From the IMG/VR virus record IMGVR_UViG_3300031630_000002, positions 1 through 64,000 of that record: a stretch of 64,000 nucleotides of DNA. One strand, 5' to 3'. Below the pieces are notes generated by a model, which saw nothing but the letters and a program-made list of their open reading frames with translations, was not told the origin of the DNA and ran no database searches. The stretch is from a virus. Both the position numbers and the translations under genes were made by a program. Shown piece after piece: positions 1 through 64,000 of the stretch (the stretch's first letter is position 1; every line of letters starts with the position of its first letter).

Positions 1-1232
1 GCACTATGGTCAAATGATACTGTCCATATTGAGCCATTGTATTCAATGATGTCATTGGTATACGCATTTAACCCAGCCCATTCGCCACCATTCGGGATAT
101 CATTCGTAATAATATATCTAGTGCCGATAACGGCAGCATCTACCGAACCATCGCCTGGATAATTCTGTAATGGGTTTAAAACACCATTAACCGCAGTCAA
201 TGTATTCGTGGGCAGAGTGCTAGTGTCTACATCTACATTTAACGCATTTACATTGCCTGTATTAAAACTAAGTCTACCAATAATATCATTATCTGTGTCG
301 TTAGGTGCATTTGATTTTCTTATACGCATCTGACTAATACCTTCTCGTAATTCACCGAAGGGAGTCAAGAATTTAGACCAATCAAGTTGAGCGCCATTTT
401 CATCTAGATTAGTACCAGAATCATTAAACAAGTATGCTATGTCATTTTCAAATTTAATTTTCATATCATCCAATGTAACAGTTATATATTGCAGCGATGA
501 TGTGTCAAATGGTTCCTTTGCATCAAATGCATCTAAATTGACATCATCTAAATTATATAATTGGTTGATTACGGTATAAATCAATTTTTGCTGTTTTAAT
601 TTGGCAGGGGGATTAATAAATATCGGCATTTCAAACGTGAGTGTACTAACATCAATAATATCATCGACACTTGCGCCTACACTACGACTCGACCATTGCG
701 AACTTTTCATTTCTACATAAGCAAGACTTGACCAATCAAGTGGATTGTCCGTTGTGTGGATATTTAATGTAGGATTGAATAATACCATAATTTGCTCAAG
801 CAATTGCAATTTCTGATCTGTGTTTGAAGTCCAGATGTCGCAATTCATAGTTAAGTTATATGGAACTGGCATATGACGTTCAACCGTATATCGATTTCCG
901 ACCTCGTTCGTGTATTCGCCAGTTGTATCATCTATTGCTTTTTCATAAACTTGTACTTTGTCTACATGTCCTTGGTGCATCCTACGTTCTGGAGCCATTT
1001 CAAGTGCCGTAACATAACAAGATATGAATGGAACAGTGTTTATTATATTTTCACTGTTTTCGCGAGTAATATGCGCAGCCATGCGATTTGTGTCGCCATA
1101 GCGAACTGGTACAGTTTGGTAGATGGGCATCTTTTGGTCATTGACTCCCATTTGTACATCAAATCCACCAAACAATCTGATGAACTGTTGTATATATCGA
1201 CGAACTTGTCTATCATAAAAATATTGTGCCAT
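1..1232 (-). CDS. 15: Tail sheath stabiliser, T4 gp15-like (C-terminus beyond window)
   Basis: Reading leftwards from the ATG at 1232 the frame is open for about 410 codons to the window edge, so the C-terminus is missing. The N-terminus (YFYDRQVRRYIQQFIRLFGG, then a VPVRYGD stretch) has the pattern of T4 gp15 (YFYN..FRRY...LF, VPITY), the proximal tail sheath stabiliser that caps the contractile tail. It lies 2 bp downstream of the gp14-like gene on the same strand, the T4 order 14-15. The last visible part (from about codon 360) carries a GTRYIITND...IIEYNGSIW segment resembling modules in the sheath and the gp14-like protein. It is longer than T4 gp15 (about 270 residues). Assignment is by motif and synteny, not by search. 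Confidence 0.8.
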   Translation of the reverse strand, partial: MAQYFYDRQVRRYIQQFIRLFGGFDVQMGVNDQKMPIYQTVPVRYGDTNRMAAHITRENSENIINTVPFISCYVTALEMAPERRMHQGHVDKVQVYEKAIDDTTGEYTNEVGNRYTVERHMPVPYNLTMNCDIWTSNTDQKLQLLEQIMVLFNPTLNIHTTDNPLDWSSLAYVEMKSSQWSSRSVGASVDDIIDVSTLTFEMPIFINPPAKLKQQKLIYTVINQLYNLDDVNLDAFDAKEPFDTSSLQYITVTLDDMKIKFENDIAYLFNDSGTNLDENGAQLDWSKFLTPFGELREGISQMRIRKSNAPNDTDNDIIGRLSFNTGNVNALNVDVDTSTLPTNTLTAVNGVLNPLQNYPGDGSVDAAVIGTRYIITNDIPNGGEWAGLNAYTNDIIEYNGSIWTVSFDHS

Positions 1233-1234
1233 AA

Positions 1235-2299
1235 TTAAAAATCACTCTTTGGTTTGATTACATCTGATAATGCCTGTCTTTCGGGCACTTCTTTATTGTC
1301 TACAACAGTTGTTGCTAGGTTTTCTATGAAGCCGCTTGCGTTGAATGTTCTATCAGTCCAAGTGGTGTCATTGACATTGTCATACAATCTTTGCCAGCGA
1401 CTACCTCGATAAACGAATAAACGATTAGGAGAGAAATCTTCTCTTACGAAATAATCACCATCGTTTGGCATTTGCGGGAATTGATCACCTTTGTCTAGTA
1501 CTTCGCCATGATCGTATTCATCATCTGTTGTTGGTTGACCAAATAAATGATCTACCAATGGTATTCCTAGCGGATCGTCAAGTTCAGCACTTTGTATGAT
1601 AGCATTAGAAATATTAATCTCTGTTTTATATGAACTTAGATCTTGTTTCAAACTATTTGGATCATCGGCTGTTCCTAGTATGTCTGCGTATTCTTGTGTA
1701 TCGGTTAGCGGTGTTACTTTAACACGCCAGATATGACTATACCATGTCTGACTATATCCTTCACTACCACGGTTAGCATCTTGAACGACATAAAATTTAT
1801 TAATAGCAGTTCTGTCATGATTTAGTAAAAGATCATCGCGTAAATGGGGTAATTCTAGTACATCGCCCGGCATTAGTTTTCTTCCGACCTTTGCTACCAT
1901 ATCGTTTGTGTGAAATGTGATGAACATTGTATCATTAGTTAAGAATAGACCAAATTGTGTTAAATCAAAGTCATTGTCTGTTACGTTGTATACACCACGT
2001 AATTCAAAAATGTCTGGATCATACTTACGATCACGGTTTTCCATAAACAACAAGTCTTGTATCTTAGTTTCATTAATAAATCCTTCAGGATTGATCTCAA
2101 TGCCTAAAGTGGGATCAAGTTCAAGACCAGAACCATAATTTGGTTCAGTGGGGTCATCACTATTGATAGTTTCTTTGGGTCCAAGATATTTATGAACATG
2201 TATGGCAGTACCACCGATATCAAACTGTTCTCTGATGGTTCTGTCATGAAAGTTAAAGTCATTGGTTTTTGTCGCACGATAGAGACTTAAACGAGGCAT
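1235..2299 (-). CDS. 14: Neck protein, T4 gp14-like
   Basis: A 354-residue late protein directly upstream of the gp15-like gene and behind a minus-strand late promoter. T4 gp14 sits with gp13 at the head-tail neck. The central part (GRKLMPGDVLELPHLRDDLL, then KFYVVQDANRG and YSHIWRVKVTPL) fits the neck family, in which a load-bearing beta domain follows a variable N-terminus. Around residues 278-310 a PNDGDYFVRED..NRLFVYRGSRWQRL segment matches the small W/Y module repeated in the sheath. The gp13 partner is encoded on the opposite strand, 2.2 kb away. A good SD (AGGAG) precedes the ATG. The function rests on synteny with gp15 plus weak motif similarity. Confidence 0.6.
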   Translation of the reverse strand: MPRLSLYRATKTNDFNFHDRTIREQFDIGGTAIHVHKYLGPKETINSDDPTEPNYGSGLELDPTLGIEINPEGFINETKIQDLLFMENRDRKYDPDIFELRGVYNVTDNDFDLTQFGLFLTNDTMFITFHTNDMVAKVGRKLMPGDVLELPHLRDDLLLNHDRTAINKFYVVQDANRGSEGYSQTWYSHIWRVKVTPLTDTQEYADILGTADDPNSLKQDLSSYKTEINISNAIIQSAELDDPLGIPLVDHLFGQPTTDDEYDHGEVLDKGDQFPQMPNDGDYFVREDFSPNRLFVYRGSRWQRLYDNVNDTTWTDRTFNASGFIENLATTVVDNKEVPERQALSDVIKPKSDF

Positions 2300-2320
2300 A
2301 GATTACTCCTTATATATAGA

Positions 2321-2330
2321 GTATTTATGC
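2321..2330 (-). promoter_or_regulatory. Late promoter candidate (gcATAAATAc), minus strand
   Basis: On the minus strand this reads GCATAAATAC and lies 22 bases upstream of the gp14-like start. It matches the T4 late -10 consensus TATAAATA and recurs before most virion genes here. It has no TTGACA partner. Confidence 0.6.
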
Positions 2331-2349
2331 AAAAAGATTTGAAAAACTC

Positions 2350-2378
2350 TTGACAATAGTAAGACATGTTGCTATAAT
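2350..2378 (+). promoter_or_regulatory. Early sigma70-type promoter, cassette copy 1
   Basis: TTGACA (2350-2355), 17 bp, TATAAT (2373-2378), then the leader AGTTAAGTAAGTTAAT and GCGAG before the ATG at 2415. This promoter-plus-leader is one of nine similar cassettes in the window. It diverges from the minus-strand late promoter 20 bp away. Confidence 0.85.
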
Positions 2379-2414
2379 AGTTAAGTAAGTTAATTAATCA
2401 AAGCGAGAAAAATT

Positions 2415-2702
2415 ATGTCACAAGTTGCTACTATTATCAAGAACCAAATCGGTAACAAAGCATTGTATATGATGGGTGCAAAGAATTTAGCCACTGGTGG
2501 CGACGATCTTTCTTTTCGTGTTCGTGGTAGCAAGCGTGTCAACCACGTTAAGATTGCTCTTAATGCGAGCGACACATATGACATCACATTCGGTAAGATT
2601 TGGGGTATGAAATTCAATGTAGTTGCATCGCATGATGGCATTTACTGTGATATGATGCACGATTTAATTGAAAAAGAAACTGGTTTATATTTGTCACTGT
2701 AG
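2415..2702 (+). CDS. Small conserved phage protein of unknown function
   Basis: A 95-residue protein beginning MSQVATIIKNQIGNKALYMM and containing NHVKIALNASDTYDITF and a GIYCDMMHDLIEKETGLY tail. I recognise this as a small family common in phages and prophages, always annotated hypothetical; I know no function for it. It is the first gene after an early promoter cassette, and the position suggests early expression. The start is fixed by the leader: the GCGAG-type SD lies 8-10 bases upstream. No membrane segment or enzymatic motif is visible. Confidence 0.85.
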   Translation: MSQVATIIKNQIGNKALYMMGAKNLATGGDDLSFRVRGSKRVNHVKIALNASDTYDITFGKIWGMKFNVVASHDGIYCDMMHDLIEKETGLYLSL

Positions 2703-2786
2703 TAGGGCTTATATAGTCGCTACAGTACGCTAAATGTCTCCTCTAAGCGTCGATGAAGAGGCATACAATACAATGGGAGTATAATT

Positions 2787-3098
2787 ATGGCATTTGCCGA
2801 TTCGTCTGTTTATTTCAACACTGGTGACAGTTCTATTCTTGGTTCATTTTTTGAAAAGTCAGAAGGTGGGATATTTGAATTTTCTAAGAATTTAAATGAT
2901 ACCCCATTTGTCGATGTTTCTGAGTATCCGCATTTAGTATGGGTTACGAGTCCGTCTGCGTTTGATAGTGGTTATCGCTATGCGAATGTCAAGAAAGGTA
3001 TTGCGTACATTGTAGTTGACGAAGATGACGAGGGCAATCCTGTCATTGAGAAGTGGGATATCAAGCAAAAACGATTATATGAAGCGATTCCACTATAA
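2787..3098 (+). CDS. Hypothetical protein
   Basis: A 103-residue protein (MAFADSSVYFNTGDSSILGS start). It alternates hydrophobic and acidic residues and ends in a beta-rich segment (GIAYIVVDEDDEGNPVIEKW). A GGGAG SD lies just upstream of the ATG, and the gene follows the small conserved gene by 84 bp, so the two are probably co-transcribed from the cassette promoter. I recognise no family. Confidence 0.75.
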   Translation: MAFADSSVYFNTGDSSILGSFFEKSEGGIFEFSKNLNDTPFVDVSEYPHLVWVTSPSAFDSGYRYANVKKGIAYIVVDEDDEGNPVIEKWDIKQKRLYEAIPL

Positions 3099-3101
3099 TA
3101 T

Positions 3102-3130
3102 TTGACAAAAAACTATAAGTAGTGTATAGT
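3102..3130 (+). promoter_or_regulatory. Early sigma70-type promoter
   Basis: TTGACA (3102-3107), 17 bp, TATAGT (3125-3130), 25 bp upstream of the ATG at 3156 with an AAAGGAAA SD between. Its leader lacks the shared cassette sequence. Confidence 0.8.
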
Positions 3131-3155
3131 ATATTTAAATCAAAGGAAATACAAC

Positions 3156-4415
3156 ATGGCTATTAGCATAAAAGTCCCTCGCAAGAAGCCTAGGGCAAAA
3201 ATTAATCGTAAAACTGGATTTACTGATCCAGATTGGTCTTCGGCAGAAACTTGGTCTGGTGATAAATTTCATAAAGAGCGAACTGCATTTGCACGATTGT
3301 ATTATCAGAATGTAAAGACGGCAGATTTGCGTGGTTATGTGTATGACTATATGAAGCAACACAAATACAGTTCAGCAGATATCAAAGCAGCAAAGGCAGT
3401 GTCGCATATTCCAGTACAAGTTGGAATTTATGCAAAATTGTTGACTACGGGTATGCCTGATTTGCAGCAAAATCATGCAGACATGTGGCGCAATCTTAAA
3501 GGCACTTCATCTGAACTAAAACCTGTTAGTGAGTTTGTAACTGGTGGTATTGCAGATGTTATTGCAATTGGTTCACGCATTGTTGGAGCAGATGATACAA
3601 TCGAAGAAGCGAAACCAGTAATTAGTGTCGTTCCTAGCATTCAAGATATCATGCGTAAAGCAGCCACTGCGATGTGCGAACCGATTGATGATGGAATTGA
3701 AGAATTTGTAGTATCGCGTGATATTAAGTTGGTAGCGAATTTTGAACCCCATACAATTTTGATTGTAGCAGAAGCAAAGGCAAATCATGCTCGTATCATC
3801 AAAGGTTTTTATAATGATGTATATGAAGAATTGTTAGAAGTTGCTGCAATCCCAAAACCAGCAGCATTTAAGAAATTAAGCGAAGAAGAGCAAGATGCAT
3901 GTGAACAATTAGCAGAAGCATATTCGCATTTCAATGCAAAGCAGTTAGTGGCTATAATTGCGATGCATAAGAAGATAATTGATGCATGTGATATTGTTAT
4001 CATTGAACAGAAAGCAACAAAGGCTCCTCGTAAAGTAAAGCAGAAGTCGGCAGATCAGTTAGTATCTAAATTGAAATTTAAATCAAATGATTCTTCGTAT
4101 GGTATTGCGAGTGTAGCACCAAGTGGATTAATTGGAGCAGTAGCAGCAGTAGTATTTAATTGTAAGAACCGAAAACTAGGATTATATGTAGCAATTGATG
4201 CAGATGGTTTCAAAGTTAAGGGAACTACGTTATTAAACTTTAACGAAGAGGTTAGTACACAGAAGACATTACGAAAGCCAGGCGATGTGTTACCAGAATT
4301 CAAGAAGATTACAAAGCCTAAGGCATTGAAGACATTTAATGCATTGACTACGACTGATACTAAGATGAACGGTAGATTCAATTCTGAGATTATTATTCTT
4401 GCAGTGTTCAAGTAG
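3156..4415 (+). CDS. Conserved T4-like phage protein of unknown function
   Basis: A 419-residue protein. The N-terminus is basic (KVPRKKPRAKINRKTG). The middle is helical, and the C-terminal third runs from a lysine-rich linker (KATKAPRKVKQKSADQLVSK) into a beta-rich domain (FNCKNRKLGLYVAIDADGFK, LRKPGDVLPEFKKI). The C-terminal pattern recalls a hypothetical protein of marine T4-like phages, whose role I do not know. Basic charge would suit nucleic-acid binding, but that is inference. It is transcribed alone from its own promoter, and a hairpin straddles its stop codon. Confidence 0.8.
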   Translation: MAISIKVPRKKPRAKINRKTGFTDPDWSSAETWSGDKFHKERTAFARLYYQNVKTADLRGYVYDYMKQHKYSSADIKAAKAVSHIPVQVGIYAKLLTTGMPDLQQNHADMWRNLKGTSSELKPVSEFVTGGIADVIAIGSRIVGADDTIEEAKPVISVVPSIQDIMRKAATAMCEPIDDGIEEFVVSRDIKLVANFEPHTILIVAEAKANHARIIKGFYNDVYEELLEVAAIPKPAAFKKLSEEEQDACEQLAEAYSHFNAKQLVAIIAMHKKIIDACDIVIIEQKATKAPRKVKQKSADQLVSKLKFKSNDSSYGIASVAPSGLIGAVAAVVFNCKNRKLGLYVAIDADGFKVKGTTLLNFNEEVSTQKTLRKPGDVLPEFKKITKPKALKTFNALTTTDTKMNGRFNSEIIILAVFK

Positions 4416-4426
4416 TTTTTGAACAC
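4404..4426 (+). other. Hairpin straddling a stop codon
   Basis: GTGTTCAA (4404-4411) pairs with TTGAACAC (4419-4426) around a 7-base loop. The TAG stop of the upstream gene (4413-4415) sits in the loop. No U-run follows, so it is not a classic terminator; 3' end protection or processing is possible. Confidence 0.55.
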
Positions 4427-4445
4427 AGACTTGCGTGCAGTAAAA

Positions 4446-4455
4446 GCATAAATAT
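4446..4455 (+). promoter_or_regulatory. Late promoter candidate
   Basis: GCATAAATAT 22 bases upstream of the gp13-like ATG, with AGGAGA as SD. It fits the late motif shared by the virion genes of this window. Confidence 0.6.
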
Positions 4456-4476
4456 ACCTAATAGGAGAATATAATT

Positions 4477-5214
4477 ATGTCAGCACAATCTGAATTAATC
4501 AAAGAAATAGAACTACGCTTAGGTGGTCAAATGGTGGATGTGGAATTAGATCCAGAACACTATGAATTAGCGATCAAGAAGGCAGTAGAAAAATATCGTC
4601 AACGCTCAGAAAATTCTGTAGAAGAAAGTTTTGTTTCACTGGATTTGGTAAAAGATGTTGCAGAATATACATTACCTAGTGAAATAGATGAAGTAACTGA
4701 TATATATCGCCGCACAACTGGTGTATCATCTGGAACGGGTAATGATTTTGAACCATTTCAAGCAAATTACTTGAATACTTATTTATTAGGTTCGAGTCGT
4801 AGTGGTGGTTTAGCAAGTTTCGATTTCCTACAACAGAATAGAGAAACAATGGGTCGTTTATTTGGCGCAGAGATCATGTTCACTTGGCGCAAATCTGACA
4901 ACAAATTAATTTTGCATCGTATGATGAAAGCAGATGATTTATGTATTCTCCATGTGTATAATCATCGTCCATTGGAATTATTATTAAAAGATATATATGC
5001 AGGACCTTGGATTAAGGATTTTGCATTATGTCATGCTAAATTAATGCTTGCACAAGCGCGTGGTAAGTTTGCACAAATTGCGGGTCCACAGGGTGGCACT
5101 ACAATGAACGCTGGTGAACTACAAGCCTCAGCAGAAGCAGAAATTGATAAACTAGAAACAGAACTTACACTTTACAATGACGGCTCTTCGGGATTAGGTT
5201 TCGTTATTGGATAA
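4477..5214 (+). CDS. 13: Neck / head completion protein, T4 gp13-like
   Basis: A 245-residue late protein. The N-terminal helix (ELDPEHYELAIKKAVEKYR) followed by EESFVSLDLVKDVAEYTLPS is typical of gp13-type neck proteins of marine T4-like phages. These form the ring between portal and tail. The later KLILHRMMKADDLCILHVYN stretch and the C-terminal helices (KLMLAQARGKFAQI) fit the same family. It is somewhat shorter than T4 gp13 (309). It is separated from its usual neighbours gp14 and gp15, which are on the minus strand at the left edge. Confidence 0.75.
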   Translation: MSAQSELIKEIELRLGGQMVDVELDPEHYELAIKKAVEKYRQRSENSVEESFVSLDLVKDVAEYTLPSEIDEVTDIYRRTTGVSSGTGNDFEPFQANYLNTYLLGSSRSGGLASFDFLQQNRETMGRLFGAEIMFTWRKSDNKLILHRMMKADDLCILHVYNHRPLELLLKDIYAGPWIKDFALCHAKLMLAQARGKFAQIAGPQGGTTMNAGELQASAEAEIDKLETELTLYNDGSSGLGFVIG

Positions 5215-5231
5215 CATAATAAACGAAGGTA

Positions 5232-5882
5232 ATGATGACAAAGAAAGTAATAGGTATATGTGGATTAATCGGTCATGGTAAAGACACAGCAGCAGGGTTT
5301 TTAATTGAAGAGGGATTTCAGAGAGTTAGTTTCGCAGGAGTATTGAAAGATGCTGTTGCGAATATTTTTAGTTGGGATCGTACTCTATTAGAAGGTAATA
5401 CGTCTGAGAGTAGGGTTTGGAGAGAGCGAGTAGACACATGGTGGTCTAATAGATTAGGAATACCTAATTTTACACCTAGATATGCATTACAGTATATCGG
5501 CACAGATGTCATGCGAACACATTTTAATCCAGATATATGGGTAGCAGCAGCAGAACGCAAGATTCTACAAATTGATAATAATATTGTTATTTCTGATTGT
5601 CGGTTCTTCAACGAGTTAGCCGTAATCAAGCGATTGGGTGGAACTACTGCATCTGTGTGGCGATATGATGTACCAGAATGGTGGGATGTCGCCGTTACCA
5701 CGAACACTACATCAGAAGAAGAACAATATCAAATATATGATGAAGGCAATCATATGGAAGTGAAATTCCCAGATATTCATACAAGTGAATCTAGTTGGGC
5801 GGGATGGGAATTTGACCATGCTATTGATAATAAATCGACATTAGAAGAATTCAGAAATATCACTATTAAACTGCTATGTTAA
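5232..5882 (+). CDS. 1: Deoxynucleoside monophosphate kinase, T4 gp1-like
   Basis: P-loop kinase of 216 residues with Walker A GLIGHGKDT at residues 11-19, followed by helix A and an arginine-containing lid region (SESRVWRERVDTWW). VISDCRFFNELAVIK (about 123-137) is the DxRF-type strand seen in phage dNMP kinases. T4 gp1 phosphorylates dTMP, dGMP and hydroxymethyl-dCMP for DNA synthesis. Two ATGs are adjacent; the second (5235) is better spaced from GAAGG. It lies between late structural genes, an unusual place for a nucleotide-metabolism gene. Confidence 0.85.
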   Translation: MMTKKVIGICGLIGHGKDTAAGFLIEEGFQRVSFAGVLKDAVANIFSWDRTLLEGNTSESRVWRERVDTWWSNRLGIPNFTPRYALQYIGTDVMRTHFNPDIWVAAAERKILQIDNNIVISDCRFFNELAVIKRLGGTTASVWRYDVPEWWDVAVTTNTTSEEEQYQIYDEGNHMEVKFPDIHTSESSWAGWEFDHAIDNKSTLEEFRNITIKLLC

Positions 5883-5912
5883 CGCTGTAATCAGGTCTTT
5901 TCTTTAACTTAC

Positions 5913-5922
5913 GCTAAATACT
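5913..5922 (+). promoter_or_regulatory. Late promoter candidate
   Basis: GCTAAATACT 65 bases upstream of the sheath start. It is a variant of the window's late motif with CTAAATAC in place of ATAAATAC. Confidence 0.45.
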
Positions 5923-5986
5923 AACAATGATATAGATTCATAAACTAGTAATTACATGTAAAATAAAATAAAGGAGAACTCCAAAA

Positions 5987-8383
5987 ATGGCAAATCTTGT
6001 ATCGCCTGGAACACAGGTACAAATAACAGACGAGTCGGTATACGGACCAGCGGGAGCAGGTACTGTACCAATGATTTTTATCGCGACAGGTCAAGACAAA
6101 GTTGACCCGACCGGAACAGAAGTAGATGGTATTGCAAAATATACCAAATCAGCAGCATCGGGAAGTCCGATCTTAGTAACATCACAACGTGAACTAACTC
6201 AATACTTCGGAAACGTAGATTTCCGTTCAGTAAGTGGAACAGTACAACAAGGTGATGAAACTAATGATTACGGTCTATTAGCAGCATATTCATTCTTAGG
6301 TCAAGCATCAGCAGCATATGTTGTTCGTGCAGACGTAGATTTAACAGCACTTCGCCCACAGACAGTTGAGCCAGTTGGCTTACCAGCAAATAATACTTAC
6401 TGGGTAAACCCAACATCATCAGCGTATGGTATCTTTGAATTCACAGCAAGTGGATGGACAGCAGTAACACCTAGTGTTGAAATTGTAGCCACTCACGTTG
6501 GCGTTCCTACGACTGTAGTTGTAGACGGAACCTATCTAGTTACTATCGAAGAGACAGTAACATCAACACACGTTCATTATTGGATTGGTGAAGGTGGTGC
6601 ATGGGTTGCATTAGATCAACTATGGATAACTGGTACATCAACATTAGCACCACATTACTCAGCACCAGTTGGCGCAGAAGTAGGTGATGTTTGGATTAAG
6701 ACAACAACTCCTGGCGCAGGTATTGATTATGATATTTCATTGTTCACTAGCACAGCGGGTTCATTCGTAGCACAGACAGCAATTTACGCACAGACAACAG
6801 CACCTACTGGTGTAGTTGGTGATACTTTCCAAGATGGCACAGCAGCAACAGCGCGTACATTAACAGAAGGCGATCTTTGGTTTGATATAGATGATGGTTT
6901 TGTATCTATTCATCGTTACAATTCAACTACTCTAGCATTCGTAGACATGATTTCATCAGTACAAACAACTGCACCAACTGGCGCACCACTTACTGATACT
7001 ATTTGGTTTGATACCGCAGTAAATGATTTGGCTATTTTTGAAGTAGCAATCGACGGTGGTGTACAGAAATGGCAGAAAGCAACTAATGTAACTTATACTT
7101 CAGCAGCACCAACAGTTGGAGCAGACGGTGATTATTGGATTGATACAGACGCAGATAACTATCCAGTTATCTATCGTAGCAATGGAACAGCATGGGTTGT
7201 TAAAGATAACACAGATCAAAGCACATCTAACGGTGTAGTATTTGGTGATATCACTGATTTAGACTCAGCAGCAGGCGATTACGTATTAGCAGCAAACGTA
7301 TTAGCAGATGGTCCTAACCCATTATTATATGCAGTTGGTACATCAGCAGTTAACATGTGTCGTTCAACTAATACAGTACGTAAGTATGACGCATCATTGA
7401 CAACTACTTGGAAATGGCGTAACCTTGCTGGTAATGCAGCAACAGGCGCAGGATCATTTGGTCGTAAGGCACAGCGTAAAGTTGTAGCAGCAGCAATGCA
7501 AGCAAGTGCATCAGGATCAGCACTTCGTGAAGAAACTATTCAGTTCCGTTTAATTACAGCACCGGGATATCCAGAGTTGATGGATGAAATGGTAACATTG
7601 AATACAGATCGCAATGAAACTGCATTTGTTATTGCAGATACCCCATTACGATTGGCTCCAGCAGATGCAGTATCTTGGGTTCAAGGAACTGGCGCAGTAG
7701 AAAATGGTGAAGATGGACTAGTAAGCAAGAGTTCTTATGCAGCAGCATATTATCCTAGTGTATTGACGACTGATCCAGTATCAGGTGCAAGTGTAGTTGC
7801 TCCAGCATCACACAGTGCACTTTACACATATGCATATAGTGATAGTGTTAGTTACCAGTGGTTTGCACCAGCAGGTTTGACTCGTGGTGTTGTAAGAAAC
7901 GCATCAAATGTTGGTTATATCAATTCAGAAAACGAATTTGTAGCAGTAGCATTGACACAGGGACATCGCGATGCAATGTATGAAAATAAATTGAATCCGA
8001 TTGTTAATTTCCCATCAGAAGGTATTATTGTATTTGGTCAGAAGACTTTGGCAGCAGGCGCAAGCGCATTAGATCGTGTTAACGTTGCTCGTTTAGTTGC
8101 ATATTTACGTGAGCGTTTTGCAGTTATTTCGCGCCCATATTTGTTTGAGCCAAATGATAATTCAATTCGTGATAATGTTAAGCAAACGTTTGATGGTTTT
8201 TGTGCTAATATTCAGGCAAATCGTGGTGTGTATGACTTCAGTGTAGTATGTGATACTACTAACAATACACCAGCACGTATAGATCGTAATGAAATTTACG
8301 TTGATATTGCAATTGAACCTACCAAATCGGCAGAATTTATTTATATTCCTGTTCGTATTGTTAATACAGGTGATTTAAGTTAA
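5987..8383 (+). CDS. 18: Contractile tail sheath protein, T4 gp18-like, with repeat insert
   Basis: A 798-residue sheath protein (T4 gp18 has 659). The N-terminus (SPGTQVQITDES) and C-terminus (RIDRNEIYVDIAIEPTKSAE) are typical of sheath subunits, which polymerise round the tube and contract. The extra length lies at about residues 130-410. There I count six related small modules with a GDxW/YW..D core, a strand with Y or F, then G.W: roughly 136-160, 180-208, 225-262, 272-320, 328-365 and 373-405. These probably form surface-exposed domains. Strong AGGAGAA SD. The tube gene follows after a terminator and a second late promoter. Confidence 0.93.
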   Translation: MANLVSPGTQVQITDESVYGPAGAGTVPMIFIATGQDKVDPTGTEVDGIAKYTKSAASGSPILVTSQRELTQYFGNVDFRSVSGTVQQGDETNDYGLLAAYSFLGQASAAYVVRADVDLTALRPQTVEPVGLPANNTYWVNPTSSAYGIFEFTASGWTAVTPSVEIVATHVGVPTTVVVDGTYLVTIEETVTSTHVHYWIGEGGAWVALDQLWITGTSTLAPHYSAPVGAEVGDVWIKTTTPGAGIDYDISLFTSTAGSFVAQTAIYAQTTAPTGVVGDTFQDGTAATARTLTEGDLWFDIDDGFVSIHRYNSTTLAFVDMISSVQTTAPTGAPLTDTIWFDTAVNDLAIFEVAIDGGVQKWQKATNVTYTSAAPTVGADGDYWIDTDADNYPVIYRSNGTAWVVKDNTDQSTSNGVVFGDITDLDSAAGDYVLAANVLADGPNPLLYAVGTSAVNMCRSTNTVRKYDASLTTTWKWRNLAGNAATGAGSFGRKAQRKVVAAAMQASASGSALREETIQFRLITAPGYPELMDEMVTLNTDRNETAFVIADTPLRLAPADAVSWVQGTGAVENGEDGLVSKSSYAAAYYPSVLTTDPVSGASVVAPASHSALYTYAYSDSVSYQWFAPAGLTRGVVRNASNVGYINSENEFVAVALTQGHRDAMYENKLNPIVNFPSEGIIVFGQKTLAAGASALDRVNVARLVAYLRERFAVISRPYLFEPNDNSIRDNVKQTFDGFCANIQANRGVYDFSVVCDTTNNTPARIDRNEIYVDIAIEPTKSAEFIYIPVRIVNTGDLS

Positions 8384-8412
8384 AAAATATTAAATTTAAT
8401 ATTTAAAAAAAA

Positions 8413-8433
8413 CCCACTTCGTGTGGGTTTTTT
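8413..8433 (+). terminator. Rho-independent terminator after the sheath gene
   Basis: CCCAC (8413-8417), loop TTCGT, GTGGG (8423-8427), then six Ts, with matching As on the 5' side. It separates sheath and tube transcripts. Confidence 0.85.
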
Positions 8434-8470
8434 ATTGCAAAATATTTGCTGCAAAATAAAAATGCAAAAA

Positions 8471-8480
8471 GCATAAATAC
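8471..8480 (+). promoter_or_regulatory. Late promoter candidate
   Basis: GCATAAATAC 61 bases upstream of the tail tube start and immediately after the sheath terminator, so the abundant tube protein has its own late promoter. Confidence 0.65.
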
Positions 8481-8540
8481 ATTTATATATATAATAGTCT
8501 ATCATTAGGATAGCCTATTTAAATTTTAAGGAGAGAACAA

Positions 8541-9113
8541 ATGGCTATTTTAACAAATTTCGGTATTCCAGCAGGAGATACTACCACTGCACAGACACTG
8601 ATGCCAAAACTACAATACAGATTTCGTGTAACATTTACAGGATTAGGTGACTCAAAGGGATCGTTAATTACACAGAATGTAATTAGTGCAACCAGACCTG
8701 GAGTTGATCATGACGATATTACCATTGATGCATACAACTCAAAGATACGACTTGCAGGAAAGCACATGTGGCAAGATGTTACAGTAGCATTACGAGATGA
8801 TACTAACAATGATGTTATAAAAGCAATTCGTTCACAACTGAACAAGCAAGTAAATCATACTTCTCAAGTAAGCGCAGAAGCAGGTGAAAATTATAAATTC
8901 AATGTAAAAATCGAAACACTTGATGGAACACATGGCACATCTAGTCTAGATGGTGTTATTGACTATTGGGAACTTGAAGGCGCATTTATCCCAAGTGCTA
9001 CATTCGGTGATTTGAACTATGCGACATCCGATGTTGTGCAGGTATCAATGACTATTCGTTTTGATAATGCGATATTGCGTACAATGGCTAATACTGGTTC
9101 AAGTGCTAACTAA
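8541..9113 (+). CDS. 19: Tail tube protein, T4 gp19-like
   Basis: A 190-residue protein with the gp19 pattern: N-terminal LQYRFRVTFTGLGD strand, central KIRLAGKHMWQDVTVALRDD and C-terminal DYWELEGAFIPSATFGDLNY followed by VQVSMTIRFDNAIL. This is the tube-fold family that stacks in hexameric rings inside the sheath. It is close in length to T4 gp19 (163). It lies directly downstream of the sheath gene, as in T4, and has its own late promoter and a strong AAGGAGAG SD. Confidence 0.92.
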   Translation: MAILTNFGIPAGDTTTAQTLMPKLQYRFRVTFTGLGDSKGSLITQNVISATRPGVDHDDITIDAYNSKIRLAGKHMWQDVTVALRDDTNNDVIKAIRSQLNKQVNHTSQVSAEAGENYKFNVKIETLDGTHGTSSLDGVIDYWELEGAFIPSATFGDLNYATSDVVQVSMTIRFDNAILRTMANTGSSAN

Positions 9114-9127
9114 TTTATTAGTAACTC

Positions 9128-10099
9128 ATGAGTAATATTATAAATTCGGCATCAAAAATTTACGGACAAGATCAATATGATCGGTCCGTGAATTTACTTG
9201 TTCCTAGAAATAAGTTTCAATTCCGTGTTGTTGTCTATCACATTGGTAGCAATAAGGCACTGGAGTTGACACGTATATCCGAAATACAAATGCCTAGTCA
9301 TTCTATGAAGACTCAGACATTAAATCAATATAACAAGAAGCGTACAATTCAAACTGGAATTGATTACACTCCTATATCATTGTCTGCGTATGATACCCGT
9401 GATGCAGAGATAGAAAAATTTCTAGTAGGATATAACAATCATTATTATTCAAGTCCTATGTCAGATAACTCTGATGTTATGATTGATGATGTTATTAATC
9501 AAAATTTTGCAGTTTCTGGTCAGAGTGCTAAGGGTTTTAATTTAACCAATGATCGTTATTATATTACTAAGATAGAGATAATTAGAACTTCTTCAGACGG
9601 CGATAAAAACATTATAGAAATTTATAATCCGATAATTACCAACATACAGGGCGATACACTGAATTATTCAGAATCAGCACCAGTACAATATCGTATAGAT
9701 TTCACATATGAAGGTTATAAAACAACTACCAATGGTGTAGAAGTAGAAGTGACACCAACGATAACACCAGAGCCTACTATAGTCACAGTGTCTACGCCTG
9801 TCCCCGCAGCAATTGTTGTTCCTGGATTGAGTGCAGAAGAGACACTAGCAGCAGATGAAGCAGAAGTATATAATCTAGCAGCAGGTATGTATGGCAACCT
9901 TGGAATAAAGTTTGTGCCAGTAGGACCAACTGTGGAATATGATGCAATCAGAAACATTCACACAGTGCAGGTTTATAATCCTGATACTAATCTCAATGAA
10001 AAAATGACGAATAATCCACCAACAGGTGTGCTTTCAGCATTATACCATACAAAAGAGCAATTTGAAAAAATCGTCAGTGACTACAATAAAGGTCAGTAA
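9128..10099 (+). CDS. Second tail-tube-fold protein with C-terminal extension
   Basis: A 323-residue protein immediately after gp19. Residues 25-200 repeat the tube-fold pattern: NKFQFRVVVYHIG, SEIQMPSHSMKTQTLNQYNK, TPISLSAYD, then YYITKIEII and a YRIDFTYEGYK end. About 120 further residues begin with a Thr/Pro-rich linker (VTPTITPEPTIVTV) and end with a compact domain. Paralogous tube-fold proteins in T4-like phages initiate or terminate the tube (for example gp54, gp3), so a tube-end role is plausible. The exact counterpart is not clear. Confidence 0.6.
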   Translation: MSNIINSASKIYGQDQYDRSVNLLVPRNKFQFRVVVYHIGSNKALELTRISEIQMPSHSMKTQTLNQYNKKRTIQTGIDYTPISLSAYDTRDAEIEKFLVGYNNHYYSSPMSDNSDVMIDDVINQNFAVSGQSAKGFNLTNDRYYITKIEIIRTSSDGDKNIIEIYNPIITNIQGDTLNYSESAPVQYRIDFTYEGYKTTTNGVEVEVTPTITPEPTIVTVSTPVPAAIVVPGLSAEETLAADEAEVYNLAAGMYGNLGIKFVPVGPTVEYDAIRNIHTVQVYNPDTNLNEKMTNNPPTGVLSALYHTKEQFEKIVSDYNKGQ

Positions 10100-10101
10100 A
10101 A

Positions 10102-10557
10102 ATGGCAAAATTTCACCAAGGCTTATACACGCCAAAAAATCCAGATAAATACTTAGGTAAGGGCTTACCACGATATCGTTCAAGTTGGGAACTAGTTGTT
10201 TTCAGAATGTGTGACAATCATCCATCCGTATTAGGTTGGGGCTCAGAAACACATCGTATCCCATACAAAAACCCACTTACTGGAAAAAATTCTAATTATG
10301 TGCCAGATTTATTGATGGTATATCAAGATGCAAACGGTAAGCAACACGCAGAGATGGTAGAAATAAAACCAGCGGGACAAACACTCGGTGAAGCAAAAAG
10401 TCAATCACAAAAAGCAGCCGCAGTAGTTAATCACGCAAAATGGGAAGCAGCAAGACATTGGTGCAGATCAAAAGGCTTAGGTTTTCGCGTCATCACTGAG
10501 CATGAGATATTCAATAAGCCAAAGAAGCGAACAAAAGCGCAAAGGAAAAAGAAATGA
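10102..10557 (+). CDS. 4: Head completion nuclease, T4 gp4-like
   Basis: A 151-residue protein very similar in pattern to T4 gp4 (gp50/65): GLYTPKNPDKYLGKG, WELVVFRMCDNHPSVLGW, RIPYKNPLTGKNSNYVPD, MVEIKPAGQ. The family has a PD-(D/E)XK nuclease fold; E30, D69 and E87-x-K89 are all present. gp4 completes filled heads before tail joining, possibly by trimming the packaged DNA end. The C-terminal tail is very basic (KPKKRTKAQRKKK). It overlaps the next gene by 4 bp (ATGA). Confidence 0.92.
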   Translation: MAKFHQGLYTPKNPDKYLGKGLPRYRSSWELVVFRMCDNHPSVLGWGSETHRIPYKNPLTGKNSNYVPDLLMVYQDANGKQHAEMVEIKPAGQTLGEAKSQSQKAAAVVNHAKWEAARHWCRSKGLGFRVITEHEIFNKPKKRTKAQRKKK

Positions 10558-11111
10558 CACAGAAATTAAGCGATACATTTAATTTACCGCCTATAGACGA
10601 TATATCATTTAACTTTGATGATGATGAAAATGAAATAGAACCATCATCGGAAGAAGTGATAAAGCAACTCACAGAACAAATATCAACACAAACAGAAACT
10701 ATGGATATGTCTATGAAAGTAGACGCAGCACTACCTATGGTGTTGGGATTAGACGCGATAGATGCAGAGATGGATGAATATGCAAAAAGAGCAATTACTG
10801 CGTTTGATGATATAGTAGATTTGGCAAAGAATGTAGACGATAGAAATGCCGCTGCATTGCTTGATAGTGCTAGTAAAATGCTATCAGCCGCGATAACCGC
10901 AAAGCAAACAAAGATGGATAAAAAAATAAAAATGATTGAGTTGCAGATGCGCAAAGAACGACTTGATATGGATAATCGAAAAGTAAACCATGTTATCAAT
11001 AAAGGTTTACCAGATGACGACCCAGAATCAATTGATGGTAGATTAATAGGAAATCGTTCAGAGATGCTAGCAGAAATAATGAAAAACATGAAAGCGGAAG
11101 AAGACAAATGA
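10554..11111 (+). CDS. 16: Terminase small subunit, probable (gp16-like)
   Basis: A 185-residue, largely helical acidic protein. An acidic N-terminus precedes a central coiled-coil region (AITAFDDIVDLAKNV, LLDSASKMLSAAITAKQTKM, IKMIELQMRKERLDM), the layout of T4 gp16. Gp16 rings stimulate the packaging ATPase gp17. The C-terminus (LIGNRSEMLAEIMKNM) resembles the gp16 end, where GSPTELM occurs in T4. gp17 follows 3 kb downstream rather than next door. The identification rests on architecture, size and context. Confidence 0.6.
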   Translation: MTQKLSDTFNLPPIDDISFNFDDDENEIEPSSEEVIKQLTEQISTQTETMDMSMKVDAALPMVLGLDAIDAEMDEYAKRAITAFDDIVDLAKNVDDRNAAALLDSASKMLSAAITAKQTKMDKKIKMIELQMRKERLDMDNRKVNHVINKGLPDDDPESIDGRLIGNRSEMLAEIMKNMKAEEDK

Positions 11112-11728
11112 TAGAAGATAGATTTATTGAATTAACTGATGTCACATTCGACAGAAATAGATTAGAGCAATTGTATGAATCAGTAAAGCATGCAGCACAA
11201 GATTATTCAAACATACGAAATAACGCCACGAAAGGGTTGTTTAGTTCAATTCGGGTAGAAGATCTAGAAGGTAAAGAATATCTAGATTATCCAGAGATAT
11301 CAGAAATTGTGAAATTATTCAATCCAGAAGTAAAACAGATAAAAAGTGGAAACATAGCAATAACAGTGTATAGGCCTGGTTTTCAATTCCACCCACATGT
11401 TGACTTTTCAAGAAAGTGTGTGATAATGATACCTATATTGCCATCAGATGGTGGCGTAGGGGTTGATTATTATGACTATGCTATACTGGGCGATAATCCG
11501 ATAATAACAGGTTATTCAGCGGGCGCTGAGGCTCATGATGAAGAATTTTATTTAGGAACACATATGTATTCAACTGTTCATCCTACATTAATGGATGCCA
11601 CACAGGTACATGGCGTTAGAAATGATTCTGATTGTGATAGAGTATATCTACAACTCAGTTTGTATGATGAATTTGAGAGATGTAAAGAACTGATTAAGTC
11701 GGGCGCTTTTTACAATAAAGATAAATAG
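11108..11728 (+). CDS. 2OG-Fe(II) oxygenase-like protein
   Basis: A 206-residue protein with an HxD motif in FHPHVDFSRKCVIMIPI (H97, D99), a distal histidine in DATQVHGVRND (H168) and an arginine in DRVYLQLSLYD (R178). This is the metal and 2-oxoglutarate arrangement of jelly-roll dioxygenases (2OG-FeII_Oxy families). Such enzymes hydroxylate proteins or nucleobases; the substrate here is unknown. It overlaps the small terminase gene by 4 bp (ATGA), so the two are translationally coupled and probably expressed late. A degenerate, purely structural relative cannot be excluded. Confidence 0.65.
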   Translation: MIEDRFIELTDVTFDRNRLEQLYESVKHAAQDYSNIRNNATKGLFSSIRVEDLEGKEYLDYPEISEIVKLFNPEVKQIKSGNIAITVYRPGFQFHPHVDFSRKCVIMIPILPSDGGVGVDYYDYAILGDNPIITGYSAGAEAHDEEFYLGTHMYSTVHPTLMDATQVHGVRNDSDCDRVYLQLSLYDEFERCKELIKSGAFYNKDK

Positions 11729-11729
11729 T
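11720..11729 (+). promoter_or_regulatory. Late promoter candidate
   Basis: GATAAATAGT overlaps the end of the oxygenase-like gene and lies 25 bases before the next ATG, with AGGAG between. It is a variant of the late motif. Confidence 0.45.
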
Positions 11730-11753
11730 TATAATATTAGGAGAATTAAACCA

Positions 11754-12266
11754 ATGAAGTCCTTTACAGAATATTTGACAGAATCAAAAAAAACATACAC
11801 ATTCCGCATTAAGTTAGCAAAGGAATTATCTGGCGATGATTTAACTCGCATTGAGAATCACTTAGCTAAGTACGATGTGCAGAAAGTAAGTGCACCAACT
11901 AAGTTGATGCTACAAAGCACACCTTATGATTTCCCACAACTACGTGGATACGAGATATATGTTGTTGAATTTGAGACAAATTTACCAGCAAGTGCATATC
12001 AGATACAAACAGAAATACAAGCCCTTATCGGAATTAGCGACGGATACATGAAAGTTCGTTCAGACCAAGAGCCGTTAGAGCAACGAGAGCAATCATTAAT
12101 GGATTCAGAATCTGATGATGAAGGAGTTTCAAGTTTGTTGGCTGATAGTACCTATTCAGAAGCAGAAGATATAAATCCAGAAGATTTTTTTGGTGACAAG
12201 TATAATACTTCTTTTGTTCAAGATTTATTGAAATTAAAAAAAGATCAGGAGAAGAAAGATGCATGA
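11754..12266 (+). CDS. Putative head-targeted protein (MKSF..YLTE N-terminus)
   Basis: A 170-residue late protein starting MKSFTEYLTESKKTYTFRIK. A short basic-amphipathic start ending in L-T-E resembles the capsid-targeting peptides of T4 internal head proteins, which the prohead protease gp21 cuts after (L/I)-x-E. A ferredoxin-like alpha/beta domain seems to follow (YTFRIKLAKELSGDDLTRIE, YEIYVVEFETNLPASAYQIQ). The C-terminus is acidic (residues 105-150). It overlaps the next, similarly designed gene by 8 bp. Head localisation is inference; the domain itself is unassigned. Confidence 0.7.
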   Translation: MKSFTEYLTESKKTYTFRIKLAKELSGDDLTRIENHLAKYDVQKVSAPTKLMLQSTPYDFPQLRGYEIYVVEFETNLPASAYQIQTEIQALIGISDGYMKVRSDQEPLEQREQSLMDSESDDEGVSSLLADSTYSEAEDINPEDFFGDKYNTSFVQDLLKLKKDQEKKDA

Positions 12267-13599
12267 AATGAGAACATTAATGGAATCATTAACTACTAAT
12301 ACTGAGGTATTGGTAGAAACAACCGTATTAGTAGATGGCAATGTTACATTGGACAATTTCGAAAGAACAGATGACAGTGAAGTATTCACTGCAACTGCAA
12401 ATGGCTTTGGTTCAACCGAAGGATCAGAAGATTATAATGCTGATATCAAAGACATGAATGTTACCATTCAAATAGACGCATTTGGTGATATAAGCGAAGG
12501 CGAATTCAAAGTTGTTAGTATTACTAGTGATGGTGTTAAATTCGCTCCAATGGACGGATTTACGATGGGCGAAGCAATGGGCGTAGACGCAGACGATTTA
12601 GTAAGTGCATCACAAACTGAATCAGTTGAAGAAGCAATGGGTCCGATGGCAAACATTAATGATGCTGGTGAAATAGAAATGACCAAAGCAGATTATGCTA
12701 AGATACATCGTGATTATAAGACAAAAATAGATGACACTTATATGGCATTGCGTCTTGATCATAAAACTGGTGGCACAGTATTGACACCAGTGAAATTCAT
12801 TGAGTCAATGTACGAAGCAGACGTAAAGAAAGTATGCAGAGATTGTGGCGATGAAATGCACAAGCCTACCACAGATTGCAGTCATGATTGTAATGATATG
12901 ACAGGTGAAAACTGGGTAACAGAAGAAGCAAAACCAGACTTTGCAGATATAGACAAAGATGGCGATAAAGAAGAAGACATGAAAAAGGCGGCAAACGATA
13001 TGGAAGATAAAAATTTAGAAGAGTCTCCAACAATGGATACTACTCAATTAGTAAGTATGTTACATAGCGCAGGTCTATCGGAAGAAGCGATAGAAAAGAA
13101 GATTACCGAATGGGCAAATTCACCAGCAAATGCGGGCGAAACTGAACCTACATCACATGGCGATCCATATGAGTTTGCACAGCCTGTAAACTTGTCATTG
13201 AAGCGTTATATGGATGCAGAAGACATGAAGGTTAGCGTAACTGAGCATACTGTAGACAACATGAAATCATTATACGAAGCATCTAAGAACAAGCCAGACT
13301 TTCTGGACATTGACAAAGATGGCGATACTGATGAAGATATGAAAGATGCAGCAGAAGATGTAAAAGAAGCAGTTGCTTGTAATGAATGTGAATGTGATCC
13401 ATGTGAATGTGATACATTAGAAGAATCACAGAGTCCAGCACAAAAAGCCGCTTTTGCGAAGATGTTAGCATCTAAGAAGAAAGAGCCTACAATGGACGAT
13501 GAGCCTGAGTACGATGGAGATAAGAAAGAGCCATCAGTGGAAGAATCATTGGAAGAATCCAAAGAATTGGCAATCTTGCTTAAAAACGCAGGACTATAA
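12259..13599 (+). CDS. Acidic head-associated protein with EF-hand-like and Cys-rich segments
   Basis: A 446-residue, strongly acidic protein. After a targeting-like start (MHEMRTLMES) comes a beta-rich region (about 20-110). A Cys cluster follows (C193, C196, C207, C211; CxxC..HxCxxxC spacing). Two near-identical Ca-binding-like loops, DIDKDGDKEEDM (230-241) and DIDKDGDTDEDM (350-361), are each preceded by KPDF. A second Cys cluster occurs at 374-384 (CNECECDPCEC). Several LEES or LEE sites could be prohead-protease sites. Proteins of this design are common in marine T4-like phages without known function. Late expression from the promoter at 11720 is likely. Confidence 0.7.
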   Translation: MHEMRTLMESLTTNTEVLVETTVLVDGNVTLDNFERTDDSEVFTATANGFGSTEGSEDYNADIKDMNVTIQIDAFGDISEGEFKVVSITSDGVKFAPMDGFTMGEAMGVDADDLVSASQTESVEEAMGPMANINDAGEIEMTKADYAKIHRDYKTKIDDTYMALRLDHKTGGTVLTPVKFIESMYEADVKKVCRDCGDEMHKPTTDCSHDCNDMTGENWVTEEAKPDFADIDKDGDKEEDMKKAANDMEDKNLEESPTMDTTQLVSMLHSAGLSEEAIEKKITEWANSPANAGETEPTSHGDPYEFAQPVNLSLKRYMDAEDMKVSVTEHTVDNMKSLYEASKNKPDFLDIDKDGDTDEDMKDAAEDVKEAVACNECECDPCECDTLEESQSPAQKAAFAKMLASKKKEPTMDDEPEYDGDKKEPSVEESLEESKELAILLKNAGL

Positions 13600-13734
13600 A
13601 GAACTTAGACCTTAGGACCGTTATAATTACAGGCTTGCCCGTTTTTATTATCTAAGGAGAGAGGATGCCGTTATCCATTATATGTAATTCGCTACTATAT
13701 ATATAAAAAACGGCAATTATTTAAGGAAGAAATT

Positions 13735-14055
13735 ATGAACGATATGAGAAAATTAATAGAAGCAGTATTACAAGAATCACCTACACAAGTGGGCGATGTT
13801 ATTACATATAAGAATAAATCTTATAAAGTAGTTGGTATCAATCCTAATGACTTCAATGATGTTATGATTCGTTCACAATCCGGCGATGAAAGATGGGTTA
13901 ATGTTAATAAATTAAGTACTAATGAATCAGATGTTATAGAATCATTAGACGATGATGTAGATGTTAGTGCTGACGAACTAGTAAACGAAGTAATTGACAT
14001 TGATACATTTCTAGAAAATTTAGAAATATCAGTGCGCAATATAATTTCAAAATAG
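13735..14055 (+). CDS. Small putative head-targeted protein
   Basis: A 106-residue protein starting MNDMRKLIEAVLQESPTQVG, again with L-x-E sites near the N-terminus. A small beta-barrel-like segment follows (VITYKNKSYKVVGINPNDFN, then MIRSQSGDERWVNVNKL), and the tail is acidic. AAGGAAG is the SD. It lies between the acidic head-type protein and the large terminase. The 135 bp upstream hold only AT-rich sequence and a 13-codon frame behind AAGGAGAG (13665) that I do not call as a gene. Confidence 0.7.
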   Translation: MNDMRKLIEAVLQESPTQVGDVITYKNKSYKVVGINPNDFNDVMIRSQSGDERWVNVNKLSTNESDVIESLDDDVDVSADELVNEVIDIDTFLENLEISVRNIISK

Positions 14056-14073
14056 AGAAAATAGTTAACCTAT

Positions 14074-15630
14074 ATGGCAGCAGATACTAAATTAGTAAAA
14101 ACCCCACATCAACAAGAAAATTACACACACGAACAATTAGTAGAATTGGCAAAATGTTCTAATGATCCCAAATATTTCATGAAGACTCATTGTTGGATAC
14201 AGCATCCTACCAAGGGTAGAATGAAGTTTGAGTTGTTTGACTTCCAAGAAGAATTGGTTGATGTATATCACAATTATAGAAACTCAGTAGCATTGATCTC
14301 CCGCCAAATGGGAAAATCAACGTGTGCTGCTGGCTATCTATTATGGTATGCAATGTTTGTACCAGATCAGACAATCTTAATTGCAGCACACAAATATAGT
14401 GGTGCACAAGAGATAATGCAGCGTATTCGCTTTGCATATGAAACATTGCCTGATTATCTGAGAGCGGGCGCTACATCATACAACAAAGGTTCATTGGAAT
14501 TTGATAATGGCAGTCGTATTATTGCACAAGCAACTACTGATAACACTGGTCGTGGTATGTCTATATCACTAGCATACTTAGACGAGTTTGCGTTCGTGCG
14601 CCCAAATATCGCAAGAGATTTCTGGACAGCATTGTCACCTACATTAGCAACGGGTGGTAAATGTATTATAACATCTACCCCCAACCAAGATGATGACCAA
14701 TTTGCACAGATTTGGAGAGATTCACAAAAGAAGACAGATGAGTACGGTAACGAAACTGATCTAGGTATTAATAGTTTTGCCTCTTATGATGCGATATGGG
14801 ATAGACATCCTGATAGAGATGAAGAGTGGGCAAGAATAGAGCAAGGTAAGATTGGCGAAGAGAAATTCAGACGTGAGCATAAAAATGAATTCATCGCATT
14901 TGATGAGACATTGGTAAGCAGTTTGAAATTAGCCATGATGGAACCAAAAGAAGCATGGGCAATGCAAGGACAAGTACGCTGGTATAAGCCCTTGAAATCG
15001 GGTAATTTATATCTTATTGCATTAGATCCTAGTTTAGGAACTGGTGGAGATAACGCAGCGATACAAGTGTACGAATTGCCGGGTATGAAGCAAGTTGCTG
15101 AATGGCAACATAACAAAACAACTATACAGCAACAAGTAAGAATTTTACAGAAGATAGCGATTTACATAGATGAAGAGACAAAGCAGCAATCGGAAATATA
15201 TTATAGCCTAGAAAACAATTCAATGGGCGAAGCGGGATTGGTATGTGTAGAAGAGATAGGCGAAGAATTCTTCCCAGGAACATTCTTGAGTGAGCGTAAG
15301 AAGCATGGAAATACAAAAGCGTATCGTAAGGGATTCACTACGACACATAAATCAAAGATAGCAGCATGTGCTAAATTGAAATATTGGGTAGAGACTGATA
15401 AGTTGGAAATAGCAAGTAATAATCTACTACGTGAATTGAAAGTATTTATTTCTCGTGGTAATAGTTACGGCGCAAAAGAAGGCGAGAACGATGATTTGGT
15501 TATGGCACTAGTATTGATCATACGAATGGCACAAGAAGTAACCAACTACGAAGATACTGCATATGAATACCTGATGGAAGAAGGTTTGGATAATGACTAC
15601 GATGATCCAATGCCAATGTCATTTTTATAA
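14074..15630 (+). CDS. 17: Terminase large subunit, T4 gp17-like
   Basis: A 518-residue DNA-packaging motor. N-terminal ATPase: Walker A SRQMGKS (76-82), Walker B SLAYLDEF (165-172), coupling motif around TSTPN. C-terminal RNase-H-like nuclease: LIALDPSLGTGGDNAA for the first aspartate, later LENNSMGEAG, and ENDDLVMALV for the last acidic pair. T4 gp17 (610 residues) pumps DNA into the prohead and cuts concatemers headful by headful. It lies about 3 kb downstream of the gp16-like gene with head-type genes between them. Confidence 0.95.
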   Translation: MAADTKLVKTPHQQENYTHEQLVELAKCSNDPKYFMKTHCWIQHPTKGRMKFELFDFQEELVDVYHNYRNSVALISRQMGKSTCAAGYLLWYAMFVPDQTILIAAHKYSGAQEIMQRIRFAYETLPDYLRAGATSYNKGSLEFDNGSRIIAQATTDNTGRGMSISLAYLDEFAFVRPNIARDFWTALSPTLATGGKCIITSTPNQDDDQFAQIWRDSQKKTDEYGNETDLGINSFASYDAIWDRHPDRDEEWARIEQGKIGEEKFRREHKNEFIAFDETLVSSLKLAMMEPKEAWAMQGQVRWYKPLKSGNLYLIALDPSLGTGGDNAAIQVYELPGMKQVAEWQHNKTTIQQQVRILQKIAIYIDEETKQQSEIYYSLENNSMGEAGLVCVEEIGEEFFPGTFLSERKKHGNTKAYRKGFTTTHKSKIAACAKLKYWVETDKLEIASNNLLRELKVFISRGNSYGAKEGENDDLVMALVLIIRMAQEVTNYEDTAYEYLMEEGLDNDYDDPMPMSFL

Positions 15631-15638
15631 CACAAAAA

Positions 15639-15647
15639 GATAAATAC
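15639..15647 (+). promoter_or_regulatory. Late promoter candidate
   Basis: GATAAATAC 26 bases upstream of the next ATG, followed by AAAGGAA as SD. Confidence 0.6.
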
Positions 15648-15673
15648 ATATATAATTAAAAAGGAATAACCCG

Positions 15674-16945
15674 ATGAATGACATTTCAACAGAAATCTTT
15701 AACATATTAAAAGGCGCAGGCTACAAGATGCGTTTGTATACAATTGATGGTGTAGAGACACTTAATGTAGAAGAAGCAACACGACTATATGCAGTAGATC
15801 AAAACTTGATTGTTACGATAAAACAAGAAGATAATAAATTTGAAGTTATTGTAAAGATTGGGGAAAGTTACGACATACAGAGAAATAAAGATATTTTAGA
15901 TGCAATCAAATCAATTGCACATGGAAAATTAGGCGAGTTCACAATGAGAAAGTTTGACAAAAAAATACAACCAAAGACAGATGCACAAGTAACAGAAGGT
16001 TTTACGAAGGCAGGCGGTTCAACAAAAACAAGTTATATCAGATTGCCAGAAGCAACTCTTATCATCAAGCACAACAAGCGTGTTAATGAAGAAATTCGTG
16101 GTTCTCGCAGTAGAAATATTCATAGTTTGTTTATTGAAAATGCATCAGGTGAAAAGTTTGCATTCCCACATAAGTACATGGCAGGTGCGAGAGCAATGAC
16201 TATGCATGTTAATGAGCAGGGAAATCCTTACGATGTTAAGGGACAAGCGATTTTGGCAATGTGTGAAGAGATTTCAGATTTGAACAAATTCACGAAATAC
16301 ACAAAGCAGAACAAATTAGTTAACGAAGATAATCAAGAAATCGTAGAAACTATTAAATCAAAGATTGCTCAACTAAAAGAGTCAGTTAAGCGTATGGCTA
16401 CCAAGCGTGGTTATGATAATTTTAAAGTTGAAGTAACTGAAGATTTAATTGAAGAAACCCTTGACATCTCTGAAAAATTCAAGTATAATGCATTATCAAC
16501 TGAGAGCATGCAACAAGCACTTGCTACAGTAAATCGTGTAGTATCTGAAACTAAATTGAAAGAGGCGAAAACCGTGAGCGCAATTGAAAACTTAGAAAAA
16601 TTGATCAACATCGTTAAATCTGGTGTTAAAATTCCTATTGATGCAACTGATCCAGAGCATCCTGAAAATGCAATTACTGATTTCTCAGGCGATGGTGGCG
16701 AGATTGCAGCACTAGGACATAAAGCATCATACATTGGTATGAAGGCGATTAAAGTAAAGCAATTTGAATTGTCTAACTTACTTGATATGCTTAGCGTAGA
16801 TGTTCATAAAATGAACAAGACATTCCGCACTGCACTTGATCATTTACTTGATAAGGTAACAGAAGAAATAGTTCCAGAAGTGGCACAAGCAGCGCCATCA
16901 ATGGATAGCGAAGCAGTTTCTAATTTGCGTAAGATGGTAGGTTAA
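15674..16945 (+). CDS. Conserved late protein of marine T4-like phages, function unknown
   Basis: A 423-residue protein. Conserved-looking core: RGSRSRNIHSLFIENASGEK, then HKYMAGARAMTMHV and QGNPYDVKGQAI (about residues 150-200). I recognise this as a widespread hypothetical protein of cyanophages and relatives. The C-terminal half is helical and may form coiled coils. Its place after gp17 and behind a late promoter suggests a virion or assembly role; nothing identifies an enzyme. The start is set by AAAGGAA eight bases before the ATG. Confidence 0.8.
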   Translation: MNDISTEIFNILKGAGYKMRLYTIDGVETLNVEEATRLYAVDQNLIVTIKQEDNKFEVIVKIGESYDIQRNKDILDAIKSIAHGKLGEFTMRKFDKKIQPKTDAQVTEGFTKAGGSTKTSYIRLPEATLIIKHNKRVNEEIRGSRSRNIHSLFIENASGEKFAFPHKYMAGARAMTMHVNEQGNPYDVKGQAILAMCEEISDLNKFTKYTKQNKLVNEDNQEIVETIKSKIAQLKESVKRMATKRGYDNFKVEVTEDLIEETLDISEKFKYNALSTESMQQALATVNRVVSETKLKEAKTVSAIENLEKLINIVKSGVKIPIDATDPEHPENAITDFSGDGGEIAALGHKASYIGMKAIKVKQFELSNLLDMLSVDVHKMNKTFRTALDHLLDKVTEEIVPEVAQAAPSMDSEAVSNLRKMVG

Positions 16946-16947
16946 CT

Positions 16948-17112
16948 ATGTTTACTAAATGGATGAAAGATCGCTTAACAGAACGCACATCGTTAGATGG
17001 AGCAGTATTAATCGGCACTGGACTAGCAATTTTATTGCTAGGTCCATTGGCAAAAGTAGCAGCATGGATTGCCCTTGTATATGGTATCTGGTCTGTTATT
17101 AAAGAAGAATAA
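16948..17112 (+). CDS. Small membrane protein
   Basis: A 54-codon gene beginning 2 bp after the upstream stop: MFTKWMKDRLTERTSLDGAV, one hydrophobic segment of about 27 residues (AVLIGTGLAILLLGPLAKVA and on), and a charged IKEE end. A possible hairpin membrane topology is centred on GP. Small proteins of this type with an ERTS-DGAVLIG pattern occur in other marine T4-like phages. Its function is unknown; a membrane or lysis-related role is only a guess. Confidence 0.75.
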   Translation: MFTKWMKDRLTERTSLDGAVLIGTGLAILLLGPLAKVAAWIALVYGIWSVIKEE

Positions 17113-17209
17113 ATTTAAATGAAGCAGCGCCAGTTGAGAGCCTGCATTATCAATGTAATATCTTCAATTAAAGACTAAAAAATTAAATCAAATTAAAACG
17201 AAAAAGTGC

Positions 17210-17238
17210 TTGACAGTAGGCATGAAAAGAAGTATACT
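17210..17238 (+). promoter_or_regulatory. Early sigma70-type promoter for gene 32
   Basis: TTGACA (17210-17215), 17 bp, TATACT (17233-17238). The predicted mRNA has a leader of about 85 bases before gene 32, longer than the other early leaders here. The 97 bases between the upstream stop and this promoter show nothing recognisable. Confidence 0.85.
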
Positions 17239-17257
17239 GTATAGGCTAAGTAATAAA

Positions 17258-17318
17258 ACTAAGGCAAACTTGTATTAGGTAGATACTCTACTTAATATCT
17301 AAAAAACACTAAGGCAAA
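17258..17318 (+). promoter_or_regulatory. Structured gene 32 leader: direct repeats flanking a hairpin
   Basis: ACTAAGGCAAA occurs twice (17258-17268 and 17308-17318), the second copy overlapping the SD region. Between them TTAGGTAG (17275-17282) pairs with CTACTTAA (17288-17295) round ATACT. In T4, gp32 represses its own translation by binding a leader pseudoknot and adjacent single-stranded RNA; this leader could do the same. No pseudoknot is proven. Confidence 0.5.
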
Positions 17319-17329
17319 AGGAAAACATC

Positions 17330-18331
17330 ATGGCTTCATTAGCAGAAATCCGAGCAAAATTACTCGAACAAGACTCTCGTTCATCTGGAACGAAATCAAC
17401 AACCAAATCAGACAATACTGTCTTCCCTCACTGGAGTATTCCAGACAACACATCAGCAACACTACGATTTTTACCTGACGGTGATACGAACAACCCATTC
17501 TTTTGGTTGAAGCGTGAAATGATTCGTTTAGAATTCCCAGGCGTAAAAGGTGGTGATGAATCACGTCCTGTAACAATTCAAGTACCATGTATTGAAATGT
17601 ATGACGACGAAAAGACAACATGTCCTATTCACGCGGAATTGCGTCAATGGTTCAAAGATCCTTCATTGGAAGATGTTGCACGTAAATATTGGAAGAAAAA
17701 ATCTTACTTGTTTCAAGGCTTCGTCACTGAAAGTGAACTAGTTGAAGAAGCACCTGCAAACCCAATTCGTCGTTTCATGATTTCACCTCAAATCTTTAAG
17801 GTAATCAGCGCAGCGTTGATGGATGTAGATTTCACTTCATTACCTACTGATTATGATCAAGGTACAGATTTCAAAGTAGTGAAAGGTCAGAATGGTAAGT
17901 GGGCAGATTATAGTACTTCTAACTGGGCTCGTCGCGAGCGTAGTTTAAATCAAGAAGAACTAGATGCAGTCGACACAAATGGATTATTTAATCTATCAGA
18001 CTTCCTTCCTAAAAAGCCAGATCAGGCGCACTTAGATGCGATGGTTGAGATGTTTGAAGCATCTGTAGATGGTCAGTTATACGACACCGAGAAGTGGGGT
18101 AATTATTACCGTCCTTGGGGTGTAGATGCACCGACATCTAAGCCTGCTGCATCTGTTGTTCAATCAGCACCTGTTGCTGAGAAGGAGATCACGTCAGACG
18201 ATATCCCTTTTAAAGCAGATCCTGCTCCTGTAGCCGCAGCGCCTGTCGCAGCAGCACCAGCGGGATCAGAGGCAAAGCCTACTGCGCAAGATATTCTTGC
18301 AGCAATTCGCAATCGTAAAGCAGAAGCATAA
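17330..18331 (+). CDS. 32: Single-stranded DNA-binding protein, T4 gp32-like
   Basis: A 333-residue protein with the gp32 plan. A basic N-terminal B domain (SLAEIRAKLLEQDSRSSGTK) is followed by an OB-fold core (WSIPDNTSATLRFLPDGD, FFWLKREMIRLEFPG) with a zinc-type CIEMYDDEKTTCPIH motif, KSYLFQGFV and NPIRRFMISPQIFKVI. A low-complexity Ala/Pro-rich, acidic C-terminal tail contacts partner proteins in T4. It coats ssDNA for replication and recombination. It heads the gp32-uvsX-uvsY block, and a weak terminator separates it from uvsX. Confidence 0.95.
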   Translation: MASLAEIRAKLLEQDSRSSGTKSTTKSDNTVFPHWSIPDNTSATLRFLPDGDTNNPFFWLKREMIRLEFPGVKGGDESRPVTIQVPCIEMYDDEKTTCPIHAELRQWFKDPSLEDVARKYWKKKSYLFQGFVTESELVEEAPANPIRRFMISPQIFKVISAALMDVDFTSLPTDYDQGTDFKVVKGQNGKWADYSTSNWARRERSLNQEELDAVDTNGLFNLSDFLPKKPDQAHLDAMVEMFEASVDGQLYDTEKWGNYYRPWGVDAPTSKPAASVVQSAPVAEKEITSDDIPFKADPAPVAAAPVAAAPAGSEAKPTAQDILAAIRNRKAEA

Positions 18332-18341
18332 GTAACCAATA

Positions 18342-18366
18342 GGGAGCAAGTTCTTTGCTCCCATTT
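18342..18366 (+). terminator. Attenuator-like hairpin between gene 32 and uvsX
   Basis: GGGAGCAA (18342-18349) pairs perfectly with TTGCTCCC (18355-18362), loop GTTCT, followed by only ATTTT. It could give partial termination, leaving more gp32 than UvsX. Confidence 0.7.
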
Positions 18367-18380
18367 TCAAGGAGAATAAA

Positions 18381-19481
18381 ATGGCAAGACCATTTGATGT
18401 GTCTAAGTTCCGTCGTAGTATTACCAAGGCGGTTCCTGGTCTAAGCACTGGATTTCACGATCCTGATACTTGGATTTCAACAGGTAATTTTACATTAAAC
18501 AAACTTATTAGCGGAGACTTTGAAAAAGGCATTCCGCTAGGTAAAGTAACAGTATTAGCGGGCGAATCTGGAGCAGGAAAATCATACATTGCTTCGGGAA
18601 ATATTATTCGTCATGCACAAGAGCAAGATATTTATGTTGTTCTAATTGACTCGGAAAATGCACTAGACGAAGCATGGTTACATGCGTTAGGTGTAGATAC
18701 GAGTGAAGATAAATTGATGAAGTTAAACGTAGCAATGATCGACGATGTTGCAAAAATCATGTCTGACTTGATGAAAGATTACAAGACTGAGCATGGTGAT
18801 AAAGAGCCAGCAGATCGTCCTAAAATCTTATTTGTAGTAGACAGTCTAGGTATGTTATTAACACCTACAGATGTCAAGCAGTTTGAAGCAGGTGACATGA
18901 AGGGCGACTTGGGTCGTAAGCCTAAAGCACTAACATCACTTGTGCGTAACACTGTAAATATGTTGGGTGAATACAACGTAGGTTTACTTGCGACGAATCA
19001 TACTTATGCATCACAAGATATGTTCGATCCAGATGATAAAATCTCTGGTGGTCAAGGATTTATCTATGCAAGTTCAATTGTAATCGCAATGCGTAAATTG
19101 AAGTTGAAAGTTGACGAAGATGGCAATAAAACGACTACTGTAAATGGTATTCGTGCAGCGTGTAAGATTATGAAGACACGTTATGCTAAACCATTTGAAA
19201 GCGTACAAGTAGAAATTCCGTATGATACTGGTATGAGTCCTTACAGTGGATTGACTGAATTTTTTGAAGCGAAAGGTGCATTGAAAAAGTCTGGTAACAG
19301 TCTTGAGTACATTAGCCCAGTAACTGGTGAAATCATCAAGAAATTCCGTAAAGCATGGTCAAAGAATACAGACGATTGTCTAGATATTATGATGCGCGAA
19401 TGGGATCAACAGCCTGAAGAGGTGATGGATTCTAGTGGTGATGAGGCAGTTATCGGGGAGATGATCAATGAGTCTGAGTGA
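18381..19481 (+). CDS. uvsX: RecA-like strand-exchange protein UvsX
   Basis: A 366-residue recombinase. Walker A GESGAGKS (61-68), Walker B region FVVDSLGMLL, DNA-binding loop region with SGGQGFIYAS, and an N-terminal FRRSITKAVPGLSTGFHDPD stretch typical of UvsX. It forms filaments on ssDNA and drives recombination-dependent replication with UvsY and gp32, both adjacent. The C-terminus overlaps the next gene by 14 bp. AAGGAG is the SD. Confidence 0.95.
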   Translation: MARPFDVSKFRRSITKAVPGLSTGFHDPDTWISTGNFTLNKLISGDFEKGIPLGKVTVLAGESGAGKSYIASGNIIRHAQEQDIYVVLIDSENALDEAWLHALGVDTSEDKLMKLNVAMIDDVAKIMSDLMKDYKTEHGDKEPADRPKILFVVDSLGMLLTPTDVKQFEAGDMKGDLGRKPKALTSLVRNTVNMLGEYNVGLLATNHTYASQDMFDPDDKISGGQGFIYASSIVIAMRKLKLKVDEDGNKTTTVNGIRAACKIMKTRYAKPFESVQVEIPYDTGMSPYSGLTEFFEAKGALKKSGNSLEYISPVTGEIIKKFRKAWSKNTDDCLDIMMREWDQQPEEVMDSSGDEAVIGEMINESE

Positions 19482-19716
19482 TAATGATTTAGAATTTATC
19501 ATTGCTATGTACGATGCTGCTAGGTCTAGTGTTGTAGAAAAGGAACGTAGTAATTTTGCAGAACATTTTTTACAAGTATTAGATCAGTATGGTTTTGACA
19601 TTGCTGGAAATGCAGAACAGATCAGTGAGCATGATAAATATCTTGAAACGAGTGTCGATGAATACATTGAACATGAAGAAGTAGATGACACTGACGAAGA
19701 AGAAGAGTGGGATTAA
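19468..19716 (+). CDS. Small acidic protein between uvsX and uvsY
   Basis: An 82-residue protein (MSLSDNDLEFIIAMYDAARS) ending in a run of acidic residues (VDDTDEEEEWD). It overlaps uvsX by 14 bp and abuts uvsY, so all three are likely co-translated. Similar small acidic frames lie in the same place in marine T4-like phages. The charge would suit contact with a DNA-binding partner, but no function is known to me. Confidence 0.8.
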   Translation: MSLSDNDLEFIIAMYDAARSSVVEKERSNFAEHFLQVLDQYGFDIAGNAEQISEHDKYLETSVDEYIEHEEVDDTDEEEEWD

Positions 19717-20175
19717 ATGAGTAAATGGTATCGTAAGGTCACTGGAAACATGGCAGAAATAGTTAACGCTATTTCACACTATGAAATACAAGTTTCAGAG
19801 GCTAAGTTTGAATGTGGTATGAAAGGTAGTTTGGAAAAGCACAGTCGTGATATTCCGGGCATCGTTGAACATCGTTTCAATCAACTACAAGAAACAGAAG
19901 CGATACTTGAATATTTAAATACCGAAATGCGCAAATTGCGTAGTCAGAAGTTCAGACACTTCACTGAGCATTACCAACGCGCACTAACATCAGCAGATGC
20001 GAAAGCATTTGTAGATGGTGAGCCTGATGTAGTTGATTTGCAGCATCTTATTGTTGAATTTTCAATGGTGAGAAATAAGTTCATGGGTGTTATCAAAGCA
20101 CTTGAAGTTAAGCAATGGCAACTTACCAACGTAATTAAGTTACGATGTGCAGGTTTAGAAGACGCAACACTATAA
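19717..20175 (+). CDS. uvsY: Recombination mediator UvsY-like
   Basis: A 152-residue helical protein. The second half (RKLRSQKFRHFTEHYQRALT, DAKAFVDGEPDVVDLQHLI, NKFMGVIKALEVKQWQLTN) has the pattern of UvsY of T4-like phages (T4: 137 residues), with the basic region and the conserved D-x-D-hydrophobic strand. UvsY loads UvsX onto gp32-coated ssDNA. It begins directly after the stop of the small acidic gene, and a terminator follows. Confidence 0.85.
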   Translation: MSKWYRKVTGNMAEIVNAISHYEIQVSEAKFECGMKGSLEKHSRDIPGIVEHRFNQLQETEAILEYLNTEMRKLRSQKFRHFTEHYQRALTSADAKAFVDGEPDVVDLQHLIVEFSMVRNKFMGVIKALEVKQWQLTNVIKLRCAGLEDATL

Positions 20176-20194
20176 TAACAATAAAAAATAAAAA

Positions 20195-20215
20195 CCCACA
20201 TTTGTGGGTTTTTTT
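20195..20215 (+). terminator. Rho-independent terminator after uvsY
   Basis: CCCAC (20195-20199), loop ATTT, GTGGG (20204-20208), seven Ts, with As on the 5' side. It ends the gp32-uvsX-uvsY unit just before the next promoter. Confidence 0.9.
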
Positions 20216-20227
20216 ATGGATGATCGC

Positions 20228-20256
20228 TTGACAAAAGTAATGATCCTTGCTATAAT
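20228..20256 (+). promoter_or_regulatory. Early promoter, cassette copy 2
   Basis: TTGACA (20228-20233), 17 bp, TATAAT (20251-20256), leader AGTTAAGTAAGTTAAT..GAGCGAGAAAGATT before the ATG at 20293. It is nearly the same as copy 1. Confidence 0.88.
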
Positions 20257-20292
20257 AGTTAAGTAAGTTAATAAAGAAGAGCGAGAAAGATT

Positions 20293-20511
20293 ATGACACA
20301 ACTTGATTCAATATTGCAGATGTTTGAAACATCACCTAATGAGAGCAGTTTTGCAAAGGGCATCCCAATGATGTATGTAGATGATGTACAGCGTCAATAT
20401 CCTGGGAAGTTTCGTTATAAGTACCGTGGTCCTTCAAATGCAGAATATACTCGACCACAGTCGTACATCGTTAAGCAGTATGCAACATCATTTGCATTAT
20501 ATTTTAAATAA
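20293..20511 (+). CDS. Small early protein, unknown
   Basis: A 72-residue protein (MTQLDSILQMFETSPNESSF) rich in Tyr and Arg in its second half (YPGKFRYKYRGPSNAEYTRP). It is the only gene of its transcript, between a cassette promoter and the next promoter, which starts 3 bp after its stop. I recognise no family. Confidence 0.75.
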   Translation: MTQLDSILQMFETSPNESSFAKGIPMMYVDDVQRQYPGKFRYKYRGPSNAEYTRPQSYIVKQYATSFALYFK

Positions 20512-20514
20512 CCC

Positions 20515-20544
20515 TTGACACACCAATGTATATTACTGTATAAT
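20515..20544 (+). promoter_or_regulatory. Early sigma70-type promoter
   Basis: TTGACA (20515-20520), 18 bp, TATAAT (20539-20544), for the AAA+ ATPase gene at 20581. The leader is about 30 bases with a TAGGAA SD. Confidence 0.8.
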
Positions 20545-20580
20545 AAAACTTCATTAATTAATTAGATAGGAATCTAAGCC

Positions 20581-21468
20581 ATGACTACTCAAACTATTCA
20601 ACTAACTACTACTACTAAACGCAAAGCGGGTCGCCCACGTAAGAGTACAGCAGCATCTATCATCGAAATAGATACTACTGAAACTGTGACTACTGAAACT
20701 GATGAACAGATTGTTGAGCGTTTGCGCGAACGGTTTGGTATCTTAGATGAAATGACACAGATGTCAGTTGATGGCGATATTCGTGGTATGGTAGTGACAG
20801 GTCCTCCAGGAGTGGGCAAGTCATTCGGTGTTGAGAATATTATTGAAAAGAATTCATTGTTTGATAAGTTGCGCGGTGCGGTATCACGATTTGGTATTGA
20901 GAAGGGCGCAGCTTCTGCAATTGGTCTATATAAGTTATTATATCGTTATGCAGACTCTAACAATGTACTTGTATTAGATGATTGTGATTCGGTGCTGTAT
21001 GATGAATTATCATTAAACCTATTAAAAGCAGCGTTAGATAGTTCAAAGAAGCGTAGGATTTCTTGGAACACTGAAAGTTCAGCATTACGTCGTGAAGGAA
21101 TTCCAGAGTCATTTGAATTTAAAGGATCTGTAATTTTCATCACTAACTTAAAATTTGATAAAGTTCGCGGGAAGATCAAAGATCACTTAGATGCAATTAT
21201 GTCTCGTTGTCACTACCTTGATTTGACTATGAATAGCACTCGTGAGCGTCTACTACGCTGTCGTCAGGTCGTCAAGGATGGCATGCTAGAAGAGTATGGA
21301 TTCACAACAGCAGAGCAAAACGAAATCGTTGATTTTGTAGATGCCAATCAATTACGTATGCGCGAGATTAGTTTGCGTATGGTTGGTAAAATTGCAGACT
21401 TGCGTAAAACAAAGAGTGATAAATGGCAGCGTATGGCAGAAATCACTTGTATGAAATCAGAGGTATAA
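20581..21468 (+). CDS. AAA+ ATPase with N-terminal AT-hook-like motif
   Basis: A 295-residue protein. Residues 13-22 (KRKAGRPRKS) match an AT-hook core (GRPRK), which binds AT-rich minor grooves. The ATPase module has Walker A GPPGVGKS (74-81) and Walker B VLVLDDCD (129-136), then a sensor-type VIFITN, and an arginine-rich C-terminal helical domain. Such ATPases are common in cyanophage-like T4 relatives. Placement between uvsY and uvsW suggests a DNA recombination or replication role; the substrate is unknown. Confidence 0.85.
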   Translation: MTTQTIQLTTTTKRKAGRPRKSTAASIIEIDTTETVTTETDEQIVERLRERFGILDEMTQMSVDGDIRGMVVTGPPGVGKSFGVENIIEKNSLFDKLRGAVSRFGIEKGAASAIGLYKLLYRYADSNNVLVLDDCDSVLYDELSLNLLKAALDSSKKRRISWNTESSALRREGIPESFEFKGSVIFITNLKFDKVRGKIKDHLDAIMSRCHYLDLTMNSTRERLLRCRQVVKDGMLEEYGFTTAEQNEIVDFVDANQLRMREISLRMVGKIADLRKTKSDKWQRMAEITCMKSEV

Positions 21469-21494
21469 TATATTATTGACTGTTGTATATAACG

Positions 21495-21548
21495 CAGTTA
21501 TGTTATACGATTTAATCGATTGACATAACTGTAGTTTAATGCTATAAT
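21495..21548 (+). promoter_or_regulatory. uvsW promoter with overlapping inverted repeat
   Basis: TTGACA (21520-21525), 17 bp, TATAAT (21543-21548). CAGTTATGT (21495-21503) is the exact reverse complement of ACATAACTG (21523-21531), which overlaps the -35 box. It could be an operator, or a hairpin closing the upstream ATPase transcript. Confidence 0.75.
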
Positions 21549-21573
21549 AAGTAAATCACATTGGAGAACAACA

Positions 21574-23031
21574 ATTAAAACTGCAACAATCATATTGAAA
21601 GACGAAGTCAATGCAAAGATAGAGGGTCTTGAACTTACTACTAGGAAAAAACTAGAAGCAAAGTTTAAGTTTTTCTTACCATATGCACGACACGTTCCTT
21701 CCTATAAATTAGGAAGATGGGATGGATGTGAGCGATATTTCACTATCGGTGGTATTACATTTGTCAGTCTATTAGAAACAGCGATTCCTATTATCATTGA
21801 AGATGGTTATCAGATTGAACTTGATGATCTTCGAACTCATAACAAACTTGAGTTTGATTTGGTAGATGAATCTACATTTCAACATAAAGCATGGCCCGCA
21901 AAGCATCGATTTGAAGGTAAGCCCGTAACATTGCGCGATTATCAAATCGATATCGTAAACAAGTTTATAGAAACACCCCAATGTATACAAGAGATTGCAA
22001 CAGGCGCTGGTAAGACATTGATCACAGCAGCATTGAGTTACAAAGCAGAAAAGTACGGTCGCTCTATTGTTATTGTACCAAACAAAGATTTGGTGAATCA
22101 GACATATGCAGATTATGTTAACTTAGGATTAGATGTTGGCGTATATTTTGGTGATAAGAAAGATTTCGGTCGTACTCATACTATTTGTACATGGCAGAGT
22201 CTTAACGTTATTCGTAAACGATTCAAGAATGGCGAACAAGATTGGGGACTACAAGATTTTGCAGAAGATGTAGTTTGTATCATAGTTGACGAAGTTCACC
22301 AAGCGAAAGCAGATGTTCTAAAAGATATGCTCACTAAAGAATTTGCAAATGTGCCTCTACGATGGGGACTAACTGGTACAATACCAAAAGCAGAACATGA
22401 ACAGATGACATTGCAGGTTAGTTTGGGCAATGTGGTAAATCGTCTAGCAGCATCCGAATTGCAAGACATGGGCGTACTGAGTAATTGTCATGTAAATATT
22501 GTACAAATGAAAGAAATTACAGACTATACTAATTATCAAAGTGAATTGACGTTCTTAACAACGAATTCACATAGAATCGGTTACATGGGTGATTTGATAA
22601 AGAAGATTTCGCAATCGGGTAATACTCTAGTATTGGTTGATCGTATCAAAGCAGGTGAAATGTTAGTAGAGCATATTGGTGGTGACACTACTTTCGTAAA
22701 AGGTGCAATGAAATCATCTGATCGTAAAGACGCATATGATGAAATTAATGAAGCGACTAATAGTATTACTATTGCGACATATGGTGTTGCAGCAGTAGGA
22801 CTTAACATACCGCGTATATTTAACATGGTGTTAATTGAGCCTGGGAAGAGTTTCGTACGAGTAATACAATCAATTGGTCGTGGTGTGCGTAAGGCAGATG
22901 ACAAGGATCATGTTGAGATATATGATTTCACTAGTACAGCAAAATTCAGTAAGCGACATTTAACTGAACGTAAAAAGTTCTATCGTGAGGCAAACTATCC
23001 ATTCTCAATAGAGAAAGTAGATTACAAGTAA
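21574..23031 (+). CDS. uvsW: Helicase UvsW, probable AUU start
   Basis: An SF2 helicase of 485 residues from the start chosen here. Motifs in order: Q-like TLRDYQIDIVNKFIE, Walker A ATGAGKT, DEVH box (VDEVHQAK), GLTGTI, and SIGRGVRK. The N-terminal FLPYARHVPSYKLGRWDG matches the UvsW DNA-binding domain. UvsW unwinds R-loops and branched DNA and switches T4 from origin to recombination-dependent replication. There is no ATG or GTG between the in-frame stop at 21532 and codon 8. ATT at 21574 lies 7 bases after GGAG (21563-21566), and KTATIILKDEV follows. TTG at 21595 has no SD. Some start uncertainty remains. Confidence 0.92.
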   Translation: MKTATIILKDEVNAKIEGLELTTRKKLEAKFKFFLPYARHVPSYKLGRWDGCERYFTIGGITFVSLLETAIPIIIEDGYQIELDDLRTHNKLEFDLVDESTFQHKAWPAKHRFEGKPVTLRDYQIDIVNKFIETPQCIQEIATGAGKTLITAALSYKAEKYGRSIVIVPNKDLVNQTYADYVNLGLDVGVYFGDKKDFGRTHTICTWQSLNVIRKRFKNGEQDWGLQDFAEDVVCIIVDEVHQAKADVLKDMLTKEFANVPLRWGLTGTIPKAEHEQMTLQVSLGNVVNRLAASELQDMGVLSNCHVNIVQMKEITDYTNYQSELTFLTTNSHRIGYMGDLIKKISQSGNTLVLVDRIKAGEMLVEHIGGDTTFVKGAMKSSDRKDAYDEINEATNSITIATYGVAAVGLNIPRIFNMVLIEPGKSFVRVIQSIGRGVRKADDKDHVEIYDFTSTAKFSKRHLTERKKFYREANYPFSIEKVDYK

Positions 23032-23056
23032 AACAGAGTAAAACAGAGAACAAAAT

Positions 23057-23557
23057 ATGAAAATTTTAACAGTAGAGAACAAAACATATGAATTGGATGA
23101 TGTACCAGAATTGGTAGATGATCTACGATATGGCGTATTAGATTACAGCGACCCAAAGAACGTGGATTACTTTTTTATTCCATTGATCTTTTTGGAAAGT
23201 TTTTATAGTCCAGCGGCAGTGCTACAAGTGGGTGAATATACAATCAATGTTCCATTAGATTGGAGTATTGTTATTTGTGATCCGGAAGTGGGCAATCCAG
23301 AAGTGATTAGTTTAATGGGATTAAACGACAGAGGTTTCACTACGCTCGCAATGAATCCAATGACTGGTTACAGTCCAAAGTATCTTGATGTTAACATTGT
23401 CAATGTATTCACAGATGTAAAATGGCACGCACCGAAACTAAAATTTGGTCATATCCTGTCAGTGCCGTTGACTGATGGAGACAATCCAGAGTGTATCTAT
23501 CTGATTAAAGAAGTAAACAAGATCCCAGAAGTGTTGGACATTAGTGAATTGATCTAG
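23057..23557 (+). CDS. Conserved T4-like protein downstream of uvsW
   Basis: A 166-residue protein (MKILTVENKTYELDDVPELV, later MGLNDRGFTTLAMNPMTGY, then KLKFGHILSVPLTDGDNPEC and KIPEVLDISELI). I recognise this pattern as a conserved hypothetical of marine T4-like phages, often near uvsW. The sequence is a compact mix of strands and turns with no catalytic motif. It follows uvsW by 25 bp and is probably co-transcribed. Function unknown. Confidence 0.82.
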   Translation: MKILTVENKTYELDDVPELVDDLRYGVLDYSDPKNVDYFFIPLIFLESFYSPAAVLQVGEYTINVPLDWSIVICDPEVGNPEVISLMGLNDRGFTTLAMNPMTGYSPKYLDVNIVNVFTDVKWHAPKLKFGHILSVPLTDGDNPECIYLIKEVNKIPEVLDISELI

Positions 23558-23565
23558 GAGTAGGT

Positions 23566-24240
23566 ATGAACAAAGAATTTTTAAAACATCGTACATGGAA
23601 GATGCAGACTAAATTATGTTATGGTTTTGATTCAGTTGCTTTTATTTCTACAACTAAATCATCTGATCGTAGCACTGCGGCATCAGTGTATGGTAGATGT
23701 CAAGCATTGAAATCTGTACTTAATAAAACTATGAAAAACGTCAAAGTAGTTAACCAGCACAGTTATCATGAAGGTAGTAGTTTGCGTGTATATTTCAATG
23801 TATCTGATAAAGAATCATGTGATGCATTATTAAACATCACTTCTAAGAATACGCATAACTTTGAATTGCTTGAAGTAAAGACTCCTAAAAATCAAGCTCA
23901 TTTAGATATGATTAAAAATAAAGAAATTACACAGGTAATTAGAAAAAAAATTTACTATAACAAGTATGTATATAGTGTGAAGATTATTTTGGATGATGCA
24001 GTTTCACGTATTACCGAAAGAATGGATCTGGTTTGGGATATGCAATCATGGATTGATAATGCAATACCAGATAATTCATCAAGTGTGTGGTGGGATGAAA
24101 TTCAATTATTCACTAATGATGTAACTGCGTTGATGATGTTTAGGTTGACATTTGATGTTAAGTCGTGTACTATTAAAGAAGCAATTCTTCTTGAAAACGA
24201 AGACAGCGATCCAGAACATGAAATGGGAATTTTGATTTGA
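23566..24240 (+). CDS. Hypothetical protein in the uvsW unit
   Basis: A 224-residue protein (MNKEFLKHRTWKMQTKLCYG) with a Lys/Arg-rich N-terminal half and an acidic C-terminus (LENEDSDPEHEMGILI). It starts 8 bp after the previous stop, with an AGGAGTAGG SD. The end overlaps the next gene by 4 bases (TTGA). No family recognised. Confidence 0.8.
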   Translation: MNKEFLKHRTWKMQTKLCYGFDSVAFISTTKSSDRSTAASVYGRCQALKSVLNKTMKNVKVVNQHSYHEGSSLRVYFNVSDKESCDALLNITSKNTHNFELLEVKTPKNQAHLDMIKNKEITQVIRKKIYYNKYVYSVKIILDDAVSRITERMDLVWDMQSWIDNAIPDNSSSVWWDEIQLFTNDVTALMMFRLTFDVKSCTIKEAILLENEDSDPEHEMGILI

Positions 24241-24695
24241 GTAAGTTAAATATTAAAAGTGAAATGCGTGCAATAGACACACGTGATCGTAATTGGTACG
24301 ATAGTCTAACTGATGAAGAGACTGTAAAATACAATAAGAATATGTGGACACAGCAACGTTTCATAAGTTCATGCGAGGGACAATTCGCAGAGCATTATTT
24401 AGAATGGACAAATGAATTAGTCAATGTTCACTTTAATACTCTGCGACATCATCCTAAGTTGCAGTTTCAGTTATTGCAAGCACTGTCATTAGGGTCTAGT
24501 CAATATCACGAGTGGATTTCTCCGGGCAAGAAAGGAACGGATACAAAGATATTTAAATTTATTAAAGAACACTATCTTAACTTAAACGACGATGAAGTAG
24601 AATTGTTTATCGGAATGCATGATAAGACTGATCTAAGAGAACTGTTAGGTGATTTTGGATTAAGTAAAAAAGAAGCAACGGCTCTTCTAAAATAA
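24237..24695 (+). CDS. Hypothetical protein, possibly a clamp-loader small subunit (gp62-like)
   Basis: A 152-residue protein starting at TTG (24237), overlapping the upstream TGA, with GGGAA seven bases before. A RFISSCEGQFAEHYLEWTNE helix, LQFQLLQALSLGSSQYHEWI and a final LRELLGDFGLSKKEATALLK helix make it mostly helical. The layout (RFI..., LQ..LL...+++ ..W, short C-terminal helix) loosely resembles gp62, the small subunit of the T4 clamp loader. Genes 44, 45 and 43 are not in this window to support it. Start at the ATG 24264 is the alternative. Confidence 0.45.
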   Translation: MSKLNIKSEMRAIDTRDRNWYDSLTDEETVKYNKNMWTQQRFISSCEGQFAEHYLEWTNELVNVHFNTLRHHPKLQFQLLQALSLGSSQYHEWISPGKKGTDTKIFKFIKEHYLNLNDDEVELFIGMHDKTDLRELLGDFGLSKKEATALLK

Positions 24696-24722
24696 AGACT
24701 ATGCAAGTCATTTGATATAGTG

Positions 24723-24728
24723 TATAAT
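24723..24728 (+). promoter_or_regulatory. Possible promoter, -10 only
   Basis: TATAAT 36 bases before the zinc-finger gene. The matching -35 position (TATGCA, 24700-24705) is poor, so activity is uncertain. Confidence 0.35.
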
Positions 24729-24764
24729 AGTACACCGACAGAAGAAAATAAAAGTATATAGATT

Positions 24765-25457
24765 ATGCAACAAATATTGTACAAGTGCGAATACTGTAAT
24801 AAAGACTTTAAGCGTGAGAATACGCTTATTGTGCATTTATGTGTGCAAAAGAAGCGACATATGCAAGAGACTGATAAAGATGTTCAATTGGGATATCGTG
24901 CATATCAGTTATTTTACCGTATTGGAACAAATTCAAAGAAAGATAAATCTTACACTGAATTTGCAAAAAGTTCATATTATGCTGCGTTCATAAAGTTTGG
25001 TAAATATTGTATTGAAGTTAAGATAGACGATGTTACTGGATTCACCACATGGTTATTAAAAAATCAAGTAAAATTAGATCATTGGACACATGATGCAAGA
25101 TTTAGTGGTTGGGTAAAAGAGCGATTGAAAGTAGAAAGTGTTGATCGTGCAGTTGAGCGCACGATATTATCAATGCAAGACTGGGCAGAAGATAGAGAAA
25201 ATGATTGGAATACATATTTCAAAACGGTAGCACCTAGTCTAGCGGTATTTCATATATGTTCTGGTAGAATTAGTCCATGGGTTATATATGCTAGTAATGA
25301 TGCACAGAGTTTGTTGGATATGTTGAATAACAAGCAGATTGAAATGATCGTAGATTATATTGATCCGCAATATTGGCAGATACGATTAAAGCGTAAGAAC
25401 GAAGTTAAAGATTTACAATGGGTGGAAACTATTTTGAAACAAGCGAGTATAGGATAA
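24765..25457 (+). CDS. C2H2-type zinc-finger protein, conserved in marine T4-like phages
   Basis: A 230-residue protein. CEYCNKDFKRENTLIVHLC with H32 gives a C2H2-like finger (C8, C11, H24, H32). The rest is a conserved-looking helical domain (YTEFAKSSYYAAFIKFGKYC, SGRISPWVIYAS, DYIDPQYWQIRLKRKN). I recognise the combination from other marine T4-like phages, where it is of unknown function. The finger suggests nucleic-acid binding within the replication block. Its TAA overlaps the ATG of the next gene. Confidence 0.8.
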   Translation: MQQILYKCEYCNKDFKRENTLIVHLCVQKKRHMQETDKDVQLGYRAYQLFYRIGTNSKKDKSYTEFAKSSYYAAFIKFGKYCIEVKIDDVTGFTTWLLKNQVKLDHWTHDARFSGWVKERLKVESVDRAVERTILSMQDWAEDRENDWNTYFKTVAPSLAVFHICSGRISPWVIYASNDAQSLLDMLNNKQIEMIVDYIDPQYWQIRLKRKNEVKDLQWVETILKQASIG

Positions 25458-26086
25458 TGAAAATCAATTTATGTGGGGTGGATATCCCTTTACCAGATGG
25501 AAAATATGCAATCAATGTCAGTGGTGGAGCAGATAGTGCATTATTGCTTTATATATTAATGACGTATACGCAACATGATGTTATTGTAACAACTATGGCG
25601 GATGATGAACTCGCTTTGATCAATTCAATTTCAGCATCGCGAGTTGTTAATAAAGTAATAAAATTAACTGGTAACTTTAATGTAGAGCATAGTATAACAT
25701 ATGTACAGCAATATAGACATCTCGATCAATCACTTATTGACGATGAAACTATTAAAGTATATTATACTGGTGTCACTAGCAATCCGCCAGATGATATATC
25801 TATTGGATTTGGTGATGAAGATGTTGGTTCAGGCGAGACTCTTGGACTAGGTCTGCCTGATAGATCTCCTAATGTAGTGCGAGATATATGGGCGGCTGAA
25901 GGCGCTATATGTTTACCATTCTTCAATGTTGATAAGACGAAAATTGCTGAAATATATGATTATTTAGGAATAACTGAAACACTATTTCCAATGACAGTTA
26001 GTTGCACAGTTAATACAGATGATACACACTGTGGTGAGTGTTGGTGGTGTGAAGAGCGTAAATGGGCATTTGGTAGATTGGTATGA
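25457..26086 (+). CDS. QueC-like PP-loop ATPase
   Basis: A 209-residue enzyme started at the ATG overlapping the upstream stop (TAATG). PP-loop SGGADS (22-27) is the ATP pyrophosphatase signature. The C-terminal Cys set C183-x8-C192-x2-C195-x2-C198 matches the zinc site spacing of QueC. QueC makes preQ0 from CDG in queuosine and 7-deazaguanine synthesis. The middle differs from the canonical QueC encoded at 49382, so the substrate may differ. It overlaps the DnaE-like gene by 4 bp. Confidence 0.75.
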   Translation: MKINLCGVDIPLPDGKYAINVSGGADSALLLYILMTYTQHDVIVTTMADDELALINSISASRVVNKVIKLTGNFNVEHSITYVQQYRHLDQSLIDDETIKVYYTGVTSNPPDDISIGFGDEDVGSGETLGLGLPDRSPNVVRDIWAAEGAICLPFFNVDKTKIAEIYDYLGITETLFPMTVSCTVNTDDTHCGECWWCEERKWAFGRLV

Positions 26087-26661
26087 TAGTTAATACAGAT
26101 ATTGATATAGATATTGCAAACAGAGATAAATTGCTTGCTTTAATCAAAAACACACCTGCAATGATCAAGCGAGACACCACTGAAAAAAAGCACAACACAG
26201 GTGTATATTTTCACGAGATGCCGACTAATCCATATAATGGCATGGCAACCATAGATCATAAAGAAGCCGAGAAGATGGGTTACTTTAAAATGGATTTGTT
26301 GAATGTGTCAGTTTATAATGATATTAATAATAAAGCAGAACTGGATGAATTACTTGAGATGGAACCTATGTGGGATCTATTGGAACATAGAGAGATTGTA
26401 GAGCAGTGTTTCCATATCCATTCGCATTATGGAATTGTTCAGCAGATGAAGCCCAAAAGTGTTGAACAATTGGCAGCAGTGTTAGCAATGATACGACCAG
26501 CAAAGAGTTATCTAATAGGAAAAGATTGGGATACTGTGATGAATGATATTTGGGTAAAGCCAGAAGACGGTGGTTATTTCTTTAAAAAGTCGCATTCGTA
26601 TAGTTACGCGATGGTAATTGTAATGCAATTGAATAAGATTGTTAAAGAGTCTTTTTCATAA
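26083..26661 (+). CDS. DnaE-like fragment (DNA polymerase III alpha-related)
   Basis: A 192-residue protein. TGVYFHEMPTNPYNGMATID, EAEKMGYFKMDLLNV, VEQCFHIHSHYGIVQQMKPKS, AMIRPAKSYLIG and FKKSHSYSYA run in the order of bacterial DnaE palm-fingers motifs (LGLLKIDLLGL, GIFQLES, VALFRPG, FNKSHA.AYA). The PHP, catalytic-aspartate and clamp-binding parts are missing, so it cannot be a complete polymerase. I recall similar small proteins in marine T4-like phages. It could act as a decoy or accessory of host Pol III; that is inference. Confidence 0.65.
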   Translation: MIVNTDIDIDIANRDKLLALIKNTPAMIKRDTTEKKHNTGVYFHEMPTNPYNGMATIDHKEAEKMGYFKMDLLNVSVYNDINNKAELDELLEMEPMWDLLEHREIVEQCFHIHSHYGIVQQMKPKSVEQLAAVLAMIRPAKSYLIGKDWDTVMNDIWVKPEDGGYFFKKSHSYSYAMVIVMQLNKIVKESFS

Positions 26662-27013
26662 GATTAATACTTCGACGTTTTATTCGTTTTGTAATAGAAT
26701 TGCTGAGTCTAACTTCTGGTCCAGCAATTATGGTCATCTGTTTTACATTAAAACTTTGTACACAATGTTGAAAATGCCACCTATTTATCAATGCAATATT
26801 GATTGGTAACTGTCTATTAGTTTCCCACCACCATTCCTCTCCTAACATGAGAAATAAATGTTTTTCATCTACATTGTCCAGTCGTTCAAACATGTACATA
26901 CTTGCGATTTGAGTGTCTATGTTTTGCATGACACCGACGTATTCGTTTCCAGCGTAAGATAGCACTGTTAGGAATGGATATTGGTCGAGTAATTCTTCAT
27001 ATTGTTTTTGCAT
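26642..27013 (-). CDS. Late hypothetical protein, conserved
   Basis: A 123-residue protein on the minus strand. Its C-terminus overlaps the DnaE-like gene by 20 bp tail to tail. Its ATG is 6 bases after a minus-strand TATAAATA box. KQYEELLDQYPFLTVLSYAG, NEYVGVMQNIDTQIASMYMF and EEWWWETNRQLPINIAL resemble a conserved marine T4-like hypothetical. The C-terminus is basic (RLSNSITKRIKRRSIN). Expression is probably late and antisense to the early unit. Function unknown. Confidence 0.75.
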   Translation of the reverse strand: MQKQYEELLDQYPFLTVLSYAGNEYVGVMQNIDTQIASMYMFERLDNVDEKHLFLMLGEEWWWETNRQLPINIALINRWHFQHCVQSFNVKQMTIIAGPEVRLSNSITKRIKRRSINLMKKTL

Positions 27014-27018
27014 TACTA

Positions 27019-27028
27019 TTATTTATAC
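27019..27028 (-). promoter_or_regulatory. Late promoter candidate, minus strand
   Basis: Reads GTATAAATAA on the minus strand, an exact TATAAATA. It lies only about 6 bases before the ATG at 27013, so the mRNA would be nearly leaderless if this is the -10. Confidence 0.5.
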
Positions 27029-27049
27029 TAAAATATTTTGATCATTTCT

Positions 27050-27059
27050 GCATAAATAT
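27050..27059 (+). promoter_or_regulatory. Late promoter candidate
   Basis: GCATAAATAT 24 bases upstream of the ATG at 27084; it diverges from the minus-strand late box at 27019-27028. Confidence 0.6.
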
Positions 27060-27083
27060 AAGTATAATCAGGGACTTATAAAA

Positions 27084-27905
27084 ATGAGCAATTACAGCAC
27101 AAGTTACAATATAAACCAAACTGGCGATCTATACATCTTACAGGATCACGGCACATCAACAGGCGCATCACAGTACAATAGTACACGTGGCACAACGGTC
27201 AATGCACCCGTTAATTTCAATCGTCTTAAATTATTTAAGGGACTTGATAACGAGTTGCATTTCTTTATAAAGAATCAAGATCGTAAGCCTATTAAATTAT
27301 TTAATATGGAAATTAATGCATCATTGGTGTACAGAGAGACTAACAGTACTATATTAAGTACAAAATGTTCTATCACCGATTACGAATTAGGAAGCGTGAA
27401 ATTAGTAGTTCGTGCATCCCATTTGTCGAATATAGACATGGGGCTATGTGATTTAGTATTAACATATACTAATGATCTGGGTCTTGTATTGCCTATGTTC
27501 GTAGATCAGAATATGCGTCCAAATTTCACAGTAGAGATATCAGATGAAGCACATGCAATACCGTTGACTTCGCAGTCTGTGACAGCATTCGCATCAGATG
27601 GTGCATTTGATTATAGTTCAATTATTGCGGGACCGTCGTATTACAACAAGCCAAATGGATTGATTACATTTGGTGTATATTGTACTGACTACACGGGTGA
27701 TTTTTATATGCAGGGAACAACTGCACAATCGCCAGGACCGGGAGATTGGTTTGATTTAGATTTGACACCATTCTACGATTACCATGAGTTTAATAATTTT
27801 ACTGGTATTGAGCCATTTTCGATCGTATCTAATTTATCATATCTACGAGCAAAAATTGATAATACATTATCTGGAACTGTAGATAGAATCGTAATAAGAG
27901 TATAA
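27084..27905 (+). CDS. Putative virion structural protein
   Basis: A 273-residue late protein rich in Ser, Thr, Asn and aromatic residues. It has a Gly/Ser/Thr-rich N-terminus (QTGDLYILQDHGTSTGASQY), a beta-domain (FNRLKLFKGLDNELHFFIKN, FNMEINASLVYRETNS) and a compact C-terminus (PFSIVSNLSYLRAKIDNTLS). It resembles small structural proteins of marine T4-like phages, perhaps fibre or baseplate decoration. It stands alone between early genes, with its own late promoter. Confidence 0.65.
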   Translation: MSNYSTSYNINQTGDLYILQDHGTSTGASQYNSTRGTTVNAPVNFNRLKLFKGLDNELHFFIKNQDRKPIKLFNMEINASLVYRETNSTILSTKCSITDYELGSVKLVVRASHLSNIDMGLCDLVLTYTNDLGLVLPMFVDQNMRPNFTVEISDEAHAIPLTSQSVTAFASDGAFDYSSIIAGPSYYNKPNGLITFGVYCTDYTGDFYMQGTTAQSPGPGDWFDLDLTPFYDYHEFNNFTGIEPFSIVSNLSYLRAKIDNTLSGTVDRIVIRV

Positions 27906-27912
27906 AAATCTA

Positions 27913-27941
27913 TTGACAAGATCGTATTAATCGTGTAGAAT
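27913..27941 (+). promoter_or_regulatory. Early promoter for a leaderless primase mRNA
   Basis: TTGACA (27913-27918), 17 bp, TAGAAT (27936-27941). Six bases separate the -10 from the primase ATG (27948), so transcription would start at the A of the start codon. Confidence 0.75.
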
Positions 27942-27947
27942 GTATAC

Positions 27948-28955
27948 ATGAGATTAATAATAGATTTTACAAGAACGTTAGTGCCTTCCAATTGGAAGTC
28001 TTCGCCGGGCGGTTGGGTTTCTGGTAATTGTCCTGTGTGTGTTCTTAACGGACATTCGCATGACACCAAAGGTCGCGGTGGTTTTCTTATCACTGATGAA
28101 AAATTCCAATACAATTGTTTCAATTGTAATTACGCTACTGGCTGGTCTGTCGACAAGCGCATAGATGATCGATTAAGGAAGTTATATAAAGCATTCGGTG
28201 CCGATGATAGTGACATTCAACGATTGCAACTACAGTTGCTTGAAGATCGTGATATTGATGCTATTCTTATCAAGCAACGAGATAAAGATGCTCCTATAAA
28301 TATCACATGGAAAGCGCAAGAATTACCAGAAGGTGCAAAGCCTATATCTGAGTATACTGAAGTAACCCCCGAACTTGAAAGAGTATTAGAATACATGGTA
28401 TCAAGAGGATTAGATCCTACTGATCCGCGTTTCTATTATTCACCATCTATGTCACCAGCCCGAATGAAGAATAGATTTATTCATGTATTCACTTATCAAG
28501 GTGTGATAGTAGGATATACTGCTAGATGGGTAGGTACTCCTTCAAAAGAAATTCCAAAATACTTTACTAAGCAACCTAAAGTCGACTTCGTATATGGATT
28601 AGATAGACAAACTAATAAAAAGATTGTTATCGTGACAGAGGGACAACTGGATGCATACTTTACAGATGGAATAGCAGTTGGTTCGAATAACATAAACATG
28701 CAACAAGGTAACATAATCGATAATTTGAATAAGAAAATTATATTGTTGCCTGATGCAGATGCTGCAAGTAAATCATTGGTATCTACCGCAATTGAACGAG
28801 GCTGGTATGTGGCATTCCCAGAATGGGATGACTGTAAAGATGCAGCAGACGCAGCATTGAAGTATGGTGAATTATTCACTATACAAACTATATTAGATAG
28901 TGCGATACACGGCAATTTAAAAATACAAGTAATGATGAAAAATTACTGCAAATAA
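27948..28955 (+). CDS. 61: DNA primase, T4 gp61-like
   Basis: A 335-residue primase. N-terminal zinc-binding domain with C28-x2-C31 and C57-x2-C60 (GNCPVC, YNCFNC), and a conserved NW-KSSPGGWVSGNCP start. The TOPRIM core includes KIVIVTEGQLDAYF and IILLPDADAAS, whose Glu and Asp residues bind metal. It makes RNA primers for lagging-strand synthesis with the gp41 helicase encoded just downstream. No SD is present because the transcript seems to begin at the ATG. Confidence 0.9.
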   Translation: MRLIIDFTRTLVPSNWKSSPGGWVSGNCPVCVLNGHSHDTKGRGGFLITDEKFQYNCFNCNYATGWSVDKRIDDRLRKLYKAFGADDSDIQRLQLQLLEDRDIDAILIKQRDKDAPINITWKAQELPEGAKPISEYTEVTPELERVLEYMVSRGLDPTDPRFYYSPSMSPARMKNRFIHVFTYQGVIVGYTARWVGTPSKEIPKYFTKQPKVDFVYGLDRQTNKKIVIVTEGQLDAYFTDGIAVGSNNINMQQGNIIDNLNKKIILLPDADAASKSLVSTAIERGWYVAFPEWDDCKDAADAALKYGELFTIQTILDSAIHGNLKIQVMMKNYCK

Positions 28956-28967
28956 ACGGAATATAAT

Positions 28968-29720
28968 ATGTTAGATGTAATCAAATATAAACAAACAGCA
29001 GTCGATGAATCACTAAGATGTGAGTTACGGGGCTTCACGATTTTTGTGTCAGACGTACTAGAAGCAGCACAGCAACAGCAGCCTATAAAGAGTTTATGTG
29101 AAATAGGAGTATCGCAGGGATCTAAGCATCGTATGTGGTGTGAAGTTACAACAGATGATTGCGACATTGTGGGAGTTGACGTATATGATCCAGACAGGGC
29201 TGAGCATTATGCACTACGACACGAAATAATTCATATTGATAATTTAATACGTGCTAGAGAAGTACTCGAAGATTATCCAAAATTGTCGTATGTTTTAGGC
29301 GAAGACGGATATCTTGTAGAAACAGTAGATAGAGCATTATCAGCAATATCATCTGACAAATTTGATATTGTACTGGATGACGGTGCAACATGCTGGCCAG
29401 ATATGCGTAACTCTCTGCCATCGTGGAGTCGTGCAATAACTGCTACAGGATGTTATATTACAGAAACTCCAACAGGTAATGGTGACACACAGAAAGAAGT
29501 TGATCTAGAACAGAACAAAATTTGGTTTGAAGAATTAGTCGTTCATGGAATGGTAATATTTGATTTATCTGAATTTAATCAGGATGGAGATGAGCATGAT
29601 AATTATGGAAATTTTGTGGGCATCTGGGCACCCAATATTGATTTGTATGTAACAGTTGTTAAAAAATACGAAGAGTACATTGTGGCAGGCAAGCAACACA
29701 TAGATCATCTGTTACAGTAG
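28968..29720 (+). CDS. Class I SAM methyltransferase-like protein
   Basis: A 250-residue Rossmann-fold protein. Motif I CEIGVSQGS (44-52), acidic second motif IVGVDVYDP (D71), and FDIVLDDGA (132-140) as motif IV, all in class I order. The pattern with LDDGA and a later ATGCYITETPTG strand resembles macrocin/cephalosporin-hydroxylase-type O-methyltransferases more than DNA methylases (no DPPY or NPPF). Substrate unknown. It lies between primase and helicase and is probably co-transcribed with the primase. Confidence 0.65.
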   Translation: MLDVIKYKQTAVDESLRCELRGFTIFVSDVLEAAQQQQPIKSLCEIGVSQGSKHRMWCEVTTDDCDIVGVDVYDPDRAEHYALRHEIIHIDNLIRAREVLEDYPKLSYVLGEDGYLVETVDRALSAISSDKFDIVLDDGATCWPDMRNSLPSWSRAITATGCYITETPTGNGDTQKEVDLEQNKIWFEELVVHGMVIFDLSEFNQDGDEHDNYGNFVGIWAPNIDLYVTVVKKYEEYIVAGKQHIDHLLQ

Positions 29721-29738
29721 AATCACTGCAAATAGGTA

Positions 29739-29767
29739 GTGACAACATAGTATAACTATGTTATAAT
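29739..29767 (+). promoter_or_regulatory. Early promoter for gp41 with overlapping small palindrome
   Basis: GTGACA (29739-29744), 17 bp, TATAAT (29762-29767). ACATAG and CTATGT flank TATAA in the spacer, a possible operator or hairpin. Confidence 0.65.
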
Positions 29768-29795
29768 ACATCATGTTAATCAAGTAGGAAACCAA

Positions 29796-31190
29796 ATGAG
29801 CGAAACAAAAGAATATACAGTGGAACTACAGCAACTTTTTATTGAGTTCCTGGCACAAGATAAAGATCTATTCCTACGAGTGAATAATATTTTAGAAGCA
29901 AGTTACTTCGATAGAACACTCAGGAAGACAGTGCAGTTTCTTCAAGATCATGTATCATCGTATGGTGCATTGCCCACGACAGATCAGATCAAAGCACTCA
30001 CTAGCATTAAACTGGCTGGAATTGGCGATACTGTCGATGATAGGCATAAGAGTTGGTTTATTGATGAATTTGAAACATTCTGCAAGCATAAAGCATTGGA
30101 AGCAGCAATTCTTCAAAGTGCAGATCTTGTAGAAAAAGGTGAATTTGGCGAAGTAGAGCGCATCATTAAAGAAGCAGTGCAAGTAGGTCTTGCGAAGCAT
30201 ATGGGTATCAACTATTGGGATGATCCTAAAGAGCGTATTGAAGCAGCAAGGCATTCGCGAGCAGGTACAAGCACTGGTTGGAAGTCGGTTGATTATAAAT
30301 TGTTTGGTGGATTTAACCCAGGCGAGTTGAATATCTTCGCAGCAGCATCAGGTGGTGGTAAAAGTTTATTCTTACAAAACTTGGCACTTAATTGGTCATT
30401 GATGGGTAAGAATGTTTTATATGTTTCACTAGAATTAAGTGAGTCATTGTCAGGTTTACGACTTGATGGTATGTTAACTGGTATGAATACAAAAGCGATC
30501 TTCAACGATGTAGAAGGTACAGCGTTGAAAGTAGGTATGCAAGGCAAGTCTGCGGGCAAACTACAGATAATTCAAGTACCCAACGGTATCACTACAAATG
30601 ATTTGACAAGTTACATGAGAGAATTTGAAGTTCAGAATGGTGTACGCATCGATGCTATGTTGGTTGACTACTTAGATCTAATGACTCCCGCAGGACGAAA
30701 GATCAATGCGAGTGACTTGTTTATTAAAGATAAGTATGTTTCTGAAGAATTGCGTAACTTCGCAGTAGAGAATAATGTATTGTTTGCAACTGCGTCACAG
30801 TTGAATAGATCGGCAGTTGAAGAAGTAGAATTCGATCATAGTCATATCTCTGGTGGTTTAAGTAAGATTCAAACAGCAGATAACGTAATTGGTATCTTTA
30901 CAAGTCAAGCGATGAGAGAGCGTGGTAGGTATCAAATTCAATTTATGAAGACACGTAGTTCATCTGGTGTAGGACAGAAAGTTGATTTAGCGTTTGATAT
31001 AGAAGGGTTGCGAATTACCGACTTGCCTGATGATGAGCAAGATACTATAACGAATCAATCTAGTACAATATATGATAAATTAAAGAAGAAAAACACGATA
31101 GTTCAAAGTCCCAATGAGGCAGCGCCTGAGCCTACTAGTACAGAAGACCAATCAGCGCGTCTACGTAGTATTTTAAGAAAACAAGATTAA
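29796..31190 (+). CDS. 41: Replicative DNA helicase, T4 gp41 (DnaB-like)
   Basis: A 464-residue helicase. The helical N-terminal domain (residues 1-140) contacts primase. The RecA-like motor has Walker A AASGGGKS (183-190) after GGFNPGELNI, VLYVSLELSESLSGLRLDG, Walker B MLVDYLDLM, and the H4-type FATASQLNRSA. It unwinds DNA ahead of the fork as a hexamer and partners the gp61-like primase upstream. TAGGAAA is the SD. Confidence 0.93.
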   Translation: MSETKEYTVELQQLFIEFLAQDKDLFLRVNNILEASYFDRTLRKTVQFLQDHVSSYGALPTTDQIKALTSIKLAGIGDTVDDRHKSWFIDEFETFCKHKALEAAILQSADLVEKGEFGEVERIIKEAVQVGLAKHMGINYWDDPKERIEAARHSRAGTSTGWKSVDYKLFGGFNPGELNIFAAASGGGKSLFLQNLALNWSLMGKNVLYVSLELSESLSGLRLDGMLTGMNTKAIFNDVEGTALKVGMQGKSAGKLQIIQVPNGITTNDLTSYMREFEVQNGVRIDAMLVDYLDLMTPAGRKINASDLFIKDKYVSEELRNFAVENNVLFATASQLNRSAVEEVEFDHSHISGGLSKIQTADNVIGIFTSQAMRERGRYQIQFMKTRSSSGVGQKVDLAFDIEGLRITDLPDDEQDTITNQSSTIYDKLKKKNTIVQSPNEAAPEPTSTEDQSARLRSILRKQD

Positions 31191-31192
31191 AT

Positions 31193-31202
31193 GCATAAAT
31201 AC
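31193..31202 (+). promoter_or_regulatory. Late promoter candidate
   Basis: GCATAAATAC 2 bases after the gp41 stop and 22 bases before the GTG at 31225, with TGGAGA as SD. It opens a late run of about 5 kb. Confidence 0.65.
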
Positions 31203-31224
31203 ACATAAGCATGGAGACATTGAC

Positions 31225-31473
31225 GTGAAGAAACGAACTACATCATTATTAGAAGAAATTAATAATATTGCACCAGCCAGAGATACCGCACAATTAATAG
31301 AAAGCCGTGGTATTAATGTATTGAGTAGTATGATCAATCTTCTTGAAATGATAGAACAGAATTATGATGCTGATATCGCGCAAGATTTACAAAAGCGTAT
31401 GATATTAGATCTTAAAAATAGAGAACCAAGTCGTTTTGTGCGCGGTGTAAAAAAACTACGAGACAAAAAATGA
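31225..31473 (+). CDS. Small late protein, conserved in marine T4-like phages
   Basis: An 82-residue protein with a GTG start placed by GGAGA ten bases upstream. The core GINVLSSMINLLEMIEQNYD and DLQKRMILDLKNREPSRFVR is a small helical motif I recognise from T4-like marine phages as hypothetical. The C-terminus is basic. It overlaps the next gene by 4 bp (ATGA), giving translational coupling. Confidence 0.78.
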   Translation: MKKRTTSLLEEINNIAPARDTAQLIESRGINVLSSMINLLEMIEQNYDADIAQDLQKRMILDLKNREPSRFVRGVKKLRDKK

Positions 31474-32702
31474 AAATTTCAGAAATTATTAATATTACAG
31501 GCAAGAAGAAGCGTGAAGCAAGAGATGCAAGAAATCGCAGATTGAAGTCTGGATCAGATTTATACGATGTTGATGTATCCGAGTTGGGAGAATCAGTACT
31601 ATCAGAAAGTCGCATACAGCACGTAGAAGACTTGATATTTTTCCAAGGCAGCAATGGTGCTATGAGAGCAGTTGAAGCACTTCGCAGTATGTCAGGAGAT
31701 GATCATAAAGCAGTAACACTTAAATGGGATGGAAGTCCTGCAATGGTATTTGGTCGCGATCAAGACGGTGAGTTTATATTCACAGACAAGTCAGGATTTT
31801 CAGCAGTTAAAACAGATGGTAAGGCAAAGAGTCCAGAACAACTACAAGATATTATGCTTAGTCGTAGTGGTGGTAAGTTCCGTGAAGACCCAAAGCGCAT
31901 GGCATTTGCAAAACAGTTATCAAATTTGTTTACTATATATGAAAAAGCAGTACCGACTGACTATAGAGGATTCTTTAAAGGCGATCTATTATATCAATCA
32001 ACGCCTCAAGTTGTCGAAAAGAACTATGTGTTCAAGCCAAACGTAGTTGAGTATGCAGTAGATGTAGAAAGCGATTTAGGTAAGCGCATTGGTGCAAGTA
32101 CATCTGGTATTGTGATACATAGAGAAGAAGATGCCAATGGTAACGAAGGACCTTTGAGTAACATCGACTTGTTTAACAACCAAAAAGATGTATTGGTAGT
32201 ACCAAGTGTAACCACAGAACAACCTGTCGAAGTTGATACAGGTGCAATTGACCAACTTGAACAAATAATTAAAAAGAATGCAGCAGGCGTTGATGAACTA
32301 TTAAATGACAACACGCTAACCACACAGAAAATGAAAGTATTGCCCGAATTACTATACGCATATATGAATAGTAAGGTAGACACGGGTCTAACTAAGTTAG
32401 GTGCAGATTTCCCAACTTGGTTAGAGAATAGAAAACAAGTTTCAGATAAAATGAAAGTCAAAGTATTAGAATATATTGGTCAACATAAAGTTGCATTCGT
32501 TGCATTATGGAATGTAGTAGCAGCAGTTATGGCTACTAAAGACGATATCATTGGTAAATTTGATAGTCAAGGTGGACAAGTGAAGCAAAGCATTAACGGT
32601 CAGCCAGGCGGAGAAGGTTACGTACTCGCTCATCCCAAAGGTGATATGAAGTTAGTTCCAAGAGCAACGTTTAGTGCAGCAAATAGAGGAGTGGTAAGAT
32701 AA
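31470..32702 (+). CDS. Ligase-like nucleotidyltransferase, possibly head-targeted
   Basis: A 410-residue protein. VTLKWDGSPAMVFGRD (KWDG, K85) resembles motif I KxDG of DNA/RNA ligases and capping enzymes. EFIFTDKSGF, RGFFKGDLLY and GIVIH fit middle positions. EGYVL (382-386) and KGDMKLV (390-396) fit the end, like EG-V-K and KxK motifs. I recall a conserved uncharacterised family in marine T4-like phages with this pattern. The N-terminus (MKISEIINITGKKKREARDA) and LSES or LGES sites are reminiscent of head-targeted proteins. Activity and substrate are unproven; the motif V match is the weakest. Confidence 0.6.
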   Translation: MKISEIINITGKKKREARDARNRRLKSGSDLYDVDVSELGESVLSESRIQHVEDLIFFQGSNGAMRAVEALRSMSGDDHKAVTLKWDGSPAMVFGRDQDGEFIFTDKSGFSAVKTDGKAKSPEQLQDIMLSRSGGKFREDPKRMAFAKQLSNLFTIYEKAVPTDYRGFFKGDLLYQSTPQVVEKNYVFKPNVVEYAVDVESDLGKRIGASTSGIVIHREEDANGNEGPLSNIDLFNNQKDVLVVPSVTTEQPVEVDTGAIDQLEQIIKKNAAGVDELLNDNTLTTQKMKVLPELLYAYMNSKVDTGLTKLGADFPTWLENRKQVSDKMKVKVLEYIGQHKVAFVALWNVVAAVMATKDDIIGKFDSQGGQVKQSINGQPGGEGYVLAHPKGDMKLVPRATFSAANRGVVR

Positions 32703-33394
32703 TGTCAGATGAATTAGAATTTATGCAAACTCTGGGCGAAGCAAGAATGTTCAGAACAAGAAATCAAATTGCTAGTGCAGGAGCGAGGGGTTTAACTGAT
32801 CATTTGTTCGTTAGTCTTATGAGTCTATATGCAATGAGCAATGATTACAATTATGCACCTGTTGCAAAGGCATATGCACAACGAACCACTGCGATGGGCA
32901 ATTTCAATCGTCCAAGTCCAAGCAGTCCAGATTTATATCAAACAATTTTTAGTATTCAGCGTCCAAGTGAAATGTTTAGTGACGAGAAAGACACTATGTT
33001 GATGGGCAAAGTAAAGATTGATACTCCGAAGATAAAGCAATTCTTACAAAAGATCAAAACTGGTAATATGAGTCCAGCAGTGGCTCAGCAGTTCTTTTTT
33101 AAGTTAGAAAAAGATTTAAAGATTCAAGATCCTAAGTTGCGTGCAGCACGTCGACTAACACAAGATTGGACTAAATTGTCAACACAGCAACAGCAATTGG
33201 TTACAACTCAATTAATGAGATATTTCAGAATGAATGCTCGTCGTAGTGACTTGATGCCATTATATTCAAAGTTTGCAAAAGACAAAGGTCTTGAGATTAA
33301 CGATGCTAAGAAATCAAGCATTGGTAACACATTGGCAAAGGGCGCCGCTGCATTTGCAGTTGGTTACGCCGCTGGTAAAGCGTTAGAACTTTAA
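32702..33394 (+). CDS. Hypothetical late protein
   Basis: A 230-residue protein overlapping the ligase-like gene by 1 bp (TAATG). LMQTLGE-type start (MSDELEFMQTLGEARMF) with an L-G-E site, a basic helical middle (KLRAARRLTQDWTKLSTQQQ), and a small-residue C-terminus (GNTLAKGAAAFAVGYAAGKA) that could pack helices or touch a membrane. Tight coupling with the ligase-like gene suggests a shared role. No known family. Confidence 0.75.
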   Translation: MSDELEFMQTLGEARMFRTRNQIASAGARGLTDHLFVSLMSLYAMSNDYNYAPVAKAYAQRTTAMGNFNRPSPSSPDLYQTIFSIQRPSEMFSDEKDTMLMGKVKIDTPKIKQFLQKIKTGNMSPAVAQQFFFKLEKDLKIQDPKLRAARRLTQDWTKLSTQQQQLVTTQLMRYFRMNARRSDLMPLYSKFAKDKGLEINDAKKSSIGNTLAKGAAAFAVGYAAGKALEL

Positions 33395-33395
33395 C

Positions 33396-33803
33396 ATGCG
33401 CATTGAGCATGTATTATACACGCTGGTTGATATTACTGATACTGGCGTTAATAATCCTAAAGGTTCCACTATGGAATTCCGTCAAGCCCAAAATTTAAAT
33501 TCATTGATACAGGTGTTGAGTATGCGTACCCAGCCATTAAACCTAATTGTGACGAAACTTGAAAATGCGTCAATGAGTGAATATAAATTTGGTTCAAAAT
33601 TCAAAGATACTCATTCTGTATGGAAATTAATATTCACGACAGATTCACAAGATGCATATCGTTCAGGTGATGGCAAATACACACATTTAATAAATGACTG
33701 CAATAATGTTCCTATGCACACTGAATTAACTGAAACCATTAAATTCAATCCGAGTAGTATGTCCACACAGAATAAAAAAATCAAAAACATCTATTTTATA
33801 TAA
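33396..33803 (+). CDS. Conserved late protein, unknown
   Basis: A 135-residue protein (MRIEHVLYTLVDITDTGVNN, FRQAQNLNSLIQVLSMRTQP). The pattern of a short strand, a VDITDTG turn and an asparagine/glutamine-rich helix is one I recognise in marine T4-like phages as hypothetical. It begins 1 bp after the upstream stop. The C-terminal half is less ordered and Ser/Asn-rich. Confidence 0.75.
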   Translation: MRIEHVLYTLVDITDTGVNNPKGSTMEFRQAQNLNSLIQVLSMRTQPLNLIVTKLENASMSEYKFGSKFKDTHSVWKLIFTTDSQDAYRSGDGKYTHLINDCNNVPMHTELTETIKFNPSSMSTQNKKIKNIYFI

Positions 33804-33814
33804 TAAGCGTCTTT

Positions 33815-33845
33815 GCATAAATACTTAGAAGAGACGCAGAGCGTC
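33815..33845 (+). promoter_or_regulatory. Late promoter and leader hairpin
   Basis: GCATAAATAC (33815-33824), then a perfect GACGC-AGA-GCGTC hairpin (33833-33845) within the short leader, before the ATG at 33852. The hairpin may protect the 5' end or restrict initiation. Confidence 0.55.
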
Positions 33846-33851
33846 CCAAGA

Positions 33852-34250
33852 ATGAAAATCAGCTCTTTTGAAGACGCAGATAGTATGGAATCAATTATGT
33901 CAATACGTCAGTCAAGATTAGAGCGTGAAAATCTCGAAGCCCATGTGGATTTATGTGCAGAGAGGTATCGCGTGTTAGAAGAAAAATTTACTAATTTGGA
34001 AGCGAAAGTTAACGATTCCAATAAACGAATAGAAGAAAAGTTAGATGATAGTACTGAACGATTAGAAAAGAAAGTCGATCAAATATCAGATAATATGTCT
34101 GATATGATTGAGAGAAATCGTTTAGGCAAAGATAGCAATATGAGATTGATTGTAGCAGCAGCAGGAACGGTTATTGTAGGTTTAATATCAGTTGTTGGTA
34201 TGTTGATGATAAATTTACAGTCAATGACTCCAATAGCAGGGATCGGATAG
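33852..34250 (+). CDS. Coiled-coil protein with C-terminal membrane anchor
   Basis: A 132-residue protein from ATG 33852 (MKISSFEDADSMESIMSIRQ). Residues about 25-90 are a long charged coiled coil (RYRVLEEKFTNLEAKVNDSN, RIEEKLDDSTERLEKKVDQI). They are followed by one membrane helix (MRLIVAAAGTVIVGLISVVG and on) and a short tail. The plan resembles XhlA-type haemolysin and holin-accessory proteins, but the protein lies in a virion-gene run, not near the spanins. A TTG 39 bases upstream is in frame but lies within the late promoter, so it was not used. Confidence 0.7.
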   Translation: MKISSFEDADSMESIMSIRQSRLERENLEAHVDLCAERYRVLEEKFTNLEAKVNDSNKRIEEKLDDSTERLEKKVDQISDNMSDMIERNRLGKDSNMRLIVAAAGTVIVGLISVVGMLMINLQSMTPIAGIG

Positions 34251-34253
34251 AAG

Positions 34254-34541
34254 ATGATACTTAATGAAGCATACAATACAGTTATTTCCGAATCAAAGGT
34301 AGTCTTTGCTAAGAGAGGAAATAAGGTTGTTAAGAAATTTAGATGTACCGTAGGGAAGCGTAAAGGTAGAGTTGTATCAAGTCCTCAGCAATGTGCCGCA
34401 CCAATTGATATTAAAAAACGATTCTTAATGAAAAAGACAAAAGCATCTAAGGGTGCTAGGATGACGAAAAAAGCGCAAAAGACAAAGCGCGTCAATCCAA
34501 CGAGTAAAATCGTAAAACAATTAAACAAATCGAGACGATAA
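34254..34541 (+). CDS. Very basic, probable DNA-binding head protein
   Basis: A 95-residue protein with targeting-like start MILNEAYNTVISES (L-N-E and I-S-E sites), then an Arg/Lys-rich body (AKRGNKVVKKFRCTVGKRKG, KKTKASKGARMTKKAQKTKR). A pair of cysteines sits in FRCTVGKRKGRVVSSPQQC. The composition is histone- or protamine-like. T4 packages basic internal proteins with its DNA; this protein could be an equivalent. I recognise similar proteins in other marine T4-like phages. It overlaps the next ATG by 1 bp. Confidence 0.72.
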   Translation: MILNEAYNTVISESKVVFAKRGNKVVKKFRCTVGKRKGRVVSSPQQCAAPIDIKKRFLMKKTKASKGARMTKKAQKTKRVNPTSKIVKQLNKSRR

Positions 34542-35461
34542 TGGAAATCAAGAACAATAGTATTATACATACAGTGCGCGATTATGCACTAGAGCAGTTT
34601 GGTGTAGAATTAACTGATGAACAGATCAGTGCAGATCTAAGAGACTTGAATTTCTCTGGTACATTGCAATTAACTACAGCACTAAAGACAAATGACAATG
34701 ATCTATTTACTAAGTATATCACTCTAGATCTCGATGAAGGGTATACAGTGCTTCCATCAATGGATAAAGAGCGTTATCAAGAGCGCAATGGTTTAGAAGG
34801 TCCGTTTATGTTGCGATCTGGTAAAGTAGTATATTATGATGCAACAGAAGGTCTATACTATGATCCAGATACTGATTACTATATGTCGTATGAAGAGTAC
34901 GCACAGCATGACAAAGATAGCAGAATGCAAGAGATGCAATCTCCTGGCGTTGTAGCAAATTTAAAAAATGAGCGCGACGATGAAGAACAATTAGACGAAA
35001 TGTTACCGATTATCGGAGCAATTGGCAGAGTCGCGCTAGGTTTGACTGTAAGAAGTTTGGCGGGCAAATCAACTCCTGCAACAACAACTACGTCACCAAA
35101 GGCGGGTCATCCCAGCGCACTGTCAAAGACTTCATCAGATAGGTATGACGAATCAAAGAAGTTCGTATCTCAAATGACTCCTGCTGAAAAGAAAGAACAT
35201 GATGCTCGTCGTAAAGAGTATAATGCTCATCAGAAATCTCAGCGCAACGAAGAGACTATTGAAGAGCGTAAGGTAGCAGGTGCACCCGGCGGAAACGCAG
35301 CATACGGCAGTGACACGGTATCTACTGGTCGTACGACATCTACTGATCCTGATGATGTACAGCAAGACGCAAACTCAGATGCATCAGCAAGCAATGCAGG
35401 CGCAGTTGGTGATAATGCAAGTGCTATTGAAAAATTAAAGAAACTCGCAGGTCTAAAGTAA
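34541..35461 (+). CDS. Late protein with OCRE-like tyrosine motif
   Basis: A 306-residue protein. Residues 96-114 (VVYYDATEGLYYDPDTDYY) closely follow the OCRE repeat pattern (YYD..TG.YYDP.T..YY) known from eukaryotic splicing proteins; convergence is likely. Next come a hydrophobic patch (MLPIIGAIGRVALGLTVRSL), a low-complexity Thr/Ser/Lys linker and an Asp/Ser/Ala-rich tail ending SAIEKLKKLAGLK. LDEM and LKN-type sites may be processed. It probably is a head or tail accessory protein; no function known. Confidence 0.7.
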   Translation: MEIKNNSIIHTVRDYALEQFGVELTDEQISADLRDLNFSGTLQLTTALKTNDNDLFTKYITLDLDEGYTVLPSMDKERYQERNGLEGPFMLRSGKVVYYDATEGLYYDPDTDYYMSYEEYAQHDKDSRMQEMQSPGVVANLKNERDDEEQLDEMLPIIGAIGRVALGLTVRSLAGKSTPATTTTSPKAGHPSALSKTSSDRYDESKKFVSQMTPAEKKEHDARRKEYNAHQKSQRNEETIEERKVAGAPGGNAAYGSDTVSTGRTTSTDPDDVQQDANSDASASNAGAVGDNASAIEKLKKLAGLK

Positions 35462-35670
35462 TGAAACTTGTCGAGTGTCCTGGAGGAATCTCAATCATAT
35501 TATCAAATACTGAATATAAAGTATATGATAAGATTGTTGAAGAAACATGTAAATCAGATTTTACTGAGCGTGAAGCATTTGTTGCTAAATCATTAGTATC
35601 GAAAGGCGTTCTTACTAGAGTAGTAAGAGAAGGTAAGGTATATTTTAAGAGACTTAGAGGCAGTTTATAA
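35461..35670 (+). CDS. Small winged-helix-like protein
   Basis: A 69-residue protein starting on the TAATG overlap. The second half (REAFVAKSLVSKGVLTRVVR followed by EGKVYFKRL) looks like a recognition helix plus beta-wing of a winged helix. It might bind DNA or a protein partner. It overlaps the next gene by 1 bp and sits in the late run. Confidence 0.65.
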   Translation: MKLVECPGGISIILSNTEYKVYDKIVEETCKSDFTEREAFVAKSLVSKGVLTRVVREGKVYFKRLRGSL

Positions 35671-36254
35671 TGAATCAAGAATCGCAGGACATGCTTAAAA
35701 TATTGCAAAATTTAGAGAATGCTACGAATAACAAATCAGCACCTGTAATTGATGCAACTGGCAATTCAGTACCAACTAATATTAGTCAAGATGCTACAGA
35801 GATGTATAATATTTTGGCTAAGTTACATAAAGTACAAGATGCAACTGAATCAGCAGCAAGTAATATTGTAACTGAATCGGTTAAGAAAGTATCACCAGAG
35901 AGTGTGGGCATTGATAAGTTCAATGTTGTATTAGAGAAGCACAATATATCTGGTTATGCAAAGACTTATTATACGGTTACAGAGAATGGTATTCGTAAAT
36001 ATGAAAATTTAGCATTATTTGAGTCAGCAATGGCAATCATCAAGAATGAATTATTCAAGAATGATACAAGCAAATCTAAATCCATTATTGATTATGATGC
36101 ACGATATGCATCTGCACTAGAAGAAGCAGCATTGCAAAAAAGACGACAGAAAACATTGACTGAAAGTATTGAATCAGACATAGCAGCCGCAAAGCATAGT
36201 GTTGCAACTGATAAGATGCATAAGATGAAGATTGCAATCAAAAAATTATTATAA
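35670..36254 (+). CDS. Hypothetical late protein
   Basis: A 194-residue protein. The N-terminal half is Asn/Ser/Thr-rich with short helices (ESQDMLKILQNLENATNNKS), and a central YAKTYYTVTENGIRKYENLA motif follows. The C-terminus is helical and basic (ALQKRRQKTLTESIESDIAA) with an L-T-E site. It is the last gene before the terminator at 36334. Family not recognised; a head protein is the best guess from context. Confidence 0.72.
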   Translation: MNQESQDMLKILQNLENATNNKSAPVIDATGNSVPTNISQDATEMYNILAKLHKVQDATESAASNIVTESVKKVSPESVGIDKFNVVLEKHNISGYAKTYYTVTENGIRKYENLALFESAMAIIKNELFKNDTSKSKSIIDYDARYASALEEAALQKRRQKTLTESIESDIAAAKHSVATDKMHKMKIAIKKLL

Positions 36255-36333
36255 ATAACAACTGCAACACCAATATATCGCCCAAGGGCACACCTCAATT
36301 CACATAAATATATTTTAATTCAATTATACTGAG

Positions 36334-36370
36334 TTACAACTTAATTAAGTTAAGTTGTAATTTAGTTTTT
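36334..36370 (+). terminator. AT-rich Rho-independent terminator
   Basis: TTACAACTTAA (36334-36344) pairs perfectly with TTAAGTTGTAA (36350-36360) round TTAAG, then TTTAGTTTTT. It ends the 31-36 kb late run. The 79 bases before it show nothing else clear. Confidence 0.7.
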
Positions 36371-36380
36371 GTATAAATAC
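36371..36380 (+). promoter_or_regulatory. Late promoter candidate
   Basis: GTATAAATAC, containing an exact TATAAATA, immediately after the terminator and 32 bases before the ATG at 36413. Confidence 0.68.
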
Positions 36381-36412
36381 ATTATAATATATAATTTTAA
36401 TGGAGCACTAAA

Positions 36413-37210
36413 ATGATTTTACACGATTTGCAAGAAGACAAATTTTCCAAGTTAACTAAAGCCTTGAACGAAGTTTTTGATATTAAATTCAATTTCGGAA
36501 TGCAGCCAGCAAAACTGGTTAAGATTCAAGAAACAACTAATACTCGTATCACATTATTACGCGAATCTGGCGTAGATGTTAGTGCGAAAGATTTTCAAAA
36601 GTTACTTCTAATATCAGAAGGTATCAATATGGTACTAAGCGAAGTAGCAAAAACAACCCAAGGTACTAAAATGAAATTACAAGAATCACAAGATTTAGAT
36701 CAAGCAGAAGTATTACTTGCTGCTAAGCAAATGGCAGATGACTTACAAAAAATGGCTGAAAACTTAGCAAGTATGCAAGTTGAAGACCTTATGTCCATCA
36801 CCAATGCTATGAAAGAAGAAGTAGGCACAGCAGAAGCAGAAGCATTCACTATGGCATCAGAAGCAGCAATTGGTGCAGCACTAGAAGCGGTTAAATCTGC
36901 TAACAGTGAAGTTACTAACGCATTACTAGTTGCACAGGGACAGCCAGTTGAATCTGGTGGATCAATGGATACACTTGATACTGATTTCGGTGACGAGTTA
37001 GACATGGGCGACGAGTTCGCTGATGATGAATTAGAAATTGGCGATGACTTTGAAGGCGTTGATGCAGCATCTGGTGCAGAGAATCCAATTGGTCGCGAAA
37101 TGAAAGAAGATAAGTATATTTCTGCAATGCGCATGGTTAAAGAAGCACAACAAGATGGACAAGTCAGCAAAGAATTGCTAAAGCAAGCATTTGCTACGTT
37201 GAGAAACTAA
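36413..37210 (+). CDS. Putative head/scaffold-type protein
   Basis: A 265-residue acidic, helical protein. The start MILHDLQEDKFSKLTKALNE has an L-Q-E site like head-targeting peptides. A long Ala/Glu/Met-rich helical region follows (LLAAKQMADDLQKMAENLAS), then an acidic stretch (DFGDELDMGDEFADDELEIG) and a C-terminal helix. Composition is similar to prohead core components such as gp22 or gp68, but no clear match is visible. It has its own late promoter, and AATGGAGC serves as SD. Confidence 0.6.
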   Translation: MILHDLQEDKFSKLTKALNEVFDIKFNFGMQPAKLVKIQETTNTRITLLRESGVDVSAKDFQKLLLISEGINMVLSEVAKTTQGTKMKLQESQDLDQAEVLLAAKQMADDLQKMAENLASMQVEDLMSITNAMKEEVGTAEAEAFTMASEAAIGAALEAVKSANSEVTNALLVAQGQPVESGGSMDTLDTDFGDELDMGDEFADDELEIGDDFEGVDAASGAENPIGREMKEDKYISAMRMVKEAQQDGQVSKELLKQAFATLRN

Positions 37211-37211
37211 A

Positions 37212-37529
37212 ATGCGTTTTTCTGAAATCGTAGTTGAAGATACCAGTGATGTTAAATCAATTATCATTGATATTATTTCAGTTGCAGCAGCAGAAGGTAT
37301 GTCTAGTTTGAGTATCGACACATTGGCAAAATCTCTTGCCAATATGGGGAATGAGATCGATCATTCAGTATTGTTTGATTTATTGGATACCATTCCTATA
37401 ATTGATAATATCAAAGATGATGTTGTATTCTTTGGCAGAGATGGTAAAACATCATCCGAACCAAGTAAAGATCAACAAGACAAGCACATAGATAAAATGG
37501 CAAGAAAGCAAGTTAAAAAGGACATATAA
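37212..37529 (+). CDS. Small putative head-targeted protein
   Basis: A 105-residue protein starting MRFSEIVVEDTSDVKSIIID, again an S-E-I type start with acidic follow-up. A small helical domain (GMSSLSIDTLAKSLANMGNE, VLFDLLDTIPIIDNI) may be winged-helix-like. The end is charged and basic (KHIDKMARKQVKKDI). One base after the previous stop, so co-expressed. Function unknown. Confidence 0.7.
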   Translation: MRFSEIVVEDTSDVKSIIIDIISVAAAEGMSSLSIDTLAKSLANMGNEIDHSVLFDLLDTIPIIDNIKDDVVFFGRDGKTSSEPSKDQQDKHIDKMARKQVKKDI

Positions 37530-37530
37530 C

Positions 37531-38148
37531 ATGAGTGTAGGATTAAATGCATCCCAGGCAAGAGCAAACAGCAATCAAGATTTAACTATCTTCAATGAGA
37601 CTGAATCAATAATGAAAGCAATTATTGCAGATTCGGTTTCTGGGCTATATGAAACAACTGTGTCTGATGGGACAGTTATGACAGAATCTACACCAGATGT
37701 AGTTGTGTCGGGAACAGTTACGACTCCCACAATTGTTAATTCTACTACTGTCATCATTGAGGGAGTAACTGTTGTATTAGGTACAACTGGTACAAGTCTG
37801 AATGCGGTAATTGCAGACATAAATGATGCAGCAATTCCAAATGTTCTTGCATATAAAGAAAGCGATCAACTGCGATTAAAGATAACTGTTTCTGGTACTA
37901 CCGATTGGCAATATACAATTGGTGCAGGTACTGCCAATACTAGTTTGGGATTAGCAGCAGGTACGTCAACAGCAACTAATCCATCAAGTGTTAGTTACTT
38001 TAATGTATGGCAAGGTACTGAAACGAATCGCGCAACATACTCAGATATGGATTCAGTCATCAAGCATTTCAGCAACCTCGGTTATAAGATCGAGCGTATC
38101 ACAAATACGGTAACAAGTAACACATTTTCGTGGTATATTTACTGGTAA
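37531..38148 (+). CDS. Virion structural protein, Thr/Val-rich
   Basis: A 205-residue protein. The N-terminus MSVGLNASQARANSNQDLTI and the C-terminus (MDSVIKHFSNLGYKIERITN, ending FSWYIYW) are features I recognise in small structural proteins of cyanophages and relatives. The middle is beta-rich and rich in Thr and Val, with a flagellin-like or adhesin-like composition. It starts 1 bp after the previous gene and ends the late unit. Probably a surface or tail component. Confidence 0.7.
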   Translation: MSVGLNASQARANSNQDLTIFNETESIMKAIIADSVSGLYETTVSDGTVMTESTPDVVVSGTVTTPTIVNSTTVIIEGVTVVLGTTGTSLNAVIADINDAAIPNVLAYKESDQLRLKITVSGTTDWQYTIGAGTANTSLGLAAGTSTATNPSSVSYFNVWQGTETNRATYSDMDSVIKHFSNLGYKIERITNTVTSNTFSWYIYW

Positions 38149-38162
38149 TCAGTAAATAACAC

Positions 38163-38191
38163 TTGACATAGGGGTATTATGATAGTATAAT
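38163..38191 (+). promoter_or_regulatory. Early promoter for a leaderless exonuclease mRNA
   Basis: TTGACA (38163-38168), 17 bp, TATAAT (38186-38191). Six bases separate the -10 from the ATG at 38198, so the mRNA should start at the start codon, as for the primase. Confidence 0.8.
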
Positions 38192-38197
38192 ATCTCT

Positions 38198-38887
38198 ATG
38201 GTAAATATTAAAACCCCTTACGCTTATAGCGAATTAATCCGAACTTCTGTAAACGGTCAACGTTTATATAAGAACCCCTATGGTGAACCTGTCCCCAGTG
38301 TCACTACAGTCTTGTCTGCAACAAAACCAGCACGCGATCGAAAGATGTTATCTGATTGGAAAAAACGTGTAGGTGATGAAGCCGCCCAACAAATAGTGAC
38401 TGAAGCATCAATGGTGGGCACTCAGATGCACGCTATGCTAGAATCATATGTTAAAAATGAAGAATACGTGGGTAATGAAGAAACTGGTAAAACATTACTT
38501 CAATCTCGTATGATGGCTGATGTTGTAATCAAGAATATTGATGCTGAACTGGATGAAGTATGGGGAGCAGAAGTTAGTCTATGCTATCCCCAATTATATG
38601 CAGGATCAGCAGATTTATTAGGCGTGTGGAAAGGTAAGCCTACTGTAATGGATTTTAAGCAGACTAATAAGCCTAAGAGACGTGAATGGATTGGTGATTA
38701 TTTTCTACAATGTACTGCGTATGCGTTGGCACACAATGAAATGTATGGAACTGACATAAAAGACGTTGCTATCTTCATGTGTAGCAGAGAAGGTCAATGG
38801 CAATTGTTTGAAATGCAGATTGGTGAGTTCGCAGAATGGGAACTCAAATGGGCAAAAAGATTGGAAGAATACTACAATTTCTTATGA
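38198..38887 (+). CDS. RecB/Cas4-type PD-(D/E)XK exonuclease
   Basis: A 229-residue nuclease. Conserved features of the RecB family in order: histidine in GTQMHAMLESYV (H78), first aspartate in YAGSADLLGVW (D139), VMDFKQT with D152-x-K154, and the QxxxY motif QCTAY (171-175). Such enzymes degrade or process DNA ends. In T4-like phages a RecB-like exonuclease can take part in host DNA breakdown or recombination. Alone on its early transcript, no SD, apparently leaderless. Confidence 0.85.
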   Translation: MVNIKTPYAYSELIRTSVNGQRLYKNPYGEPVPSVTTVLSATKPARDRKMLSDWKKRVGDEAAQQIVTEASMVGTQMHAMLESYVKNEEYVGNEETGKTLLQSRMMADVVIKNIDAELDEVWGAEVSLCYPQLYAGSADLLGVWKGKPTVMDFKQTNKPKRREWIGDYFLQCTAYALAHNEMYGTDIKDVAIFMCSREGQWQLFEMQIGEFAEWELKWAKRLEEYYNFL

Positions 38888-38904
38888 TTTGGCGATCGTA
38901 TTTT

Positions 38905-38914
38905 AATAAATACA
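38905..38914 (+). promoter_or_regulatory. Late promoter candidate
   Basis: AATAAATACA 22 bases before the ATG at 38937. Confidence 0.5.
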
Positions 38915-38936
38915 TATACTAAAAAAGGTTAATACA

Positions 38937-39629
38937 ATGACAACTGAAACAAAATTACAGCAACAACGAAAAGGAAATCTAGCAGATCTTCCTATATTAC
39001 TGGCTGGTGAATTAGGATATGCATTAGATGCAAAACGATTATTCATTGGTAATACAGTATCATCTCTTAATGGTGACGGCTCGACAGTCGGACACGATTT
39101 TGGTGTTGATTTAGATGAGGCGCATGGTACTTCATACAAAATATATGTAGATGGTGTGGAGACAACTAATTACACCACAAATAATTTTCTAGTTACGTTT
39201 ACAGTTGCACCACCTGTCGGAACAGGTAATATTCAATTATATCATAATTCAGAAATCTTTCTATTTGAACCAGACGTAGGCTTAGATATTCCTGGTCTTG
39301 TGGGCATTACTGGTCCAGCAACCGATGCGAATATTGCTACTATCTCATTTGATGTAACTAGATATGATAACGTAGACATACGATATTCATTGCGGAATGC
39401 CGTAGGACATATTCGTAAAGGTGTATTGAGTATTGCAGTTAATGCAGCAAACAACGCAAGCACAATTTCAGATAATTACACAACTGATGCAACTACTGTA
39501 GGTAATTTATTAGATCACGCATTCACTGGTATCATTGATAATGGTATATATACACTTCAATATACTACAACTGATACTGAAATTGCAAACTTATCATGGT
39601 TAACTGACAACTTCAAAGCGACAGTATAA
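38937..39629 (+). CDS. Fibre- or tail-tip-type structural protein
   Basis: A 230-residue late protein. The N-terminus QRKGNLADLPILLAGELGYA with LDAKRLFIGN is the short segment found at the start of many phage fibre and tip proteins ('L.AGELGYA.DTKRLFIG'). A Tyr/Thr-rich beta region follows (YKIYVDGVETTNYTTNNFLV, IQLYHNSEIFLF). Probably part of, or attached to, a tail fibre. A late promoter lies upstream; it precedes a small gene and nrdA. Confidence 0.7.
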   Translation: MTTETKLQQQRKGNLADLPILLAGELGYALDAKRLFIGNTVSSLNGDGSTVGHDFGVDLDEAHGTSYKIYVDGVETTNYTTNNFLVTFTVAPPVGTGNIQLYHNSEIFLFEPDVGLDIPGLVGITGPATDANIATISFDVTRYDNVDIRYSLRNAVGHIRKGVLSIAVNAANNASTISDNYTTDATTVGNLLDHAFTGIIDNGIYTLQYTTTDTEIANLSWLTDNFKATV

Positions 39630-39631
39630 GT

Positions 39632-40078
39632 ATGAGTGTAAATACAATATGGCAATTAATGCCAAAAGAAAGACTCACGGAGTGGAAAGCATTTCGTACC
39701 GAGTTGAACAAGTTAGATGATACATCTAATGAAGAATTTTTACAAACTCTAGTAGATTGGTGGCGTTTAGCACCACTGTCTAATAGAGTAATAGACCCAT
39801 ACAATTCAGAAGAATGGCCCAACCCTTGGGATTTATTATGGAATGGTCTATATGATGAAAATGTGATTGCGCTTGGAATGGCATACACACTAGAGTTATG
39901 TGATTGGTCTTGTGATATACTATTAGTACAGGATGCAGGAAAATCGCGAGTGGGACTAGTAATACGGTTAAACGACGAATATATACTAAATCATAATTAT
40001 GGTATAGTAGATAAAGTGTCCGTATTAGATAAATGTGAAATTTTGAATACATGGTATTCAGACGACTTAGTAAAATAA
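39632..40078 (+). CDS. Conserved hypothetical protein
   Basis: A 148-residue protein rich in Trp (WWRLAPLSNRVIDPYNSEEW, PNPWDLLWNG) followed by a strand pair (SCDILLVQDAGKSRVGLVIR, NDEYILNHNYG). Two bases after the fibre-type gene, so expressed with it. Similar Trp-rich proteins occur in marine T4-like phages without assigned role. Confidence 0.75.
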   Translation: MSVNTIWQLMPKERLTEWKAFRTELNKLDDTSNEEFLQTLVDWWRLAPLSNRVIDPYNSEEWPNPWDLLWNGLYDENVIALGMAYTLELCDWSCDILLVQDAGKSRVGLVIRLNDEYILNHNYGIVDKVSVLDKCEILNTWYSDDLVK

Positions 40079-40112
40079 TAGTAATATTGAAACCAAACGG
40101 GTAAGGATATAA

Positions 40113-42410
40113 ATGAAGGAAATCATGGTACAAAAGCGCAACGGCGCTAGAGAACCACTTGACTTGGATAAATTACACAAGGTTGTGTTTTATGCTTGCA
40201 ACGATATTGCAGGTGTTAGTCCGTCGGAAGTGGAAATCAAAAGTAGTATTCAGTTTTTTAACGGAATCACAACTAACGAAATTCAAGAAACATTAATTAA
40301 AGCAGCAGCAGATTTAATCACCGAAGAAACACCAAACTATCAATGGGTAGCAGGACGATTAATCAATTATCATTTGCGCAAGCAAGTGTACAATGACTTT
40401 AAACCTGCACACTTGATTAATGTTATAGAAGATAATATTGAACGTGGGTATTATGATGATGAAATTCTTTCATTATATTCGTCAGACGAGATTGACCAAC
40501 TAAACAATTACATCAAGCATTATCGTGACGAAGATATCGCATATGTAGGCATGGAACAATTCCGTGGCAAATACTTAGTGCAAAATCGAGTGACAGGTCA
40601 ACTCTTTGAAACTCCTCAAATCGCATACATGATGATTGCAGCGACATTATTTGGTAGTTATACGAATAATCGCATGAAATGGGTTAAAGATTACTATGAT
40701 GCAATCAGTACATTTGATATTTCACTTCCTACGCCTGTTATGGCTGGTGTTCGCACTAATGTACGTCAGTTCAGTTCATGTGTACTAATTGAATCAGATG
40801 ATAGTCTAGATAGTATTAATGCAACAGCAAACGCCGTTGTAAAGTATGTATCTCAAAAGGCAGGCATTGGAATTGGCGCAGGGCGCATTCGTGCGATCAA
40901 CTCTCCTATTCGAAATGGAGACGCAGCACACACAGGTGTTATCCCATTCTATAAGATGTTTCAATCATCAGTTAAAAGCTGTTCACAGGGCGGCGTACGC
41001 GGCGGAGCAGCGACATTGTACTATCCATTATGGCATCTAGAAGTAGAAGACATGTTGGTGTTAAAGAACAACAAAGGTACTGAAGATAATCGAGTAAGGC
41101 ATTTGGATTACGGGGTACAAGTTAATAAACTTATGTACGAACGTTTGATTACTGGTGGCAACATTACATTATTCAGTCCTAGTGATGTCCCTGGATTATA
41201 TGATTCATACTTCGAAGATCAAGAAAAATTTAAAGAATTGTACGAGAAGGCTGAACGTAATTCAAAAATTCGCAAGAAGGTAATTACTGCAATTGAATTA
41301 TTTTCTATCTTTATGCAAGAGCGAAAGAATACTGGTCGAATCTATTTGATGAATGTAGACAATGTAAATGAGCATAGTTCATTCAAGCAAGAATTAGCAC
41401 CTGTTCGTCAGAGTAATTTATGTGCAGAGATTACATTACCTACCTCTCCTATGACAGATATATTTAAAGGTGATGGAGAAGTTGCTACTTGTACATTATC
41501 AGCAATAAATTGGGGTAATATCAAATCATTAGCAGATTTTCAGAAGCCGTGTGAATTGGCAGTACGAGGACTTGATGCATTATTGAGTTATCAGAATTAC
41601 CCAGTACTAGCAGCAGAATTAGGAACACAAAAGCGTCGACCGCTTGGAGTTGGTATTATCAACTTCGCATATTGGCTTGCAAAGCATGACACCAATTACA
41701 CAGATCCTGATCTTGAATTAGTAGACGAATGGACAGAAGCATGGTCATACTACTTGATTAAAGCATCAGCCGATTTAGCGATTGAACAAGGACAGTGTCC
41801 AGGATTCAATGAAACTAAATATAGCGATGGTATTTTGCCAATAGATACTCGTAAAAAAGAAGTAGACGAATTGGTAGCACACAAAGAGCGTATGCCATGG
41901 GATGCGTTACGAGCGCAAATAAAAGAAACTGGTATTCGCAATAGTACATTGATGGCATTGATGCCAGCAGAGACATCGGCACAGATAAGTAACAGTACGA
42001 ATGGAATTGAACCACCACGATCTTTGGTAAGTATTAAGCAATCAAAGCATGGTGTATTAAAGCAAGTAGTTCCTGGCATACATCGATTAAAGAATAAGTA
42101 TGAATTATTATGGGATCAACAGTCACCAGAAGGTTATTTAAAGATTGTATCGATATTACAGAAATATATTGATCAAGCGATCAGTGTAAATACTAGTTAC
42201 AATCCTATATATTTTGAAGATGAAAAGATTCCGATGAGTGTCATGATGAAGCACTTGTTAATGTTCTACCGTTATGGTGGTAAGAATCTTTATTACTTTA
42301 ATACATATGATGGACAGGGTGAGGTTGATATTAATAAAATGAATGCAGATCCTTTAGCACAAGCGGATCTAAGTGAGATAGACGACGACTGCGATAGTTG
42401 CACGATATAA
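40113..42410 (+). CDS. nrdA: Ribonucleotide reductase, large subunit (class Ia)
   Basis: A 765-residue NrdA. ATP-cone start (VQKRNGAREPLDLDKLHKVV), active-site cysteines in FSSCVLIESDDS, NLCAEITLPT and CTLSAINWG, and the C-terminal redox pair CDSC (DDDCDSCTI). It reduces ribonucleoside diphosphates to deoxy forms for phage DNA synthesis, with NrdB and a glutaredoxin encoded next. Close in length to E. coli NrdA (761). SD GTAAGGA. Confidence 0.96.
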   Translation: MKEIMVQKRNGAREPLDLDKLHKVVFYACNDIAGVSPSEVEIKSSIQFFNGITTNEIQETLIKAAADLITEETPNYQWVAGRLINYHLRKQVYNDFKPAHLINVIEDNIERGYYDDEILSLYSSDEIDQLNNYIKHYRDEDIAYVGMEQFRGKYLVQNRVTGQLFETPQIAYMMIAATLFGSYTNNRMKWVKDYYDAISTFDISLPTPVMAGVRTNVRQFSSCVLIESDDSLDSINATANAVVKYVSQKAGIGIGAGRIRAINSPIRNGDAAHTGVIPFYKMFQSSVKSCSQGGVRGGAATLYYPLWHLEVEDMLVLKNNKGTEDNRVRHLDYGVQVNKLMYERLITGGNITLFSPSDVPGLYDSYFEDQEKFKELYEKAERNSKIRKKVITAIELFSIFMQERKNTGRIYLMNVDNVNEHSSFKQELAPVRQSNLCAEITLPTSPMTDIFKGDGEVATCTLSAINWGNIKSLADFQKPCELAVRGLDALLSYQNYPVLAAELGTQKRRPLGVGIINFAYWLAKHDTNYTDPDLELVDEWTEAWSYYLIKASADLAIEQGQCPGFNETKYSDGILPIDTRKKEVDELVAHKERMPWDALRAQIKETGIRNSTLMALMPAETSAQISNSTNGIEPPRSLVSIKQSKHGVLKQVVPGIHRLKNKYELLWDQQSPEGYLKIVSILQKYIDQAISVNTSYNPIYFEDEKIPMSVMMKHLLMFYRYGGKNLYYFNTYDGQGEVDINKMNADPLAQADLSEIDDDCDSCTI

Positions 42411-42428
42411 CGGAATATAAATATAGAT

Positions 42429-43559
42429 ATGAGCATTTTTAATATAACAAAAAAAGCGGATTACACGAAATCATTAGCATTTCTTGATCCAGGTGGGAGA
42501 GTAAGTTTACAACGGTACGATGTTCTCAAATACAAGCAATTTGATAAATTAACCGAAAAGCAATTGGGATTCTTTTGGATCCCTGATGAAGTTGATGTTA
42601 CAAAAGATTCTAATGATTTCAAGCAATTAACTGCAAATGAACAGCATATATTCACATCTAATCTAAAGCGTCAAATCCTTTTAGATAGTGTACAAGGTCG
42701 TGCACCTAGTGAAGCATTCGGTTCTATCGTTAGTCTACCAGAATTAGAAACATGGATTCAAACATGGACGTTTAACGAGACGATACATAGTAAATCATAT
42801 ACGCATATTATTCGTAATATATATTCTGATCCGTCTATTATCTTTGATGAAATCTTAGACATTAAAGAAATCGTTGATTGTGCATCTGCCATTTCGGTAA
42901 ATTATGATGCTCTAATTGATCAAGCCGCTTGGTACAATTTACTAGGCGAAGGCGTACATAAGGTTAATGGCAGAGAAATCACTGTTGACCTGTACGAGTT
43001 AAAGAAGTCGTTATACAAGGCAGTAATGGGTGTAAACATACTAGAAGGTGTTCGCTTCTATGTATCGTTTGCATGTAGTTGGGCGTTTGCAGAACTTAAA
43101 AAGATGGAAGGTAATGCAAAAATTATCAAGTTTATTGCGCGTGATGAGAATCTACATTTAGCGTTCACACAATCATTATTAAAGATCTTACCAAAAGACG
43201 ACCCAGATTATATTAAGATCGCAAAAGAAACTGAAGAAGAATGTATTCAGATGTTTGTAGATGCAATTGAACAAGAGAAGCAATGGGCAGAATATCTATT
43301 TAAAGATGGTTCAATGATTGGGTTAAATGCTCAACTATTGGGTGAATATGTAGAATGGATTGGGTGTAAGCGAATGGTGGCAGTGGGATTATCTTGTCCA
43401 TATAAAGTACCGCAAGCAAACCCACTACCTTGGACACAAAAATGGATTGCTGGTGCAGAAGTACAAGTGGCACCACAAGAAGTACAACTATCGTCATATA
43501 TTATAGGCGGTGTAACATCGGACGTTACTAAAGATACCTTTACGGGTATGTCATTATAA
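42429..43559 (+). CDS. nrdB: Ribonucleotide reductase, small subunit
   Basis: A 376-residue NrdB. Iron-ligand motifs in the ferritin-like helices: FNETIHSKSYTHI (ExxH) and RDENLHLAFTQ (second ExxH). The ANEQHIFTSNLKRQILLDS start is typical. The C-terminal tail docks into NrdA. Houses the tyrosyl radical cofactor for class Ia reduction. It starts 18 bp after nrdA and is followed by the glutaredoxin gene, a complete nrdA-nrdB-grx unit. Confidence 0.96.
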   Translation: MSIFNITKKADYTKSLAFLDPGGRVSLQRYDVLKYKQFDKLTEKQLGFFWIPDEVDVTKDSNDFKQLTANEQHIFTSNLKRQILLDSVQGRAPSEAFGSIVSLPELETWIQTWTFNETIHSKSYTHIIRNIYSDPSIIFDEILDIKEIVDCASAISVNYDALIDQAAWYNLLGEGVHKVNGREITVDLYELKKSLYKAVMGVNILEGVRFYVSFACSWAFAELKKMEGNAKIIKFIARDENLHLAFTQSLLKILPKDDPDYIKIAKETEEECIQMFVDAIEQEKQWAEYLFKDGSMIGLNAQLLGEYVEWIGCKRMVAVGLSCPYKVPQANPLPWTQKWIAGAEVQVAPQEVQLSSYIIGGVTSDVTKDTFTGMSL

Positions 43560-43586
43560 TAAAATAACAATTATGGAGAAGAAAGT

Positions 43587-43820
43587 ATGGTAGAAGTTTA
43601 TTCAAAAGATAATTGTGCATTTTGCACTAAAGCGAAAGTATTGCTTGAAACTCAGCATATGGAGTTTGTAGAAAAGAAGATCGGTATTGATGTAACACGT
43701 GAGCAATTATTAGCAATTGCACCACTTGCACGCACTGTACCACAAATAGTAATTGATGGAACCGTCATTGGCGGATATGATCAATTAGCCCAATACCTTA
43801 AAGGAAGTGAAGAATGTTAA
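43587..43820 (+). CDS. nrdC: Glutaredoxin
   Basis: A 77-residue glutaredoxin. Redox pair C10-A-F-C13 (SKDNCAFCTKAK), cis-proline loop RTVPQIVIDG, and a GGYDQLAQYL glutathione-site region. It reduces the C-terminal disulfide of NrdA between turnovers. The order nrdA-nrdB-glutaredoxin supports this. AGGAGAAG-like SD, and it overlaps the next gene by 7 bp. Confidence 0.93.
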   Translation: MVEVYSKDNCAFCTKAKVLLETQHMEFVEKKIGIDVTREQLLAIAPLARTVPQIVIDGTVIGGYDQLAQYLKGSEEC

Positions 43821-44110
43821 TAGAAGTACCTTACAGAGATGGCGATGTCATCAGTATTAAACTAGCCAGCGGTGAAGAAATGGTAGCACGTCTTGATAAA
43901 GAGACTACTGATACATTGGTTTTATCTAAGCCTACGATGTTGATTGCAACAGATGGTGGAATGGGAATGGCTCCATTCATGTTTACCTCGTCGATTGACG
44001 CAAAATACACAATGAGACTTAACGGTGTTATTTGTATCGTTAAAACAGAAGAAGAAACTGCTAAGATGTATAGCGAGAAAACTTCTGGTATTGTGATGGC
44101 AGGCGCATAA
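43814..44110 (+). CDS. Small LSm-like barrel protein
   Basis: A 98-residue protein. YRDGDVISIKLASGEEMVAR and LSKPTMLIATDGGMGMAPFM suggest a small bent-sheet barrel like Sm/Hfq folds. Small proteins with a VSIKLASGEEMVARL core exist in marine T4-like phages, of unknown role. It overlaps glutaredoxin by 7 bp and is followed 1 bp later by the PAAR gene. RNA binding is only a fold-based idea. Confidence 0.6.
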   Translation: MLIEVPYRDGDVISIKLASGEEMVARLDKETTDTLVLSKPTMLIATDGGMGMAPFMFTSSIDAKYTMRLNGVICIVKTEEETAKMYSEKTSGIVMAGA

Positions 44111-44111
44111 T

Positions 44112-44414
44112 ATGGCTAAGGGCGTAGCGAGAGTAGGAGATCGTACATTCGGCACTTGTACTGCGCATTTAACCACTATAACGACCGGAGGTACAATTAC
44201 TTCTGGTTCGTCGACAATTGTTGTCAATGACAAGCCTTGTGCAAGATTGGGCGATACTGTTACAGCGGATTGTGGTCACACTAGTGTGATTACGTCTGCT
44301 AGCGGTGATGTCATTGGTGATAACCCAGCAGTAGCAAGAATCGGTGATTCAGTAGGTAACGGACCGTATACTGCAACAATCATATCAGCGTCGACTGATG
44401 TGTTCGCAAATTAA
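44112..44414 (+). CDS. 5.4: PAAR-type spike tip protein (gp5.4-like)
   Basis: A 100-residue PAAR protein. Triangular-cone repeats: GVARVGDRTFGTC.AH, PCARLGDTVTADCGH and PAVARIGDSVGNGP, with Cys/His residues suited to bind iron or zinc at the tip. T4 gp5.4 of this type sharpens the central spike of the baseplate. Oddly it sits behind the nrd genes, not with baseplate genes. It is the end of the run, the next gene has an early promoter. Confidence 0.85.
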   Translation: MAKGVARVGDRTFGTCTAHLTTITTGGTITSGSSTIVVNDKPCARLGDTVTADCGHTSVITSASGDVIGDNPAVARIGDSVGNGPYTATIISASTDVFAN

Positions 44415-44437
44415 ATAAAAAACATTCATAAAAAGCC

Positions 44438-44466
44438 TTGACAAGTAAGGCTCTTCACGCTATAAT
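44438..44466 (+). promoter_or_regulatory. Early promoter, cassette copy 3
   Basis: TTGACA (44438-44443), 17 bp, TATAAT (44461-44466), leader AGTTAAGTAAGTTAATCAAAGCGAG identical in large part to copy 1. It drives at least 44500-45858. Confidence 0.88.
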
Positions 44467-44499
44467 AGTTAAGTAAGTTAATCAAAGCGAGCAACTATT

Positions 44500-44700
44500 A
44501 TGAACAACAAAACTGAAACATTTATCTCATACCTTCTTGATTTTTACGGTAAAGGCGGAATCTACGATTTCGGTGCTACACGTGACGATATTCTGTTGGC
44601 GCTAGGAATGCGTCTATCTAAGTTTCCTGATATGGATTTTGATGGCGATTCAATGGATCGTGAATACGTTCGTGATATCATGCTAGCAAATCGCCCATAG
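44500..44700 (+). CDS. Small early protein, conserved in phages
   Basis: A 66-residue protein (MNNKTETFISYLLDFYGKGG, ALGMRLSKFPDMDFDGDSMD). A small protein of this pattern is found across several phage groups, always hypothetical. First gene after cassette copy 3, whose GCGAG lies before the ATG. No enzymatic motif. Confidence 0.8.
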   Translation: MNNKTETFISYLLDFYGKGGIYDFGATRDDILLALGMRLSKFPDMDFDGDSMDREYVRDIMLANRP

Positions 44701-44710
44701 GAGAAATCAA

Positions 44711-44854
44711 TTGAAGACATCAAGATTAGACTGGATTATTGTTAAAAGTGGCAGTTCATGGACTGCTACCTATAAACCAGATGGAACTGTATTAACTGCA
44801 AAAACCAAATCGGCACTAATGCCAGAAATTATTAAATTTGAACAACAACTATAG
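44711..44854 (+). CDS. Very small protein with TTG start
   Basis: A 47-codon frame from TTG 44711 (KTSRLDWIIVKSGSSWTATY) to TAG 44854. AGGAGA (44699-44704) is well spaced from the TTG. It fills the gap between its neighbours with the usual short spacing, so it is probably real although small. The sequence looks like three short strands and a helix. No family recognised. Confidence 0.6.
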   Translation: MKTSRLDWIIVKSGSSWTATYKPDGTVLTAKTKSALMPEIIKFEQQL

Positions 44855-44866
44855 GAAGTAACATAT

Positions 44867-45154
44867 ATGCGAGCTGAATTATACGAAGATGGAATTAAGC
44901 GAATCAATACGAAAATTGTAGTACCAATGGATATCACCGATGTAGCAGATTATATTCTAAGTGCGGTACAATCGGGAACTGTGCGACCGTATATGGTGAC
45001 TAGTCTCAACAAGCGACAATTATTACAAGTAGCGAAATTTGCAGTCGAGAGTGATGGAATCCATCGACCTAAAGAGAGTCTTATTGACATTGATGCACTA
45101 GTAGAAGCAAGAGTACGAACCTATGTTGGGGATATGTTCCCAGAGTTGATGTAG
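44867..45154 (+). CDS. Small early protein
   Basis: A 95-residue protein (MRAELYEDGIKRINTKIVVP; TSLNKRQLLQVAKFAVESDG). Mixed helix and strand, nothing catalytic. An AGGAAG SD lies before the ATG. Part of the small-gene series after cassette copy 3. Confidence 0.72.
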   Translation: MRAELYEDGIKRINTKIVVPMDITDVADYILSAVQSGTVRPYMVTSLNKRQLLQVAKFAVESDGIHRPKESLIDIDALVEARVRTYVGDMFPELM

Positions 45155-45169
45155 GTAGGGGATTAATAT

Positions 45170-45337
45170 ATGGAAGACTATGATTATGCTAAATATGATG
45201 AAATAATTGAAGAATATAAATCACTTACAGACCGCCGTTATGTCAGCAAATTAAACAAAAAAGGCAAATTGAAGATAAAGTCAGGCGTACTTGGCGTTGA
45301 TGTATTACAGCATATTAATAAACTGGGAGAACAATAA
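45170..45337 (+). CDS. Very small protein
   Basis: A 55-residue frame (MEDYDYAKYDEIIEEYKSLT, then KLNKKGKLKIKSGVLGVDVL). Acidic first half and basic second half. Its TAA overlaps the ATG of the exported protein gene (TAATG), which argues that it is translated and coupled. No known relative. Confidence 0.65.
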   Translation: MEDYDYAKYDEIIEEYKSLTDRRYVSKLNKKGKLKIKSGVLGVDVLQHINKLGEQ

Positions 45338-45858
45338 TGAAAAATTATAAAAGAGCAATCGTATTAGGTGGTGTATTACTATTATCCACCGTGGTGACTA
45401 CAGTAGCGTCGGCAGAGACATATATGCAGACCGCAGTGGTAAAATCTATACAGACAGTATACAGTAATGTCATTGTACAAAAACCCGTAGAAGTATGTAC
45501 AAATGTTAATGTGCCTATCTATGGGGAGACGAATGATGCAAGTACAGCCGATGTCCTCGCAGGCGCGATTTTTGGAGGTCTGATAGGTAACAGCGTTGGT
45601 GGTGGTAAAGGCAAAGATGCAGCGACATTGCTTGGTGCAATTGCTGGTGCAGATATTGCGAAGAAGAAGTCGTCTAATAAGATTATTGGTTATCAGAATC
45701 AACGTCAATGTAACACTAGTTACACTACAGAAACTATCAAGCAATATGATGGTAGTGTAGTTGTTGCTGAATATAACAAAATGAAGTTATCATTCAAAAC
45801 GAATAAACTATTCAAGGTTGGTGATTATATTTCTGTTAGAGTTTCCATTGAATTCTAA
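45337..45858 (+). CDS. Exported glycine-zipper protein
   Basis: A 173-residue protein with a clear signal peptide (MKNYKRAIVLGGVLLLSTVV..ASA, cut near residue 26). The mature part has PVEVC, then a glycine-zipper segment (DVLAGAIFGGLIGNSVGGGK, AATLLGAIAGADI) like that of bacterial 17 kDa surface antigens, and a C-terminal beta domain (YNKMKLSFKTNKLFKVGDYI). In bacteria such proteins insert in or attach to the outer membrane. In a phage it could alter the infected cell surface, for example superinfection exclusion; this is inference. Its TAA overlaps an ATG of the truncated gene copy that follows. Confidence 0.8.
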   Translation: MKNYKRAIVLGGVLLLSTVVTTVASAETYMQTAVVKSIQTVYSNVIVQKPVEVCTNVNVPIYGETNDASTADVLAGAIFGGLIGNSVGGGKGKDAATLLGAIAGADIAKKKSSNKIIGYQNQRQCNTSYTTETIKQYDGSVVVAEYNKMKLSFKTNKLFKVGDYISVRVSIEF

Positions 45859-45914
45859 TGAGTAATCCAATTATTGTAATCAATGTGAATATGACATTGA
45901 AAAGTGATAACTAA
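45858..45914 (+). pseudogene. Truncated copy of the start of the gene at 47443
   Basis: ATG at 45858 opens a 18-codon frame (MSNPIIVINVNMTLKSDN). Its first part duplicates the start of the gene at 47443 (MNPIIVINVNMASK), and about 37 of 42 bases match. The copy stops abruptly. It flanks the ANL gene on its left just as the intact gene does on its right, so it looks like a relic of insertion. Confidence 0.7.
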
Positions 45915-45959
45915 ATAAAGATATTACAACACAATCAACCAATTTACAAGGAACAAGAC

Positions 45960-47399
45960 ATGAAAGAATATTATGCGGATTTATATGCGAATAATCCAAC
46001 TCACACTTTACGAAATGACGATGCTATTGCATTATCTGCTAACGGCAATGAAATCACATATGCTGAATTTAATAAGAGGATGAAAGAAGTTGCGTCTAAT
46101 CTAGCAGATGCTGGTATCACCGATAAACATCGCGTCTTGGTAATCGCAGAGGAATCAGATATGATATCCTCTGTGGTACTAGCATGGGCTGCGATGTATC
46201 TGGATGCTAGTCCGGCTAATACAACAAGTTTACAGAGTAATAGGGAAATTGATATAAAGCGACGATCAGCTAATTGTAGTGCTGTGTTATGGGTCGATGG
46301 TACTATCGATATATGCGCAGATCTGAAAAATATTACTAAATCACATACAGGAGAGAAATCTGTATATTTTAGTAGTGGTACCACTAGAACAGACGGCGAT
46401 CTGTATTCAATGGTACCCGGCAGATATACATACCAGACTGACTACGAACGAGGTGCCGCAATAATAGATGAAATTATTTTAGCAAATAATATGCTTGGCG
46501 ACGAGTATACACAACTTGTAACAGTATGTAGTTCATCATGGGACGTAGCATGGACGCCTCAGATAGTAACCAAATGCTTATTAACTGGAGGATCCTTTCA
46601 TTGGGTACAGACTGATAAAGAAGTTCCTGCCGCACATGCGAAATACAAGGCAAATATGATGTCTGTCTATCCGAGTCAAGCTCATCGACTATGCGAATTT
46701 GAATATGATTCTCCAATAGATTACATTGATATCTCTGGTGGTGTAGTATCGAGCGATTTAGTTGAAAGTATACAACGAACAATGAAACCCCATACAATAT
46801 GCGACTGGTTCGGGACTGTAGGTACAGGCGTTATGCTTTGTAATGTAATCAAAGAGGGTGCTACTCGTGGTGATTGGTTTACTCCATTCACGGACACAAA
46901 CTTGAAAATGAGATTAACAGACAGCGGTGTAATTTGGTCGTGTCGAGGAACTGAATGGCATTCTGATAATGATGTATTTGAAGAAAAAGATGGAAAATAT
47001 AGATATACCGGACGCACGAGTGAAGAATTTATATCGTTTGGAGGAGGGAAGATCTATCCTTGGGAAGTTGAAACTTACATACGAGAGTTATCTATAGCAG
47101 AAGCGACCACTACTGATCAGGTATACGTATTTCCCATGAACGGATTGAACGACTACGACAGACATGGATTGGTATATAGCGGCGATCTAAGCATCGATAT
47201 GGTAGGAGATATGGTCACACAACTAACCAAATACAAGCGTCCAGAGCAAATATTCCAAGTGTCGCATGAATTTTGGGGACTGTATCTTAAAGTCGGAAGA
47301 AATAGTATGGCAAGTCGTTTAAAAGCACACCCTGATCATATATTGCATACAATTCATACGCACATGCTCGTCAACAAGATAATTAATAATGGCGACTGA
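45960..47399 (+). CDS. ANL-superfamily adenylating enzyme
   Basis: A 479-residue acyl-CoA-synthetase-like protein. N-terminal EITYAEFNKRMKEVASNLAD and WAAMYLDASPANTTS; P-loop-like SSGTT (138-142) in VYFSSGTTRTDGD; DWFGTVGTG (282-290) at the A5 position; YTGRTSEEFISFGG then KIYPWEVE (349-371) as the A8 hinge; C-terminal GLYLKVGRNSM for the A10 lysine region. Such enzymes activate a carboxylate with ATP. The substrate-pocket sequences are divergent, and the usual PK after the P-loop is missing. The partner may be the next gene. No carrier protein is visible. A hairpin straddles the stop. Confidence 0.8.
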   Translation: MKEYYADLYANNPTHTLRNDDAIALSANGNEITYAEFNKRMKEVASNLADAGITDKHRVLVIAEESDMISSVVLAWAAMYLDASPANTTSLQSNREIDIKRRSANCSAVLWVDGTIDICADLKNITKSHTGEKSVYFSSGTTRTDGDLYSMVPGRYTYQTDYERGAAIIDEIILANNMLGDEYTQLVTVCSSSWDVAWTPQIVTKCLLTGGSFHWVQTDKEVPAAHAKYKANMMSVYPSQAHRLCEFEYDSPIDYIDISGGVVSSDLVESIQRTMKPHTICDWFGTVGTGVMLCNVIKEGATRGDWFTPFTDTNLKMRLTDSGVIWSCRGTEWHSDNDVFEEKDGKYRYTGRTSEEFISFGGGKIYPWEVETYIRELSIAEATTTDQVYVFPMNGLNDYDRHGLVYSGDLSIDMVGDMVTQLTKYKRPEQIFQVSHEFWGLYLKVGRNSMASRLKAHPDHILHTIHTHMLVNKIINNGD

Positions 47400-47415
47400 T
47401 ATTTAATATCAGTCG
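47393..47415 (+). other. Perfect hairpin straddling the ANL stop codon
   Basis: CGACTGATAT (47393-47402) pairs with ATATCAGTCG (47406-47415) round TTA. The TGA stop is inside the left arm. No U-run follows, so mRNA stability or partial termination is more likely than a standard terminator. Confidence 0.65.
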
Positions 47416-47442
47416 TAATATTACACACAAACAGAGAACCAC

Positions 47443-48075
47443 ATGAACCCAATTATCGTAATCAATGTGAATATGGCATCGAAAGGTCATCAAATTGGCA
47501 GACTAATTGCAAGTTGTTCTAATGTCGTATGGTACAACCACAAGGACAACGGAAGTAATCCATGGGACCCATGCAATGGAATATTAAATTCAGAACTTAG
47601 TGGATTTCATTTTGATAGAAGATTTGCAGACTCAACAACTATTCCTCCTGTATTGGATTATGCAACGCGTAGTGGATTACCAGAAAGACCAGAATTATCA
47701 TTTGATAGATGTAATGATGGACAGTTTATGATATACGTGACACATAGTGACTTAGATAAATCAAGAAATTATTTTAAAGGACAGCACCTAGTTGTATTAG
47801 ACACGGATTTTGAAAGATTCATGAGTACATCATGGAATTTTAGAGTTGGTAAAACAAAAAAACTCATTAGCGAGTTGTACACTATCGATGAGGCGGAAAA
47901 TATGCTAGCAAACACATTAAAAAATTATGAAACGAATGTAAATTCGAATGATTTCGTAATAGATACGATTGACGACTTACTTGATATAGATAATTTTAAA
48001 TTGTTATGTGAAAAATTTAGTCTTGAATTCAACGAAGATAGATATAATAAAGTAAGAATATTTTTAAGAAAATAA
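47443..48075 (+). CDS. Protein of unknown function paired with the ANL gene
   Basis: A 210-residue protein. MNPIIVINVNMASKGHQIGR and SCSNVVWYNHKDNGSNPWDP resemble the start of nucleotide-dependent transferases (a strand, then SKGHQIGR and a WY..D.G.NPW motif); a sulfotransferase-like fold is possible but unproven. The C-terminus is helical and charged (DDLLDIDNFKLLCEKFSLEF). Its first 40 bases recur as a fragment left of the ANL gene, so the ANL gene was probably inserted in front of it. Confidence 0.7.
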   Translation: MNPIIVINVNMASKGHQIGRLIASCSNVVWYNHKDNGSNPWDPCNGILNSELSGFHFDRRFADSTTIPPVLDYATRSGLPERPELSFDRCNDGQFMIYVTHSDLDKSRNYFKGQHLVVLDTDFERFMSTSWNFRVGKTKKLISELYTIDEAENMLANTLKNYETNVNSNDFVIDTIDDLLDIDNFKLLCEKFSLEFNEDRYNKVRIFLRK

Positions 48076-48096
48076 AACATTAATTCAAATAAACGT

Positions 48097-48125
48097 TTGA
48101 CAAGCAATACTTATTGTTGTATAAT
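48097..48125 (+). promoter_or_regulatory. Early promoter, cassette copy 4
   Basis: TTGACA (48097-48102), 17 bp, TATAAT (48120-48125), then ATTTAAGTAAATTAATAAAG and GCGAGAAAGATT before the ATG at 48162. Confidence 0.87.
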
Positions 48126-48161
48126 ATTTAAGTAAATTAATAAAGTCAAGCGAGAAAGATT

Positions 48162-48374
48162 ATGAATGCTGTACAAATTGCAAAGATGGTCATTGATAAT
48201 GGTTATTTGAATGATGGAGAAAATCGATATGAAGACAATTCTATTAACTGGAATTTCGTGTCTGCTGATTTGCACATCGATTCTCCGTTAGAATTTTCAC
48301 ATGACGCAGAAGAAGAAGCGTTCGATTTATTACAAGACTGTATAAATCAGTTTCGCATGAAGGCGCTACACTAA
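48162..48374 (+). CDS. Small early protein
   Basis: A 70-residue acidic protein (MNAVQIAKMVIDNGYLNDGE, DSPLEFSHDAEEEAFDLLQD). First gene after cassette copy 4; its TAA overlaps the next ATG. No family recognised. Confidence 0.75.
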   Translation: MNAVQIAKMVIDNGYLNDGENRYEDNSINWNFVSADLHIDSPLEFSHDAEEEAFDLLQDCINQFRMKALH

Positions 48375-48922
48375 TGAATTTATTCATACTTGATAACGAC
48401 CCTACCAAGGCAGCCCAACTACAATGTGATAAGCATGTAGTCAAAATGATTTTAGAGTCAGCACAGATGTTGTCTACAGTTCATCGTATGTTAGATGGTA
48501 AGTTGTACACAGCCCCATCTAATTCTGGCAAGCGCATGGTAAAGAAATGGTCACATCCCATCCATGACGATGTATTGTATAAAGCGGTACATATGTATCA
48601 TCCGTGTACTGAGTGGACACTTGAATCGGACAGCAACTATCAATGGCATTATGCTCATTTCATTGCATTATGTGACGAATACACGCATCGCTATGGAAAA
48701 GTACATGCATCAGATACTAAACTACGTACAGTACTTAAATCAATTCCTACCAATATCGTAAGCAAATCAAAGACTGAATTCAGGCTTGCGATGCAATCTA
48801 ATCCAGAATGTATACATCCTGGAGATGCGGTTAGATCGTATCGCGAGTACTATATGACTAAGCAATCTAGATTTAAAATGACATGGACAGGTCGTTCAAT
48901 GCCTACATGGTTTATATCTTAA
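48374..48922 (+). CDS. Conserved phage protein, possible DNA glycosylase-like
   Basis: A 182-residue protein (MNLFILDNDPTKAAQLQCDK, HVVKMILESAQMLSTVHRML, MYHPCTEWTLESDSNYQWHY, CDEYTHRYGKVHA). I recognise the D.DP..AA..CDKHVVKMI.E pattern from a phage and bacterial family that is sometimes annotated pyrimidine-dimer glycosylase; T4 DenV itself looks different, so the annotation may be wrong. His and Glu/Asp residues are conserved enough for a metal or catalytic site. Confidence 0.6.
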   Translation: MNLFILDNDPTKAAQLQCDKHVVKMILESAQMLSTVHRMLDGKLYTAPSNSGKRMVKKWSHPIHDDVLYKAVHMYHPCTEWTLESDSNYQWHYAHFIALCDEYTHRYGKVHASDTKLRTVLKSIPTNIVSKSKTEFRLAMQSNPECIHPGDAVRSYREYYMTKQSRFKMTWTGRSMPTWFIS

Positions 48923-48940
48923 TTAATATGGAACACACTA

Positions 48941-49333
48941 ATGATAATTTCTGATACGTTGATGGATGCAGTACAATCATTTTATGCATCTTGCAAGACT
49001 GAACTTGGTGACGAGTTTGGTGGCGATCAAGCATTGTCGATGTTTGACGCATTAGATCCATCTATACGAGGATCTATGTTAATGACTATGTTCTCTGGAG
49101 ACAGTACAAAACATGCGACATTAAAATATGATAATACGCGAGGTGACGAAGATACTTATATTTCTTCAATCAAGGCACTTCGCATGGTATTTGGCTGGGA
49201 ATTGAGAACCGCCAAATCCGCAGTTGATACAGCAAGAGATTATGGTCAATATGATTTGGGTATAACAGATCGTGCCCAGCGAACGAAATTATCTACCGCG
49301 TTATCGTCATCAGCATGGCATATTAGGGATTGA
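48941..49333 (+). CDS. Hypothetical protein with L7/L12-CTD-like segment
   Basis: A 130-residue protein. The N-terminal half is helical (MDAVQSFYASCKTELGDEFG). The segment YISSIKALRMVFGWELRTAK followed by SAVDTARDYG mirrors the alpha-beta pattern of the ribosomal L7/L12 C-terminal domain (IK.VR..TGLGLKEAK..VE). Whether it interacts with the ribosome is unknown. Its TGA stop lies inside the -35 box of the queC promoter. Confidence 0.6.
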   Translation: MIISDTLMDAVQSFYASCKTELGDEFGGDQALSMFDALDPSIRGSMLMTMFSGDSTKHATLKYDNTRGDEDTYISSIKALRMVFGWELRTAKSAVDTARDYGQYDLGITDRAQRTKLSTALSSSAWHIRD

Positions 49334-49358
49334 CAAACACGCATAATCATAGTATAAT
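49330..49358 (+). promoter_or_regulatory. Early promoter for queC-gat
   Basis: TTGACA (49330-49335; includes the upstream TGA stop), 17 bp, TATAAT (49353-49358). A leader of about 17 bases with AAGAGG precedes the ATG at 49382. Confidence 0.85.
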
Positions 49359-49381
49359 GATTTAACAATTAAGAGGCATTT

Positions 49382-50122
49382 ATGAAATTAAACGAAGTAC
49401 TGAATACATTACCTGATACGGACAAAGTCGTTATTACACACAGTGGTGGACTTGATAGTTCAACTGCTGTTATTATTGCTGCACACAAATACGGCGCTGA
49501 AAATGTATTCTCAGTTGGTTATGATTACGGACAAAAGCAGCGAGTAGAATTAGATCGCGCAGCACAGTTATGTGAGAAACTTGGTGTTCATCGTCAATTG
49601 TTTGATCTTTCTATTCTAGGTGAAATTGCAAAACCTATGAGTGCAAACATTGCGGGCACTGATGTAGTAATGCCGACTATTCAAGATGTATTAGGTGAAC
49701 CACAGCCTTCGACATATGTGCCATATCGTAATATGATCTTATTTTCATTGACTGCTGCATATGCAGAAGCGATGGGTGCAGAATATGTATTTGCTGGTAT
49801 TCAAGCAACTGATGCATATGGTTATTGGGATACTACGCCTAGTTTTGCAGACGCATTGAATAATGTAATGAGTATGAATCGTAATTGTCCTGTACAATTG
49901 GTAGCACCATTTAATACATTGACCAAAGATGAAGAGATTGCATTATTAGAGGAACTTGACTTAGTACATTTATACGAGTATACATTGACATGTTACGATC
50001 CTGATATTGATGGTAAGTCATGTGGTGTATGTCCTAGTTGTGCAGAACGTATCAAAGCATTCATGGATAGGTCTATTGCAGATCCTATTGAATACCAAAT
50101 ACAGATTCCTTGGAATGTGTAG
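49382..50122 (+). CDS. queC: 7-cyano-7-deazaguanine synthase QueC
   Basis: A 246-residue QueC. PP-loop HSGGLDSST near residue 20, DYGQKQRVELDRAAQLCEKL, the signature TYVPYRNMILFSLTAAYAEA and GIQATDAYGYWDTTPSFADA, then a zinc-type Cys set (LTCYD, CGVCPSC). QueC uses ATP and ammonia to turn CDG into the nitrile preQ0, precursor of queuosine and of 7-deazaguanine DNA bases. It overlaps a class II amidotransferase gene by 8 bp. queD, queE, folE and a DpdA-type transglycosylase are not in the window. Confidence 0.93.
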   Translation: MKLNEVLNTLPDTDKVVITHSGGLDSSTAVIIAAHKYGAENVFSVGYDYGQKQRVELDRAAQLCEKLGVHRQLFDLSILGEIAKPMSANIAGTDVVMPTIQDVLGEPQPSTYVPYRNMILFSLTAAYAEAMGAEYVFAGIQATDAYGYWDTTPSFADALNNVMSMNRNCPVQLVAPFNTLTKDEEIALLEELDLVHLYEYTLTCYDPDIDGKSCGVCPSCAERIKAFMDRSIADPIEYQIQIPWNV

Positions 50123-50714
50123 TATTTTTGGTAGTTATAATGTAGCAGAGTTTAACGAGTTAGCGAACTTAAATTCACATCGTGGGCAACATTCGTTTTC
50201 TACTGCTACATACGATGGTGAAGTGCTAGATGTAATTGAGAAGAGTTTAGGTAAATTTAAGTCACAAGAACTTGATACAGGTAATTTGTATATTGGTCAT
50301 GTGCAGTCGCCTACAACTAATGCACGATCAATTGCATCAGTGCATCCGTCAGTGATTGATGGTACGTTGTTATGGCACAATGGTATTATCAAAGAGACAC
50401 AAATGAGGAAATGGAATTATCATGATAAATGGGACACTGCGTGTTTGCATAAGTATATTTCCAGTGGGTTAGATAAGTTGGGTGATGTAGATGGTTCATT
50501 TGCTTGTGTCTATTATAAAGAAGGTAAGTTGTATATTTGGCGAAATGAGAATTGTCCGATGTTTGTAAATGGTAGTAGTTTTTCGTCAGTAAAATTTAAG
50601 AACGCTGTACGCATAGAAGCGAATATTGTATATAAGTTAGATGGTAAAAACTGGGTAAAAACTGATAAAGCATTTACAACGAAAAATACATTTTATTGGT
50701 CGCCAGCAGCGTAA
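50115..50714 (+). CDS. gat: Class II glutamine amidotransferase (Gat) partner of QueC
   Basis: A 199-residue Ntn-hydrolase-type protein starting at ATG 50115 (MCSIFGS), so removal of Met exposes Cys2 as nucleophile. SHRGQHS (21-27), GHVQSPT (61-67), LWHNG (86-90) and GSFACVYY (127-134) follow the order of the PurF/GlmS/AsnB glutaminase domain (RG..S, H-R--T, HNG, G.F). The GATase releases ammonia from glutamine. A Gat domain fused to QueC is known from archaea and phages that make archaeosine or its DNA form; here the two are separate and translationally coupled. Late C-terminal region unassigned. Confidence 0.85.
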   Translation: MCSIFGSYNVAEFNELANLNSHRGQHSFSTATYDGEVLDVIEKSLGKFKSQELDTGNLYIGHVQSPTTNARSIASVHPSVIDGTLLWHNGIIKETQMRKWNYHDKWDTACLHKYISSGLDKLGDVDGSFACVYYKEGKLYIWRNENCPMFVNGSSFSSVKFKNAVRIEANIVYKLDGKNWVKTDKAFTTKNTFYWSPAA

Positions 50715-50744
50715 GGATAAATAAACAGCATAGTTTATATTTAA

Positions 50745-50776
50745 AGCCTCTTAATTCGCGTTAAGGGGCTTTTTTT
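50745..50776 (+). terminator. Rho-independent terminator after the gat gene
   Basis: AGCCTCTTAA (50745-50754) pairs with TTAAGGGGCT (50761-50770; one G-T pair), loop TTCGCG, then seven Ts. It ends the queC-gat unit. Confidence 0.9.
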
Positions 50777-50798
50777 ACTATTAAATAGTAAATAGTTC

Positions 50799-50827
50799 TT
50801 GACAAGCAAGGAGTATTATTATATAAT
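50799..50827 (+). promoter_or_regulatory. Early promoter, cassette-related
   Basis: TTGACA (50799-50804), 17 bp, TATAAT (50822-50827); the -35-side spacer starts AGCAAGGAGTATTATTA. The leader is divergent from other copies and ends AAGGAGAG before the ATG at 50860. Confidence 0.85.
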
Positions 50828-50859
50828 TAGTATAGTTAATGAGTTAAGGAGAGTATGAA

Positions 50860-51054
50860 ATGAAAGCAGTACATTTGATGAAGACAAAGAATGCACGATC
50901 ACCGAAGAATGTAGTCATGGCGCTGAATGCAGTAGCAAAGAATCTAAAGGTTGCTAACAAGAGTGTAGTGATGAAGGATCGCAAGAAAGCGGCAAAGAGT
51001 GGTGCAGTTAAGCACAAGAACAAGCGGTTTGATAATTATAAGATTGCCGCATAA
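50860..51054 (+). CDS. Very basic small protein
   Basis: A 64-residue protein with about 20 Lys/Arg (KNARSPKNVVMALNAVAKNL, MKDRKKAAKSGAVKHKNKRF). Possible nucleic-acid binder by charge. It has its own promoter and an AAGGAGAG SD. A long AT-rich inverted repeat encloses its stop codon. Confidence 0.7.
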   Translation: MKAVHLMKTKNARSPKNVVMALNAVAKNLKVANKSVVMKDRKKAAKSGAVKHKNKRFDNYKIAA

Positions 51055-51067
51055 TTTTATAATTATC
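51031..51067 (+). other. Inverted repeat around a stop codon
   Basis: GATAATTATAA (51031-51041) is the exact reverse complement of TTATAATTATC (51057-51067); the TAA of the basic small gene (51052-51054) is in the loop. TTATAATTATCAGA recurs at 51460-51473 at the end of the 40-residue gene. Confidence 0.6.
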
Positions 51068-51089
51068 AGACTTAGAGAAGGAGAGAATT

Positions 51090-51341
51090 ATGTACCAAAT
51101 TAAAGATTTTACAACTAAAAGTAATATGATTAATGGTGTAGATAAAATTAATTTATGTATTGGTGATAAAGTTCTAAGAACTATGGACCTTAATTCTTTT
51201 GTTGTACTGTTTAAAGCCGATCATCAAAAGTGGGCAGAATTTTATATGAGCGAACGTCAATCTCGTATTGATTGTAATATAGCTCAAATTAATCGTTTAG
51301 AACGTGCTAATGAAGAAATTGAAGAAGAAATGGGAAATTAA
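51090..51341 (+). CDS. Small early protein
   Basis: An 83-residue protein (MYQIKDFTTKSNMINGVDKI, LCIGDKVLRTMDLNSFVVLF), ending in a charged helix (RLERANEEIEEEMGN). AAGGAGAG is the SD. Probably co-transcribed with the basic small gene. Function unknown. Confidence 0.72.
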   Translation: MYQIKDFTTKSNMINGVDKINLCIGDKVLRTMDLNSFVVLFKADHQKWAEFYMSERQSRIDCNIAQINRLERANEEIEEEMGN

Positions 51342-51342
51342 A

Positions 51343-51465
51343 ATGAAAGTTTTTACTATTGGTCGTTTAACATATTCAAATTGTGAATATCGTCATAATA
51401 TTATGATTTATAATTACCCACATAAGCATTTATTCTGGCGCTTTTGGTGGAAAATAACTTTATAA
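51343..51465 (+). CDS. Very small Trp/Tyr-rich protein
   Basis: A 40-residue frame (MKVFTIGRLTYSNCEYRHNI, FWRFWWKITL) 1 bp after the preceding stop. Its end carries a copy of the TTATAATTATCAGA sequence found after 50860-51054. Coding by spacing and composition, but no relatives recognised. Confidence 0.5.
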   Translation: MKVFTIGRLTYSNCEYRHNIMIYNYPHKHLFWRFWWKITL

Positions 51466-51499
51466 TTATCAGATTGTAAATAAAAGAGAGAGAAGTAAA

Positions 51500-52717
51500 A
51501 TGAAGTATCGTAATATAGAATCAAAAGGTGTACCAATAAAAGCGTGGATAGACGGCGTTAATTTGGAAGATCAAGCAAAAGAGCAATTGCAAAACATAGC
51601 ACAATTGCCGATCATACACAGTCACATAGCAGTGATGCCAGACGTTCACTTAGGTAAAGGAGCAACGATAGGTAGTGTTATACCTACGTTAAAAGCAATC
51701 ATACCTAATGCGGTTGGAGTTGATCTAGGTTGTGGAATGATGGCTGCAATGACAACATTGTATGCTAAAGATTTACCAGATAATTTACTCGCTGTTCGTA
51801 CTGCTATAGAAAAAGCAGTACCACACGGACGTACAAATAACGGCAAAGCAGTTAATGACAAAGGTGCTTGGAATGATATACCAAAACTTGCATCTGATTT
51901 ATGGAAAATGCACCTTGAGCAACAGTTCAATAAAATGGTTGATAAGTATCCAGAGATAGGTCAGTGTAACCACATTGTACACCTTGGAACATTGGGAACT
52001 GGTAATCATTTTATAGAGTTATGTCTTGATGAAAATCAGCAAGTATGGATAATGTTACACTCTGGTTCACGTGGTGTTGGTAATCGTATTGCGTCAACTT
52101 TCATAGCGAAAGCGAAGCAAGATATGATAAATCAGCAGACACATTTGCCAGATAAAGAGTTGGCATATTTGCAAGAAGGATCGCCATACTTTGACGACTA
52201 TGTAGAAGGTGTTACATGGGCGCAAGAGTTTGCCAAGATCAATCGTCAAGTGATGATGCAACTAACCATAGAAGCATTGGAATCAGTATTGCCACCATTT
52301 AAGGCTAACGTGTTGGCGGTTAATTGTCACCACAACTACGTGAGTAAAGAGCATCACTTCGGTGAAGATGTTTACTTGACACGTAAAGGTGCGGTTTCTG
52401 CTAAGGCTGGTGAGTTGGGTATAATCCCAGGATCAATGGGTGCTAAAAGTTTCATTGTGCGTGGTTTAGGTAATCCTGAATCATTTTCATCATGTAGTCA
52501 CGGCGCAGGTCGTACAATGTCACGTACTGCGGCACGTAAGCAGTTCACCGTAGATGACCACATCAAGGCGACAGCAGGAGTAGAGTGTCGTAAAGACGAA
52601 GATGTGATTGATGAAACCCCAATGGCATATAAAGACATCGAAGCGGTAATGAAAGCACAGGATGATTTAGTTGAAGTTGTTCACACATTAAAGCAAGTTG
52701 TTTGCGTAAAGGGTTGA
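51500..52717 (+). CDS. rtcB: RNA ligase RtcB
   Basis: A 405-residue RtcB. Conserved MPDVHLGKGATIGSVI, NAVGVDLGCGMMA (metal Cys), HLGTLGTGNHFIEL, LHSGSRGVGN, NCHHNYVSKEHHFGE (metal His), and HGAGR with the histidine that becomes guanylylated. RtcB joins 2',3'-cyclic phosphate or 3'-phosphate RNA to 5'-OH ends, so it can mend tRNA or other RNA cut by host anticodon nucleases. Its TGA lies within the next promoter's -35 box. It sits in the accessory island under the 50799 promoter, with AGAGAGAAG as SD. Confidence 0.95.
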   Translation: MKYRNIESKGVPIKAWIDGVNLEDQAKEQLQNIAQLPIIHSHIAVMPDVHLGKGATIGSVIPTLKAIIPNAVGVDLGCGMMAAMTTLYAKDLPDNLLAVRTAIEKAVPHGRTNNGKAVNDKGAWNDIPKLASDLWKMHLEQQFNKMVDKYPEIGQCNHIVHLGTLGTGNHFIELCLDENQQVWIMLHSGSRGVGNRIASTFIAKAKQDMINQQTHLPDKELAYLQEGSPYFDDYVEGVTWAQEFAKINRQVMMQLTIEALESVLPPFKANVLAVNCHHNYVSKEHHFGEDVYLTRKGAVSAKAGELGIIPGSMGAKSFIVRGLGNPESFSSCSHGAGRTMSRTAARKQFTVDDHIKATAGVECRKDEDVIDETPMAYKDIEAVMKAQDDLVEVVHTLKQVVCVKG

Positions 52718-52742
52718 CAAGTAAGGCTTATTACGTTATAAT
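52714..52742 (+). promoter_or_regulatory. Early promoter, cassette copy 5
   Basis: TTGACA (52714-52719; includes the rtcB stop), 17 bp with AGTAAGGCT, TATAAT (52737-52742), leader AGTTATATAAGTTAATCAAAGCAAGG before the ATG at 52777. Confidence 0.87.
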
Positions 52743-52776
52743 AGTTATATAAGTTAATCAAAGCAAGGAAAGTATT

Positions 52777-52938
52777 ATGTTTCAAGCATTATTGGGAGTT
52801 TGGATAGTTTGGATAGTCGCAGCGTGGTTCACCCATGTGTTTACGTGTTTCGCTAGTGCATCATGGGGTTTCCTCGTTGCTGGTGCAATAGCATTTCCAG
52901 TAGCGTGGGCGCATGGAACTTGGTTGTGGTTTCAATAA
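52777..52938 (+). CDS. Small two-helix membrane protein
   Basis: A 53-residue, Trp-rich protein (MFQALLGVWIVWIVAAWFTH, WGFLVAGAIAFPVAWAHGTW) with two hydrophobic segments. First gene after cassette copy 5, following an AAGGAAAG SD. Probably an inner-membrane protein; superinfection exclusion or defence roles are possible but not shown. Confidence 0.7.
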   Translation: MFQALLGVWIVWIVAAWFTHVFTCFASASWGFLVAGAIAFPVAWAHGTWLWFQ

Positions 52939-52957
52939 ATTAATAAAGCAGAGTAAT

Positions 52958-53188
52958 ATGATTATGGAAGGTTTAGTAGAAATCACAGGTGAGGAATTCC
53001 CACCACATACATATTTTTTGAATCCCGAAGGTAAGTTGTTTGCATACATTCGGGTTAATGATGGTAAGTTGATTGAGTTCAAAAAGCCGTTATCATTTTA
53101 CAAGTCTCGTCGCAAGTTTAAAAAAGTGACGCACGATACGTTTACAGATAATTATTCAGACAACTTTCGTAAAAAGGAAAAGGTATGA
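52958..53188 (+). CDS. Small early protein
   Basis: A 76-residue protein from ATG 52958 (MIMEGLVEITGEEFPPHTYF, ending NYSDNFRKKEKV), chosen because an earlier in-frame start would overlap the membrane protein gene. A second ATG is two codons later. Overlaps the next gene by 4 bp (ATGA). Family unknown. Confidence 0.68.
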   Translation: MIMEGLVEITGEEFPPHTYFLNPEGKLFAYIRVNDGKLIEFKKPLSFYKSRRKFKKVTHDTFTDNYSDNFRKKEKV

Positions 53189-53400
53189 TCTTATTCAGTG
53201 GTCGCTCGAAAAAGAATGTCGGGTGGGAATTATTAGCATTACGCAAAGATAAGAACTTCTCAGAAGGTTTATCATTGGTAGATTTCAAGGTAAACATCTT
53301 GCGAGGCGACTTTACGCTACATACTCCCATATTTCAATTGTACATTGAATTGTTAAACATAACACTATTAGATTTCAGCATTGTAAAAGTTGAACATTAG
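53185..53400 (+). CDS. Small early protein
   Basis: A 71-residue protein (MILFSGRSKKNVGWELLALR, FQLYIELLNITLLDFSIVKV). Coupled to the gene before it by ATGA. Strand-rich C-terminus, no motif recognised. Confidence 0.68.
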   Translation: MILFSGRSKKNVGWELLALRKDKNFSEGLSLVDFKVNILRGDFTLHTPIFQLYIELLNITLLDFSIVKVEH

Positions 53401-53408
53401 AGAGAATT

Positions 53409-54212
53409 ATGTCTACCGCAATTTTTAACCCACAAGTCACATTAAATACTCTACTAAAACATGATGAAATTGAAGACATGCACAGTAATTTTGAAAATAA
53501 TGTCTCGCCAAAAAAGTTATCAGTTAGCATAGAAGGTGCATTGGCTGTATTACTCTATATGAATAGAACTCGTTCAATCAAGGAGGCAATGAATCTTTTC
53601 ATTAACTGCTTAGAAGGCAATACACTTAACGCAACAGTTCCTCTTGCAGAAGATTGCGCAAACGCTGCTGATATATTTTCATATTGGGAAAAAAAGTTCT
53701 TCATGGCGAAATTAAGTGATGATATTACACTTACGTCTTGGCGAAAAAAACTGCTTCATATGTGTAGTAATCGAAATACACCAATGATGGAATCGTACAA
53801 GAAGATGTTAATTACGTTGCCGCGAATCACTTCGTATGAAAAACGCACTGATGCTATTGCTGACAAATATGTGTCTCATGATTATAATCATCACTCTCAT
53901 TGTGAATTTGAGGGATTACAGTTACGTCTTATCGAAAAATATAGACATGACACAGTACGTGAGAAGTCATTCATATATAGGTTGGCAGATAATCATAATA
54001 AGGTATATGAATTATCTATTTCAAAAAGACGCGATGGTGATTCTACTGTGTCTGACATGATTAGTACGGCATCCGCATTTGATGCATTGTTTGGTATGAC
54101 AGGTAGTGTGAGATTAGATGGTAGAGGACAATTAAAACCACTTAACAATGTGCTTCACGATAAGTTTCTGTATAAGACGCTAAAGAATATTACTTCAATT
54201 ACTCCTATTTAA
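53409..54212 (+). CDS. Hypothetical protein
   Basis: A 267-residue, mostly helical protein. SVSIEGALAVLLYMNRTRSI, CANAADIFSYWEKKFFMAKL and a C-terminal STASAFDALFGMTGSVRLDG stretch. Contains the triple His patch DYNHHSHCEF, which might bind metal. Eight bases after the previous stop (AGAGAA SD). No family recognised; position in the accessory island suggests a host-interaction role. Confidence 0.72.
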   Translation: MSTAIFNPQVTLNTLLKHDEIEDMHSNFENNVSPKKLSVSIEGALAVLLYMNRTRSIKEAMNLFINCLEGNTLNATVPLAEDCANAADIFSYWEKKFFMAKLSDDITLTSWRKKLLHMCSNRNTPMMESYKKMLITLPRITSYEKRTDAIADKYVSHDYNHHSHCEFEGLQLRLIEKYRHDTVREKSFIYRLADNHNKVYELSISKRRDGDSTVSDMISTASAFDALFGMTGSVRLDGRGQLKPLNNVLHDKFLYKTLKNITSITPI

Positions 54213-54279
54213 GTGTTGACAAGTAAGGCTCATTGTTATATAATAGTTACATAAGTTAATAAAGAGAGCAAGACTATGA
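54212..54279 (+). repeat. 68-bp exact direct repeat, left copy (promoter cassette 6)
   Basis: Identical over 68 bases to 55814-55881. It contains TTGACA (54216-54221), 17 bp, TATAAT (54239-54244), the AGTTACATAAGTTAAT leader, the GAGAGCAAG SD region and the ATGA start. Confidence 0.92.
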
Positions 54280-54548
54280 TTAAAACAGCAAAGGGCGCAA
54301 AGGTTTACGAGCAATGGTCTAAAGCATACGTGCGTGACCACGACGGTGTCGTATTATGGAAGTCTAATGATCGTAGTCCGTTTGAGGATGTGTTAGGTGA
54401 TTTCCTAGCATTCGGTTACATTAGTCAGTTATCGTATGATAACACTGTTGTAGCAAAAGCAGCACAAGATAACGAAGCGTTAGAAAGTTTCTTTAGTAGC
54501 AAGCCTACGCGTGAGCAGTTATTTGAACGCAACGCTAATCGGTTTTAA
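54276..54548 (+). CDS. Small early protein
   Basis: A 90-residue protein (MIKTAKGAKVYEQWSKAYVR, GVVLWKSNDRSPFEDVLGDF). First gene after the exact-repeat cassette. Acidic and aromatic residues are spread evenly and no motif is recognised. Confidence 0.75.
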   Translation: MIKTAKGAKVYEQWSKAYVRDHDGVVLWKSNDRSPFEDVLGDFLAFGYISQLSYDNTVVAKAAQDNEALESFFSSKPTREQLFERNANRF

Positions 54549-54551
54549 ATC

Positions 54552-54764
54552 ATGATTAACTCTAATCATTTCAAAGAATCCATTGTAGTAGATATCACTG
54601 GTGAAGGTGGTACACCTGCTAACTTAATCGCATTGGCAACTAGCCTCGCTCGTCCTGATCATGCAGATATCGTAAGAGATATGAATAGTGGTGATTACGA
54701 GCATTTAGTTAATGTATTTGACGAACACTTTAGTGATATCGTTACGTTAACTGCGCCCACCTAA
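54552..54764 (+). CDS. Small early protein
   Basis: A 70-residue acidic protein (MINSNHFKESIVVDITGEGG, TPANLIALATSLARPDHADI). It starts 3 bp after the preceding stop. Function unknown; resembles small phage proteins of the 'nucleotide-rich region' type only in size and place. Confidence 0.7.
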   Translation: MINSNHFKESIVVDITGEGGTPANLIALATSLARPDHADIVRDMNSGDYEHLVNVFDEHFSDIVTLTAPT

Positions 54765-54778
54765 ACGGAAAAATATTA

Positions 54779-55102
54779 ATGACCAACGAACATCCCGCTA
54801 TATTAATTGCACCAATTGATGTACAATCCAAAGTAGAAGCAGGTGCTAAATTACTAGATATACGTAATGAAGCAGATTTCAATCAATCTAAAATCAAGAA
54901 TAGTCACCATCTTGATAAAGATAACATGTCGTCATATTTCAATAATATTGACAAAACCCTTCCAATCATCGTGTGTTGTTACAAAGGTATTAGTGCACGT
55001 CAAGTAGCATCCCAACTTGTAAGCACTGGATACGACGAAGTATACGTTGTTATAGGTGGTTTTAATAACTACGTTATGCAATGTCCAACTGAGTGTATTT
55101 AA
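54779..55102 (+). CDS. Rhodanese-like protein, GlpE type
   Basis: A 107-residue single rhodanese domain. KLLDIRNEADFNQSKIKNSH is the N-terminal CH2A-like motif; VCCYKGISARQVASQL carries the catalytic Cys67 loop (CYKGIS), comparable to CYHGNSS of E. coli GlpE; GYDEVYVVIGGFNNY is the CH2B-like end. GlpE transfers sulfur from thiosulfate to cyanide or thioredoxin in vitro. In a phage it could supply sulfane sulfur for tRNA or nucleotide chemistry; this is inference. Confidence 0.85.
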   Translation: MTNEHPAILIAPIDVQSKVEAGAKLLDIRNEADFNQSKIKNSHHLDKDNMSSYFNNIDKTLPIIVCCYKGISARQVASQLVSTGYDEVYVVIGGFNNYVMQCPTECI

Positions 55103-55115
55103 TCTGTAATAAGTG

Positions 55116-55144
55116 TTGACAGGCAATGCTTATTGTTGTATAAT
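55116..55144 (+). promoter_or_regulatory. Early promoter, cassette copy 7
   Basis: TTGACA (55116-55121), 17 bp, TATAAT (55139-55144), with a shortened leader (ATTTATATATAAGTTAAAGG) before the ATG at 55174. Confidence 0.86.
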
Positions 55145-55173
55145 ATTTATATATAAGTTAAAGGAATTTAAAA

Positions 55174-55800
55174 ATGGCAAATCATGTACACTTTTATGTG
55201 CAATTCCATCAAATCAATGATGATGCACGAACAAAACTGAAAGAGATGTTTGGGCGTATTCGCGAGGATGCACCACACAAATGGTTTTCTGATATCTTTG
55301 TTGAGGATGACCTGACATATGAAGAGACAGAAAAGTATGAGTGGACTACCAATAACATAGGTCCTAAGTGGAGTTATTTTGAGGACTACTCTGTCGAAGA
55401 GGGTGATGTATATTTCGTAGGAGAATCTGCTTGGTCAGCGCCAGCACAGGGGTTGCAGAAACTACTAGGTATTCTTGTAGAATATGATCCTAAAATTATT
55501 ACATCTATTATGTATGAGGATGAAGCACCAAACTTCTTTGGCGCAGATATATATGAAGGCGATGACATGTCTGATTGGATTGAATATGTTTCTGAAGAAA
55601 TCATTCATCTTGTCATTAATGAATCTGAACAGTTGACAGAAGAATCTTATGTTGATGATGAATGGGTTGATGAAGCAGCAGATGTGTTCGATGAAGAAGT
55701 ATGGGAAACAATTAATAATACTCAAGCCGGGCTTGTTGGTGAATGGCTTGAAGCAATTAAGAGTGATCAAGAAGAGCAAATAAAGAATGAGAATTTGTAA
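55174..55800 (+). CDS. Conserved early protein, ferredoxin-like N-terminal domain
   Basis: A 208-residue acidic protein (MANHVHFYVQFHQINDDART, KWSYFEDYSVEEGDVYFVGE, SAWSAPAQGLQKLLGILVEY). The pattern resembles YubB/DUF1281-like ferredoxin-fold proteins of phages and plasmids, which are uncharacterised. The C-terminal third is very acidic (EQLTEESYVDDEWVDEAADV). It has its own cassette promoter. Confidence 0.72.
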   Translation: MANHVHFYVQFHQINDDARTKLKEMFGRIREDAPHKWFSDIFVEDDLTYEETEKYEWTTNNIGPKWSYFEDYSVEEGDVYFVGESAWSAPAQGLQKLLGILVEYDPKIITSIMYEDEAPNFFGADIYEGDDMSDWIEYVSEEIIHLVINESEQLTEESYVDDEWVDEAADVFDEEVWETINNTQAGLVGEWLEAIKSDQEEQIKNENL

Positions 55801-55813
55801 ACTTATTATAATT

Positions 55814-55881
55814 AGTGTTGACAAGTAAGGCTCATTGTTATATAATAGTTACATAAGTTAATAAAGAGAGCAAGACTATGA
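55814..55881 (+). repeat. 68-bp exact direct repeat, right copy (promoter cassette 8)
   Basis: Identical to 54212-54279. Contains TTGACA (55818-55823), 17 bp, TATAAT (55841-55846) and the leader and first bases of the HAD gene at 55878. Confidence 0.92.
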
Positions 55882-56450
55882 AAGATAAAATTATATTGAC
55901 AGATTGCGACGGAGTGTGTCTAGATTGGGAAGCATCTTTCCAAGAATGGATGGCTACTAAAGGATATGTACAACAACAGTTTGCAGTATATGACATTTCC
56001 GTTATGTATGGTATTGAGAAAGCAGAAGGAAAGCGTTTAATACATGAGTTTAACAACTGTGGTTGGATGGCATCTTTACCAGCGATGCGTGATTCACGTT
56101 CTGGTATTGCGAAGTTGGTTGAAGCGGGCTACAAGTTTGTTGCAATCACTAGTTTAAGTTTAGATCTAAAGTCAAAAGCATTGCGTGTTCGCAACTTGAA
56201 AGAGTTATACGGTGATGCATTTGTTGATGTAATCTGCCTTGATACGGGTGCTGATAAAGATGAAGAACTAGAACACTATCGCGGTAGTGAAATGTATTGG
56301 ATTGAGGATAAGTGGTCTAATGCTGTGTTGGGCGCAGATTTGGGATTGAAATCAATTTTAATTGACCATCCTCATAATGCTGCATATAGTGATGAAAGAA
56401 TAGTACGAGCGAGTACTTGGGCAGATATAGTCGAGGAAATCCTCGGTTAA
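55878..56450 (+). CDS. HAD-type nucleotidase
   Basis: A 190-residue HAD hydrolase with LTDCDGVCLDW (nucleophile D9, D11), ITSLS as motif II, and a C-terminal MYWIEDKWSNAVLGADLGLK then ILIDHPHN for motifs III and IV. The arrangement resembles 5'(3')-deoxyribonucleotidases, which dephosphorylate dNMPs and could balance nucleotide pools or salvage host DNA. Expressed from the exact-repeat cassette. It ends tail to tail with phoH with no gap. Confidence 0.78.
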   Translation: MKDKIILTDCDGVCLDWEASFQEWMATKGYVQQQFAVYDISVMYGIEKAEGKRLIHEFNNCGWMASLPAMRDSRSGIAKLVEAGYKFVAITSLSLDLKSKALRVRNLKELYGDAFVDVICLDTGADKDEELEHYRGSEMYWIEDKWSNAVLGADLGLKSILIDHPHNAAYSDERIVRASTWADIVEEILG

Positions 56451-57191
56451 TTAGTCTTCATCACCATAAATTGTTAATATGGCTTGTACTACGATATGTC
56501 GTTCTATGTCTTGTTTTTCGAATTCAATGACACCGATCATATCACTTTTTTGTTCTTTAAGTCGGATTAAAAAGTCTTTTAGACCGTTCGCTTCAAACCC
56601 TCTATCGTGCTGTGCGAGATCGCCTGTTACGAAGATGCGACTATTTGTGCCGATACGTGTTAGAAGCATTTTCATTTGACTTGGTGTGGCGTTTTGCATT
56701 TCATCTCCGATGATCCATGCATTTTTAAATGTGCGTCCTCTCATGTATGCGAGTGGTGCGACTTCGATAACGCCATCTTCTACCATACTTTCGATTTCTT
56801 GTGGTGTCCAATATTCTTCAAATACGTCGAATATTGGTCGAGTCCATGGAGCCATTTTTTCTACTAGACTGCCTGGAAGAAAGCCGTGTTGTTCGTCTAC
56901 ACTAACTGCGGGTCGTGTAATGACTATTTTTTCACATGTGCCTGCTTTGAATGCTCGAATAGCGGCTAAAACTGCTAGCATGGTTTTTCCTGTTCCCGCT
57001 GGTCCCATTGCGAATACTATGTGTCTATTGTTGTCATCGAGTAATTCGATGTAGTCTTCTTGTCTGCGGTTTTTTGGAATCATGGTAACGAATCGCTCTC
57101 TGCGCTTCATTCCATTAAGTTGAATAACGTCCTGTTTAACATCGTGATCTTGACGTTGTTGGTTTTTTGTTTTTCTTGCTCGTCTGGCCAT
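56451..57191 (-). CDS. phoH: PhoH-like P-loop ATPase
   Basis: A 246-residue PhoH. Basic N-terminus (ARRARKTKNQQRQ); NRHIVFAMGPAGTGKT with Walker A 63-70; ITRPAVSVDEQHGFLPGSLV, Walker B WIIGDEMQNATPSQMK and the TGDLAQHD sensor. This family is frequent in marine phages. Its role is debated (phosphate stress, RNA metabolism). It is on the minus strand between two plus-strand blocks; SD AAGGAG. Confidence 0.93.
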   Translation of the reverse strand: MARRARKTKNQQRQDHDVKQDVIQLNGMKRRERFVTMIPKNRRQEDYIELLDDNNRHIVFAMGPAGTGKTMLAVLAAIRAFKAGTCEKIVITRPAVSVDEQHGFLPGSLVEKMAPWTRPIFDVFEEYWTPQEIESMVEDGVIEVAPLAYMRGRTFKNAWIIGDEMQNATPSQMKMLLTRIGTNSRIFVTGDLAQHDRGFEANGLKDFLIRLKEQKSDMIGVIEFEKQDIERHIVVQAILTIYGDED

Positions 57192-57243
57192 TAAAAACTC
57201 CTTTTAAGTTTTAGTGAGTGTGCCTCATACTTGCTCGTACACT

Positions 57244-57253
57244 ATTATTTAGC
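57244..57253 (-). promoter_or_regulatory. Late promoter candidate, minus strand
   Basis: Reads GCTAAATAAT on the minus strand, about 52 bases upstream of phoH; a weak variant of the late motif. The 163-bp gap before 57355 otherwise holds AT-rich sequence. Confidence 0.4.
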
Positions 57254-57317
57254 ATTTTTTTAATGCTCACATTAACAACATATATAATTAATATACAGTA
57301 AGTCAATTAATAAAAAA

Positions 57318-57327
57318 GACTAAATAC
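57318..57327 (+). promoter_or_regulatory. Late promoter candidate
   Basis: GACTAAATAC 27 bases upstream of the ATG at 57355, with TTAGGAG as SD. Likely start of the 57-59 kb run. Confidence 0.5.
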
Positions 57328-57354
57328 TGTTATATTAATAGTTAGGAGAATACT

Positions 57355-57876
57355 ATGGAACAAACAGACATCATTGCCCAGTTGGGTAAGAACATCAAGC
57401 GAAATTCGGCATTAGAAACATTAATGCAAATTGATGGTGTATTAGAGTCATTAAATGTGTATGCATATAAGAACTGGATTGAAGGCGAAATCGTAGACGG
57501 TCCGCATATCGAGCGTTATTGGGTAACAGTGACTTTGTTATATCCGCATAAGATGATGCCAGATCCTACTGGAGCAGAACGATTGCTTAACAATGGTTGT
57601 AAGGTATTCTATACAAAAGATACACTTACTACAGCAGCAAAATTAATCGAGCCAGAAGATACTGAGATAGACCCAAATCATTCGAACAAGCGTAGAGCAA
57701 AGAAGATTGAACGTCCAGTATGGTTGGTTACGCTTGAAGTACCACGTGGTTTAATCGATACAGTTGAGACAAGTCGTGTGAAAGTAGATGATATGCAGTT
57801 TGATAGTCATTCAGTCGAGCAAGCATATGATCAAAATTTAGGAGACGATGATGCAATCATATCAGACGACACTTAA
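57355..57876 (+). CDS. Conserved marine T4-like protein
   Basis: A 173-residue protein (MEQTDIIAQLGKNIKRNSAL, GEIVDGPHIERYWVTVTLLY, then PVWLVTLEVPRGLID). Strand-rich core, charged linker (TEIDPNHSNKRRAKKIERP). I recognise it as a conserved hypothetical in marine T4-like phages. It overlaps the next gene by 29 bp. Probably late by its promoter; function unknown. Confidence 0.75.
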   Translation: MEQTDIIAQLGKNIKRNSALETLMQIDGVLESLNVYAYKNWIEGEIVDGPHIERYWVTVTLLYPHKMMPDPTGAERLLNNGCKVFYTKDTLTTAAKLIEPEDTEIDPNHSNKRRAKKIERPVWLVTLEVPRGLIDTVETSRVKVDDMQFDSHSVEQAYDQNLGDDDAIISDDT

Positions 57877-58348
57877 TGAAGCAATGCAGTACAATGATCT
57901 ACGTGGTCTTGTAAGCAATGTGGTTAGTATTGATCAATACAAAAGTAAGATTGGAGATGACAAGAACATTGTTGTAGTCGCACTTGAAGTTGATCATATT
58001 GAAGCAGCCTCAGATCTTAGTCAGTTCATAGAGACTGGGCACAAAGATGCAATAGATGTTGATGTATCAGTGGGTCCTACACCAGAAGGAAAATACACGG
58101 TATTTGTTGAATACAATCGTAACAGTTTCCTATTCAAGTTAATTGATGTGATGTTGCAAGACATTCTCAATGTTGACAATGAAGTTGCTTATTGGCAATT
58201 TGTTTCTTACAAAGACACTATTCCAAAAGAATGGACACATGAAGAGTTTGAAGAAGCAGTACACACCTCAAGTTATGAATATGTTATTGCAACTGATGCA
58301 GATGCAAAAGTAATATCAGAACGAATTAAGTTTCTAACTAATTACTAA
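57848..58348 (+). CDS. Conserved marine T4-like protein
   Basis: A 166-residue protein. Tandem ATGs (57848, 57851); the start ([17 protein letters not shown]) has an L-N-E site reminiscent of the head-targeting set. Core [20 protein letters not shown] and [20 protein letters not shown]. Conserved in T4-like marine phages, function unknown. It overlaps the preceding gene by 29 bp and the IF-1 gene by 1 bp. Confidence 0.75.
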
Positions 58349-58569
58349 TGGCTAAGGAAGAAACAATAAGAGTAACGGGCACTGTAACCGAGTGCCTACC
58401 AAATGCCCAATTTAGAGTTAAGTTAGAAGCGAATCAACATATTCTTCTAGCACACTTGAGTGGTAAGATGCGAAAAATGAATATCAATGTACTTCTAGAT
58501 GATAACGTTGAAGTAGAAATATCACCATATGATTTGACAAAATGTAGAATCGTATATAGGAACAAATAA
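58348..58569 (+). CDS. infA: Translation initiation factor IF-1
   Basis: A 73-residue IF-1 (E. coli IF-1 has 72). It keeps the characteristic pattern [45 protein letters not shown] and [13 protein letters not shown], covering the S1/OB fold and the conserved HxSGKMR and SPYDLxKxRI motifs. IF-1 blocks the ribosomal A site and tunes start-codon choice with IF-2 and IF-3. It overlaps both neighbours by 1 bp, so it is embedded in the phage operon rather than being a stray host gene. Codon use matches the neighbours by eye. Confidence 0.93.
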
Positions 58570-59039
58570 TGTTTTCACGTATTAAAATATATCTAATAGC
58601 AGCAGTGATCTTCGGCGCAGTTGGTTATGGTGCATGGCAATATTATAAATATACCCAAGCACAAATTCAAGCATATGCAGTCAGTGCAGCACAATCGGAA
58701 CAAGCACGACAATCCACTGATACGGCATTGAAAGCAGTACAAGTTGATTTGATAAATGTTAAAGCACAGTTTTCGGTTGTGACTACTAAATTTCAACAAG
58801 CGAACCTACGAGTTAAAGATCTACAGGCTAAATTAAGTAGACATGAACTAGGTGCATTAGCAGAAGCAAAGCCTGGATTAGTAGAGAAGATTGTTGACAA
58901 TGGCACTAAAGATGTGCTAAGATGTTTTGAGATAGTAAGTGGTTCACCACTAACAAAGGAAGAATTAAATGCAGTTAAGAAAAGTCAAACGAATAGCAGT
59001 TGTCCTGACATTGCTAATCCCAACTATATTCCTAAGTAG
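58569..59039 (+). CDS. Rz: Inner-membrane spanin (Rz-like)
   Basis: A 156-residue protein with one N-terminal membrane helix (IKIYLIAAVIFGAVGYGAW) followed by a periplasmic coiled coil (YAVSAAQSEQARQSTDTALK, FQQANLRVKDLQAKLSRHEL) and a Cys-containing C-terminal part. The plan is that of Rz-type i-spanins, which fuse inner and outer membranes at the last step of lysis. The o-spanin gene overlaps its 3' end in another frame, typical of Rz/Rz1. Confidence 0.85.
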   Translation: MFSRIKIYLIAAVIFGAVGYGAWQYYKYTQAQIQAYAVSAAQSEQARQSTDTALKAVQVDLINVKAQFSVVTTKFQQANLRVKDLQAKLSRHELGALAEAKPGLVEKIVDNGTKDVLRCFEIVSGSPLTKEELNAVKKSQTNSSCPDIANPNYIPK

Positions 59040-59436
59040 TTGTTCATCTGTACCAAAGACAGTTACATACCAATCAGCACCCATTGACAAGCCTAATTTA
59101 ATATTACCAGATGCTACTGTGTTGGAATTGCGTGATGTAGATTTCGTGATAGTGACGCTTGCTAATATGGATGAAGTGATGTTAGAGTTACAAAAAGTAA
59201 ACAGTAATATTGCCTTATTTGCATTAACTGATATTGGGTACGAAAATTTAAGTCTGAATAATGCCGATATATTAAAATTAGTAGCAGAGCAAAAATCAAT
59301 CATAGCAGCATACAAATCGTACTACGAGGGTATAAATACTAATGTCGATGATTACAACGATAATCGCGATGTAACTATTCCAGTTCCCGTTGAAGCAGAT
59401 ATTGCTGACAAAGTGCTAAAGATATTTAATGACTAG
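58969..59436 (+). CDS. Rz1: Outer-membrane spanin lipoprotein (Rz1-like)
   Basis: A 155-residue lipoprotein. The signal sequence (KRIAVVLTLLIPTIFLSSC) ends in the lipobox L22-S-S-C25, so C25 is lipidated. The mature protein is long for an o-spanin and has helical segments. It begins inside the Rz-like gene (71-bp overlap, different frame). The two together indicate a Gram-negative host. Endolysin and holin were not seen nearby. Confidence 0.85.
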   Translation: MQLRKVKRIAVVLTLLIPTIFLSSCSSVPKTVTYQSAPIDKPNLILPDATVLELRDVDFVIVTLANMDEVMLELQKVNSNIALFALTDIGYENLSLNNADILKLVAEQKSIIAAYKSYYEGINTNVDDYNDNRDVTIPVPVEADIADKVLKIFND

Positions 59437-59496
59437 TAAAAAACGCAGTTTATATATAGTGATGTATAACTCATGTAGAAACCTAGTTAAATACAG

Positions 59497-59582
59497 TTAC
59501 ACTAGAAGTGTGATTGTTCATTGTTGAGCAATGAGATATATGGCAACGTTGACGAAATAGTTTATAGGAACACACTATTTCG
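59497..59582 (+). ncRNA. Structured leader of three hairpins upstream of dnaJ
   Basis: Three consecutive hairpins in the 161-bp gap. 59497-59513: ACACT/AGTGT stem extended by T-G and T-A, loop AGA. 59518-59534: TCATTG/CAATGA, loop TTGAG. 59553-59582: CGAAATAGT/ACTATTTCG with a 12-base loop holding AGGAA. The ATG at 59598 follows 15 bases later. GTTAAATAC (59486) is a possible weak late promoter. A regulatory leader is the simplest reading; no known riboswitch is recognised. Confidence 0.5.
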
Positions 59583-59597
59583 ACAATAAGAAACACT

Positions 59598-60293
59598 ATG
59601 AAACAAACAAACAGCAATCCTTGGGATATACTAAACATCGCGACAACTTCGTCCCAGGAAGAGATAAAACACGCATTTAAGCAACTTGCAATGAAGCATC
59701 ATCCAGATCGTGGTGGTAAAGCGGTTGATTTCAATCGTATTGCGGTAGCATACGAGCAATTACGAAAGAGTACTATTGTACCTATTATTGTAACTCCACA
59801 TACACATTTGGTAAATGTAAAATTAACAATCAAGCAGCAGATAGAAGGTGTAGATGATTACATTGAGACAGATACTGGCGAGATATTAAAAGTAACAATA
59901 CCAGCAGGATCTAAGTTAGATGATAAGTATAAAGTGAACACACCTATTGACAAATATATTGTTAATATCAAAGAATTATCACATAAAGCATTGACAAGAC
60001 ACGGTTTATCGCTTATAATGAATATCACAATTGATATTGTAGATGCAATGCGAGGCAGTGTAATTCCAGTAGTAGGTCCGTGTGATGAACATTTAGAAAT
60101 AGAAATTCCAGCGGGAACGTCAGATGGTAAAGTTATTGTTGTTCCACAAAAGGGATTGATGAATAAACTAACAAAGAAGCGTGCAGCTTTGCACATTATT
60201 GTAAATACAAAAATCCCAACATTAGATACTGATACTAGTATCGATCAATTTATATTAAGGTTAAGAGAATGTCAGAAATTGAAAACATTGTAG
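59598..60293 (+). CDS. DnaJ/CbpA-like J-domain co-chaperone
   Basis: A 231-residue J-protein. J domain at residues 7-60 (NPWDILNIATTSSQEEIKHA, with HPD 35-37 in MKHHPDRGGKAVDFNRIA). No Cys-rich zinc domain. Two C-terminal substrate-binding-type domains follow (VNVKLTIKQQIEGVDDYIET and TIDIVDAMRGSVIPV with EIPAGTSDGKVIVVPQKGL), the CbpA layout. J-proteins stimulate DnaK. It overlaps clpA by 25 bp, so the two are co-translated. Host DnaK is the presumed partner. Confidence 0.88.
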   Translation: MKQTNSNPWDILNIATTSSQEEIKHAFKQLAMKHHPDRGGKAVDFNRIAVAYEQLRKSTIVPIIVTPHTHLVNVKLTIKQQIEGVDDYIETDTGEILKVTIPAGSKLDDKYKVNTPIDKYIVNIKELSHKALTRHGLSLIMNITIDIVDAMRGSVIPVVGPCDEHLEIEIPAGTSDGKVIVVPQKGLMNKLTKKRAALHIIVNTKIPTLDTDTSIDQFILRLRECQKLKTL

Positions 60294-62545
60294 TTCGCGC
60301 AATTGATCTAGCGAAAAGTCACAAGCATGAATATGTGACGCTAGAGCATTTGGCTTTGGTCATTTTAGATGACACAGCAGTACGTATTATGTGTTATGAA
60401 ATACAAGCAGATTGTGAGAGTATCCAAATAGCGATTGAAGATTATCTAGCAGCAGAATGCGATGAATTGGTTATGTCATCAGATGAAGAGGTCACACCAC
60501 GTAAGACACAGATGTTAGAGCGAGTATTCAATCGTGCTATGACACAGGCTGTATTTTACGGAAAGAAATCAATCAACAATGTTGATTTACTGTTGAGCAT
60601 CTTGTCAGAAGAGCAATCAGTAACTGCACACTACGCATACGAGTGTGGGTTAGATAAGCATTCATTGTCAGCATGGTTACATGACGTGAATATGGCAGTT
60701 GGCGATGCGTTGTCCGATGGCACGGGCGCCCGCACCACTAGTGCACCATCACGTCAAGCAGCAGCACCAACTGCGCTTGAGCAATTCACTGTTAATATGA
60801 ATGAAGAATCGAGTAATTATGATGATGTAGTTGGTCGTCGTGATGAGTTGCGAGATCTTGTACAAACATTAGCACGTAAGAAGAAATCCAATGCAGTATT
60901 GGTAGGTGGTAGTGGTGTTGGTAAAACTGCTATTGTAGAAGGATTAGCAAAACTTATCGTAGAAGATGAAGTACCAGATGTTATTAAAGGCAAAACAGTA
61001 TTGATGCTCGATATGGCAAAATTGGTTGCAGGTACTAAGTATCGTGGTGATTTTGAAGAACGCATGAAATTACTTGTAGAAGAATTAGAAAAGCGCGACG
61101 ATGTCATATTGTTCATTGATGAAATTCATATGGTGATCGGAGCAGGATCTACGAGTGGCGGGTCAGGTGGAATGGACGCAGGTAATTTACTAAAACCATC
61201 ATTATCTAGCGGCAAATTAAAAGTAATTGGTGCAACCACAGATCAAGAATATCGTAAATTATTTGAAAAAGAAGCAGCATTGGCACGACGATTCACTAAG
61301 ATTAATATTGAAGAACCATCTGTAGAAGAAGCAAAAGTGATTCTGCGTAATGCAGCAATGTCATATGAAATTCATTATGGGTTTGAGATTGAACCATCTG
61401 CGTGTGATTTGGCAGTTGATTTAAGTGCAGAGTATGTATTTAATAAGAAATTACCAGATAAGGCATTTGATGTAATTGATCGCGCATGTGCATTCAATAA
61501 GATTCAACCTAGCGACGATCAAGTTACATTGATAACTGACGAAGCAATTCGTGCAGAATTATCTCGCTATACTGGTATCCCAGCAGAGCATTTGGGAACT
61601 AAAGCAGAAGAACAAACAAGTAATAAACATACTCAAGTAGAGACATTCCTACGAAACAATGTATTTGGACAAGAAGAAGCGATCAATCGTGTAATCAATT
61701 CAATTACCATTAGTTTAGCAGGATTAAAAGAACCAAACAAGCCTATCGCAAGTTATCTATTCACTGGTCCCACTGGTGTTGGTAAAACTGAAACAGCGAA
61801 GCGATTATCAGAATCGATGGATATGAAACTTGTACGATTTGATATGAGTGAGTATCAAGAAGCACATTCAGTATCTAAGTTAATCGGTTCACCTCCTGGT
61901 TATGTCGGACATGGTGACGGCAAAGCGGGAGATGGTTTGTTGATCACTGCATTGGAAGATTCACCAAATTGCGTATTGTTGTTAGACGAAGTAGAAAAAG
62001 CACATCCAGATATTATGTCAGTATTATTAGCATTATTGGATGATGGTGTAATCACGTCTAGTACAGGTAAAAAGGTATCGGGTAAGAATTCAATCATCAT
62101 TATGACATCTAACTTAGGTGCACGTGAAGGTTCAAAGAAAGCGATTGGATTTGGTGATCAAGCATATAACGCGTTAGCAGTTAATGAAGCAATCAACAAA
62201 TTCTTTGCACCAGAATTCCGAAATCGCTTAGATGGTATTGTACAATTTAATGCATTAAAATTAAAATATATGCGCAGTATCGTACTAAAGTTCTTGGGAC
62301 AATTAGAAGGTTATATCGCAGCACGTGGTGTTGAGATTGAATGGGATGAAAGTGTATTAGTATTCCTTGAAACAGAAGGTTATGATCCAGCGATGGGTGC
62401 ACGACCGCTGTCACGACTAATTAACGAGCGTATTAAATTACCATTAGCAAAGCATATTATGAATGACACCATCTCTGAAAAACTGATGATCAGTTATACA
62501 GACGGTGAAGTGTTAATAACAAATAAAGAACTGGAGGCAGTGTGA
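60269..62545 (+). CDS. clpA: ClpA-like AAA+ unfoldase
   Basis: A 758-residue two-ring Clp ATPase, the same length as E. coli ClpA. N-domain (HEYVTLEHLALVILDD) at 1-140; D1 with Walker A GGSGVGKT (213-220) and LFIDEIH (281-287); D2 with GPTGVGKT (500-507) and LLLDEVEKAHP (570-580), PEFRNRLD at about 648-655. KKAIGFGD (624-630) supplies an IGF tripeptide like the ClpP-binding loop of ClpX (ClpA has IGL). Hence it may dock to host ClpP, as no clpP is visible. Overlaps dnaJ-like by 25 bp and the peptidase by 4 bp. Confidence 0.93.
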   Translation: MSEIENIVVRAIDLAKSHKHEYVTLEHLALVILDDTAVRIMCYEIQADCESIQIAIEDYLAAECDELVMSSDEEVTPRKTQMLERVFNRAMTQAVFYGKKSINNVDLLLSILSEEQSVTAHYAYECGLDKHSLSAWLHDVNMAVGDALSDGTGARTTSAPSRQAAAPTALEQFTVNMNEESSNYDDVVGRRDELRDLVQTLARKKKSNAVLVGGSGVGKTAIVEGLAKLIVEDEVPDVIKGKTVLMLDMAKLVAGTKYRGDFEERMKLLVEELEKRDDVILFIDEIHMVIGAGSTSGGSGGMDAGNLLKPSLSSGKLKVIGATTDQEYRKLFEKEAALARRFTKINIEEPSVEEAKVILRNAAMSYEIHYGFEIEPSACDLAVDLSAEYVFNKKLPDKAFDVIDRACAFNKIQPSDDQVTLITDEAIRAELSRYTGIPAEHLGTKAEEQTSNKHTQVETFLRNNVFGQEEAINRVINSITISLAGLKEPNKPIASYLFTGPTGVGKTETAKRLSESMDMKLVRFDMSEYQEAHSVSKLIGSPPGYVGHGDGKAGDGLLITALEDSPNCVLLLDEVEKAHPDIMSVLLALLDDGVITSSTGKKVSGKNSIIIMTSNLGAREGSKKAIGFGDQAYNALAVNEAINKFFAPEFRNRLDGIVQFNALKLKYMRSIVLKFLGQLEGYIAARGVEIEWDESVLVFLETEGYDPAMGARPLSRLINERIKLPLAKHIMNDTISEKLMISYTDGEVLITNKELEAV

Positions 62546-63963
62546 GCGAATATGAAAATAATTCAGCAATCGTAGTTGAATATAAATCAAAGTATTACAA
62601 AGTATTAGACAAAGCAACTAAGGGACAGTTACAAGCAGCATGGGATATGAACAATTCCAGTAAAGATGATGATATGATTGAAGTATCATATCCATCTGGA
62701 TTGTCTGTACACGCAGTGCTTATTGTAAAAACAACAGCAGCGACAGATGACGAATTCCGTAATCTTGGTGGTAAATGTTTTTCCAAATATAATAAAAAGC
62801 GCAGTCATGTTTATTTTGAGTTTAATGATAAGACCTCTGCGTCTATCATCGAAGGTGCACGTCTTGCTGCATACTCATTCAGCAAGTACAAGACAGATTA
62901 CGCAAGTGATGCGTTTACATATATTCACGGTACAGATTCAATAAAAACCATTGAAGAAAGTGTATTCTTAGCACGTGACCTAGTTACTGAGCCGGGTAAC
63001 GAACTGTATCCAGAAGAGTACGCGGATCGTATCAACCAAATGTTAACACCGTTAGGTGTAACGGTAAAGGTCATGCATGAGAAGTTTCTACGTAAACTAG
63101 GATTTGATCTACTATTGAGTGTTGGTGAAGGTTCTGATCGTGACAGTTATGTTGTTGTGATGGAATACATGAATGCTGGTACAGATGCAGCACCACTTGC
63201 TCTAGTAGGAAAAGGTGTTACATTTGATTCTGGTGGTATCTCACTAAAGCCTGGAAAGGGTATGGGTGATATGAAGACTGACATGGGTGGTTCAGCAGCA
63301 GTGGTTGGTGCTATGCATGCAATTGCTTCACAGAATGTAAAAGCCAATGTAGTAGGAATCGTAGGACTTGTAGAAAACATGCCGTCTGGTGGTGCAACCC
63401 GTCCAGGAGATGTGATTGGGTCATTGAATGGTCAAACAGTTGAGAACTTGAATACAGATGCAGAAGGTCGCTTAGTACTTGCTGATATTCTAACATATGT
63501 ACAAAATGAATACAAGCCATCAGAGATCATTGATTTGGCAACATTAACTGGTGCTATTTTGGTAACACTGGGTCACGAAGCAGCAGGCTTGTTTAGTAAT
63601 TCTACTGGTTTCGCTAGTCATATTGCATCAGTTGGTTCAGATGCGGGAGAGAATTATTTCCGTATGCCGATGGGCAAAGTATGGAATAAGATGATTGATT
63701 CGCCTATTGCAGATATGCAGAACATTGGTGGTCCGTATGGTGGTTCTACCACAGCAGCAGAGTTCTTATATCGTTTCGTTGATAGTGATACTCCATGGGC
63801 GCATTTGGATATTGCTGGAATGGCATGGACTGATAGTCCTAAAGATACAACACCAAAAGGTGCAGTAGGATTTGGCGTGCGTACCCTGTACGATATCGCT
63901 TGTGGGTTAACCCACGACCAACCAACGACTCACTGGGCGATTGATCCAGATATGCAATACTAA
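62542..63963 (+). CDS. pepA: M17 leucyl aminopeptidase (PepA-like)
   Basis: A 473-residue peptidase starting at GTG (62542, ATGA-type overlap GTGA with clpA). Metal and catalytic motifs: GKGVTFDSGGISLKP (223-237; K224, D229), DMKTDMGGSAAV (D247), and the signature NTDAEGR (304-310; D306, E308, R310). N-terminal DNA- or regulatory-type domain of PepA is shortened. It trims peptides from the N-terminus and would finish off Clp products. The operon order J-protein, unfoldase, aminopeptidase is notable. Confidence 0.95.
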   Translation: MSEYENNSAIVVEYKSKYYKVLDKATKGQLQAAWDMNNSSKDDDMIEVSYPSGLSVHAVLIVKTTAATDDEFRNLGGKCFSKYNKKRSHVYFEFNDKTSASIIEGARLAAYSFSKYKTDYASDAFTYIHGTDSIKTIEESVFLARDLVTEPGNELYPEEYADRINQMLTPLGVTVKVMHEKFLRKLGFDLLLSVGEGSDRDSYVVVMEYMNAGTDAAPLALVGKGVTFDSGGISLKPGKGMGDMKTDMGGSAAVVGAMHAIASQNVKANVVGIVGLVENMPSGGATRPGDVIGSLNGQTVENLNTDAEGRLVLADILTYVQNEYKPSEIIDLATLTGAILVTLGHEAAGLFSNSTGFASHIASVGSDAGENYFRMPMGKVWNKMIDSPIADMQNIGGPYGGSTTAAEFLYRFVDSDTPWAHLDIAGMAWTDSPKDTTPKGAVGFGVRTLYDIACGLTHDQPTTHWAIDPDMQY

Positions 63964-63986
63964 TCATTAAGTACTCTCTTTATAAT

Positions 63987-63996
63987 GATAAATACT
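63987..63996 (+). promoter_or_regulatory. Late promoter candidate at the window end
   Basis: GATAAATACT lies 24 bases after the pepA stop and presumably serves the next gene outside the window. Confidence 0.5.
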
Positions 63997-64000
63997 ATTA

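Follow-up and report, generated by a model that had tools for sequence, protein, structure and literature searches.

The first characterised phage J-domain protein, Rki of phage RB43, is made early, binds DnaK through its J-domain and stabilises sigma32; according to the available excerpts of its description, its promoter carries TTGACA and the protein is not a generic cochaperone (PMC3486835). The paper on Agrobacterium phage Atu_ph07, in its available parts, lists ClpA and DnaJ (gp292/gp293) with other Clp proteins and does not call the pair a unit (PMC6102473). Excerpts of PMC12619734 and PMC7824862 name ClpA among the conserved genes of moraphages and mention DnaJ, and in the latter Iyer et al. 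propose assembly or translocase roles for phage ClpA; as far as these excerpts go, gene order, deformylase, the M17 aminopeptidase and the unnamed fourth family described below are not discussed for moraphages and jumbo phages. We found neither a J-deformylase-ClpA nor a J-ClpA-M17 cassette described in the retrieved portions of the open-licence PMC literature. The parts are known, and J and ClpA have already been listed as neighbours in Atu_ph07, while the architecture and the M17 variant look undescribed. The initial annotation of this DNA had taken the whole three-gene module to be undescribed, which seems to hold for the M17 variant and not for the J-ClpA neighbours.

The window analysed here is a stretch of 64,000 nucleotides, bases 1-64000 of a virus record that is itself a fragment (full record 83,336 bases). 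At 59598-63963 it carries three overlapping, intact genes on the + strand, encoding a J-domain protein (J), a two-ring ClpA-type unfoldase and an M17 aminopeptidase (Table 1). The overlaps taken from the ORF coordinates, 25 bp for J/ClpA and 4 bp for ClpA/M17, are the values given in the initial annotation, which had also recognised a full-length two-ring ClpA-like unfoldase with both Walker A/B pairs and the NTDAEGR motif of M17; both pairs and the motif were found. The window belongs to a large aquatic phage, and its genes for tail sheath, sheath stabiliser, terminase and ribonucleotide reductase point to a contractile-tailed phage with T4-type genes. The cassette is flanked by virion-structure genes, and no tRNA was found in the window. 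By eye, two small overlapping genes at 58569-59436 look like inner- and outer-membrane spanins. The window also holds a relative of RtcB-type RNA ligase (51500-52717), QueC (49382-50122) and a stretch with weak acyl-CoA synthetase-like matches (45960-47399, E about 1e-8). An unusual metabolic gene of the acyl-CoA dehydrogenase family (L002:15648-16856) adjoins a DNA polymerase gene, the polymerase being assigned by eye.

Table 1. Features of the J-ClpA-M17 locus and of a related protein gene in the window.
Feature	Position	Strand	Description
J-domain protein	59598-60293	+	231 aa; J-domain, two C-terminal substrate-binding domains, C-terminal helix
HPD motif, J residues 35-37	59700-59708	+	Invariant in 59-row J alignment
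Perfect sigma-70 consensus TTGACA-N17-TATAAT inside J gene	59991-60019	+	Candidate promoter for clpA-M17
ClpA-type two-ring AAA+ unfoldase	60269-62545	+	758 aa
IGF tripeptide, ClpA residues 626-628	62144-62152	+	Aligns with the IGL loop of E. coli ClpA
M17 leucyl aminopeptidase	62542-63963	+	473 aa; GTG start, GGAGG before it
NTDAEGR metal/active-site motif, M17 residues 304-310	63451-63471	+	
224-aa protein, weak match to the unnamed post-ClpA family	23566-24240	+	36 kb off

The operon is real and looks functional. All three genes are identical in L003, a locus from a separate IMG/VR record of 117,470 bases; over 9,459 compared bases, it differs from the window by 1 mismatch. They are intact and diverged in L005, an 88%-identical relative (dS 0.31-0.59; dN/dS 0.127 for J, 0.069 for ClpA and 0.091 for M17). 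Because the genes recur unchanged in a separate record and stay intact at low dN/dS in L005, an assembly accident is ruled out; judged by codon comparison, the cassette is under purifying selection.

The J-protein matched the Pfam families DnaJ (45.5 bits) and DnaJ_C (52 bits). Its AlphaFold model (mean pLDDT 91.2) contains J-domain helices I-III, two C-terminal domains and a C-terminal helix, and the best PDB fold match is Thermus thermophilus DnaJ (4j80_A, E 8.2e-18). The HPD motif lies where the initial annotation had placed it, but the CbpA type proposed there does not stand: of the class B (CbpA-like) features, the protein has the HPD J-domain and two C-terminal substrate domains without a zinc finger, and lacks the G/F-rich linker as well as helix IV, so that it was rejected as a standard CbpA. 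A two-repeat zinc finger is absent from all 69 J relatives that have HPD. Their lengths run from 226 to 301 aa; the G/F linker is present in the longer ones (255-301 aa) and missing from the four shortest (L003, L005, L008 and L009, 226-231 aa). L152 and L153 can be aligned at 40% with almost the full length of the short form. A J-protein devoid of G/F suggests altered regulation. The likeness to Rki lies in the phage J-domain and the early-type TTGACA promoter, the difference in the CbpA/DnaJ-type C-terminal half of the window protein.

The unfoldase contains the Pfam families AAA, AAA_2, AAA_lid_9, ClpB_D2-small and Clp_N, with Walker A and Walker B in each of the two AAA+ rings, and aligns to phrog_4871 over residues 3-754 (763 bits) and to its best PDB match, E. 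coli ClpA, over residues 5-733 (E 4.8e-166). A ClpB-type middle domain is missing, the 758 aa aligning without an insert to ClpA while ClpB models match two separate stretches. In NCBIfam, ClpA is the best-scoring family at 761.3 bits, under the naming cut-off of 993, and the protein is filed as ClpA-type rather than as a ClpA equivalog. It thus shares with the ClpA of E. coli ClpAP the full-length alignment, both Walker pairs, the arginine and sensor-2 motifs and the IGL/IGF loop, and differs in this score; in addition, neither ClpS nor canonical ClpP was seen in the records of the window's clade. The IGF tripeptide had been thought to resemble a ClpP-docking loop, and this reading is supported by its alignment with the E. 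coli loop and by its conservation: among 90 aligned ClpA (82 viral loci and 8 cultured phages), 86 have a docking-type loop, namely IGF in 80, LGF in 3 and VGF in 3. Four of the five cultured phages that lack J account for the exceptions (IGM, IGV twice and LGM); the fifth reads VGF.

Assignment of the third protein to the M17 family is certain from its sequence matches (Peptidase_M17, 390.9 bits; NF002077, 520.8 bits with a cut-off of 471). K224, D229, K236, D247, D306, E308 and R310, which we take to be the M17 metal-binding and catalytic positions, are all invariant in three phage M17. The catalytic domain and motif are those of leucyl aminopeptidase PepA, whereas the phage M17 form a clade of their own: in the tree, six of them group with support 100/100 beside Kordiimonadaceae/Emcibacteraceae (91/90), suggesting a single capture from an alphaproteobacterium. 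For its cellular rows, this tree uses 40 loci picked up by scanning with two short patterns; the composition of four rows, three of which are phage, is unusual. Among 11 'phage' records with M17, several seem to contain host DNA rather than phage DNA and were excluded.

Conservation of the neighbourhood was assessed in 83 contigs, the 80 best from at least 599 matching stretches plus L003, L005 and L006, a sample that leans to near relatives. J was found upstream of ClpA in 77 of the 83 (6 of the 77 are cut by the contig end), three lack J and three are cut. Between J and ClpA there was a peptide deformylase in 39 contigs, a deformylase with further sequence in 1, another gene in 2 and nothing in 35; after grouping at 95% ClpA identity (64 groups), the corresponding numbers were 30, 1, 1 and 28, with two groups lacking J and two cut. 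The gene following ClpA belonged to an unnamed family in 68 contigs, to M17 in 4 and to something else in 10, and one contig was too short. Among 51 records searched over their whole length (the window's own and 50 others), J occurred in 48, deformylase in 23, the ClpP family in 11, M17 in 6, ClpS in 5 and HSP70 in 2. PhoH lies upstream in 50 of 62 loci, and the J-ClpA pair is kept in 7 loci where this usual upstream PhoH was not found. J is also present in three of the 8 cultured ClpA phages (Phosso, Atu_ph07 and PA5oct), adjoining ClpA or one gene away, and absent from the other five. Atu_ph07 and Pseudomonas phage PA5oct have, like the window, J directly upstream of ClpA on the same strand, and both also encode ClpP, ClpX and HSP20, but they differ from the window in having no M17 beside the pair. 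The J query retrieved 3 records from the phage collection but not PA5oct, Atu_ph07 or Phosso, in each of which DnaJ is annotated, so J counts there are low.

From this distribution, the conserved unit is J-ClpA, found in many large phages, and the window cassette is a clade-specific variant of it. M17 directly follows ClpA only in the window and L003-L006, which form one clade with two variants 6% apart in M17. In three cousin records (G053, G051 and G017), J-ClpA is followed by the unnamed family, and M17 lies about 7, 43 and 42 kb from ClpA, respectively; it is missing from 45 of the 51 ClpA records. Conversely, ClpA was not found in two more M17 records, G052 (110 kb) and G054 (57 kb). J-ClpA-M17 as one conserved three-gene module was rejected, the three being together in one clade and M17 elsewhere unlinked or absent. 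The dedicated module of the initial annotation is therefore not upheld, and the conserved association expected there is seen for J with ClpA, whereas M17 lies next to the pair in this clade only. M17 is a local addition, a late joiner to the J-ClpA unit that fills the post-ClpA slot only in the window's clade. In G017, a gene beside M17 (L092:3181-3873) has repeated NGMYGKTHSEE-type motifs and by eye resembles a homing endonuclease, which might explain M17 mobility.

The unnamed family that usually follows ClpA evolves fast. Its profiles were built from 33 of its own members, and hhalign links the three subgroups to one another (98.7% and 95.2%). The member directly after ClpA at L068:10210-10860 gave a confident model (pLDDT 94.9), for which no match to a PDB fold reached E 0.001. 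Searches by sequence returned no PHROG match (5 members), two stray weak Pfam matches among 26 members, only two matches to PDB sequences (E 0.15 and 0.41) and 8 uncharacterised phage proteins in BFVD. The window itself has a weak member away from the cassette (A4 profile, E 1.9e-7, 27.4 bits). The family is a candidate new Clp adaptor. One could picture an early, exchangeable cassette of J, an optional deformylase, ClpA and the unnamed protein as ClpA adaptor or specificity factor, in which M17 took the last slot and turned a targeting cassette into a protein-to-amino-acid recycler working with phage ClpP; we consider this scheme unlikely as a whole.

Regarding expression, the window contains 15 perfect TTGACA/TATAAT pairs (2350-60019), all on the + strand, compared with 0.1 in shuffles. 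Thirteen of them fall in no ORF, and one falls within J, 250 bp upstream of ClpA; several have the same spacer, AAGTAAGGCTCATTGTTA. The site inside J is also perfect in L005 and matches at 11 of 12 positions in L009. A sigma-70 consensus site with at most one mismatch lies within -200..+40 of the start in 28 of the 60 distinct J genes, but in only 25 of 802 other ORFs (Fisher 1.1e-21, nominal since the loci are related) and in 6 of 1380 shuffles; perfect sites are found there in 14/60 J genes and 5/802 other ORFs. No match was found in the same interval before the window's own J, as before 32 of the 60 J genes. The T4 late promoter TATAAATA gave no signal (9 found, 8.6 expected). Between the preceding gene and J (59493-59580), three hairpins are predicted (z -2.69; 1 of 200 shuffles as stable), with no Rfam match; by eye, the third is not obviously kept in L005.

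ClpP was not found in the window's 83,336-base record, nor in G000-G003, and the fragments of the window's clade (G000-G004, 48-117 kb) yielded no canonical ClpP, ClpX or HSP20. In the sister record G004, which has the same cassette, the contig end, about 52 kb past the cassette, carries a fragment of a divergent ClpP-family gene in which the triad positions are retained. G001 runs for 44.6 kb past M17, and the last stretch that it shares by homology with G004 lies about 14 kb short of the ClpP-like gene. The G004 fragment was rejected as canonical ClpP, since it aligns as the divergent type (51% to that of G052, 33% to canonical). G051 and G053, two cousins with J, ClpA and M17, have canonical ClpP with ClpX and HSP20 close by; in L155 (G053:17500-26500), the three genes lie within about 6 kb. 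No ClpX above the cut-off and no HSP20 were found in the remaining ten fragment records. Each of the 8 long cultured ClpA phages gave a match to the ClpP family; Phosso, Atu_ph07 and PA5oct have J, ClpX and HSP20 as well, and the other five have none of these three. Since the records are fragments and cousins encode ClpP, the missing clpP says nothing on host ClpP use, and the earlier argument that a phage without clpP borrows the host protease fails. Use of host ClpP by the window's phage is possible.

We propose that the cassette may act as an early phage-borne Hsp40-ClpAP quality-control and degradation unit, with M17 finishing the peptides, and give the full mechanism an even chance. The J-protein would recruit host DnaK and/or bind clients and hand them to the neighbouring ClpA ring. 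ClpA would unfold the clients and, through its putative docking loop, feed ClpP, most likely a phage ClpP encoded elsewhere in the genome, otherwise that of the host; the operon probably works with phage ClpP. M17, which in the window's clade would be translated from the same message, would trim the released peptides to amino acids. We infer both the production of the cassette early in infection and the identity of its clients. This degradation unit is favoured because the J-ClpA pair and the docking loop are conserved, ClpP is co-encoded, promoters precede J and dN/dS is 0.07-0.13. Against it stand the scarcity of HSP70 (2/51) and ClpS (5/51), the virion-gene surroundings, the window J without a promoter match, the five cultured ClpA phages without J, the clade fragments without canonical ClpP, ClpX or HSP20, and M17 being unlinked in cousins. 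Moreover, much of the J-ClpA adjacency may be inherited synteny, given PhoH upstream.

If descent in synteny alone kept J and ClpA together and M17 stood there by chance, no joint function would be needed. The frequent upstream PhoH and the position of M17 elsewhere in three cousin records agree with this, but the pair persists in the 7 loci without upstream PhoH and tolerates deformylase insertion, and promoters are enriched before J, which makes mere neighbourhood highly improbable. E. coli PepA binds DNA in plasmid recombination, and the phage M17 could likewise be a DNA-binding factor rather than a peptidase; the predicted pI of 4.9 (though 7.71 in another phage M17, L106), the weakly matching N-terminal domain and the seven retained active-site positions leave this scarcely credible.

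Two further readings keep J and ClpA working together. They could be virion-assembly chaperones that fold or remodel large structural proteins without proteolysis, M17 being incidental. Such a role would fit the flanking virion-structure genes, the position of ClpA beside tail-sheath-completion or virion genes in 121Q, RaK2, XaC1, CBB and Vibrio 2.275, and the suggestions of Iyer et al. in the excerpts of PMC7824862; it is nevertheless doubtful in view of the docking-type loop kept in 86/90 ClpA, the ClpP-family protein co-encoded by 8/8 cultured phages, the early-type promoters before J and PA5oct, whose neighbouring products carry an ESI-MS/MS virion note while DnaJ and ClpA do not. In host takeover or counter-defence, J would capture host DnaK, and ClpA with ClpP would remove host regulators or defence proteins, recycling being a by-product. 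Rki, an early DnaK binder stabilising sigma32 and sharing the TTGACA box according to the excerpts of PMC3486835, offers a precedent, and the G/F-less J with its suggested altered regulation is consistent with it; unlike Rki, however, the J-protein retains its two C-terminal substrate domains and resembles CbpA/DnaJ in fold, and we identified neither a target nor an adaptor, so that this role has a low likelihood.

If the degradation unit is real, these phages would do more than use host proteases: early in infection they would supply their own proteins for delivering clients, unfolding and degrading them and finishing the peptides. One could then test whether large phages use host protein as a nutrient source, shield their own proteins or eliminate selected host factors.
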